Origin: Micavibrio sp.
Lineage (GTDB): Bacteria; Pseudomonadota; Alphaproteobacteria; Micavibrionales; Micavibrionaceae
Direction: 5' to 3'
Assembly: GCA_012960155.1 (NCBI GenBank)
Contig: DUBU01000038.1
Location: 17,932-51,976, forward strand
DNA length: 34,045 nucleotides
Positions 1 through 34,045 of this stretch are shown here, piece by piece. Position 1 is the first letter of the stretch, and each line of letters opens with the position of its first letter. Position numbers and translations under genes: made by a program. The notes below the pieces were generated by a model, which was given only the letters and a program-made list of their open reading frames with translations, searched no databases and was not told where the DNA came from.

Positions 1-423
1 GAAGCTTTGCTGAGCCCATTTGTTCTGTGCTTCAGTCAGCTCTTTGACATCTTTGCAAGACATCAATGATTTCAGAGCCTGTGTGTTCTTTTCAGCAGTT
101 TGCTGAGCCAGACCGAAATATGCTTTCGTCAGGTCTTCAAAACCTTTCATGAACACGCTGCCTGATTTCATAATGGCATCCATTTGATCTTTGCTTGAAT
201 TTGCTGCTTCTTTAGCAAGCTTTTCAAATTGTACTGTTCCTTGTGTCATAATCGTCTCCATTTCCTTTCTAGGTTGGACAATAGTTTTCTGAACTGTCTG
301 TTCAGTCTTACGCAGAGTTTTGCCAGCGGCTGCTTTTGTCTTTTTTGCTGCTGTGCGCGCTTTTGTAGTAGCAGGCTTTTTAGCCTTAGAGGCTGTTTTG
401 CCTGAAGTAGTTTTAGTCGACAT
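1..423 (-). CDS. Phasin family protein with basic N-terminal extension (3' end beyond window)
   Basis: Probable polyhydroxyalkanoate granule-associated protein (phasin). The frame is open from an ATG at 423 to the left edge, 141 codons, so the C-terminus is missing. Residues 1 to about 58 are rich in Lys, Ala and Thr, like histone H1 or PhaF tails. From residue 59 (MTQGTVQFEKLAKEAANSS) the sequence is the amphipathic, Gln/Ala/Lys-rich helix typical of phasins, including FMKGFEDLTKAYFGLAQQ. I chose the start at 423 because AAGGAAAGG lies just upstream and the basic stretch is open and uniform in composition. An internal ATG at 249 with GGAG upstream could give a form without the tail. Three TGC-rich palindromes lie upstream at 493-541, as expected for a PhaR-controlled phasin. 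The family call is firm. A role of the tail in binding DNA is inference. Confidence 0.82.
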   Translation of the reverse strand, partial: MSTKTTSGKTASKAKKPATTKARTAAKKTKAAAGKTLRKTEQTVQKTIVQPRKEMETIMTQGTVQFEKLAKEAANSSKDQMDAIMKSGSVFMKGFEDLTKAYFGLAQQTAEKNTQALKSLMSCKDVKELTEAQNKWAQQSF

Positions 424-492
424 TTTTGACCTTTCCTTACGTATCGTAATAAAGAATCATAGTTTGGAAACCGTAGCCTCGCACAACTTTTA

Positions 493-541
493 TTGCATTG
501 CAATAGCTGCATGGCAGCACCAGTAGATTATTGCACTGCAC
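493..541. promoter_or_regulatory. Cluster of three PhaR-type operators (YTGC-N3-GCAR)
   Basis: Three TGC-rich near-palindromes stand in a row in the divergent region upstream of the phasin gene. TTGC-ATT-GCAA is at 493-503 (a perfect 13-bp palindrome when extended to 492-504). CTGC-ATG-GCAG is at 507-517 (GCTGC/GCAGC when extended). TTGC-ACT-GCAC is at 531-541 and is imperfect. In Paracoccus and Rhodobacter, PhaR, the repressor of phasin genes that senses the polymer, binds sites of the form CTGC-N3-GCAG. The match in form and in place is strong, but the regulator gene itself is not in the window. Confidence 0.7.
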
Positions 542-697
542 AATATTAATTATAGGGCGGCTACACTATGTCGTCAAGGAGATTTTTGTGCGGCGCACAA
601 CAGTCTATTTTCAGCCCCTTGAAATCCTGCCTCTAAACGGCTAAAAGTATAGATAAATAAAAGCCTTACCAAAAAGGCGAATTGAACAGGGAAACAT

Positions 698-1597
698 ATG
701 AAAAAACCATCTCTCGCAAAGCTTGCGGGCGTATTGGGGATTGCCTTTGCCGCAGCCGCTATGCCTGCCAACGAAGCGGCGGCGCATCACGGATCTTGTA
801 AAGCACCGCAGCCCGACTCCTCACTTGTTATAGACCTGGATACAGGCGTCATTCTTGAATCCGATAATGCCAGCGCCCAGCGCATACCCGCCTCACTAAC
901 CAAAGTCATGACTTTACTTCTGGTTATGGAAGCGCTGGATAGCGGGCAAATTAAAGAAAGCGAACTGATCACGATCTCTCGGCACGCCGTTTCGGGGCAA
1001 CTTTGGGATAACCGCACGCCCGTCAGAGCCGGTGACCAGATATCCGTGCGCGAGGCCATAGCAGGGCTTGTTACTTTATCCTCCAATAAGATCGCGATTG
1101 CCATTGCCGAGCATGTTGCGGGTAGTGAGGATAAATTTGTGGACATGATGAATGACCGTGCCCGCGCCATAGGCATGGACAACACTGTATTTGTTGACCC
1201 TCACGGCCTTGATGACACTCGTCAGACAACAACAGCTTTTGATATGGTCAGGCTGGTGCGGCACGTGATCAATAATCATGAAAGCAGGCTGCATTATTAT
1301 AATACAGGCACGTTTTCGCATCGCGGGGTAACCCGCCATGGCGGCAGCAGCTTTACCAATGCCTATCGTGATGTTGATCTTGCGAAAACTGGATATGTCT
1401 GTAAATCAGGGTTTAATCTGGTGGCAACATCAGAACGTAACGGACGCACAATCGTAGGCGTTGTATTCGGGCGACACACAGGCTGGCAGCGCAATCACGA
1501 CCTTCGCGAGATACTGGACGAAGCGCATCGTAACGCTAGACGCATTATTTCCGTTGCCAATATGCCAAACTCAAATCCATCAACACGCTTGGAATGA
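698..1597 (+). CDS. D-alanyl-D-alanine carboxypeptidase (S11 family penicillin-binding protein)
   Basis: Periplasmic serine D,D-peptidase that trims the terminal D-Ala of peptidoglycan stem peptides. A signal peptide covers about residues 1-29 (KKPSLAKLAG, then a hydrophobic run ending AAA). All three catalytic motifs are present: SLTK at 66-69 (nucleophile Ser66), SSN at 128-130 and KTG at 230-232. The protein is 299 residues, which fits a catalytic domain alone: there is no C-terminal beta domain and no amphipathic membrane anchor, so it may be soluble in the periplasm. The start has AGGG upstream and the ATG lies in CATATG. It is followed after 159 bases by a second member of the same family, which carries a SPOR domain. 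The family call is secure; the exact dac subtype is not. Confidence 0.92.
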   Translation: MKKPSLAKLAGVLGIAFAAAAMPANEAAAHHGSCKAPQPDSSLVIDLDTGVILESDNASAQRIPASLTKVMTLLLVMEALDSGQIKESELITISRHAVSGQLWDNRTPVRAGDQISVREAIAGLVTLSSNKIAIAIAEHVAGSEDKFVDMMNDRARAIGMDNTVFVDPHGLDDTRQTTTAFDMVRLVRHVINNHESRLHYYNTGTFSHRGVTRHGGSSFTNAYRDVDLAKTGYVCKSGFNLVATSERNGRTIVGVVFGRHTGWQRNHDLREILDEAHRNARRIISVANMPNSNPSTRLE

Positions 1598-1756
1598 CAT
1601 AAAATAGCCCTATTTTCTATGGATAAGCGTTTCGTATATTAAGAGATGATCATGGACATTAGTATGGCAATTCGTTAAAATGATAGGGTGTACAAGACGC
1701 AGGGTAACTGCGCGCTATTAAAAAAATCAATTCACGATCGGTTTAAGGATAAGGTC

Positions 1757-3142
1757 TTGGCGTTTTCTCGGGTCTTAAAAAATTCATTGTTTTGTGTAGC
1801 ATTCGCGCTGCTTTTGGCCATGTGCGCGTCCCTGACTTTCCCCGTGAAAGCGCAGGCTGCAAACCCTAAATACGCGGCCCTAGTAATGGATGCCGATACG
1901 GGTTTGATACTATTCCAACGCTACCCCGACAAAAAAGTTCATCCGGCATCACTTGCCAAAACAATGACCATCCTTCTGGCATTTGAAGCCATTAAACGCG
2001 GCGATTTAACAATGAATGACCGTGTTATCATGTCAAAGCACGCCGCCAGCATGGTGCCCAGTAAACTTGACCTGCCTGTTGGTTCTTCTATTCGCGTTGA
2101 AGATGCGATTTATGCACTGGTAACTAAATCGGCGAATGACGTGGCAGCGGCTCTGGCTGAGAAAATAGGCGGTACGGAAAGCCATTTTGCTGTAATGATG
2201 ACCCGTAAAGCGCGACAGATTGGCATGACAAGCACAACATATCGCAACGCCTCTGGTCTTCACGACCCAGCACAGATTACAACGGCGCGCGACCAGGCAA
2301 AACTCGCGCAATACATGCTCAAAGCCCACCGTGACAAATACCATTACTTCTCAACCAGCAATTTCACATACCGTGGCAAGTCTTATCACAACCATAACCG
2401 CCTGATGGAAACCTATAAAGGTATGGACGGCTTCAAGACAGGTTACATTCAAGCTTCTGGTTTTAACCTTTTGGCCTCAGCCAAGCGCGATAAGCGCCGC
2501 TTGATCGGTGTTGTTTTCGGTGGCCGTACATCGGTAACCCGTAACAACCACATGAAAGATATTCTGGATCAGAGCTGGGCAAAACTGGATAATATGCTTC
2601 TGGCGCAGAATGCCCCTATTCCTCAGCGCAAACCCGAGAGCGTTGTACAGCTGGCATCTATGGTTCCTGCTGCAGGCCGCGAAATCGCGCGCAGCTGGGC
2701 TGATCTGAACCCCAGCATTTTGCAAGGCAAAGCCTTTAGTTCATTGTTGGGGGAAGGCGACATCGATCCTTCCGAGGGCAAGCGTCTGGAAACAGGTCTT
2801 CTGGCTATTTCTGCCGTCACAGGTGAGCGCAGCCCTTACCTGAATGAGACCGAAGCGATCCAGAAAGCATCTACTGGAAGCGCCGCGACACAAAAAACAG
2901 ACAACAGCTGGTCTATTCAGGTTGGCGCCTTTACCAGCCGCGTACGCACAGACAAAGCACTGCGTCTTGCTTACAGCACTCTGCCGGGCGAATTGCAAAA
3001 AGGTAAGGTTACGATCGCGCCTTTAAAAACGAAATCAGGGTATATCTTCCGTGGTCGCATGGGCGGCTTTAGCAAAGGTGAAGCGCAGCAAGCTTGCGCA
3101 ATCATCAAGGAATGCTTGCTGGTATCCCCTTATGCCCAATAA
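1757..3142 (+). CDS. D-alanyl-D-alanine carboxypeptidase with C-terminal SPOR domain
   Basis: Second S11 D,D-peptidase, probably acting at the division septum. Numbered from the TTG at 1757, the signal peptide covers residues 1-34 (ending VKAQA), and the motifs are SLAK 65-68, SAN 125-127 and KTG 227-229. A linker follows, then a SPOR domain at about 385-461 (starting WSIQVGAFTS), a fold known to bind glycan strands stripped of stem peptides. I prefer TTG 1757 because AAGGAT sits six bases upstream and it gives an ordinary signal peptide. The frame is open back to a GTG at 1688, but that start has no spaced ribosome site and would give a very long n-region. The next gene starts inside the last codons of this one, so the two are probably coupled in translation. 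Confidence 0.9.
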   Translation: MAFSRVLKNSLFCVAFALLLAMCASLTFPVKAQAANPKYAALVMDADTGLILFQRYPDKKVHPASLAKTMTILLAFEAIKRGDLTMNDRVIMSKHAASMVPSKLDLPVGSSIRVEDAIYALVTKSANDVAAALAEKIGGTESHFAVMMTRKARQIGMTSTTYRNASGLHDPAQITTARDQAKLAQYMLKAHRDKYHYFSTSNFTYRGKSYHNHNRLMETYKGMDGFKTGYIQASGFNLLASAKRDKRRLIGVVFGGRTSVTRNNHMKDILDQSWAKLDNMLLAQNAPIPQRKPESVVQLASMVPAAGREIARSWADLNPSILQGKAFSSLLGEGDIDPSEGKRLETGLLAISAVTGERSPYLNETEAIQKASTGSAATQKTDNSWSIQVGAFTSRVRTDKALRLAYSTLPGELQKGKVTIAPLKTKSGYIFRGRMGGFSKGEAQQACAIIKECLLVSPYAQ

Positions 3143-3866
3143 TCACATTCATCTAAACGCATCACATGACCGCTCTTCGGAGTCCGGAAATGTCATCTTT
3201 TTTATTCTGCTCGCCATTGTCTTGGTGGCCTTGATCACAGCAGCTGTGCGCGGTACAGGCGAAGGCGGCGATATCGATAACGAGACACTGGCGATCCGTG
3301 TTTCCGAAGTGCGCGAATATACCAACGAGATTGAGCGCGGTCTGCGATTTATTATGCATGACGGTGCGAGTGAAACCGAAATTCGTTTTGCGCATCCTGA
3401 CGCGCCGGCCGCTTATGGCACAATTACCAACACGCCAACACGCCAGGTTTTCAGCAATAGTGGCGGTGGCGTGCAATACCGTACGCCCGACCCGGCCATC
3501 AGCAGTGCAGCAAACTGGGAATTTTACGGCAGTACGCATTTACCGGGTGTTGGCACAGATGATGCCTCGCTAGAAGAAGCCGAGCTGATTGCTGTGTTGC
3601 CAGATGTTACGCAGGCCTTTTGCGCCAAGGTTAACCAGATCAACGGCTACGATGAAGCCACGCAGCCGATTGATACCACTGGCACTTGTATATATTCAGG
3701 CACATCATTGCGCTTCAGCTCTAGTGCGGGTTTTGCCGCATCAGGTGCGGCTGACAATGTAAATGATGCGACCTTTACAATCAGACCGGCAATGCAGGGC
3801 TGCGTATCGTGTAACGCTTCGGGCACAAGTGATTTTCACTTCTTCCACGTGTTAATGGCACGCTAA
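3132..3866 (+). CDS. Single-span pilin-like protein of unknown function (paralogue of 15978-16679)
   Basis: I do not recognise a named family. The protein has a short polar N-terminus, then SGN followed by one hydrophobic helix at about residues 21-39 (VIFFILLAIVLVALITAAV), then a long exported domain of about 200 residues with four cysteines (FCAK, GTCIY, GCVSC). The outline resembles a pseudopilin, but the canonical Glu at position +5 of the helix is absent. A second gene at 15978-16679 has the same plan: SGN plus helix, an FC/VC motif before the middle, Cys-rich stretches near the end and an FHFFHVLMAR / YTFYSIVAAQ ending. The ATG at 3132 overlaps the D,D-peptidase gene by 11 bases and has no ribosome site of its own, so it is probably translated by coupling. 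The frame is open upstream to 3051, but that start would lie deep in the neighbour. Confidence 0.7.
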   Translation: MPNNHIHLNASHDRSSESGNVIFFILLAIVLVALITAAVRGTGEGGDIDNETLAIRVSEVREYTNEIERGLRFIMHDGASETEIRFAHPDAPAAYGTITNTPTRQVFSNSGGGVQYRTPDPAISSAANWEFYGSTHLPGVGTDDASLEEAELIAVLPDVTQAFCAKVNQINGYDEATQPIDTTGTCIYSGTSLRFSSSAGFAASGAADNVNDATFTIRPAMQGCVSCNASGTSDFHFFHVLMAR

Positions 3867-3873
3867 AAAAGAC

Positions 3874-4125
3874 CTATTTATCATCCATGAAAATTTTCAG
3901 ATTATCGGCGACGTGGCCCTTATCCATGTTGCGGATTTTCTCGCGGGCATTCTTGCCGTCTGATTGGTAATTCGGGTCATCCATTTTCGCCAGTGCATCG
4001 GCCAGCGCCTGAATATTTTCTTCACCGATCTCCTCGCGCGCCTTGGCCATGTTCGCCTTAGCTTCGGCAATCAATTGCTCACGGGATGGTTTTTTGTCTT
4101 TTTTCTTACCGAATAATCCAAACAT
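3874..4125 (-). CDS. Small charged protein of unknown function
   Basis: A protein of 83 residues with no family I can name. It begins MFGLFGKKKDKKPSREQ, a hydrophobic-basic leader, followed by an Ala/Glu-rich helical stretch (about 19-50) and a Lys/Asp-rich end. It contains no cysteine and no membrane helix. It lies 23 bases downstream of the FadN-type gene on the same strand and is probably transcribed with it. No strong Shine-Dalgarno sequence is visible; AGGG is about 14 bases from the ATG. The codon usage and protein-like composition favour a real gene. The gene faces the pilin-like gene tail to tail, seven bases apart. Confidence 0.6.
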   Translation of the reverse strand: MFGLFGKKKDKKPSREQLIAEAKANMAKAREEIGEENIQALADALAKMDDPNYQSDGKNAREKIRNMDKGHVADNLKIFMDDK

Positions 4126-4148
4126 GAATTCATTATACCCTATTTTGC

Positions 4149-6518
4149 CTAGTTTCTTAAGGGCTTGCCTTTGGTCAGCATGTGTTCGATGCGGTCAACC
4201 GTTCCCTGATTGTGCAGCAATTTCATAAATTCATGCACTTCCAGATCCAGCAAATCCTGTTCGCTCACGGGCTTGGTCCAATCCGCATCAGGGCCTCCTG
4301 TCAGAACCTCTGCCAAATGGCCGGAGACCACGATATCATAAGGTGTGGCCTGACCGGCCTTAGCCATGTCAGCGACCGCCATCTTCAGCCCTGCGCTACC
4401 GCTTGGGCCGGGCAAACGCACATCATCGGCTGCTTCGGGCGGCGTATAGTTTGCTGCCAGTTTCAGCGCGGTCTGCTTGGCATCAAACAGCAAGCGATCA
4501 CGGTTCATCGTGATGGTATCGCTTGGGCGGAAATATCCCAACGCCATAGCGTCAGCAGCTGACTTAGACACCTGCGCCGTTCCGATGGTCTGGAACGCCT
4601 GACGCACAGCGCCCATCGGATCGTTCGCGGGCGAGAACCACATATCATTGTGCTTGGCACGCTGTGCCGCCTGATAACGCAAGATCATTTCCTTACAGCC
4701 GCCCCATGCAGGGATCAAACCGACACCGACTTCCACCAGACCGACATAGCTTTCGGCATGTGCTTGTACATGGTCAGCGTGCAGCAAAATCTCGCAGCCG
4801 CCGCCCAGCGCCAGTCCTGACGGCGCGGCCACCATCGGGAAATTCGCAAGTTTTAGACGCATATAGGCAATCTGCCCTGCGGTGATGAAGCGGGTTAATG
4901 TATCCCACTCGCCTTGCTTCATCAGCTCCAGCGCCATACCGAGATTTGCCCCTGCGGAGAACGCACTGCCTTCATTATAGATCACCAGGGCTTTGAATTT
5001 ATCGCTGCCCTCGATATCGTCAGCAAGTTCCAGCAGCATGTTAAAGATGTTCTCATCAAACGTGTTCATCTTGCTGGTGTGTTCAAAACACAGAACGCCA
5101 TCGCCAATATCCCAGACATTACAGGACTCGTTTGATTTATAAGGCTGCTGCGCCAGACGAATATCGCTTAGCAGCATCACGCCCTCTGGGCGCTGAATAT
5201 CATGGTATACCCCGTCAACGCCGAAATATTGCAGCTTTCCGCCTTCAACGCGATAGAAGCTGCCGTCATCGACTTTGGTAAGCAGTTCAGGTACATCCAT
5301 GCCTTCTGCGGCCAGCTTGTCTGCAAACCAGCTTGCGCCCAGCGCGTCAATCATCTCAAACGGGCCTTGTTTCCAGTTATAGCCAAGGCGCATCGCTTCA
5401 TCGACGGCAGCAATGTTATCGGCAATCTCGGGAACCAGTGCCGCAGCATAAGCCAGCGTACGATACAGCACTTCCCATGCGTAACGGCCACCTTCATCAT
5501 CGGCAGTTACCAAGTCTTTTAAGCTCTTGGCTTTGGCGGAAGCTATCTCAACCTTGCCTGCGGCGGCATACATGCTCTCGTCAAACGTATCGGCGTTTAT
5601 ACTCAGCGCCTGTTTTTCTTTCTTGCCGCCTTCTTTATTCAGGCGATAAAAGCCGCCCTTGCCTTTGCGTCCTGTATAGCCTGCCTCAATCATATCGCGG
5701 ATGAATTTGTGATCGGTGTAAAGCGCGCGATACGCGTCATCTTCGGGTAAGGTCGACAGCAGCGAGTCTGCCAGATGCGGCATCAGATCAATACCCACCA
5801 GATCCACAAGACCAAACACGCCTGTCTTGGGAATACCTGCAGGTCTGCCCATGACGGCATCTGCCGCTTCGACCGAAATTCCTGTTTCAACGGCTTGGTT
5901 AATCCCGCAAGTCAGCCAGAACACGCCGAGGCGGTTGGCAATAAAGCCGGGAGTATCGTTACACGGCACAACGCCCTTGCCCAGTTTCACATCGCAGAAA
6001 TGACGAACATCTTCGATCGCGTCAGTGCGTGTGTTCTCACCTGTGACCAGTTCCAGAAGTCGCATGTAGCGCGGCGGGTTAAAGAAATGCGTGATCAGAA
6101 AGTCTTGCGCGAACTCATCGCCTTGATCTTTCACCAGTAATTCCAGCGGAATGGTTGAAGTGTTCGAAGAGACAATAGAGCCTTTCTTACGATGCTCGTT
6201 TATCAGGCTGTAAGTTTTGTGTTTGATTTTCAAATCTTCCAGCACAACTTCGATAATCCAGTCGCATTCCCCCAGCAGCGCCGCATCGTCTTCCAGATTT
6301 CCCGCCGTGATCAGTTTCGCGTTACGTTTATGCATGAACGGCGCAGGGTCTGTTTTCAGCATCTTTTCAATCGCGCCTTTGGCCAGCATTGATCTGTCGC
6401 TTGCGTCTTTAGGGACGATATCCAGCATCACAACAGGCACGCCCGCATTGGCAATTTGTGCGGCAATCCCGCTACCCATTACACCTGATCCGATCACTGC
6501 GACTTTTTGAATGGTCAT
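4149..6518 (-). CDS. fadN: FadN-type 3-hydroxyacyl-CoA dehydrogenase / enoyl-CoA hydratase
   Basis: Bifunctional beta-oxidation enzyme acting on enoyl-CoA and 3-hydroxyacyl-CoA in the cytoplasm. The dehydrogenase part comes first: an NAD-binding Rossmann loop GSGVMGSG at 10-17, the catalytic His in THFFNPP (His144), and the C-terminal helical half (NDTPGFIANRLG, GRKGKGGFY). A crotonase part follows in roughly the last 320 residues, with the oxyanion loop SAGANLG, the LGGGCE glutamate and the second glutamate in VGLVEVGVGLIPAWGG. This order (dehydrogenase then hydratase) and the length of 789 residues match Bacillus FadN and differ from E. coli FadB/FadJ, where the hydratase comes first. AGAGGATATC precedes the ATG. 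No thiolase or acyl-CoA dehydrogenase gene is adjacent in the window. 3-Hydroxyacyl-CoA could also feed polymer synthesis, but that is inference. Confidence 0.9.
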   Translation of the reverse strand: MTIQKVAVIGSGVMGSGIAAQIANAGVPVVMLDIVPKDASDRSMLAKGAIEKMLKTDPAPFMHKRNAKLITAGNLEDDAALLGECDWIIEVVLEDLKIKHKTYSLINEHRKKGSIVSSNTSTIPLELLVKDQGDEFAQDFLITHFFNPPRYMRLLELVTGENTRTDAIEDVRHFCDVKLGKGVVPCNDTPGFIANRLGVFWLTCGINQAVETGISVEAADAVMGRPAGIPKTGVFGLVDLVGIDLMPHLADSLLSTLPEDDAYRALYTDHKFIRDMIEAGYTGRKGKGGFYRLNKEGGKKEKQALSINADTFDESMYAAAGKVEIASAKAKSLKDLVTADDEGGRYAWEVLYRTLAYAAALVPEIADNIAAVDEAMRLGYNWKQGPFEMIDALGASWFADKLAAEGMDVPELLTKVDDGSFYRVEGGKLQYFGVDGVYHDIQRPEGVMLLSDIRLAQQPYKSNESCNVWDIGDGVLCFEHTSKMNTFDENIFNMLLELADDIEGSDKFKALVIYNEGSAFSAGANLGMALELMKQGEWDTLTRFITAGQIAYMRLKLANFPMVAAPSGLALGGGCEILLHADHVQAHAESYVGLVEVGVGLIPAWGGCKEMILRYQAAQRAKHNDMWFSPANDPMGAVRQAFQTIGTAQVSKSAADAMALGYFRPSDTITMNRDRLLFDAKQTALKLAANYTPPEAADDVRLPGPSGSAGLKMAVADMAKAGQATPYDIVVSGHLAEVLTGGPDADWTKPVSEQDLLDLEVHEFMKLLHNQGTVDRIEHMLTKGKPLRN

Positions 6519-6589
6519 GCTGATATCCTCTTTTGTTTCTGCCCCATATTTTTAGCATTTTTGGGCGGCGGCCTCTAATCCTAAATAAT

Positions 6590-6618
6590 TTGCATAATCA
6601 CTCTTGTTTTTCTATAAT
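6590..6618 (+). promoter_or_regulatory. Sigma70-type promoter for the 6642 gene
   Basis: TTGCAT at 6590-6595 and TATAAT at 6613-6618 are 17 bases apart. An AGGAAGG ribosome site (6631-6637) and the ATG at 6642 follow at the expected distances. It is predicted by eye only. Confidence 0.6.
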
Positions 6619-6641
6619 GCCCCTAAAGACAGGAAGGTATT

Positions 6642-7490
6642 ATGCAGCCCAGCGACACATTAAAAACAACCGTAATCAGTTTTGAAGCAGACCGCCGCGA
6701 CGCGCTCGATACGCAGAAAAAGCATATCCGCAAGCGCGACGCATTTCAGGGCGAAGCCGATAAAATGCGTGACAGCATGGGCTGGCGCGAAAAATATTTG
6801 CCACGCTGGATAGCCAGACTACTTGGCGGCAACACAAGCGCCATTGACCGTTATGCCGATAAAATGAACGAAGTCAGCGCCGAAGATAAACAAGCGCGCA
6901 GCTACGCCGATAAAGCCGATACGATTAACAGCAGCGTCATTAACGCTGTCAGCGATTTTCTAAACCGCAATGATGCGAACTATCGCAATATCCTGATACC
7001 TTTGGCTGCTGCCAATGAATTCAAGAGCAGCATTGGAAAATTCAAAGGCTTGATCCGTCATGCCCTAAGCGAGATTAACGACGCGCAGAGCATGGAAACC
7101 ATGGATATGTTTACCAAAAACAAGGGCTTTTCTCTGATGTCGACTTTTGCCAATGGTGATGCGCGCGATGCGGTCAACCGTGTCAAATCTGCTGCTCCTG
7201 CCTTTGAATCGGCTGCGCAACGATATCAGGACTCATATAAAGACTTTTCCGTGGGCAAGATCGAGGCCGAATTCGGTGATCTGACCGATCTTGTTTTCGA
7301 CTTCATGTTTGATGGCTTTGATTTTATGAGCATTTTCAGCCTCAGCGCCCTAGGCAGTGCGGAAGACAACATGGAAAAAGTACAGCGTCAGGTCAAATCC
7401 ATTGAAGGCACAGTCGACGAGCAAATTGATCAGCTTCAGTCCTTGCGTGATGCCTGTATTGCCAAAACACGGCAAGCCTGTACGCTTTGA
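6642..7490 (+). CDS. Unrecognised helical protein
   Basis: I do not recognise this 282-residue protein. It is charged and largely helical with no signal peptide. The first 90 residues are rich in Lys, Arg, Asp and Glu (DRRDALDTQKKHIRKRD) and the last 40 (EDNMEKVQRQVKSIEGTVDEQ) look like a coiled coil. One short hydrophobic patch (about 222-240, LTDLVFDFMFDGFDFMSIF) is Phe/Asp-rich rather than a membrane helix. A good promoter and AGGAAGG precede the ATG, so it is very likely expressed. It has its own transcription unit, divergent from the FadN-type gene and followed by a separate promoter at 7559. Nothing in its context fixes a role; a cytoplasmic structural or surface-associated protein would fit equally. 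Confidence 0.6.
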   Translation: MQPSDTLKTTVISFEADRRDALDTQKKHIRKRDAFQGEADKMRDSMGWREKYLPRWIARLLGGNTSAIDRYADKMNEVSAEDKQARSYADKADTINSSVINAVSDFLNRNDANYRNILIPLAAANEFKSSIGKFKGLIRHALSEINDAQSMETMDMFTKNKGFSLMSTFANGDARDAVNRVKSAAPAFESAAQRYQDSYKDFSVGKIEAEFGDLTDLVFDFMFDGFDFMSIFSLSALGSAEDNMEKVQRQVKSIEGTVDEQIDQLQSLRDACIAKTRQACTL

Positions 7491-7557
7491 TAGACAACCC
7501 TTGCCAATTGCTAACCTAATCTTAACTAATTATTAGTACGTTGAAGACGCGGAATAG

Positions 7558-7588
7558 TTTGTGTTTGTACACAAAGATTTGTTATAAT
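7558..7588 (+). promoter_or_regulatory. Promoter with overlapping 7-bp inverted-repeat operator
   Basis: A -35-like TTGTGT (7559-7564) and a consensus TATAAT (7583-7588) are 18 bases apart. A perfect inverted repeat, TTTGTGT-TTGT-ACACAAA (7558-7575), covers the -35 element and half of the spacer, which is where a repressor or activator would sit. An AGGAGGG ribosome site at 7606-7612 and a GTG at 7621 follow. Confidence 0.6.
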
Positions 7589-7620
7589 TAATGAAGTTAC
7601 GGTTTAGGAGGGCATAAGCT

Positions 7621-7992
7621 GTGAACAATGCGAAACCAGTTAATCTGGCGACTTTCGACCCTTTAGAAGGGCTGCCGGCGCATATTCCCGTTAATCCTAT
7701 ACTGACCGATCAAATGAAGGTCGACGTGATGGTAAATAAGGAAGGCCATATCTGGGTCTGCCATGACCGTCCGTTCAAAGAATATGTTGATTGGATTGAA
7801 TTTGATGCCGATGCAGGGCGCCTTATATTTGTTACACAAGGCGGCCGTTTAAATGATTTTGGCATTCAAATTAAGCCATTAATGGCAAAATATATAAAAA
7901 AAGCAGACACTGCGGACTTACTACTCATGAAAAACAAAAAACTTCATGATTTTAGTAGAGTAGCGCTTGTTACACGGCAATTGGTGAATTGA
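7621..7992 (+). CDS. Unrecognised 123-residue protein
   Basis: No family recognised. The GTG start at 7621 is supported by AGGAGGG eight bases upstream, one of the best ribosome sites in the window. The protein begins polar and Pro-rich (NNAKPVNLATFDPLEGLPAHIPVNP), then alternates beta-like stretches (MKVDVMVNKEGHIWVCH; DWIEFDADAGRLIFVTQGG) and ends in a Lys-rich helix. There is no signal peptide or membrane helix. By eye the DNA is richer in A and T than the neighbouring genes. It lies 11 bases upstream of the 8004 gene and behind the operator-bearing promoter, so the two form one operon. A small cytoplasmic partner of the second protein is a reasonable guess, but only that. Confidence 0.6.
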   Translation: MNNAKPVNLATFDPLEGLPAHIPVNPILTDQMKVDVMVNKEGHIWVCHDRPFKEYVDWIEFDADAGRLIFVTQGGRLNDFGIQIKPLMAKYIKKADTADLLLMKNKKLHDFSRVALVTRQLVN

Positions 7993-8003
7993 GGATATAA
8001 AAT

Positions 8004-8798
8004 ATGGCGGGTCTTGATTTAGGCGAAATGTTAGGAAATTTAATGAATGGTGGCGCCCTTCAAGGTGTTGCCACGACGGTTATGCGTCAAGCTGGTTTTA
8101 CCGAAGATCAGATTGAAACAGTCATGACCATTCGTGAAGAACATCCAAACCTTGCGAATATCGATTTTATGCCATTAATGGCTGAGGACGCTCAACCTTT
8201 ACGTGATCAATTTCTTCCATTACTTCAAGATGAAGATCTGGTTGCTAAATTGGATGCGGCCTTAGGAGAGGACCCGGACCTCGTAAATAATATTAACCAC
8301 CTGATTAGAAATAATCCGGATCGACTGACAGAAATTGCAGCACAGCTTCAAGCTGATGAAAATGCGAGCGTTAGCGAACTGCTTACGTCTTCTGTGACAC
8401 CCGAGGAAGCATCGGCCGCCGCCAATAATGACACAGGTTTCGGCGGTATGCTGCAAGAGTTTTTAGGTGATTTTGATATGGAGAACATTGGCGGCAACTT
8501 GCTACAGCTCATGGGTACTTTGCTTGTCGGCCTACAAAATATGGTTATGCCTCTCATTGGCGGTATCATGAACTCACTTTCGAGCTTAGGTAGCAGTGGT
8601 GACCTGATTCAGGCAGGTAACGGCCACCCAGAAACCGGCGCGGGTGCACAGGCACGTACACTTGTTATGAATGATGGTGCTGTTTACAATCAAGAAGGTG
8701 ATCGCGTGGCAACTATTCATGTACCTGGTACACAACAACCGCCACAGCAACCAGATCCGGCCGATCCGAACAGAACGCCGGGTATGACGGCGTTCTAG
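8004..8798 (+). CDS. Unrecognised 264-residue protein with central hydrophobic segment and Pro-rich tail
   Basis: No family recognised. The protein starts with an amphipathic Gly/Met/Leu-rich stretch (AGLDLGEMLGNLMNGGALQG) and continues as an acidic helical region. A Gly/Leu/Met-rich hydrophobic stretch follows at about residues 165-196 (LLQLMGTLLVGLQNMVMPLI), long enough to enter a membrane. The tail is polar and rich in Pro and Gln (GTQQPPQQPDPADPNRTPG). It has no cleavable signal peptide. GAGGATATAAAAT precedes the ATG. This is the second gene of an operon with 7621. The last codons lie inside a 9-bp inverted repeat. A membrane-associating or exported protein would fit the profile, but nothing proves it. 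Confidence 0.6.
   Translation: MAGLDLGEMLGNLMNGGALQGVATTVMRQAGFTEDQIETVMTIREEHPNLANIDFMPLMAEDAQPLRDQFLPLLQDEDLVAKLDAALGEDPDLVNNINHLIRNNPDRLTEIAAQLQADENASVSELLTSSVTPEEASAAANNDTGFGGMLQEFLGDFDMENIGGNLLQLMGTLLVGLQNMVMPLIGGIMNSLSSLGSSGDLIQAGNGHPETGAGAQARTLVMNDGAVYNQEGDRVATIHVPGTQQPPQQPDPADPNRTPGMTAF
8772..8796. other. 9-bp perfect hairpin across the end of the 8004 gene
   Basis: AGAACGCCG (8772-8780), loop GGTATGA, CGGCGTTCT (8788-8796). The stem ends at the stop codon (TAG 8796-8798). No T-run follows on either strand, so it is not a textbook terminator. It could stabilise the 3' end of the mRNA, or act between the two convergent genes. Confidence 0.45.
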
Positions 8799-8825
8799 GC
8801 CAGCCCCTGATTTCCCAGAAATTTA

Positions 8826-10085
8826 TTAAGCTGCTTCTTGCCCGTCTTTAATCATGGCGGGCAAAATGCCTGCGCCGCCCATGGCTTGCTTCATAAAGAA
8901 CTGCTTGGCGAAGGGTAGTTTTGATATGGCGCGCATCCCTGCCTTGCGGGCAATACGGACAGGCGTGATGTCATTAGAAAACAGTTTATTCAGCACATCG
9001 GTCGCCCCTGCCATCGCCATATTATCAAAGCGGCGCTGGCGCTGGTAACTTTGCAGCAGCTCATCACTGCCAATATCCGCACCCTTATCTGCTGCCTGCG
9101 CAATCAACTCGCATAACGCCGCAATATCGCGAAAGCCCAGATTCAGTCCCTGCCCTGCGATCGGGTGAATGCCATGCGCGGCATCAGCCACCAGTGCCAT
9201 GCGCGGCGCAATATAGTTATGCGCGTGCACCAAACCCAGCGGGAAAGCATAACGACCGCCGACAACTTTTACCTTGCCGTAAAAATCAGGAAAATGATCG
9301 GTGAGCGCCATATTGAACAGCTCTTCTGAATAGTGGCGGGATGAATCTTTCTCATCGCAATGTTCTGTCCAGACAACTGAAGAACGGTGGTTGCCATTTT
9401 CATCATCCAGCATCGGCAGCGCGGCAAACGGGCCTTGCGCATGAAAATGCTCAACGGCGATATTATTGTGCGGGTTTTCATGCTGCGCGATACAAACGAC
9501 AGCACGCTGTTTATATGACCATTGGCGCGTATCAATGCCCATCCAGTCACGCGTGAATGACCCGCGGCCATCGGCGCCAACGATCAGCTTAGCTGTGAAG
9601 ACTCTATCATCCGCCAGTATAACGCTGGCAGTATCATCTGTGACCTTGAAATCGGTAACCTGCGCCGGCGCGATAATCTTGGCATCAGGCAGGGCGTCAA
9701 TACGCTTATAAAGCGCGTGACGAATGCGACGGTTTTCAGCGATCCAGCCAAAGATGCGGCCGCCGACTTCGCTGCTATCGAATTCAAGAAAAACAGGGCT
9801 ATCTGCGCCATCCAGTATCTGGATGTTTTCGATCGGGCAGCAGCTTTCGGCCATGACGTCCCAAATGCCCGCCTCGGCCAGCACTTTTTGTGAGCCGAAG
9901 GAAATCGCCGTAGTACGGCCATCAAAAGTTTCGCTTAACGTTTCTGACGGTGTTTCGCGGTCAACGCAAATGACCTTCAAGCCTTGCGCGCCCAATATCG
10001 CTGTCATGCTCAGGCCTGCATGGCCACCGCCGACAACGATGACATCTGCGTCCAGTTTTGGGGAGTTTTCTGTATGATGTGTCAT
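8826..10085 (-). CDS. FAD-dependent hydroxylase of the UbiH/COQ6 family
   Basis: Flavoprotein monooxygenase, most likely hydroxylating the aromatic ring in ubiquinone synthesis. The dinucleotide-binding motif VVGGGHAGLS covers residues 17-26. The second FAD motif GADGRGS is at 170-176, and the third, ADAAHGIHPIAGQGLNLGFRD, begins at about 300; this last one is characteristic of the UbiH/UbiF/UbiI/COQ6 group. The length of 419 residues is normal. AAGGTTT precedes the ATG. The gene is followed by a convergent unknown operon and preceded by an outer-membrane protein gene 40 bases upstream on the same strand. Which ring position (C1, C5 or C6) is modified cannot be read from the sequence, so I give no symbol. 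Confidence 0.88.
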   Translation of the reverse strand: MTHHTENSPKLDADVIVVGGGHAGLSMTAILGAQGLKVICVDRETPSETLSETFDGRTTAISFGSQKVLAEAGIWDVMAESCCPIENIQILDGADSPVFLEFDSSEVGGRIFGWIAENRRIRHALYKRIDALPDAKIIAPAQVTDFKVTDDTASVILADDRVFTAKLIVGADGRGSFTRDWMGIDTRQWSYKQRAVVCIAQHENPHNNIAVEHFHAQGPFAALPMLDDENGNHRSSVVWTEHCDEKDSSRHYSEELFNMALTDHFPDFYGKVKVVGGRYAFPLGLVHAHNYIAPRMALVADAAHGIHPIAGQGLNLGFRDIAALCELIAQAADKGADIGSDELLQSYQRQRRFDNMAMAGATDVLNKLFSNDITPVRIARKAGMRAISKLPFAKQFFMKQAMGGAGILPAMIKDGQEAA

Positions 10086-10125
10086 GTTCTAAACCTTGGC
10101 TAGCGTCGTACCAAGATTTAGCACC

Positions 10126-10779
10126 TTACTTGAATAAATCAAACGGAATATCGTATTCCAGACCCAGACGAAATTCGTGGGTGTTGTAATCCATTGTATA
10201 ACCATCAACGTCGAAATCAGTTGTGCCGACATAACGATAGTTGGTTGTCAGTGCTGCGCTATCACTGAGGCGGTACTTCAAACCACCACCCAGAGAGTAG
10301 GCCAGGCCGAATGAGTCAGACGATGCATCAGGCAAAAATCCTGATAGATCTTCGATCTGTGCGCTGTGAGAGGCCAAACCAAGACCGACTGTCAGGAACG
10401 GGGAGAAATTTCTCCATTCATAATCGATGTCGTAATACACATTCATCATATATAGCAATGTGCTGAGATCACCTGCGGATTTGAATGTGCCGTTATTATT
10501 GATGGTCACGCCGTCAAAATCTGTCTGGCGGTAAGAGACTTCTGCCTCAACGCGCCATTGGTGGTTCAAACGCAAACCCAGCGCACCCGCGAAAGACGTT
10601 CCATTATCACGTTCGAAATCGCCACTGCGCCCTGTTGTGCTCTCGCTGAACTCCTGATCATTGGATGTATTCAGGCCCAAGTAACCTGCGAAATACAGGC
10701 GGCTGCTTTGCGCTGAGACAGGCAAAGCGATTAATACAGTAACCAGTAATAAGGACAGTGCGAGGACAATATGTCGCAT
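10126..10779 (-). CDS. Outer-membrane beta-barrel protein (OmpA/porin-like)
   Basis: Small barrel protein of the outer membrane. A clear signal peptide covers residues 1-24 (RHIVLALSLLLVTVLIALPVSA before QSS). The mature part, about 193 residues, alternates aromatic and polar residues as in 8-strand barrels: LYFAGYLGLNTS near the start, WRVEAEVSYRQTDF, FLTVGLGLASHSAQ, YSLGGGLKYRLSD, TTNYRYVG, and a final strand FRLGLEYDIPFDLFK. There is no C-terminal OmpA peptidoglycan-binding domain. The last residue is Lys rather than the usual terminal Phe or Tyr, although Phe is next to last but one. It may be transcribed with the downstream hydroxylase gene. Probable general surface protein; no specific ligand can be inferred. 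Confidence 0.8.
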   Translation of the reverse strand: MRHIVLALSLLLVTVLIALPVSAQSSRLYFAGYLGLNTSNDQEFSESTTGRSGDFERDNGTSFAGALGLRLNHQWRVEAEVSYRQTDFDGVTINNNGTFKSAGDLSTLLYMMNVYYDIDYEWRNFSPFLTVGLGLASHSAQIEDLSGFLPDASSDSFGLAYSLGGGLKYRLSDSAALTTNYRYVGTTDFDVDGYTMDYNTHEFRLGLEYDIPFDLFK

Positions 10780-10866
10780 CGAAGTTCCCGTGATTTGTAA
10801 TTCTGATCAGATGAAAGGCTCTCGTAGAATCAAGCCTGAACTACTTCATTGTAAAGAAAACGTAAA

Positions 10867-10892
10867 GACGATGCAAGATACCCTGCATCGTC
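10867..10892 (-). terminator. Rho-independent terminator for the 10926-11546 gene
   Basis: Perfect 9-bp stem GACGATGCA / TGCATCGTC with an 8-base loop. Read on the minus strand the stem is followed by TTTACGTTTTC, and it lies about 35 bases beyond the stop of the minus-strand gene. Confidence 0.7.
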
Positions 10893-10925
10893 CCCAACAT
10901 TACGTTCAAAAACTGGTTATTGATC

Positions 10926-11546
10926 TTAAGAGATCGGTGAGTCAACCTTCACCGGAAGATCAGCCGCGATCGGCTCGTCATCGAGCATTTCGATCATGCC
11001 GCTTGGCTGGATCGCGAAATTGGCAATGAACAACGCGTTCGAGTAGAACACAACGCCATCACACAGGAAAAAGCCCTGCTCGTTCTTGCCTTCAAATGAA
11101 GCTTCGCGGATTGTGCCCTCAACAACAGAGCGTGTCTGTTCGTCCATATCTGTCGGCAGATCAGGGTTGTCCATGTCTTCTGCGATCAGGAACGGACCTT
11201 CTTCGCCGCGCACGAAGTAACAGAAGAAACGCAAATATTCCAGAACGTTGTCTTCGTTAATTTTAATCGGCGCCATGGCGTTAACTTCATGGATCGGCGG
11301 GGATGTACCGTTCAAGCGGTAAAGGTTACCGTCGATTGTCAGATAATAGATTGTCAGTTTTTTTGGTGTCCAGCCCGGATCCTTCACACGTACCAGCACT
11401 ACACGCTCGTAGAATGGAAGCTGGCGCCATGCAACAGATGTTGTATCCGCATTGACTTTATATTTACCGTCTACTGGATTAATTTGATCCAAAAAACCTG
11501 ACAGCTCATCACCCGTTACCGGGTTCCAATTATCGTCATCGTACAT
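10926..11546 (-). CDS. Unrecognised 206-residue protein
   Basis: No family recognised. The protein has no signal peptide or membrane helix. It looks like a mixed alpha/beta cytoplasmic protein: MYDDDNWNPVTGDELSGFL at the start, a beta-rich middle (ERVVLVRVKDPGW, LTIYYLTIDGNLYRL), an EYLRFFCYFVRGEEGPFLI segment, and a beta-rich end (EQGFFLCDGVVFYSNALF) before an acidic tail. AAGGGA lies about 10 bases before the ATG. The gene has its own terminator at 10867-10892 and is divergent from rpmH across a 218-base spacer, so it is probably a single-gene unit. The strong protein-like composition and its signals make it a real gene. Confidence 0.65.
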   Translation of the reverse strand: MYDDDNWNPVTGDELSGFLDQINPVDGKYKVNADTTSVAWRQLPFYERVVLVRVKDPGWTPKKLTIYYLTIDGNLYRLNGTSPPIHEVNAMAPIKINEDNVLEYLRFFCYFVRGEEGPFLIAEDMDNPDLPTDMDEQTRSVVEGTIREASFEGKNEQGFFLCDGVVFYSNALFIANFAIQPSGMIEMLDDEPIAADLPVKVDSPIS

Positions 11547-11688
11547 TCGTAACGATCCCTTTGTTTTTGTTTACAATTACCCTTAGCTAATTATCATGGC
11601 TATCTTGCCAGAATAAGCCAAAACCGCAAGTCCTTAATAAGGTATATAAGGGCGTTGCGTCAAGAAAAACGAATTTTTCCACAAAAGA

Positions 11689-11717
11689 TTGACAGCCGTC
11701 ATAATAATAGCTATAAC
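11689..11717 (+). promoter_or_regulatory. Strong sigma70-type promoter of the rpmH operon
   Basis: Consensus TTGACA at 11689-11694 and TATAAC at 11712-11717 with a 17-base spacer, about 47 bases upstream of the rpmH ATG. This is the best promoter in the window, as expected for a ribosomal protein gene. Confidence 0.8.
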
Positions 11718-11764
11718 ACGGCCTCTAATAGAGTTTTGAAGTATTTAATTGGATTGGAAAGCCG

Positions 11765-11899
11765 ATGAAACGTACATTTCAGCCCAGCAAGCTGGTTCGC
11801 AAACGCCGCCACGGATTTCGTGCACGCATGGCTACTAAAGTAGGCCGCGCCGTATTGGCACGTCGTCGCGCGAAAGGTCGCAAGCGCCTTAGCGCTTAA
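11765..11899 (+). CDS. rpmH: 50S ribosomal protein bL34
   Basis: Ribosomal protein L34 of the large subunit, 44 residues, too short for many gene callers. It reads [20 protein letters not shown] and ends [12 protein letters not shown], the invariant pattern of the family ([25 protein letters not shown]). GGAAAG precedes the ATG and the gene stands directly behind the TTGACA/TATAAC promoter. It leads the conserved order rpmH, rnpA, yidD, yidC, yihA; the rnpA start follows 37 bases after the stop. Confidence 0.97.
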
Positions 11900-11936
11900 T
11901 CCTTATTCGGCTGCCTTCGACGGAAAGGCCGATAAG

Positions 11937-12299
11937 ATGCACGCCCTTAAAACCGAAATTGAAAATGTAGACCGCTTGAAAAAGCGGTCTGATTTTTTGC
12001 GTGCGCAACACAATGGACAGAAATGGGTGTCAGGCAGCATGATCGTGCAAATTGTCGATGCCCAGACAGACAAGCCCCGTTTTGGCCTGACTGTAACCAA
12101 AAAAACTTTCAAAAAAGCCGTAGACCGTAACCGTACCAAGCGCCGCTTGCGTGCTGTTTGTTATGATGTCTTGCCAGCAAAAGCCAGCACTGATAAGGAA
12201 TATGTGATTATCGGGCGCGCCGCCAGTCGAGATGCGCCATATGAAACACTGGTCAAAGACCTGACATGGTGTTTAAAGCGTCTGGAATGCCTTAAATGA
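11937..12299 (+). CDS. rnpA: Ribonuclease P protein component
   Basis: Protein subunit of RNase P, which helps the catalytic RNA mature the 5' ends of tRNA precursors. The family signature is clear: RFGLTVTKKTFKKAVDRNR at about 48-66 with the RNR motif (Arg64-Asn65-Arg66) followed by TKRRLR. The N-terminus LKKRSDFLRAQHNGQKW is also typical. Length 120 residues is normal. The gene overlaps yidD by four bases (ATGA), so the two are translationally coupled. Another in-frame start could shorten the N-terminus by a few residues, but the family pattern supports the given one. Confidence 0.95.
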   Translation: MHALKTEIENVDRLKKRSDFLRAQHNGQKWVSGSMIVQIVDAQTDKPRFGLTVTKKTFKKAVDRNRTKRRLRAVCYDVLPAKASTDKEYVIIGRAASRDAPYETLVKDLTWCLKRLECLK

Positions 12300-12613
12300 T
12301 ACGCACAATTGCAAAAACCGCCACTGTGATCGCGCAGGCTCCAATACGGTTCTACCGTTTTGCGATTTCGCCGCTTATCGGATCACGATGCCGCTTTCAT
12401 CCGACTTGCTCCGCCTATGCGCTGGAAGCCTTGGAAAAGCACGGTTTTTTCGCGGGTATATTTCTGACATTGAAGCGGATCGGTAAATGCCATCCGTATT
12501 GCACAGCGGAATGGCACGATCCCGTGCCTAATCAGTTTACGAAGCCTGCTTTTTTCAGCTATAAACGCAAGCAACACTACAAACAGACATCAGGAAAGGC
12601 TGTTCCCAAATGA
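12296..12613 (+). CDS. yidD: Membrane protein insertion efficiency factor YidD
   Basis: Small protein that helps YidC-dependent insertion at the inner membrane. The N-terminal amphipathic helix (RTIAKTATVIAQAPIRFYR) is followed by the family core ISPLIGSRCRFHPTCSAYAL, with the conserved cysteines of the CRFxPTCSxY pattern, and KRIGKCHPYC. It has 105 residues, longer than the usual 70-85, because of a basic tail (FFSYKRKQHYKQTSGKAVPK). It overlaps rnpA by four bases at the start and yidC by four at the end, so the three genes are read as one coupled unit. Confidence 0.95.
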   Translation: MIRTIAKTATVIAQAPIRFYRFAISPLIGSRCRFHPTCSAYALEALEKHGFFAGIFLTLKRIGKCHPYCTAEWHDPVPNQFTKPAFFSYKRKQHYKQTSGKAVPK

Positions 12614-14559
12614 ATCAGGATCAGGACAAAATGCATCCCGACGACCTACGCAATCTGCTGGTCTTTATCGTATTAGCAGTTGTGATATGGGTTAGTTACG
12701 ATCATTTCCTTCTAAAGCCCAAGCTGGAAGCCATGCAAAAGGTGCAGCAGGAGAAACAGCGTCAGCTGGCCGAAAAGGCACAAATGCCCGGCGTGACAAA
12801 CCTGATTGCTGATCTTAAGCCTCGGGACCAGATGATCCGCGGTAATCGCATCACCTTGGAAAACGATATGCTTGATGGTTCCTTTAATCTTAAAGGCGCC
12901 CGCTTTGATGATATTAATCTGAAATCTTACTTCAAGACTGTCGAGCGCACAGAAGAAGTGCACTTATTCTCTCCTGTCGGCTCATACCACCCGCGTTACA
13001 CAGGCTTTGGCTGGGTGTCTTCAGATAAAAACATTCCCGTTCCGACCAAAGACGATGTTTGGCAGATCGCTGCAGATAGCCCTAGCCGTACATTAGGTGC
13101 AGGCGAAACGGTTAAAATCTTCTGGGATAATGGCCAAGGTCTGCGTTTTGAGCGCGATCTGTCGATTGATGACAAATATTTGTTCACGGTAAAGCAGCGC
13201 GTTATTAACAATTCAGGCCGCGAAGTTACCCTGTTCCCGTTCAGTTTAGTCGCGCAACATGGTCTGCCTGAAGATCTGTATGGTCGTTGGATCGTTCATG
13301 AAGGGCCTATCGGCTATATTGATGGCGAACTGACAGAATTGTCTTACAAGAAAATTCAGGACAAGCCACTTAAAGAAGTGAACGCAGCTGAAGGCTGGAT
13401 CGGCATGACCGAACATTACTGGCTGACAAGCTTGTTCCCTGAGGTAAAAGAAGGTAACCAGTTCCGCTTCTTGTTCAAAGAGCCTGAAGCCGAAGGCCAA
13501 TTGCCGACATTCCAGGTTGATGTGATGGGTGCAGCGCGCAGTATCGCCGCTGGTGAAACCACCGAGAACACTACGCATTTCTTTGCAGGTCCTAAAAAGC
13601 TCTCCCTGCTGGAAGACTACGAAAAGCAGCTGGAACTGAAGCATATGGATCTGTCTGTTGACTTCGGTATGTACTACTTCATGACCAAGCCGCTTTACTA
13701 TCTGCTGCACTGGCTGCGTGATATTGTCGGTAACTTCGGTATTGCGATTATCCTGCTGACGGTTCTTGTCCGTTTTATGGTCTTCCCGCTGGCGAACAAG
13801 TCGTTCAAATCATTTGCGGGTCTTCGCAAGATTGCTCCGAAAATGACGGAACTGCGTGAAAAATACGGTGATGACCGTGAGAAGCTGCAGGCCGAACTTG
13901 TGAAGCTTTATGAGAAGGAAGGCGTAAACCCGATGGCGGGCTGTATGCCAATCCTGATCCAGATTCCGATCTTCTTTGCACTGTTCAAAGTGTTCCAGAT
14001 CTCTATCGAGATGCGTCATGAACCTTTCTATGGCTGGATCAACGATTTGTCTGCGCCTGATCCGACAAGCATCTTTAACCTGTTTGGTTTAATTCCATGG
14101 GATCCACCGCAGCAATTAATGATAGGTGCCTGGCCTTGCCTAATGCTGGTCTTCCTGATCATTCAGAAGAAGATGAACCCGCCGCCACAGGACAAAATGC
14201 AGAAAGTCATGATGGACTTTATGCCGTTCTTCATCACATATCTGCTGTCAGGTTTTGCGGCCGGTCTAGTGATTTACTGGACGTTCTCTAACGCTCTGTC
14301 AGTGGTGCAACAATACATCATCATGACCAATATGGGTGTTAAGCCTGAGCTGTTCAAATCCAAAGCCCAGAAAGAGGAAGAGCGCAAAATGCGTGAAGCC
14401 AATGTGCACCCTGGCATGGAAATGCTTAAGGATGACCTGAAAGAGGCCGAGGAGAAATTCGAGGATGCTCTGTTTGGTGACGAAGAAGAGCAGAAAGCTG
14501 CTCAGCCGCCAAAAGAGATTTCCAAGCCGAAGCCTAAGAAATCGAAGAAGAAAAAGTAA
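12610..14559 (+). CDS. yidC: Membrane protein insertase YidC
   Basis: Insertase of the inner membrane that works alone and with SecYEG. The layout is that of the long Gram-negative type: an N-terminal membrane helix (about 15-35, LLVFIVLAVVIWVSYDHFLL), a large periplasmic beta domain (about 60-340), then the conserved core with several membrane helices. The core begins near LYYLLHWLRDIVGNFGIAII and includes the family motif region NPMAGCMPILIQIPIFFALF and the last helix region GLVIYWTFSNALSVVQQ. The cytoplasmic tail is long and strongly charged, ending in KPKPKKSKKKK, which may bind ribosomes. The 649 residues fit the alphaproteobacterial form. The stop overlaps the next start (TAATG). Confidence 0.97.
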   Translation: MNQDQDKMHPDDLRNLLVFIVLAVVIWVSYDHFLLKPKLEAMQKVQQEKQRQLAEKAQMPGVTNLIADLKPRDQMIRGNRITLENDMLDGSFNLKGARFDDINLKSYFKTVERTEEVHLFSPVGSYHPRYTGFGWVSSDKNIPVPTKDDVWQIAADSPSRTLGAGETVKIFWDNGQGLRFERDLSIDDKYLFTVKQRVINNSGREVTLFPFSLVAQHGLPEDLYGRWIVHEGPIGYIDGELTELSYKKIQDKPLKEVNAAEGWIGMTEHYWLTSLFPEVKEGNQFRFLFKEPEAEGQLPTFQVDVMGAARSIAAGETTENTTHFFAGPKKLSLLEDYEKQLELKHMDLSVDFGMYYFMTKPLYYLLHWLRDIVGNFGIAIILLTVLVRFMVFPLANKSFKSFAGLRKIAPKMTELREKYGDDREKLQAELVKLYEKEGVNPMAGCMPILIQIPIFFALFKVFQISIEMRHEPFYGWINDLSAPDPTSIFNLFGLIPWDPPQQLMIGAWPCLMLVFLIIQKKMNPPPQDKMQKVMMDFMPFFITYLLSGFAAGLVIYWTFSNALSVVQQYIIMTNMGVKPELFKSKAQKEEERKMREANVHPGMEMLKDDLKEAEEKFEDALFGDEEEQKAAQPPKEISKPKPKKSKKKK

Positions 14560-15212
14560 TGACGATTGAAGCCGAACACGAATTTACGCAGGCCGAACTG
14601 GAAGAAGCACGCAAGCTTTTTGCAGGGCCCTGTGATTTTGTGTTGGGTGCGGCAAGCCTTAAACAATTGCCCGCTGCTGACCGTCCAGAGATTGCTTTTG
14701 CAGGCCGTTCTAATGTCGGTAAGTCCTCGCTTGTAAACGCCTTAACAGGGCGCAATACGCTCGCGCGCACTTCACACACACCGGGCCGTACACAACAGCT
14801 GAACTTTTTTGATCTGGGCAGCATGGTCTATCTGGTTGATCTGCCGGGTTACGGCTACGCCAAAGTCTCCCGCACACAGCAAAAAGTTTGGGTTGATATG
14901 ATGCGCGGTTATCTGCGCGGACGTCCATCACTGCGCTGTGTGTTTGTACTGGTCGACTCTCGTCACGGCCTGAAAGACAGTGATCGCGAGATTATGAAGA
15001 TGCTGGATGAGACAGCTGTTTCCTATCGCATCATCCTGACCAAAAGCGATAAGACCAAACAAGCCCAGCGCGACAAATTAAAACAGGATGTGCTCACCGA
15101 GCTGAAAAAACACGGCGCAGCGATGCATGACATTCACTTCACCAGCGCCCATAAAGATCAGGGCCTTGCCGAGCTACGCGCCCACGTTCTGAAATACGGT
15201 CAGGGATTTTAA
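14559..15212 (+). CDS. yihA: Ribosome biogenesis GTP-binding protein YihA/YsxC (EngB)
   Basis: Small GTPase needed for assembly of the 50S subunit. The G1 loop GRSNVGKSS is at 49-57, the G3 motif is DLPGYGYAK, and the G4 motif is TKSD, all in the form specific to the EngB group. The length is 217 residues. It overlaps yidC by one base and is the last gene of the rpmH operon. Its stop is one base from the stop of the convergent methyltransferase gene, leaving no room for a separate terminator. Confidence 0.95.
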   Translation: MTIEAEHEFTQAELEEARKLFAGPCDFVLGAASLKQLPAADRPEIAFAGRSNVGKSSLVNALTGRNTLARTSHTPGRTQQLNFFDLGSMVYLVDLPGYGYAKVSRTQQKVWVDMMRGYLRGRPSLRCVFVLVDSRHGLKDSDREIMKMLDETAVSYRIILTKSDKTKQAQRDKLKQDVLTELKKHGAAMHDIHFTSAHKDQGLAELRAHVLKYGQGF

Positions 15213-15213
15213 T

Positions 15214-15936
15214 TTAAGCGGGTTTGTGGCGCGCGATATACATACCGCGATTACTGAAACGATTTTCCATTTCAAAATGCTCTGCCTGCATATTGGCAGC
15301 ATTAAAGCCTTCCAGCATATCTTCTATACTGAATAAGCCCAGCTCTAGCACTTCTTCGAATGTTTCGATGCCAACTGTCGTGCCGACCGTCCAGTGAAAA
15401 TTCAAACGTGAAATACCATTTTCCACTTCGTTGCGCGAAATGCGGCAAAGCTTAATACCGTCTTCGTTAGCCGTATCCATATACAAACCGCCATGGGTAA
15501 AAACATCAGGCTTTAACCAAGGTTCGACAATCAGAATTCCGTCTTCTTTGACGTGCTTGGCCATAGATTTTATGGCATCAAACATGCGCTCTTTTGTTTT
15601 AACATAGCCAATAGCGCTGAACATCGAGACAACCGCATCATATTGGCGGCCTATATCCATGGTCACCATATCCGCAACATCAAACGTGCCCTCGGGTACT
15701 TTCTGACGCGCAATAGCAATCATATCCGGATCAATATCCGACCCGTCTACTTCCAAATTAAAGTCATCACGCAAGATACGGGCATGGGTCGCAGTACCGC
15801 AGCCAACATCTAAAACTGTTGTCGCGGCGGCATGGTGTTCTTTGATCAGCGCCGCTAAATCAGTACATTCGGCCTGATAGTCTTTGCCTTGCGCTTTATA
15901 AAGAAGATCATAATATTTTTGCGAATTTCTATGCAT
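15214..15936 (-). CDS. Class I SAM-dependent methyltransferase
   Basis: Methyltransferase of the seven-strand Rossmann type. Motif I is VLDVGCGTAT at 41-50, the acidic end of strand 2 is in DGSDIDPDMI, and motif II lies in YDAVVSMFSAIGYV. The N-terminus (YYDLLYKAQGKDYQAEC) and the later WLKPDVFTHGGLYMDT resemble the sugar N,N-dimethyltransferases of the DesVI/TylM1 group. This suggests, without proving, a small amino-sugar or related substrate. There is no sugar operon around it. The ribosome site before the ATG is poor. It lies between the rpmH operon and a pilin-like gene on its own strand, 41 bases downstream of the latter. Confidence 0.82.
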   Translation of the reverse strand: MHRNSQKYYDLLYKAQGKDYQAECTDLAALIKEHHAAATTVLDVGCGTATHARILRDDFNLEVDGSDIDPDMIAIARQKVPEGTFDVADMVTMDIGRQYDAVVSMFSAIGYVKTKERMFDAIKSMAKHVKEDGILIVEPWLKPDVFTHGGLYMDTANEDGIKLCRISRNEVENGISRLNFHWTVGTTVGIETFEEVLELGLFSIEDMLEGFNAANMQAEHFEMENRFSNRGMYIARHKPA

Positions 15937-15977
15937 AATTTACATATAAACATAGCGAGGGTTTTAAAGTAAAGAAA

Positions 15978-16679
15978 TTACTGTGCTGCGACAATGCTAT
16001 AGAACGTATATTGCGTGCGGCCGTTTGTATCAGTTGATGACACACACATCGCAGGAACACCTTCACAATCGGCACATTCAACAGGGGTTAAATTGATATT
16101 GCCGGGATCAGGCGCTGTTTCCGATGAAGTAATCAGCAAACGATTGGCATTGCCTGCGAGCGCAGGGATAGTTTCATCACCTACCAGACGTAAATTCAGG
16201 CGGCGGCAAACCGCTTCATTTAGCTGAAAGGCCGCAAGAACAACATCGTTCGCTGCTGTCGGCGTCCAATCGACATTATTGAAACGACCGATATACCAGC
16301 GCGCGGGCGGGTTCGTATCTGTTTGGTTGATTGCTGCATCAAGAATGCGGGGCAAAATCACATTACCACCTGCGGGGTGAAAGACCTTGTCACCTAACGA
16401 GCCTGCATCATAGGCTGCACCGTCATCAGGAGTTGAAAAATCAAGATCGTCAATATTCGTACCTGTCCAGATCATCTGCTCGACAGACTGTTTTAAAGAC
16501 ATGGCGCTTTGCTGGATATTACTTGCCAGAATTTCTGCGCGCTCATCTGATAAGGCGTCCGTTTCCGTACTATCCGTCTGCCTGCTCAGAACAAAAGTAA
16601 TGGCCGCAAAAAGAGCGACAACAATCAGCACATAGACCATGGCATTACCGGATTGTTTATTGGGGCGCGCTGTATACAT
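15978..16679 (-). CDS. Single-span pilin-like protein of unknown function (paralogue of 3132-3866)
   Basis: Unnamed family, same plan as the protein at 3132-3866. A polar N-terminus MYTARPNKQS is followed by GN and one helix at about residues 13-31 (AMVYVLIVVALFAAITFVL), then an exported domain of about 200 residues. Four cysteines sit at matching regions (EAVCRRLN; VECADCEGVPAMCV), and the end is TQYTFYSIVAAQ. I chose the ATG at 16679 because AGGGA lies six bases upstream; the longer frame from 16700 has no ribosome site. The helix position directly after SGN recalls a type IV pilin or pseudopilin, but no Glu stands at +5. It is divergent from rmuC. Confidence 0.7.
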   Translation of the reverse strand: MYTARPNKQSGNAMVYVLIVVALFAAITFVLSRQTDSTETDALSDERAEILASNIQQSAMSLKQSVEQMIWTGTNIDDLDFSTPDDGAAYDAGSLGDKVFHPAGGNVILPRILDAAINQTDTNPPARWYIGRFNNVDWTPTAANDVVLAAFQLNEAVCRRLNLRLVGDETIPALAGNANRLLITSSETAPDPGNINLTPVECADCEGVPAMCVSSTDTNGRTQYTFYSIVAAQ

Positions 16680-16752
16680 AGATATTTCCCTGTTTTTCAT
16701 AGGTGTAACAATGCTATTCTAACTGAAAGACACATAAAGAAAAGTTCAGAAG

Positions 16753-17994
16753 ATGGATATCGATACAGTTTCATTATTACTCGGCGCCGCGGCAGGCGTT
16801 TTAGTGACGGGCGGCGTTCTCGGCACATTATTGCTGCGCGCGGAATCTTCACGTGCCGCGATGGCCAAAGATCTTGAGCATGAGCGCGCCGGCCGTGAAG
16901 AGCTAGGCAATCTGTTTTCCCTGACCGCACAAGAAGCGCTTGAAAAAAACAACGAGCAGTTCCTGCAGCGCTTTTCAGAGCTGGCGCAGGAGAAAATGGT
17001 ACAGGCGAAAAACAACAGCGCCCATGACCTGGAAAAGCGTCAGCTGGCCATTAACGAGCTGATCTCCCCGATCAAGAAGCAGCTTGAGATGATGGGTAGC
17101 GCACTGGAACAAGTTAAAGGTACAGACATGGCGCTGCGTGATGATCTGCAGCGCCTTGGCAAAGAAACCGCAAAACTTGTCGGCGCGCTGAAAGACCCTG
17201 CCGCGCAAGGTCGTTGGGGTGAATTTATTCTGGAAGGTATTCTTGATAAATCAGGCCTGATGAAAGGCGTTCACTACGAAACGCAGGTGTCTATTCAGAG
17301 CGGCGATAGCCGTATGCGCCCTGATGCGGTCATTCATATGCATGACGGATTTCATATCGTCGTTGATGCCAAAGCACCGCTAAACGAATTTGCCGAGAAG
17401 ATGGCTGATAATATCAGCGCCGAAGAGCTGCAAGCCCTGATGCAGAACCTTGCCAAACAGGTGCGGGAGCATATCAAGGCGCTAGGTAAAAAGAATTACT
17501 GGGAAACCATGGAGAGCGCGGATTTTACCGTGATGTTCCTGCCTTCCGAGCATCTATTTAGTGTGGCGCTACAAGCAGACCCTGATCTGGTCGATTTCGC
17601 TGCGAAAAACAATATCGTCATCGCCTCACCGACCTTGCTGCTCTCGCTGCTACGCGTCGTAGGTCTTAGCTGGCGTCAGGTCGAACTTGCCAAAAACGCA
17701 CAAGAGATTTCCGTGCGCGGGGCGGAGCTATATAAACGCCTGACAGCCTTTGGTAGTCATCTTGAAAAAGTCGGTAAGGGCATTAACTCTGCCATGACCA
17801 GCTATAATCAGGCGATTGGCTCACTTGATCGTATGGTCATGCCGGCCGCGCGAAAGCTATCTGAATTGCAAAACAGCAAAGAAGAAATGCCGTCGCTGGA
17901 GCAGCTGGAAAATATGCCGCGTAAACTTGAAGCTGATGATTTTTCAGGCAGCGATGATAAAGAGCAAGATTCCAAGAAAGCAGCCAATGCTTGA
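16753..17994 (+). CDS. rmuC: DNA recombination protein RmuC
   Basis: RmuC-family protein, implicated in limiting inversions and in processing DNA ends; it has a PD-(D/E)xK-like nuclease fold. An N-terminal membrane helix (about 5-27, TVSLLLGAAAGVLVTGGVLG) is followed by a long coiled coil, then the conserved core: GRWGEFILEGILDKSGLMKG, SRMRPDAVIHMHDGFHIVVD and the DAKAPLNEF stretch that holds the putative catalytic residues. Later come FLPSEHLFSVAL and SPTLLLSLLRVVGLSWRQ. It has 413 residues, normal for the family. The C-terminus is acidic. It lies 31 bases before def. Confidence 0.95.
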   Translation: MDIDTVSLLLGAAAGVLVTGGVLGTLLLRAESSRAAMAKDLEHERAGREELGNLFSLTAQEALEKNNEQFLQRFSELAQEKMVQAKNNSAHDLEKRQLAINELISPIKKQLEMMGSALEQVKGTDMALRDDLQRLGKETAKLVGALKDPAAQGRWGEFILEGILDKSGLMKGVHYETQVSIQSGDSRMRPDAVIHMHDGFHIVVDAKAPLNEFAEKMADNISAEELQALMQNLAKQVREHIKALGKKNYWETMESADFTVMFLPSEHLFSVALQADPDLVDFAAKNNIVIASPTLLLSLLRVVGLSWRQVELAKNAQEISVRGAELYKRLTAFGSHLEKVGKGINSAMTSYNQAIGSLDRMVMPAARKLSELQNSKEEMPSLEQLENMPRKLEADDFSGSDDKEQDSKKAANA

Positions 17995-18025
17995 CGCTCG
18001 CCAAGGTTAAGGATATTTCAATAGC

Positions 18026-18556
18026 ATGAGTAAGTTACCGATTATCAATGTTCCCGATGCTGTCCTGAAACAGGTTTCCGATCCTGTCGGGCAAGTGAAT
18101 GATATTGTCCGTAAACAGATGGATGATATGCTGGAAACCATGTATGACGCCCCCGGCATTGGCCTTGCTGCCAATCAGGTGGCGATTACCAACCGTGTGC
18201 TTGTGATGGATATTGATTATCGCGATGATGAGAACGGCGCACAGAAAAACCCGATCTGCATGGCTAATCCCGAGATTATCTGGAAATCAGAAGATATCAG
18301 CGTCATGGAAGAAGGCTGTCTGTCTATTCCCGGCCAGTTTGCCGAGGTTAAACGCCCTGCTTCCGTGACTGTCAAATATCTGGATTATGATGGTAAGGAA
18401 GCCGAATTAACGGCTGAAGGCTTGCTATCACATTGCGTGCAGCATGAGATTGACCATCTGGATGGCGTATTATTCGTTGATTATCTGTCAAAGCTGAAGC
18501 GCGATATGATGATCAAGCGCGTCATTAAAATGAATAAAGGCCAAGAGGCACTTTAA
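18026..18556 (+). CDS. def: Peptide deformylase
   Basis: Metalloenzyme that removes the formyl group from new polypeptides. All three motifs are present: GIGLAANQ at 44-51, EEGCLS at 95-100 with the metal-binding Cys98, and HEIDH at 140-144 with His140, Glu141 and His144. Length 176 residues is typical. AAGGATA lies upstream of the ATG. The gene is six bases from fmt, the usual pairing, since one gene removes the formyl group that the other adds. Confidence 0.97.
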   Translation: MSKLPIINVPDAVLKQVSDPVGQVNDIVRKQMDDMLETMYDAPGIGLAANQVAITNRVLVMDIDYRDDENGAQKNPICMANPEIIWKSEDISVMEEGCLSIPGQFAEVKRPASVTVKYLDYDGKEAELTAEGLLSHCVQHEIDHLDGVLFVDYLSKLKRDMMIKRVIKMNKGQEAL

Positions 18557-18562
18557 GGATAT

Positions 18563-19522
18563 ATGAGTATGGCTGGCGAGACGAAAAAACTTCGCGTTGC
18601 ATTTATGGGCACACCCGATTTTGCTGTCCCTGCCTTGCAACACCTCATCGATCATGAGGAATTTGATGTTGTGGCTGTCTACAGTCAGCCACCCCGCCCG
18701 AAAGGCCGCGGCCATCAGGTGCAGCCCTCCCCTGTTCATGAGCTTGCTGCCCGTCACGATATTCCCGTGCACACGCCAAAATCCTTGAAAAAAGATCCCG
18801 CAGCCCGTGCGCAATTTACCGAGCTAGAGCTGGACGTTGCGATCGTTGCTGCCTACGGTCTGATCTTGCCACTTGAAGTTTTAGAGGCGCCTAAATATGG
18901 CTGCCTTAATATCCATGCTTCGCTCTTGCCGCGCTGGCGCGGCGCAGCGCCTATTCAATATGCGATCTGGGCAGGTGATGCCGAAAGCGGCGTGACTATC
19001 ATGCAAATGGAAGAAGGCCTTGATACAGGACCGATGATCTTAAAGCGCGCTGTTACCATTCATCCTCATACCACAGCGCAAAGCCTTCATGACGAGCTGT
19101 CAGCTATGGGCGGCGCCCTTTGTATCGAAGCGCTGGAAAAGCTTTTACGTGACGGTAAGCTAGAGGCCGAAGTCCAAGATGATAGTCTGAGCTGCTATGC
19201 GCCTATGCTTAAAAAAGAAGACGGTCATGTGGAATGGTCAGATACAGCAGACGCCATTGACCGCCAGATCCGTGCGCTTAATCCGTGGCCTGGCGTATGG
19301 GCAACACTTGATGGCAAGCGTCTGAAAATCCATAAGGCCGAGCTAGTCAGTGAACATTTCACAGAGCCGCCGGGCACTATTATTGACCATATTGGTCATG
19401 TGGCCTGCGGTCAGGATACGGGCCTGCGCTTGCTGGAGATCCAACCTGAAAACGCCCGTCGAATGGATATCGCGGGCGCTTATAATGGTAATTATATTGA
19501 CGTTGATAAAAAGTTCGCCTGA
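18563..19522 (+). CDS. fmt: Methionyl-tRNA formyltransferase
   Basis: Formylates the initiator Met-tRNA using 10-formyl-tetrahydrofolate. The N-terminal domain shows VAFMGTPDFAVPAL at 12-25, the catalytic Asn116 and His118 in LNIHASLLPRWRGAAP, and Asp154 in EGLDTGPM. The C-terminal OB-like domain has the typical ALNPWPGVWA. Length 319 is normal. AAGGAT precedes two possible starts, ATG 18563 and ATG 18569; either would fit. It is the last gene of the rmuC-def-fmt unit, converging on icmT with two bases between the stops. Confidence 0.96.
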   Translation: MSMAGETKKLRVAFMGTPDFAVPALQHLIDHEEFDVVAVYSQPPRPKGRGHQVQPSPVHELAARHDIPVHTPKSLKKDPAARAQFTELELDVAIVAAYGLILPLEVLEAPKYGCLNIHASLLPRWRGAAPIQYAIWAGDAESGVTIMQMEEGLDTGPMILKRAVTIHPHTTAQSLHDELSAMGGALCIEALEKLLRDGKLEAEVQDDSLSCYAPMLKKEDGHVEWSDTADAIDRQIRALNPWPGVWATLDGKRLKIHKAELVSEHFTEPPGTIIDHIGHVACGQDTGLRLLEIQPENARRMDIAGAYNGNYIDVDKKFA

Positions 19523-19524
19523 TA

Positions 19525-19827
19525 CTAGCCGAAATCTTTAAGCGTTCTAAACGCATAGCGGTAATGCCCGGGACGGAAATCGCCACCCAGCCACAATCTA
19601 ATCGCACGCAATGACGCCGGAAATGTCAGGCCATAACGTTCCAGAATGTAGAAGAATACCGTGATCAGCAATGTGATGATCAGTGAGATCGGACGCAAAT
19701 AAACAAGCAATACGAAGAACGGAAACGCCGCACGCGCATCAAGGTTAAAGAAGCGAACCGGACGCATTGTATTACGCCAGTGCCAATTCTCCTTCTCGAC
19801 GGCGGTATCGTCAGCAGCTGAAGCCAT
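19525..19827 (-). CDS. icmT: IcmT/TraK family protein of a type IVB secretion system
   Basis: Small inner-membrane component of Dot/Icm-like secretion systems. The 100 residues contain the family pattern: NWHWRNTMRPVRFFNLDARA at about 14-33, then hydrophobic stretches (AAFPFFVLLVYL; SLIITLLITVFFYILERYG) that would form two membrane passages, then FPASLRAIRLWLGG. AAAGGAGAT precedes the ATG. It follows dotB after 108 bases; a short 4-bp stem with a T-run (minus strand, near 19907-19930) and AT-rich DNA in the gap suggest partial termination and perhaps a separate promoter. The order dotD, dotC, dotB, icmT equals traH, traI, traJ, traK of IncI plasmids. Confidence 0.85.
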   Translation of the reverse strand: MASAADDTAVEKENWHWRNTMRPVRFFNLDARAAFPFFVLLVYLRPISLIITLLITVFFYILERYGLTFPASLRAIRLWLGGDFRPGHYRYAFRTLKDFG

Positions 19828-19935
19828 CGAAATCTCCTTTCTGTTTACCAGCCAAAATCAGAGCTCACTAAAGCTCCAACACTCTATAATATAAGATATT
19901 TATTAATAAAAAACTACGCCTGATATGGCGAAAAC

Positions 19936-21099
19936 TTAAGAGCCTGAAGAAACAGAGGAAGCAAGCATCAAATACCAGCGACGCTCGATATGGCCGCCTT
20001 CAAAGGCAACGCGGGCGGATTGTGACATTGTTTGGCCGTAGTTCGGAATCGCACGTTGGATATGGGCACCCCATTCCTTGAAATCCATATCGAGCATCTT
20101 TTCACGGAAGTCTTCGGGGAAGACCATCCATTCTCGAATACCCATACGGCCGCCTTTAATTTTAGGCACCAGCGCCTGTGTCACAACCATACGCATTGTT
20201 TCCATCAATGCATAAGCACGTTCGGCGCGCTCGTTACTGTCAAAAGATGAAATCATACGCTGGATCGTGGCCGCCACACCGGTTGTGTGCGTTGTTGTAT
20301 ATACGGCGTGACCTGTTTGCGCCGCCTCAATAGCAGCAGAGATCGTCTCGCGGTCACGCGCCTCACCAACCAGAATAATTTCAGGCTTACGACGCAAGGC
20401 GTTACGAACGCCGTGGGCAAAGCTTGGCAAATGTCGTGGAATTTCTGTCTGGGATACCAGAGAACGCGGGCTTTCGATCGCATCATACACATATTCGATC
20501 GGCGCTTCGTAGGTCAGCATTTTACCACAGCCATGAGAGCGTTCGAGTAGCATACGGTTACCAGCGGCCAGCAATGTTGTTTTACCGGAACCTGTCGGCC
20601 CTGTAATCACCACCATACCCTGACGCGGCGCCCAGTGATCAATCACGTGCTCCTCGATATTCAGGTCTTTCATGGTTGGCGGCTCGTTGGGCAGCGCACG
20701 CATTGTAATCTGCGCCGCATCACGGCCTTTGGATAGAATCGCAGTAATGTTCACCCTGAAACGGATACGTGTGTAACGATCAGGACGGACTTCGTAAGAC
20801 AAATCGAGGTCATTACCACCCGCCAGACGGGCCTGCGCTTCAGGACCATAGATTTTATGAAGAGCAGCCGCCATATCAGCCGCGTCCAGGGAACGATATG
20901 TTCCCGGATATAACACGCCATCAAGTTCTTGATAAATCGGCCTGTCTGTCTGTAAGGTAATATCGGAAGCGCCCTGTTTAACGGACCATAGCAAGAAAGG
21001 ATCGATTGATTCTTGCGTAAAACGCCCTGGCTCATCAGGCCAGGTCTGCGCTTTATTTTCCTTACCTTTAAGAAGACTTACCGGCTTGCGGGCTGCCAT
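19936..21099 (-). CDS. dotB: DotB/TraJ, PilT-like secretion ATPase of a type IVB system
   Basis: Hexameric ATPase of the PilT/VirB11 superfamily that powers Dot/Icm-type transport at the inner face of the inner membrane. The N-terminal PAS-like domain includes SIDPFLLWSVKQGASDITLQ. Walker A is GPTGSGKT at 167-174, the Asp box lies in TYEAPIEYVYD, Walker B is EIILVGEARD at 240-249, and the His box is QTGHAVYTTTHT at 261-272. Length 387 is close to Legionella DotB. The start overlaps the end of dotC by 22 bases. A PilT of type IV pili is the alternative, but the dotC and dotD neighbours decide the matter. Confidence 0.93.
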   Translation of the reverse strand: MAARKPVSLLKGKENKAQTWPDEPGRFTQESIDPFLLWSVKQGASDITLQTDRPIYQELDGVLYPGTYRSLDAADMAAALHKIYGPEAQARLAGGNDLDLSYEVRPDRYTRIRFRVNITAILSKGRDAAQITMRALPNEPPTMKDLNIEEHVIDHWAPRQGMVVITGPTGSGKTTLLAAGNRMLLERSHGCGKMLTYEAPIEYVYDAIESPRSLVSQTEIPRHLPSFAHGVRNALRRKPEIILVGEARDRETISAAIEAAQTGHAVYTTTHTTGVAATIQRMISSFDSNERAERAYALMETMRMVVTQALVPKIKGGRMGIREWMVFPEDFREKMLDMDFKEWGAHIQRAIPNYGQTMSQSARVAFEGGHIERRWYLMLASSVSSGS

Positions 21100-21929
21100 C
21101 TTTCCGTTCCTGTTGTCAGTGAAGGCTTGCCAGTAATTTGGACCGCTCTGTCACCGATACGCATACGGCTACCGCCACCTGTTACGCCGCGATCAAACTG
21201 GATCGCATAAGGCGGTGTTACCATGCCTTGAGCCAATAACATACGGTAGCGAACCATGCCATGATAGTGAGCAGTCATCTGGTTCAAGTCTTGTTCAAAA
21301 ATCTCATTGGCTTGTTCTACGCCCAAGTCCCAACCTTCGCGGATCCATTCTTTCCAACGCTCGCGCTCTTCTTCGTTTTCTGGGCGAAGAATATCAGGTG
21401 GTGGTGTCACGCTGCCCCATGAACGCTCCATGTAATTGCGCCAGCTGCGCGGTGCACTCACGATCTTGGCTTGTGCGCTGATATCGTAAACACGATCAGC
21501 TACGGCCGCTTGTTGACCGCTTGCGTCAATAATCAAAGCATTCACTGATTCAGAAATAACAGGAGGCTCAATCAGAAGACCTGACGGCGCCGGAATCAAA
21601 AGCTGACGGAAGTCGAAGACACGATCCATATATGTGGCACGCGCATCAAGTTCTTGTCTGATTTCATATGTACGGTGCGCCAGACCACCGCGTGCCCCGT
21701 AAGAGAGCGCTGCTTCGCGCTGTGCTTCCAGACGGATATCGAATGGCATGCCTGTTTCTTCATTGATAACAGTATTCAGCTTTTCGATGTTTTCCAGATC
21801 TTCGCGAACTTCAGGCCTAGGACCGTCAACTTGCGCGAAAGCAATATTGGCGCTTGTCAGCGGTGCCTGCATCAAGAACACAGTTGCCGCAACAGCCAGA
21901 AATTTATTCAAGCGGCGGTTAACTTTCAT
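21078..21929 (-). CDS. dotC: DotC/TraI, outer-membrane core component of a type IVB system
   Basis: DotC-family protein. In Legionella, DotC and DotD bring DotH to the outer membrane. The conserved regions are visible: a GARGGLAHRTYEIRQELDAR stretch, FDFRQLLIPAPSGLLIEPPV, and RSWRNYMERSWGSVTPPPD followed by WKEWIREGWDLGVEQANEIF. The N-terminus is a Sec signal peptide (about 1-32, LNKFLAVAATVFLMQAPLTS then NIAFA before QVDG). There is no cysteine at the cleavage site, so this DotC would not be lipidated, unlike the Legionella protein. It overlaps dotD by one base and dotB by 22, a tightly coupled trio. Confidence 0.9.
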   Translation of the reverse strand: MKVNRRLNKFLAVAATVFLMQAPLTSANIAFAQVDGPRPEVREDLENIEKLNTVINEETGMPFDIRLEAQREAALSYGARGGLAHRTYEIRQELDARATYMDRVFDFRQLLIPAPSGLLIEPPVISESVNALIIDASGQQAAVADRVYDISAQAKIVSAPRSWRNYMERSWGSVTPPPDILRPENEEERERWKEWIREGWDLGVEQANEIFEQDLNQMTAHYHGMVRYRMLLAQGMVTPPYAIQFDRGVTGGGSRMRIGDRAVQITGKPSLTTGTERWQPASR

Positions 21930-22441
21930 TAGTTAGACTCCCCGATACCAGTAGACGGTGCGTAGTGAATTTCAACCATCTTGCGACGGCCATCAACACG
22001 GACATCACCGCGAACACCCAGCTGCAGGCCGATGCTACGCAGAACATCAATCACTGGCTTGTTATCAACGTCAATTGAAACGACTACAGGCACAGGCGGC
22101 GGCATACCGATTGTCTGGAAGGCATAACCTGCGCGGTTTGCCAGCTTGACCGCGATTGGCTCAACGGGGCCAACCCAGTTTACGCTGATCGCGCGGCGCA
22201 GTTCAGGCGGCGCGTTCTCGATCGGGCTGACAGAAACTTCAGGAGAGCGATGCTGCTCAACCGCTGCAAGTGTTTCAAGAGCAACTGATGCCCTATCCGC
22301 TGCTTGCGCCAGCATGGCAGAAACCTTATCAGGAGATGCCACAAGCTGTGGATTCTCACCTTTGATGACTTCATTTGATGTACACGCTGATACGACAGTT
22401 AACAGCGAGAAGCATAACAGGAATTTTTTAAAGCGGCGCAT
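21929..22441 (-). CDS. dotD: DotD/TraH lipoprotein of a type IVB system
   Basis: Outer-membrane lipoprotein of the Dot core complex. The lipobox LLTVVSAC ends at Cys20. The C-terminal half (about 85-165) has the secretin N0-like fold expected of DotD: SVNWVGPVEPIAVKLANRAG, YAFQTIGMPPPVPVVVSIDV, and DVLRSIGLQLGVRGDVRVDG. The length is 170 residues. The ribosome site is weak. It is preceded by a 172-base spacer that is AT-rich, so a promoter for dotDCB may lie there. The stop overlaps the dotC start (TAATG). Confidence 0.88.
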   Translation of the reverse strand: MRRFKKFLLCFSLLTVVSACTSNEVIKGENPQLVASPDKVSAMLAQAADRASVALETLAAVEQHRSPEVSVSPIENAPPELRRAISVNWVGPVEPIAVKLANRAGYAFQTIGMPPPVPVVVSIDVDNKPVIDVLRSIGLQLGVRGDVRVDGRRKMVEIHYAPSTGIGESN

Positions 22442-22613
22442 ATTTAAAACCCTAACAGACCGTTTGTATTAGTAGGAGTAAACCTTATTGTGAACCGTGA
22501 CTTATAAAAAGCACCTACTAAATTAACCCGAGTAAAAATTCATAACAAGGCATCATTCCACACGAATTTAAAATATCACCAGACTTTCCTAAAAAATAGG
22601 GGATATTTTTTAC

Positions 22614-23027
22614 TTATCGTGTCGTTCTGAGTAACCCACTTCTATCCATTGAAGAAATAACTTTGTATTTATAGACATCACCGAACTTCGGTGTGCGTGA
22701 ATGGTAATGCGCAATTGCTTGCGCCAAATCCTGCGTTTCATCAATGTGACCGCGTAAAATCCAGGCCGATACACCAACATTGGTGCAAGGATCATCACGA
22801 ACCCATTTACGCGCTGTGGCTTCGCTTACGCCCCACTGACGGGATAATTCAGGCATCCAGATCGTGTTGATCTGCATTGGTCCTAAATCAAAGCTGCCAT
22901 TATCATTTGGCCCGACTTCCTGACCGACCTGACCGCCCTCGACCTGATAAATGCCCAGCAAAACAGCAGGCGGAATGCTGTATGTTTGAGATGCCAGAAA
23001 AAAGCAGGCTGCTAATATTTTACCCAT
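22614..23027 (-). CDS. VirB1-like lytic transglycosylase (SLT fold)
   Basis: Probable peptidoglycan-cleaving enzyme that opens the wall for the secretion channel. The first 15 residues are hydrophobic and could be a signal peptide. Glu30 in IYQVEGG is in the place of the catalytic acid; GPMQIN at 49-54 and the NVGVSAWILR helix (about 94-103) are SLT motifs, followed by AIAHYHSRTP. It has 137 residues, the small size usual for conjugation-linked transglycosylases such as RP4 TrbN. AAGGGTG precedes the ATG. Just beyond the stop, an AT-only inverted repeat AAAAAATA-GGGGA-TATTTTTT (22591-22611) could slow polymerase between this gene and dotD. Confidence 0.82.
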   Translation of the reverse strand: MGKILAACFFLASQTYSIPPAVLLGIYQVEGGQVGQEVGPNDNGSFDLGPMQINTIWMPELSRQWGVSEATARKWVRDDPCTNVGVSAWILRGHIDETQDLAQAIAHYHSRTPKFGDVYKYKVISSMDRSGLLRTTR

Positions 23028-23063
23028 GGGTCACACCCTTTATAATTTCTCGACGCAATTCCA

Positions 23064-24179
23064 TTACGACTTCGTGAAGAACGACATCGGGTTATATGAA
23101 CCCTCGTCTTCGCCGTCACCATCTTCATCATCATTCTGATACTGATAATCATCGATTGCAACTGGTTCTGCAACAACATCACGCGGCGCCTCTTTTGCAG
23201 GCGAGTCGCCCGAAGCGAACATAGACATTGGCGAAGCGCCTGTATCAGGGGCCGCCATCGGCGCTGTTTCTGGTGCCGGCGGAGGTGCCATCGGCGCTTG
23301 TGCCACAGGCTCCGGCGCAGATTGCAGCACAGGTGCCGCGGGCTGGGCTTGTGGCTTGGTCACAGACGCACCGCCCAAAATAGATTTGTTATGGCGGCTG
23401 CCTGCCAGAATTTCGATCATGGCGGCTCTGGTATCAAACGCCTTCCAGACACCATCCATCGGCATCATGCCGCCGCCCTCTTCGGACATACGGGCACGCT
23501 CCATGTCATCCATAGACATCAGACGAATTTTTTCCGCGCGGTGGCACTCTACGTAGATATCAACGAGAGATTGCAATACACCCAGCGCATAAATTTTATC
23601 ATCTTTATTCTGGCCTGCGATTTCAGTAGCGCGCGCCACAAGAATATCACCGACTTCCTGCACCAGCTTTGTATCTTGTCTGCCGAATGAGAAAGAAGCG
23701 ATCGCATTAACGAGCGGGCCCATAATATTTACGTAGCGAATACTGATCTGGTCTTCATCCTGCAAGACATCGCCTGCACGAATATTTTCAAGGCGCGCCG
23801 TATTCTCGCCGACAGGCGCGAAACTATCTGCAAATGTCAGCGCCGCTTCCATCGCTTTGATCATGCGTTTTACGTCATTATCGGATGGCGGTTTGCCTGT
23901 TTGTCTATAGAAAGATGCAATGACAGGCGTGACAACACCTGCCAGCGCCAATCGGCCTGCGTCAGCGCTCTCGGAGCTTGCGGTTAAATCCATCGAAGAT
24001 GCGAGAGCAATCGCCATATGAACAGATTTATTCAGCAATATTGCCAGATTTTCTGCATCTTCTTGCAGGATAATATCGGCACCGTCGCGCTTGCGGGATG
24101 CCACATCAGCAATGGCAGCCATCAAGGGGGCTGCCAGTTTATCAAGTATCTGTGTTTGAAAGGCCGAACGTGCGGACAT
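23064..24179 (-). CDS. Unrecognised 371-residue protein inside the Dot/Icm-like block
   Basis: No family recognised. Residues 1 to about 255 are helical and largely polar (SARSAFQTQILDKLAAPLMA; NLAILLNKSVHMAIALASSM), with no signal peptide, so the protein is probably cytoplasmic. Residues about 265-330 are a Pro/Ala/Gln-rich linker with repeated APxP steps, and the end is strongly acidic (DDYQYQNDDEDGDGEDEGSY) before a short NPMSFFTKS. The linker and acidic tail look like a flexible arm for binding a partner. It lies between the DsbC-like gene (25 bases) and the transglycosylase gene (36 bases), all on one strand, so a role in the secretion system is a fair inference. The start has no good ribosome site. 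Confidence 0.65.
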   Translation of the reverse strand: MSARSAFQTQILDKLAAPLMAAIADVASRKRDGADIILQEDAENLAILLNKSVHMAIALASSMDLTASSESADAGRLALAGVVTPVIASFYRQTGKPPSDNDVKRMIKAMEAALTFADSFAPVGENTARLENIRAGDVLQDEDQISIRYVNIMGPLVNAIASFSFGRQDTKLVQEVGDILVARATEIAGQNKDDKIYALGVLQSLVDIYVECHRAEKIRLMSMDDMERARMSEEGGGMMPMDGVWKAFDTRAAMIEILAGSRHNKSILGGASVTKPQAQPAAPVLQSAPEPVAQAPMAPPPAPETAPMAAPDTGASPMSMFASGDSPAKEAPRDVVAEPVAIDDYQYQNDDEDGDGEDEGSYNPMSFFTKS

Positions 24180-24204
24180 CAGGGGAACACTCTATTAACG
24201 TTAC

Positions 24205-25065
24205 TTACGATCCATTCAGATCGCTGATGAGCTGAGCAAGATCCTGTGCCCGGCCCTGGATAATCTTCACCTCGCCATTCTTGGCGCGATATACAGAAAA
24301 CGGTGTAACGTTTACCTTCCATGACTGCATAATTGCAAGGTTTCTTTCAACGCCCTGCTCATTAATATCAGCAGAGATCGGCAAAGCTGTCTCATCGCCT
24401 GCCAAATGTTCGTACCAGCGTCTTTGCGGATTAGGCACAGCCAGCAAGAATGCAGCTTGTGCTTTTGTATCGGCACGGAAGCCAACAGGGATCATACGCA
24501 CCTGAACAAGGCCGTTCTCGATGTAGTTTGCGCGTAGGTCATTCATGAACGCGTGACAGTATGGGCATTGCGGATCCATAAAGCTGTACAGGACCGGCGC
24601 GCCGTCCCTACCCAGTTTGATCCAGTTTGCACTTTCAACATCATCATATAGCTGCTCTGAGGGTGTTTTGAATTCCTGATTTACAGGCTCGGCTGCGGTC
24701 GCGCCGCCACTTAACGCCTGTCTTTCGGCTTCTTCTTCAGCGAAGAATGACAATGTTTCAGCGCCGCTCTGGTCTTGCAGTTCTTTGACCTGACGCAGTG
24801 TTACCATTTTACCGTCACGGTCGAACAGAACACCCATTACAAAAGCCTGACCGTCTTTGGTCACATAGAAATACTGTTCCTGACCGCCTTTAATCGCGAT
24901 CCAGCCATCAAGGCCGTTTTGCTGTCCCAAGTAACGCAGCTGCGCACCTTCATCTTTCAAGTTTTGGATTGGCGGCGGCAGAGGCGGTGTGCCTTGCGCC
25001 AATGCAGGTGTTGCCTGCAGTAGGAAGAGTGCCAGAAAGAGAAATTTCACAAAGTGGTGTCGCAT
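24205..25065 (-). CDS. DsbC/DsbG-like thiol-disulfide protein
   Basis: Periplasmic thioredoxin-fold protein. A signal peptide covers residues 1-23 (ending ATPALA). Residues about 30-110 form an N-terminal region like the dimerisation domain of DsbC, and the thioredoxin domain follows with the active site CPYC at 167-170 in SFMDPQCPYCHAF. The cis-Pro is in NVTPFSVYR. Length 286. DsbC itself has CGYC; CPYC fits the DsbA/DsbG variants, so oxidase or isomerase cannot be told apart. AAAGGATGC precedes the ATG. It is the first gene of the block leading to dotDCB; R64-type plasmids carry a comparable protein (TrbB), which suggests service to cysteine-bearing secretion parts. Confidence 0.8.
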   Translation of the reverse strand: MRHHFVKFLFLALFLLQATPALAQGTPPLPPPIQNLKDEGAQLRYLGQQNGLDGWIAIKGGQEQYFYVTKDGQAFVMGVLFDRDGKMVTLRQVKELQDQSGAETLSFFAEEEAERQALSGGATAAEPVNQEFKTPSEQLYDDVESANWIKLGRDGAPVLYSFMDPQCPYCHAFMNDLRANYIENGLVQVRMIPVGFRADTKAQAAFLLAVPNPQRRWYEHLAGDETALPISADINEQGVERNLAIMQSWKVNVTPFSVYRAKNGEVKIIQGRAQDLAQLISDLNGS

Positions 25066-25109
25066 AATTGCATCCTTTTGTTTTTCGGCCCCATATTAAG
25101 GATCGCCGC

Positions 25110-26327
25110 TTAAATAAACAAGATTAAAACGCCTGTGTAGCCGTATAGTCGATGATTAGAGATCTCGCCATTGGCGTAAAACCCGACTAAGGGTATATCC
25201 CCGATCACTTCCTGTACGAGCCCCAGCTCGCCGTTCGTTTCGTCGCCGAAATCAGACATTGTCCGTGCTACGCAGGAAATATAGATCGCCCCGCGCGGCG
25301 CAAACTTGCCTTGATCGGCTATGACACGCTGTCGGATATCCAGCAAGGCACGCGACAGATCAGCTTTGACTGTTTCATCATCGCGGTGCACGAACATCAT
25401 CCGCTCACCGTTTTGTACTTGCTGGGCAACAGCTATCCATCCGTTTTCGGGATCAATGCCGATTGCGTTACGTACTAAATAATCTTTTGTGTCTGCGCCC
25501 GACACAGGGAAGGCCACATGTACCTCTCCCTGAAAAGCATCCAGCTCACCATTTTCGGCCAGCATGATATCGGCAGATTCAAATGAAACGTCGTTGCCTG
25601 ACTTTAATGTCGCCATGGCGCGCAGATCATCAGCAAAAACCTCAAAGGCCGGACGACCATCAAGCTCCATGATGATATTATCTTCAGATTTGGTAATGAT
25701 ATGCGTATCACCAATCGGCGCGCAGCCTTGCGAGACAACTGTTGCCACCGGCACATCCTGCGATAATGCCAGCCCTGAAATACCGCCCTGCATCAGATCA
25801 TCGGCAATATGAAGATGCGCCGAGCGGGATGAAGACATCCCTCCGACAACAAATCCTTCGGATATCTGGCCGAGCTGGCTAAGAATAGACATGGGATCCA
25901 TCTCTGAGATCGGATCACCGTGAACAATCAACGTTGCGGCTTCGTGTTCATCTGAAAAGCCTTCCAGTATCTTGCGTGCGGCATCGATACTGAAATCGAC
26001 GGCAGGGAATACCGCAAAGCTGTCTTTGGGAAATCTGCCAATCATGGCGCTGATAGCCGGGGCATCAATACAGGAAACGCCTGTCCCGCAAACGCCAAGG
26101 CCCACAGCCCCGATCCAGTGATCAACACCTGTCACCGTACGGAATAATCCCAAGATGCTCTGCGCGTGCTCGACCAGTGTGTCGGTCATGTATATAAAAC
26201 CGATGTTAAAGCCGTCGCCTTCCGTGCGTGCTTTTTCAAGGTCTTCCAGCACCGCGCGTGACGTATCACGCCAGTCGGTTCCGACGGCAAAGCTGCTGGC
26301 AAATATTTGTGAAGTATGTAAAGGCAT
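25110..26327 (-). CDS. FIST N- and C-domain sensory protein
   Basis: Protein made of the FIST N domain (about 1-200) and the FIST C domain (about 215-395), a pair predicted to bind small ligands, perhaps amino acids, and usually linked to signal transduction. The N part shows IGAVGLGVCGTG and SEGFVVGGMSSSR. The C part ends with the hallmark IPLVGFYANGEISNHRLYGY followed by TGVLILFI. Length 405. There is no kinase or cyclase domain attached and no signalling gene beside it. No ribosome site is visible before the ATG. It lies 44 bases upstream of the DsbC-like gene on the same strand, so it could be the first gene of that unit. Confidence 0.82.
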   Translation of the reverse strand: MPLHTSQIFASSFAVGTDWRDTSRAVLEDLEKARTEGDGFNIGFIYMTDTLVEHAQSILGLFRTVTGVDHWIGAVGLGVCGTGVSCIDAPAISAMIGRFPKDSFAVFPAVDFSIDAARKILEGFSDEHEAATLIVHGDPISEMDPMSILSQLGQISEGFVVGGMSSSRSAHLHIADDLMQGGISGLALSQDVPVATVVSQGCAPIGDTHIITKSEDNIIMELDGRPAFEVFADDLRAMATLKSGNDVSFESADIMLAENGELDAFQGEVHVAFPVSGADTKDYLVRNAIGIDPENGWIAVAQQVQNGERMMFVHRDDETVKADLSRALLDIRQRVIADQGKFAPRGAIYISCVARTMSDFGDETNGELGLVQEVIGDIPLVGFYANGEISNHRLYGYTGVLILFI

Positions 26328-26509
26328 TCGGATCTTGGTTGCGTATAAAAACGAAAGTATAACGTGGTTTATTGTACGGGAACAGGATTAACATAGCGTT
26401 GAATTCGCATATGCAAAAATTGGCACTGGAAAATCGCGATAAATGCGCGTAAAAAGTTGTCTGCAATTCAAATAAGAACAAGAAATTTTGCAACGGTAAG
26501 GAGATACAC

Positions 26510-26947
26510 ATGCAAACATTTAAACTTGGATTACTGGTTGGCACAGCCGTTATCGGTCTGACATTCGCATCACAGTACGGTTACGCCAATGATCACGCAG
26601 AAGCTGCCGAAGCGCAGGTTGCTGTTGAAGCAGAAGTACAGGCTGAAACTGACGCTACACTGACAGAACAAGCTGCTGATATGGCCGAAGAGTCAGCCGA
26701 AGCAACGAGCGAAGCTGTTGAAGACGCTGCCGAGGCGACTGCAGAAACTGCAGAAGATGCCGTTGAAGCCACAGTTGAAACAGACGTCAATGTAGAGACA
26801 GAAGTAGAAGCTGAGGGCGATGCCGAAGTTTCTGGCGAGACTACAGAAAAGCTGGAAGTTACTGAAGAAGACGAGCCAGTGGAATTCGAAGGCGACAAGA
26901 AAGACCCGGCTGCTGAAGGTAAGCGCTGGTGGGGTCGTCCTTACTAA
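26510..26947 (+). CDS. Secreted acidic Ala/Glu-rich low-complexity protein
   Basis: No family recognised. A signal peptide covers about residues 1-26 (QTFKLGLLVGTAVIGLTFAS to YGYA before NDHAEAAEA). The rest, about 119 residues, is almost wholly Ala, Glu, Thr, Val and Asp (AEATSEAVEDAAEATAETAE), with short imperfect repeats of the type E-A-T-x-E-x-A/V-E-D. It ends in a basic aromatic patch, GKRWWGRPY. AAGGAG precedes the ATG and a strong terminator follows at 26969-26995, so this is a well-defined single gene. It is probably periplasmic or surface-exposed and disordered or helical. The long open frame on the opposite strand is a by-product of this bias. Confidence 0.72.
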   Translation: MQTFKLGLLVGTAVIGLTFASQYGYANDHAEAAEAQVAVEAEVQAETDATLTEQAADMAEESAEATSEAVEDAAEATAETAEDAVEATVETDVNVETEVEAEGDAEVSGETTEKLEVTEEDEPVEFEGDKKDPAAEGKRWWGRPY

Positions 26948-26968
26948 TCGGTAAGCGATAGAATTAGA

Positions 26969-26995
26969 AACGGGGCTATATGGCCCCGTTTTTTT
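26969..26995 (+). terminator. Rho-independent terminator of the 26510 gene
   Basis: Stem AACGGGGC (26969-26976), loop TATATG, GCCCCGTT (26983-26990), then a run of T to 26995. The T-run overlaps the stop codon of the convergent 26994-27662 gene. Confidence 0.85.
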
Positions 26996-27662
26996 AAGCG
27001 ATTTTTAAAGCCATGCCTTTGGCTTCAAGCTTTTCCTGCGCTTCTGCATCCAAATCACCAAAAGGTCTATATTCCCAGGCCTTGATGTCGGCCTCGAAAT
27101 CCTTGTGATAGCAATATGCGCCTGTTTCCAGATTATAAGCCGCCGAGGTAATCGGTGCGCGCGTGAATATCTCGGGCGGTGTTACAGGTTTTTCAGTAAA
27201 AGTCACGTCAACCAAATGCCCCTTGCCTTCTACCATAACGATTGCGGTTACCTGCATACAGACACCTATATTGGTGCCGGCATGAATTTTCATGTTGTCC
27301 GCATCCCATGACACGTCAGGATTATAGGGCATCATGCGTCCCATATTGTATTCGATAGCCTCATCGATTTCCTGACGCTCTTTGTAACTATAAGCTTCCA
27401 TGCCACGCTGTTTCTGAACTTTCTGCGCGAGCTTTACCATCTCGGGATTACAAATCATCATATCAGTGTCGCGCGGCGCTTCGCCCTGATAGAGAGAATT
27501 AAAAATACCGCCGAATACAAATCCATTACTGCATTCACGCCCCATTTTTGCTTCTGCGCCTGTAATAGCATCATAGAGCTGCCCTACCAAGGCAGGCATT
27601 TTTATACCGGCCGGCGGCTGATCACTAGTGATAAAGTCATTGAATTCATGAAGAAGCTGCAT
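26994..27662 (-). CDS. Putative nucleotidyltransferase-fold protein, acidic triad intact
   Basis: Not a family I can name, but it carries the pattern of the polymerase-beta-like nucleotidyltransferase superfamily. FVFGG (Gly51, Gly52) is followed after 12 residues by DTD (Asp65, Asp67), and a third acid sits on a strand in HLVDVTF (Asp152). The segment after it, FTRAPITSAAYNLETG, resembles the (R)RDFTINAxxYD region of CCA-adding enzymes and poly(A) polymerases. It has 222 residues and no signal peptide, and lacks the RNA-binding domains of CCA enzymes. AAAGAG precedes the ATG. The gene lies 30 bases downstream of an equally long paralogue that has lost the acids. An antitoxin/toxin or small-molecule nucleotidyltransferase role is open. 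Confidence 0.6.
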   Translation of the reverse strand: MQLLHEFNDFITSDQPPAGIKMPALVGQLYDAITGAEAKMGRECSNGFVFGGIFNSLYQGEAPRDTDMMICNPEMVKLAQKVQKQRGMEAYSYKERQEIDEAIEYNMGRMMPYNPDVSWDADNMKIHAGTNIGVCMQVTAIVMVEGKGHLVDVTFTEKPVTPPEIFTRAPITSAAYNLETGAYCYHKDFEADIKAWEYRPFGDLDAEAQEKLEAKGMALKIA

Positions 27663-27692
27663 TGGATACTCTTTGGTTATGACTCTTATACT

Positions 27693-28361
27693 TTACTTGA
27701 TAACTCTTAACCCAATCTTAGCACCGCGTTCGGCTGCTGTTTCGGGTTTGTCAGCAAAACCTTCAGGATTGCGTTGATATAAATTTCTTTCTGTGTCGCG
27801 ATGGTAATGAAACACAGCGCGTTCAAAATCATAAACAATCGCACTGGTCGGACGCTGTGCGTGCATGCGGATAATCTCGACAGGGCTTGGCATCACATCG
27901 GAAATCGTGAAATCAATATTCTGGATACAGCCGTAATTACCGCTGGCTTGGGCATGGGGCGTCGGTATGCCGTTTGACTTGGCATAAAATAAATCCGATA
28001 GATTAAGATCAAACGGATAGCCCTGCATCGCGACCCAATGCGCGACGCTGTCTACAATCTCGGTATTTTCCTTGATATCGTGATAGCTGGACGCTTCGGA
28101 AAATTTAGCCTCTAAAGCTATGGCCAGCTTTTCAGCCAGTTCGGGATAGTGAAGACCCATGCGCATATAAAAAGGATGTATGCCTGCGCGCAAATCTTCG
28201 AACATAGGGCCTGTCAGATAGCCGCCCGCCATGCCTTTTGCACCTTCGGATGCTTTGATCTCATCATAAATTTCGTGAAATAGCGCAGGAATCTGTATCC
28301 CTGCAGGGGACGTAGCGGAGGTGATAATATCGCTTTCGCGTATTGTAACGCTATCGGTCAT
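27693..28361 (-). CDS. Degenerate paralogue of the 26994-27662 protein (acidic pair lost)
   Basis: 222 residues, the same length as its neighbour and colinear with it: DIITSATSPAGIQIPAL matches DFITSDQPPAGIKMPAL, and GYLTGPMF matches GFVFGGIF at the same positions. At the aligned catalytic sites Asp65 and Asp67 are Tyr65 and Arg67, and the second Gly of GG is Pro52. The late acid is kept (NIDFTI, Asp150), as is the following TSAIVYDFERAVFHYH region. If the neighbour is a nucleotidyltransferase, this is a pseudoenzyme, perhaps a regulatory partner. AAGGAG precedes the ATG, and the pair is probably one operon with this gene first. The overall similarity between the two is modest, so the duplication is old. 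Confidence 0.6.
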   Translation of the reverse strand: MTDSVTIRESDIITSATSPAGIQIPALFHEIYDEIKASEGAKGMAGGYLTGPMFEDLRAGIHPFYMRMGLHYPELAEKLAIALEAKFSEASSYHDIKENTEIVDSVAHWVAMQGYPFDLNLSDLFYAKSNGIPTPHAQASGNYGCIQNIDFTISDVMPSPVEIIRMHAQRPTSAIVYDFERAVFHYHRDTERNLYQRNPEGFADKPETAAERGAKIGLRVIK

Positions 28362-28420
28362 AAGAACTCCTTACATCGCGTCTATGACAGGGTGTTCTTA
28401 TACCGTTATGTAAATAAAGT

Positions 28421-28447
28421 CAAGATTAGAATACGTCTAAAATCTTG
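28421..28447. promoter_or_regulatory. Inverted repeat in a divergent promoter region
   Basis: CAAGATT (28421-28427) and AATCTTG (28441-28447) are perfect 7-bp arms, with inner TAGA/TCTA arms that pair with a two-base bulge. It lies between the divergent paralogue pair and the mechanosensitive-channel gene, so it could be an operator or an mRNA leader hairpin for the + strand gene. Confidence 0.4.
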
Positions 28448-28534
28448 CACACACTATTCATGTTGCTATTCTTGCTATCGGTTACTATGTATTACGCGCA
28501 AAGTATCAGACAAAGCAAAATTAAAGAGGCGAAT

Positions 28535-29728
28535 ATGGACGCAATTGCTGAACAGATCACGGTTCCTGAATTTCAAGAGCTCTGGGTTCAAACCAAAGAT
28601 GTATGGGAACATGGTTTTATGGGCGTGAATATCAGCGCCATTATTGTGTCTTTGCTGATTTTCGGTGCGTTTCTTCTGATCCGCGGCATCTTCAGTAAAT
28701 ATATTCTCAGCCGTCTACAAAAATGGGCCGCGCGCACAGATGTCAGTGTCGATGATAAAATCGTCAATGCGCTCATTCCGCCGATCCGCTTTATTCCCGT
28801 TATCATGGGCGTCTTCTTTGCCGCTCAATATGCAGAGCTTGATGCCGCGCTGGGTGAATATTTCTCGCGTATCGTGCGCTCCATGATTGCCTTTACCATT
28901 TTCTGGGGTATCCACCGCGCGCTGGAGCCTATGAGTCACCTTATGCGTGGCATGGAAAAAATGCTGACCAGCATGATGGTGCAGTGGATTTTCAAAGTAC
29001 TGAAAGTTCTGGTCGTCTTTATTGGCGGTGCGGTTGTTCTTGAAATCTGGGGTATCGAGGTTGGGCCGCTGCTGGCAGGTCTTGGTCTATTCGGTGCGGC
29101 TGTGGCGCTGGGCGCGCAGGATCTATTTAAAAACCTGATTGGCGGTATGACCATTATCGCAGAAAAGCGCTTCCATATCGGCGACTGGATTAAGGTTGAT
29201 GGTGTCGTCGAGGGCACAGTTGAAGATATCGGGTTCCGCTCCACCAAAGTGCGCCGCTTTGATAAAGCACCTGTTCACGTGCCTAACGCGCATCTTTCCG
29301 ATGCGGCAGTGACCAATTTTACCCGTATGTCCCATCGCCGTATTTACTGGATGATCGGTGTTGAATACCGCACCACGACAGAGCAATTAAAAACCATTCG
29401 TGACGGCATTATTAACTACCTTAATAAACATGAAGATGTCTTTGACCTGGATGTCACAAACTTCGTGCGTGTCGACAGCTTTGGCGCATCGTCGATCGAT
29501 ATTATGGTCTATTGCTTTACCAAGACGACAGTCTGGGGTGAATGGCTGGAAATTAAAGAGAGCCTTGCCTTCGAGATCAAAAAAATTGTCGAAAAAGACG
29601 CGAAGACAGGTTTTGCGTTCCCATCACAATCCATCTATGTCGAAAGTCTACCTCAGGACATGCCCGAAATGTTCGTGCCTCCTTCAGGTGGCAACGGTGG
29701 TGCTAAAGCAAAGAAAAAGGCCGCCTAG
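28535..29728 (+). CDS. MscS family mechanosensitive ion channel
   Basis: Inner-membrane channel that opens under membrane tension and releases osmolytes. Helices lie at about residues 28-50, 79-95 and 110-130 before the pore helix region. The pore-lining segment is Gly/Ala-rich (LLAGLGLFGAAVALGAQDLF, then KNLIGGMTII), followed by the beta domain (FHIGDWIKVDGVVEGTVEDI and GFRSTKVRRFD) and the VPNAHLSDAAVTNFTRM motif. I chose ATG 28535 because AGAGG stands five bases upstream. The frame is open back to a TTG at 28445, which would add 30 residues including a short hydrophobic stretch, but no ribosome site supports it. The tail ends KAKKKAA. 397 residues, larger than E. coli MscS, with one extra N-terminal helix or two. 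Confidence 0.88.
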   Translation: MDAIAEQITVPEFQELWVQTKDVWEHGFMGVNISAIIVSLLIFGAFLLIRGIFSKYILSRLQKWAARTDVSVDDKIVNALIPPIRFIPVIMGVFFAAQYAELDAALGEYFSRIVRSMIAFTIFWGIHRALEPMSHLMRGMEKMLTSMMVQWIFKVLKVLVVFIGGAVVLEIWGIEVGPLLAGLGLFGAAVALGAQDLFKNLIGGMTIIAEKRFHIGDWIKVDGVVEGTVEDIGFRSTKVRRFDKAPVHVPNAHLSDAAVTNFTRMSHRRIYWMIGVEYRTTTEQLKTIRDGIINYLNKHEDVFDLDVTNFVRVDSFGASSIDIMVYCFTKTTVWGEWLEIKESLAFEIKKIVEKDAKTGFAFPSQSIYVESLPQDMPEMFVPPSGGNGGAKAKKKAA

Positions 29729-29731
29729 AGT

Positions 29732-30355
29732 TTAAGGCGCAATGCGAGGTTTTATACAACGCTCTTGAGCAACGTGCTCTAAACATGGTGGCGGCTGCCA
29801 GCCTTGTATAATCTGCTGTATATGCGGATAAGCAGCAAAATTACACGGTTCAGGCAATAACAAATATGTCTCGTGGCCATCACAAATAACATCAACCAAC
29901 TTGTTTATTTTTGTAATCAGCTTCTTTTGCTCTTTTGATGTGTAGCTGTCATCTAATGTCGGCCAATCAATTAGCGCATGTAATAATTTTCGTGGTGGGA
30001 CTTGCGGCAATTCTTTTACAGCCTGTAGCGCCTCAAAACTTTCCGGCTGTTGCATATTTGTGTAAGGGACGCCGTTCCAACCCTGCGGCGTGAACCAGCC
30101 ATTAAATGTTACACGCGCGAGGTAACCATCTTCACCAATCACATAAGGCGGTACATCAAGCCCAAGTAAGGACGTAGAGAATGTTTTGCGAACAAATTCA
30201 TGGATAGCTTTCCGCGCCGCCATATCTTGTCGCACCCAATCCAGAACCTGATCTGCAATATCCTGATCGCGGATAACAAAGAGTGAATAGCTTATTTTTG
30301 ACGGCAGGCTGTCTTCTTTTTGGCGTGTTGCCAAAGATAAAAATAAATCTCTCAT
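29732..30355 (-). CDS. Unrecognised 207-residue protein
   Basis: No family recognised. The protein looks soluble and cytoplasmic. It begins MRDLFLSLATRQKEDSLPSK and has an acidic-basic helical region (DIADQVLDWVRQDMAARKAI), then a Trp/Pro-rich middle (FNGWFTPQGWNGVPYTNM) and a second Pro/Trp-rich part near the end (IIQGWQPPPCLEHVAQE). No signal peptide or membrane helix is present. The stop is three bases from the stop of the mechanosensitive channel gene, so the two converge. Upstream it faces the diiron-protein gene across 139 bases that hold a PhaR-type palindrome, so it could share that control. DNA composition is somewhat AT-rich. Confidence 0.6.
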   Translation of the reverse strand: MRDLFLSLATRQKEDSLPSKISYSLFVIRDQDIADQVLDWVRQDMAARKAIHEFVRKTFSTSLLGLDVPPYVIGEDGYLARVTFNGWFTPQGWNGVPYTNMQQPESFEALQAVKELPQVPPRKLLHALIDWPTLDDSYTSKEQKKLITKINKLVDVICDGHETYLLLPEPCNFAAYPHIQQIIQGWQPPPCLEHVAQERCIKPRIAP

Positions 30356-30402
30356 AACCTAATCCCTGTTTATAATTATAGATTTTCTATAGCCTAAAAT
30401 AT

Positions 30403-30415
30403 TTTGCAATGCAAA
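30403..30415. promoter_or_regulatory. PhaR-type palindrome in the divergent promoter region
   Basis: TTTGC-AAT-GCAAA, a perfect 13-bp palindrome with core TTGC-N3-GCAA at 30404-30414. It has the same YTGC-N3-GCAR form as the three sites upstream of the phasin gene (493-541). It lies 80 bases upstream of the diiron-protein ATG and 48 bases upstream of the divergent 29732-30355 gene. Confidence 0.5.
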
Positions 30416-30494
30416 TTGCCATAGTCCCTTTTAAAACCTTGCGGTAGAGCCGTTAAATTGCTAAGTAGGCATCAGAAATTCCAAGGAGAGCGCC

Positions 30495-31337
30495 ATGTCT
30501 AAAATCAAAAGAGAACACTGGAAAATTGAAAATCTGAGCTGGAAAAAGCTGGATCCGTCAAAAGTATCGGCTGACCTTTTGAAAGTCGTAAAAGCTGCCG
30601 CGCTGGTTGAATATAACGCCGAAGCTTACGCTGACTACCTGTGCAAAGTGTTCCATGATGACGAAGACTTTCAGGCGATTGCCCGCGAATGGGCGATTGA
30701 AGAAGTTCAGCACGGTCAGGCGCTGGGTCAGTGGGCGGAGCGCATCGACCCGTCATGGGATCTGGAAGTGGCCATGGCAAAATTCCGTGAAGGCTATGTT
30801 CCCGATCATTTCATGAGTGAAGACGAAGCATCCGTGCGCGGTTCACGCAGTGGTGAGATGGTCGCCCGCTGTATGGTGGAAATTGGTACATCAAGCTATT
30901 ACAGCGCGATTGGCGATTCAACCGAAGAGCCTGTGCTGAAGGAAATTTGCAAGCACATCGCGGCTGACGAGTTCAAACATTACAAGCTTTTCTACGATAC
31001 CCTGAACAAATATATTGATCAGGAAGGCCTATCCCGTATAAAGCGCTTGAAAATTGCGCTTGGCCGTATTGCAGAGAGTGAAGATGACGAGCTGTCTTAT
31101 GCATTTTTTGCTGCCAATGCCAATGACAATGATGATTACGACCGCAAAACATATAACCGTGCTTACATGGAACGTGCCTATAGTTACTACCAGTTCAAGC
31201 ATATGGATCGCGTAGTTGGCATGGTGTTCAAGGCGTGTGGTTTCAAACCCCACACAACCCCACACAAAATCGTCACAAAACTGGCCTGGATGAAAATCCA
31301 GTCAGAATCCAAACATATCCGTAAAATGGCTGCTTAA
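30495..31337 (+). CDS. Ferritin-like diiron protein (acyl-ACP-desaturase-like metal site)
   Basis: Four-helix diiron protein, probably an oxidase, oxygenase or desaturase. The complete ligand set is visible: Glu39, then ExxH at 70-73 (EVQH), Glu129, and ExxH at 159-162 (EFKH). The spacings of 31 and 30 residues between each Glu and its ExxH are those of the desaturase/ribonucleotide-reductase type of site. Both ExxH motifs recall the EENRHG / DEKRH boxes of soluble acyl-ACP desaturases (here EEVQHGQAL and DEFKHYKLF). Length 280; no signal peptide; the C-terminus is basic. AAGGAG precedes the ATG. A PhaR-type palindrome 80 bases upstream suggests a link with lipid or storage-polymer metabolism. 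The substrate cannot be read from the sequence. Confidence 0.78.
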   Translation: MSKIKREHWKIENLSWKKLDPSKVSADLLKVVKAAALVEYNAEAYADYLCKVFHDDEDFQAIAREWAIEEVQHGQALGQWAERIDPSWDLEVAMAKFREGYVPDHFMSEDEASVRGSRSGEMVARCMVEIGTSSYYSAIGDSTEEPVLKEICKHIAADEFKHYKLFYDTLNKYIDQEGLSRIKRLKIALGRIAESEDDELSYAFFAANANDNDDYDRKTYNRAYMERAYSYYQFKHMDRVVGMVFKACGFKPHTTPHKIVTKLAWMKIQSESKHIRKMAA

Positions 31338-31954
31338 AACGTGATGCGCATGGTGTAGGTGCCGACATAGGTGCCTTCTACCTGATTGGCATCAAATATC
31401 AAACGTGCACCAGCATAGACACGGCCTGTATTGGCAGTATTGGTAACTTTGATCGTCTTGATCATACCCTGACCATTTTTAAAAACACCTGTAACACCTG
31501 TGATGCCCGATTTTGCCTTTAGCAGAATAGATTTACAGATCAGCGTTTTGCTGCTCGCACCGCCGCCTGAAATCGTCAGAGGAATAGATGCGCCGCCTTG
31601 AAATGTTGGAATACTTAACGTAAATGTCGCGCTTTTTGGGGCACTGATCAATGCCGTACCGGCTGTCGCGCCGCCGATTGTAAAGCCTTTGGAAATACTT
31701 GCTGTAGAGCCTGACTTAATCAGAAAAGAACCTGTGCCCGCAATTGCGAATGAACCAAAGTTCAAATCCTGAAACCCGCCTTCTTGAATATTCAGCGGGT
31801 TCACAATTTTTGCCGTCACATTCATGGTATCCGCAGCAGTTGCCTGCGCGAATGCGTCACCGACTACATATGGATTGGGAACAAACGCACTCAGCGTCAC
31901 TGCAACGGCGCCGACTTTCGCAGTCGCCTTGCTACTCCTTGCTACTCTAATCAT
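31334..31954 (-). CDS. DUF4402 family exported protein
   Basis: Exported beta-rich protein of the DUF4402 type, often surface or fimbria-related, of unknown function. The N-terminus (VARSSKATAKVGAVAVTLSA) is basic then hydrophobic and ends in DAFAQA, a likely signal peptide of about 37 residues. The mature part has the family pattern: AKIVNPLNIQEGGFQDLNFG near the start, many Gly/Ser/Thr beta strands, and GTYVGTYTMRITF at the end. Length 206. The stop codon overlaps the stop of the convergent diiron gene. Just inside the start lies a 10-bp tandem repeat (CCTTGCTACT twice, 31927-31946), and an inverted repeat lies just before the start. Confidence 0.8.
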   Translation of the reverse strand: MIRVARSSKATAKVGAVAVTLSAFVPNPYVVGDAFAQATAADTMNVTAKIVNPLNIQEGGFQDLNFGSFAIAGTGSFLIKSGSTASISKGFTIGGATAGTALISAPKSATFTLSIPTFQGGASIPLTISGGGASSKTLICKSILLKAKSGITGVTGVFKNGQGMIKTIKVTNTANTGRVYAGARLIFDANQVEGTYVGTYTMRITF

Positions 31955-31958
31955 GCGA

Positions 31959-31977
31959 TTAACAGCTTCTCTGTTAA
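31959..31977. promoter_or_regulatory. Leader hairpin or operator before the DUF4402 gene
   Basis: TTAACAG-CTTCT-CTGTTAA, perfect 7-bp arms. On the minus strand the loop and arm hold AGAGAAG, the only purine-rich ribosome-site candidate, five bases short of the ATG at 31954, so folding would hide it. A dyad operator is the other reading. Confidence 0.45.
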
Positions 31978-32072
31978 TTTAAGTTGTCTTTTCAGGGTAC
32001 TTTATTTATCCGCAATGGTCAATGAGAGAGGAGTCCGAGGGAACGGCATCCTGCTAAAAAACTTCCGTTTTT

Positions 32073-32101
32073 TTGCGTCTGGTGGTAAAAATCTGTATTA
32101 T
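32073..32101 (+). promoter_or_regulatory. Sigma70-type promoter of the entericidin-like gene
   Basis: TTGCGT (32073-32078) and TATTAT (32096-32101) are 17 bases apart, about 25 bases before the ATG at 32126. AAGGAC stands between as ribosome site. Confidence 0.5.
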
Positions 32102-32125
32102 CATTTTTGTATAAGGACAATACTT

Positions 32126-32248
32126 ATGAAAAAGATTATTTTCGTGCTTGCTTTGCTGGCTATGACCATTGGAATTTCAGCTTGTAATACAGTTGAAGGT
32201 TTGGGTCGTGATGTTGAGGTTGCCGGCGAAAAGATCCAGAACCTTTAA
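32126..32248 (+). CDS. Entericidin-like small lipoprotein
   Basis: A 40-residue lipoprotein: MKKIIFVLALLAMTIGISAC is a lipoprotein signal with Cys20 as the acylated residue, followed by NTVEGLGRDVEVAGEKIQNL, the pattern of the entericidin EcnA/EcnB family (CNTxxGxGxDVxxAGxxI). Entericidins are an antidote/toxin lipoprotein pair in enteric bacteria; in alphaproteobacteria single copies are common and of unknown role. AAGGAC lies before the ATG and a promoter before that. It leads a possible operon with the acidic secreted protein and the PycTM-like protein. Only the last 41 codons of a longer open frame are real, as the signal peptide shows. Confidence 0.85.
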   Translation: MKKIIFVLALLAMTIGISACNTVEGLGRDVEVAGEKIQNL

Positions 32249-32265
32249 TATTTAAGGAGACAACT

Positions 32266-32568
32266 ATGTCTATGAAAACAACAATTCTTACATTCGCTTT
32301 TGCATTACTGGTTCTGCCGACAGCAGGGTACACAGCAGAAGATAATGGCGGCTTCGGCGCGTCATTTGCCAATGAAGGTCATGCGGGCTTTGAAACACCG
32401 CTAGCCTATGAAGAGACAGCGAACGATATCGTACTTGATGGTTCTGCCCTACAAGATATCGAACCTGCTGCAGGTGAAGAGCTAAGCACGGATGCGGAAA
32501 TCATGCATGATGAAATTCACATGGATGAAACACCTGCAGAAACAGTAATCGAAGATATCGCCGAATAA
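32266..32568 (+). CDS. Small secreted acidic protein
   Basis: No family recognised. A 100-residue protein with a signal peptide over about residues 1-23 (KTTILTFAFALLVLPTAGYT before AEDN). The mature part is very acidic and Gly/Ala/Glu/His-rich (NDIVLDGSALQDIEPAAGEE), with DAEIMHDEIHMDETPAETV near the end. AAGGAGA precedes the ATG at 32266, 17 bases after the entericidin-like gene. A start at 32272 is also possible, with little change. It resembles the 26510 protein in general character (signal peptide plus acidic tail) but not in sequence. One base separates its stop from the next gene. Confidence 0.65.
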   Translation: MSMKTTILTFAFALLVLPTAGYTAEDNGGFGASFANEGHAGFETPLAYEETANDIVLDGSALQDIEPAAGEELSTDAEIMHDEIHMDETPAETVIEDIAE

Positions 32569-32569
32569 A

Positions 32570-33145
32570 ATGCTCTTTCATCGCGAGACAGATAAAACTC
32601 CCGAGCCGAAAGATAAGTTTCACTGGGAAGCCATGCTACGCGGTCAGGTTCTGGCCGCGACGTCTTTCAAGTTTGTGAACTATATCAATATCGCCGATCA
32701 AAAAGCGCAGGCGATGATTATCCTGAATTCAATCCTGATCCCTGTGACCTTAGGCTGGGTAGGTAAGGCTGATTTCGGCGTTCCTGCAACGATTTCAATT
32801 CTAACGGCCTTTGCCAGTATTTTTGCCGCGATATTGTGTATCTATCCCAAGCGCCGCAACGGCTCTAAGCCCGATGGCACATATAATCTGCTGCATTTCG
32901 GGGATATCGGCCGCATGAAGGAAGAAAAATATCTGGAGCTGATCAATCCGATCTTTAATGATCTGAACCAGCTATCCGAAGAGGCGCTCAAAGATCTGCA
33001 CGATATTGCACGTCGAGTGATTATTCCCAAATTCTTCTGGCTGAAAATTTCCTATGGCGCGTTTTTTGCGGGCAATCTGATTGCCGTTCTGGTCACGCTG
33101 TTCTCGATTTGGACAGGTGATGCGCATTTTCCGCACGCCGAATAA
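32570..33145 (+). CDS. PycTM-like two-helix membrane protein (Pycsar effector domain family)
   Basis: Membrane protein matching in pattern the Pycsar effector (PycTM) domain: a helix carrying ADQKAQ (42-47) leads into the first hydrophobic segment (about 48-64, AMIILNSILIPVTLGWV). A second segment follows (about 71-92), then a cytoplasmic stretch with FGDIGRMKEEKYLELI (about 110-125), and a last membrane helix (about 163-181). In true Pycsar defence this domain kills the cell in response to cyclic UMP or CMP made by a neighbouring cyclase. No cyclase gene is beside it here, so it may be an orphan or serve another purpose. The ATG follows the preceding stop by one base, suggesting coupling. 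The family call comes from pattern only. Confidence 0.6.
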   Translation: MLFHRETDKTPEPKDKFHWEAMLRGQVLAATSFKFVNYINIADQKAQAMIILNSILIPVTLGWVGKADFGVPATISILTAFASIFAAILCIYPKRRNGSKPDGTYNLLHFGDIGRMKEEKYLELINPIFNDLNQLSEEALKDLHDIARRVIIPKFFWLKISYGAFFAGNLIAVLVTLFSIWTGDAHFPHAE

Positions 33146-33172
33146 AATCTGCCTTTAGATTTTAGGCAGATT
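33146..33172 (-). terminator. Terminator at the end of pncB
   Basis: Perfect 9-bp stem AATCTGCCT / AGGCAGATT with a 9-base loop, followed on the minus strand by TTATT. It contains the stop codon of the nicotinate phosphoribosyltransferase gene (33155-33157) and sits in the ten-base gap between the two convergent genes. Confidence 0.6.
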
Positions 33173-34045
33173 ACCCTTTGCCAGTCTTTCCTTGATCAGA
33201 TACTCGCGACCCACTTTGATGCGGTAATCGCTGTCGTAACTAATGATATCGGCTGTCGCGTATGTCGCATGGAAGTCCTTAGGGATGTAAGAGCCTGTCC
33301 CCACTCCATCCAGCGGCGCTTTGGCCTTGGCCATCATGTCACATTTTTCAGGATTAAAGCCGGATGAGCCAAAGATTTTTACATTCGGAAACCCTGCCTG
33401 ATCCAGCGCCTCGCGGAAGGCAAAGATCGCGGCAATACTAACGCCTTCGCCATAGAGCGTTTTCAGCTGCTTGTCATTCCAATGCTCTGTCATCATGTGC
33501 GGCGCGAATTTGCGGATAACGTCATGGGATTTATCATTATCCAGACCTTCCAGATAACGCGCGCCGTTGGTATCAAGTCGGAAGCCCAATTCACCTGAGT
33601 CGGCTTCAGCAGGGAATGCTTTACACACTTCGATGGCATCCGTGATTTCTTTACCGAAATAATCGTTTAGCACAATAAAGGCTTTTTCTGCATGATCACG
33701 GCGATAGGCTTGCGCGGCCAATAATGTTGAATCGTAATAGCCGATTGTCGCGTGGTTCATTGTGCCTGTGCCTTTTGGCTGACCAAAGAAATGGGATGTG
33801 GCGTGGCTCGCGCCATTTACAAAGCCTTTAGCGCCCTGCGCCTTGGCGGCATTCCCGCCCACAGCGGCGGCGTAATCCATCATTTCCTGCATTTCCGTGC
33901 CTGCGCAGTGACGCGCGCCCATGGCAATGAAAGCCACATCAGGCAAGGCAATCGCACATTTATAAGCATCAAGGGCAGCCACCTGCGTTGCGCCAAGCTT
34001 CTGGTTAAAGAAGGTTTCGCATTCAGCAAGCTTGCTCAGCGGACC
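33155..34045 (-). CDS. pncB: Nicotinate phosphoribosyltransferase (5' end beyond window)
   Basis: Enzyme of NAD salvage that joins nicotinate to phosphoribosyl pyrophosphate with help of ATP. The frame is open to the right edge (21 further codons upstream of the first in-frame start at 33982), so the N-terminus is missing. Visible family features: FIAMGARHC (the RR/AR-H region), FVNGASHATSHFFGQP, GTMNHATIGYY, the substrate loop ELGFRLDTNGARYLEGL, IFGSSGFNPEKC and DGVGTGSYIP, the last like the DGFGVGT phosphate-binding site. The gene ends within its own terminator. Confidence 0.88.
   Translation of the reverse strand, partial: GPLSKLAECETFFNQKLGATQVAALDAYKCAIALPDVAFIAMGARHCAGTEMQEMMDYAAAVGGNAAKAQGAKGFVNGASHATSHFFGQPKGTGTMNHATIGYYDSTLLAAQAYRRDHAEKAFIVLNDYFGKEITDAIEVCKAFPAEADSGELGFRLDTNGARYLEGLDNDKSHDVIRKFAPHMMTEHWNDKQLKTLYGEGVSIAAIFAFREALDQAGFPNVKIFGSSGFNPEKCDMMAKAKAPLDGVGTGSYIPKDFHATYATADIISYDSDYRIKVGREYLIKERLAKGNLPKI

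What the first reader, a model, noticed from the sequence alone, without database searches (positions are those of the whole stretch)
19525..25065. Chromosomal type IVB (Dot/Icm-like) module with three accessory genes
Minus-strand order: DsbC-like, unknown, VirB1-like transglycosylase, DotD, DotC, DotB, IcmT. The last four match plasmid traH-I-J-K order, with 1- and 22-base overlaps. The flanks are core genes (fmt on one side), so the block may be a fixed chromosomal system rather than a plasmid. No other Dot genes (dotG/H/I/L/M/N/O) are here, so they would have to be elsewhere or the module has a reduced function.
Basis: partly seen in the sequence, partly recalled or inferred. Interest (0 to 1): 0.72.

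Follow-up and report, generated by a model that had tools for sequence, protein, structure and literature searches.

The report
Chromosomal Dot/Icm-type system in Micavibrio relatives
The window holds half of a large Legionella-like (Dot/Icm-type) secretion machine that nearly a whole order of bacteria carries on the chromosome, including a known predator of other bacteria whose genome paper reported no such system, so it may be how these cells attack their prey.

Summary
Confirmed: seven intact minus-strand genes (DsbG/DsbC-like, unknown "Unk371", VirB1/TrbN-like, DotD, DotC, DotB, IcmT) fill 19525-25065. The other parts are elsewhere in the genome: DotI-H-G-F and a DotO-like ATPase on C3, three tandem DotA on C14, DotL beside argS/gyrB on C24. 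DotM is not found here, but C24 begins one gene upstream of DotL, where relatives carry DotM. This is a near-complete type IVB system, not a reduced one.

It is order-wide: DotH in 132 of 142 genomes; DotC in 53, DotL in 57, DotA in 56, DotM in 56 of 58; relaxase PF03432 in 21 of 58, not in this genome. One member has exactly the length (2,481,983 bp) of Micavibrio aeruginosavorus ARL-13, whose paper reports no evidence of type III or IV secretion.

In relatives both halves form one locus, usually around flgK/flgL; here it is split. Unk371 ends in a motif, [NGSDT]PM[SGATN][FMY]F (18 of 18 orthologues), that recurs in the DotL tail (12 of 26) and in no other gene among 1027 gene calls.

Most likely a contact-dependent protein injector, probably aimed at other bacteria. 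Function is inferred: no effector or transfer was shown.

The parts
19525..19827 (-). IcmT/TraK homologue, 100 aa
   Evidence: NCBIfam NF038220, 88 bits, over cut-off
19936..21099 (-). DotB traffic ATPase, 387 aa
   Evidence: TIGR02524 395 bits, under its strict cut-off but best of the ATPase families listed; Walker A
21078..21929 (-). DotC, 283 aa, outer-membrane complex protein
   Evidence: PF16932 273 bits
21929..22441 (-). DotD lipoprotein, 170 aa
   Evidence: PF16816 127 bits; VSAC lipobox
22614..23027 (-). VirB1/TrbN-like lytic transglycosylase, 137 aa
   Evidence: PF01464 over cut-off; TrbN E 6e-24; kept upstream of DotD in relatives
23064..24179 (-). Unk371: no known family; conserved N-terminal part, Pro-rich linker, motif-bearing tail; proposed coupling adaptor
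23076..23093 (-). C-terminal NPMSFF motif of Unk371, shared with DotL tails
   Evidence: (G000:C38:41007-41024)
23217..23234 (-). Second motif copy (SPMSMF) in Unk371
24205..25065 (-). DsbX: DsbG/DsbC-like thiol isomerase, 286 aa, CPYC active site
   Evidence: NF008657 140 bits, over cut-off
25110..26327 (-). FIST-domain sensor gene, frequent upstream neighbour; membership uncertain
   Evidence: PF08495 and PF10442; beside DsbX in several relatives

Best explanation
One half of a chromosomal, vertically inherited type IVB (Dot/Icm-type) secretion system. SHOWN by sequence: DotC, DotD and DotH; DotG and DotF (distant matches); DotI, IcmT and DotA; the ATPase DotB; the coupling ATPase DotL, with DotM in relatives. 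A DotO-like ATPase is assigned by size, place and plasmid relatives only. INFERRED: the VirB1/TrbN-like enzyme opens the cell wall for assembly; DsbX makes disulfides in periplasmic parts, perhaps the Cys-conserved paralogues beside DotI; Unk371 is a cytoplasmic adaptor that carries the same docking motif as the DotL tail and helps load substrates onto DotL; DotB and the DotO-like ATPase drive export through the DotG/DotH channel. INFERRED and less sure: the cargo is protein and the target is a cell in contact, most likely a bacterium (prey or rival).
For: Components. DotL matches solved Legionella DotL (6sz9) over residues 7-661 at 504 bits. Near-universal in the order; tree follows taxonomy; GC like its surroundings, 50.3% against 48.5%. 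No PF03432 relaxase in this genome or in G024; 21 of 58 overall. [quoted passage not shown] Precedent: a T4BSS of Pseudomonas putida IsoF kills bacteria, and inactivating its hypothetical-TrbN-DotD stretch stops killing (PMC9519443, section 7 read), the same kind of gene order as Unk371-SLT-DotD. Motif shared by Unk371 and DotL.
Against: No effector, immunity protein or translocation was found or tested. Predation is documented for few members, so the order-wide reading is an extrapolation. DotN, IcmS, IcmW, IcmQ were not searched; IcmX not found by the one indirect test. Only one relaxase family was searched. DotG, DotF and DotM score below strict NCBIfam cut-offs. DotL is nearly as close to a Bosea megaplasmid DotL (478 bits) as to Legionella's. 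Parts are missing in some genomes: G026 no DotA; G052 no DotL, DotM or DotA; G031 no DotC or DotH; G050 no DotC; ten genomes no DotH. The motif is in 12 of 26 DotL tails only; own DotL has a variant (NPLGMF), and G047 and G051 have none.
Confidence: 0.6

Rival explanations
1. A conjugation machine that still moves DNA between cells (IncI type), now lodged in the chromosome.
For: DotD-C-B-IcmT order and a TcpQ-family gene near icmT match plasmid pND6-2. DotL and DotO-like relatives sit on about 4,000 plasmid records each.
Against: No PF03432 relaxase in this genome and in only 21 of 58 relatives, against DotL in 57 of 58. Core-gene neighbours and a tree that follows taxonomy. Other relaxase families were not searched.
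Confidence: 0.13
2. A protein injector aimed at eukaryotic microbes (protists, algae), as in Legionella, not at bacteria.
For: The best-known Dot/Icm systems act on eukaryotic cells; DotL is clearly related to Legionella DotL.
Against: ARL-13 in the same family lives on bacteria (PMC3189940, passages). A bacteria-killing T4BSS exists (PMC9519443). Neither excludes eukaryotic targets.
Confidence: 0.17
3. DNA uptake, DNA release or a surface-adhesion organ built from T4BSS parts.
For: Noncanonical T4SS with such uses exist (PMC12857230, passages).
Against: Retention of DotL and DotM in 57 and 56 of 58 genomes fits substrate export better.
Confidence: 0.05

Closest known systems
Legionella Dot/Icm T4BSS
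   Same: Homologues of DotA, B, C, D, F, G, H, I, L, M and IcmT, plus a DotO-like ATPase; DotL aligned over residues 7-661 of the Legionella protein.
   Different: Dispersed over several chromosomal loci with flgK/flgL inside one; DotG 421 aa against a 1008-position profile; DotL tail beyond that region differs and often carries NPMxFF; Unk371, X180 and Cys paralogues extra; three DotA.
Pseudomonas putida IsoF kib T4BSS (PMC9519443)
   Same: Chromosomal T4BSS; hypothetical-TrbN-DotD stretch; kills bacteria.
   Different: kib is a rare, recently acquired island; this one is order-wide and inherited. Killing was not tested here. I did not compare sequences with kib.
IncI-type and related conjugation genes (TraH-I-J-K; plasmids pND6-2, p2-AD3)
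   Same: DotD-DotC-DotB-IcmT order; TcpQ-family gene near icmT (pND6-2); transglycosylase, DotM-like and DotL genes near (p2-AD3).
   Different: No PF03432 relaxase here; Unk371 and Cys paralogues have no plasmid relative; the motif is absent from gene calls of the four plasmid stretches read.

Membership tests
Type IVB secretion system (Dot/Icm type) | DotC, DotD and DotH outer-membrane complex | tested here: met
   PF16932 273, PF16816 127, PF12293 266 bits
Type IVB secretion system (Dot/Icm type) | DotB-type ATPase | tested here: met
   TIGR02524 395 bits, below the strict cut-off of 463
Type IVB secretion system (Dot/Icm type) | DotG (VirB10-like) and DotF | tested here: met
   NF033900 154 bits, NF038218 40 bits, both below strict cut-offs
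Type IVB secretion system (Dot/Icm type) | DotI, IcmT and DotA | tested here: met
   PF11393 229, NF038220 88, TIGR04346 275 bits
Type IVB secretion system (Dot/Icm type) | DotO ATPase | tested here: inconclusive
   1018 aa, right place, 3767 plasmid records with relatives, but no Pfam family, only VirB4 E 0.026 in NCBIfam and no PDB match
Type IVB secretion system (Dot/Icm type) | DotL/DotM coupling complex | tested here: met
   DotL 504 bits to 6sz9; DotM in 56 of 58 genomes but not in this assembly
Type IVB secretion system (Dot/Icm type) | Effector chaperones and DotN (IcmS, IcmW, IcmQ) | not tested
   No search was made for them
Type IVB secretion system (Dot/Icm type) | Protein translocation into a target cell | not testable with these tools
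   Needs experiment
IncI-type conjugative element | Relaxase | tested here: not met
   No PF03432 match in this genome; 21 of 58 relatives; other relaxase families not searched
IncI-type conjugative element | Carried on a mobile element | tested here: not met
   Order-wide, tree follows taxonomy, core-gene neighbours

The most novel reading that the evidence does not exclude
The order of Micavibrio ancestrally carries a Dot/Icm-type injector aimed at other bacteria, with a new coupling module: Unk371 and the DotL tail carry the same NPMxFF docking peptide, a single-pass protein between DotM and DotL ends in SADxFL, and multiple DotA and Cys-conserved paralogues vary the channel or its tip. This would be the missing weapon of epibiotic predation.
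Probability: 0.45. Interest if true: 0.9.

Novelty: new variant of a known kind. Interest (0 to 1): 0.72.

Why it matters
The ARL-13 genome paper states that there is no evidence for type III or IV secretion (PMC3189940, passage). An order-wide T4BSS, with its core locus in a genome that I take to be ARL-13 itself, gives a named and testable candidate for how an epibiotic predator acts on prey. It would also show that Dot/Icm-type systems can be an old, fixed organ of a bacterial order. The NPMxFF motif offers a direct test of a new kind of DotL adaptor. I saw no report of this system in my searches (an open-access PMC library only; listings and abstract openings seen, five papers opened in part, and others on the same papers).

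Tried and rejected
Reduced or orphan module: rejected, the other parts are in the genome. Plasmid or recent mobile element: rejected for the core system. NPMxFF as a general effector signal: not supported where tested. A DNA form of the motif gave 34 places in 16 genomes against 6 for the reversed control pattern. Of the 30 places held as loci, 15 are in Unk371 and 5 in DotL; one is mid-protein in a 578-aa ORF (EPMAFF), nine are in frames of 69 aa or less or ahead of a start codon. Of the four places without a locus, G024:C1:2424276 lies in Unk371 by its coordinates and three were not examined. Cys paralogues as IcmX: untested idea; profile of 37 of 48 hits has no PDB match, no plasmid match for one member. 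Unk371 against PDB: best E 0.0047, a designed protein, taken as chance. AlphaFold model of Unk371: mean pLDDT 43, two sequences, mostly helices then an unstructured tail; too poor, so no fold search was made. X142 against PDB: chance only. Viral contigs with the Cys profile: no relative. The ARL-13 RNA-seq section (section 14 read) names no dot gene; supplements were not open to me.
Full report
WHAT IS THERE. The window's seven genes are intact: DsbX (24205-25065), Unk371 (23064-24179), SLT/TrbN-like (22614-23027), DotD (21929-22441), DotC (21078-21929), DotB (19936-21099), IcmT (19525-19827). They lie between a FIST gene and convergent fmt. GC of the module is 50.3% against 48.5% for the rest of the window, so composition gives no sign of foreign origin.

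THE REST OF THE MACHINE. The genome (2.58 Mb, 39 contigs, 99.6% complete) has one DotH (266 bits), one full DotI (229 bits) and a weaker DotI-like protein (30 bits) elsewhere. On C3, in order: DotI, DotH, DotG, DotF, X142, a 1018-aa DotO-like ATPase, X170; an X142-like frame also runs off the end of the stretch L013, and in two relatives the protein in that place matches TraQ weakly (36 and 31 bits, cut-off 80). Three tandem DotA genes (924, 951, 889 aa) are on C14. DotL (838 aa) is on C24 near argS and gyrB and matches Legionella DotL 6sz9 at 504 bits over residues 7-661; a Bosea megaplasmid DotL scores 478 bits and a Roseomonas plasmid one 361, so it is about as near to a plasmid relative as to Legionella's. 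DotM was not found in this assembly. C24 begins inside the gene just upstream of DotL; in four genomes that I read (G024, G026, G047, G051) the order is DotM-X180-DotL. A VirB-type system with VirD4 and VirB10 is on C31.

ORDER-WIDE. DotH: 132 of 142 genomes of the order, one match each; 93 of 98 among those at least 90% complete and at most 5% contaminated. Of 58 relatives: DotC in 53, DotL in 57, DotA in 56, DotM in 56. In the own family (37 genomes, G000-G036) 36 have three or more DotA match rows, and rows can be pieces of one gene; whole genes were counted only in this genome and in G024, three each. Nine of 21 genomes of other families have a single DotA row. Exceptions: DotC missing in G017, G031, G041, G045, G050; DotA in G026 and G052; DotL in G052; DotM in G000 and G052; DotH in ten genomes listed, among them G031, G034 and G092. 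Several of these assemblies are not badly broken (G026 one contig, G050 four, G034 about ten), so real losses or gaps exist. I did not survey outside the order, so I cannot say that it stands alone in the class. A DotB+DotC tree of 25 genomes, only four of them from other families, separates the own family from those four and gives the own genus 0.993 support.

WHICH ORDER. G003, of the own genus, has a 5845-base contig that equals the named record 'Alphaproteobacteria bacterium isolate CSBr16_124' in length and gene content (L012). G080, of the own family, is one contig of 2,481,983 bp, the size given for M. aeruginosavorus ARL-13 (PMC3189940), and holds an ATG-started ORF of exactly 2892 aa, the length given for GMV0107. 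Lengths 559 and 495 aa of two other listed genes were not reproduced at matching starts there. I take G080 to be ARL-13. In it DotF-G-H-I, two Cys paralogues, flgK, flgL, the TcpQ-domain gene, IcmT, DotB, DotC, DotD, SLT, Unk371 and DsbX lie in one 20-kb stretch (L107). DotL, DotA, DotM and the DotO-like gene were seen in its congener G024, not in G080, which I did not search for them. [quoted passage not shown] The order name Micavibrionales is from recall and from its use in papers (listing).

ANCESTRAL LOCUS AND ITS SPLIT. Of 25 genomes with a DotC locus, 24 show DotD-DotC-DotB with near full-length proteins, and G028 shows DotB cut by a contig end. Eighteen have DsbX-Unk371-SLT directly upstream. 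G049 has Unk371-SLT without a DsbX call; G007 and G051 have DsbX-SLT without an Unk371 call; G029, G033, G036 and G001 show only DotD onward. In nine genomes (G024, G026, G080, G010, G008, G032, G033, G047, G037) both halves lie on one contig within about 40 kb, with flgK-flgL between them in seven (not called in G033 and G037). The usual order is DsbX-Unk371-SLT-DotD-C-B-IcmT-TcpQ, flgL-flgK, Cys paralogues, DotI-H-G-F onward. In this genome the break lies between IcmT and the TcpQ gene, which stayed on C3. In the same genus, contig ends of G002 fit the unbroken order, while in G001 DotB follows flgL with no IcmT or TcpQ call between, and DotH is some 40 kb off, so the region has been rearranged more than once. 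Reads would be needed to exclude misassembly at the fmt/icmT junction.

UNK371 AND THE NPMxFF MOTIF. Unk371 (alignment A2, 18 sequences) has a conserved N-terminal part, a Pro-rich linker and, near the C-terminus, [NGSDT]PM[SGATN][FMY]F in one or two copies. The motif is in 18 of 18 orthologues and in 12 of 26 DotL tails by the same expression; shuffled tails give 0.003 and 0.0 on average. Three more DotL tails have near-variants (this genome NPLGMF, others SPLGFF and APMSFF); eleven have none, among them G047 and G051. Among 1027 gene calls (some loci overlap) it is in no other gene, and a genome-wide DNA pattern in 16 genomes points to the same two genes. DotL lies more than 400 kb from the module in G024, so neighbourhood does not explain the sharing. 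I infer a common partner, with Unk371 as an adaptor at the coupling complex. From recall, Legionella DotL binds IcmS/IcmW through its tail; that is the part that differs here.

OTHER LINEAGE-SPECIFIC PARTS. A protein of 157-277 aa by first start (X180) lies just upstream of DotL in all 27 distinct DotL loci read; 25 of 27 end in SAD[DEAQ][FYL][LF], a motif seen in no other gene among 977 gene calls. Two members had no Pfam match and only weak, sub-cut-off NCBIfam matches. The Cys paralogues (one to five per locus) share two invariant cysteines (alignment A1), which makes DsbX a sensible partner; that they play the IcmX/VirB5 role is speculation. Unk371 has only two noise-level plasmid matches (E 8) and one Cys paralogue has none.

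FUNCTION. Sporadic relaxase with near-universal DotL/DotM points to protein rather than plasmid DNA as cargo. The target is inferred from the life style of ARL-13 and from the kib precedent (PMC9519443, passages and section 7). No effector has been identified, and killing by this system is a hypothesis with named tests.

Noticed in passing
L102:11854-12435, L026:1-300 and the other DotL loci: Single-pass protein (X180) just upstream of DotL with a conserved SADxFL motif at its C-terminal end; no known family.
   Followed up: partly
L013:1697-5195; also L050, L051, L085, L091, L095, L107, L110: Flagellar flgK and flgL embedded in the T4BSS locus across genera.
   Followed up: partly
L013:7158-14170: Five tandem secreted paralogues (437-495 aa) with conserved cysteines beside dotI; one to five copies in relatives, no PDB match.
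   Followed up: partly
L024:8787-17084: Three tandem DotA/TraY genes; three also in G024.
   Followed up: partly
L017:1-7572: A separate VirB-type (type IVA) gene cluster with VirB10 and VirD4 in the same genome.
   Followed up: no
L015:8714-9445: A second, distant DotI/IcmL-like protein away from the other dot genes.
   Followed up: no
window 26994-27662 and 27693-28361: Two adjacent minus-strand genes of 222 aa each; the first has no Pfam family.
   Followed up: no
L137 (G020:C4:245302-245457): Unk371 orthologue of G020 on another contig (C4) than its DotC (C15), so the module may be split in that genome too.
   Followed up: no
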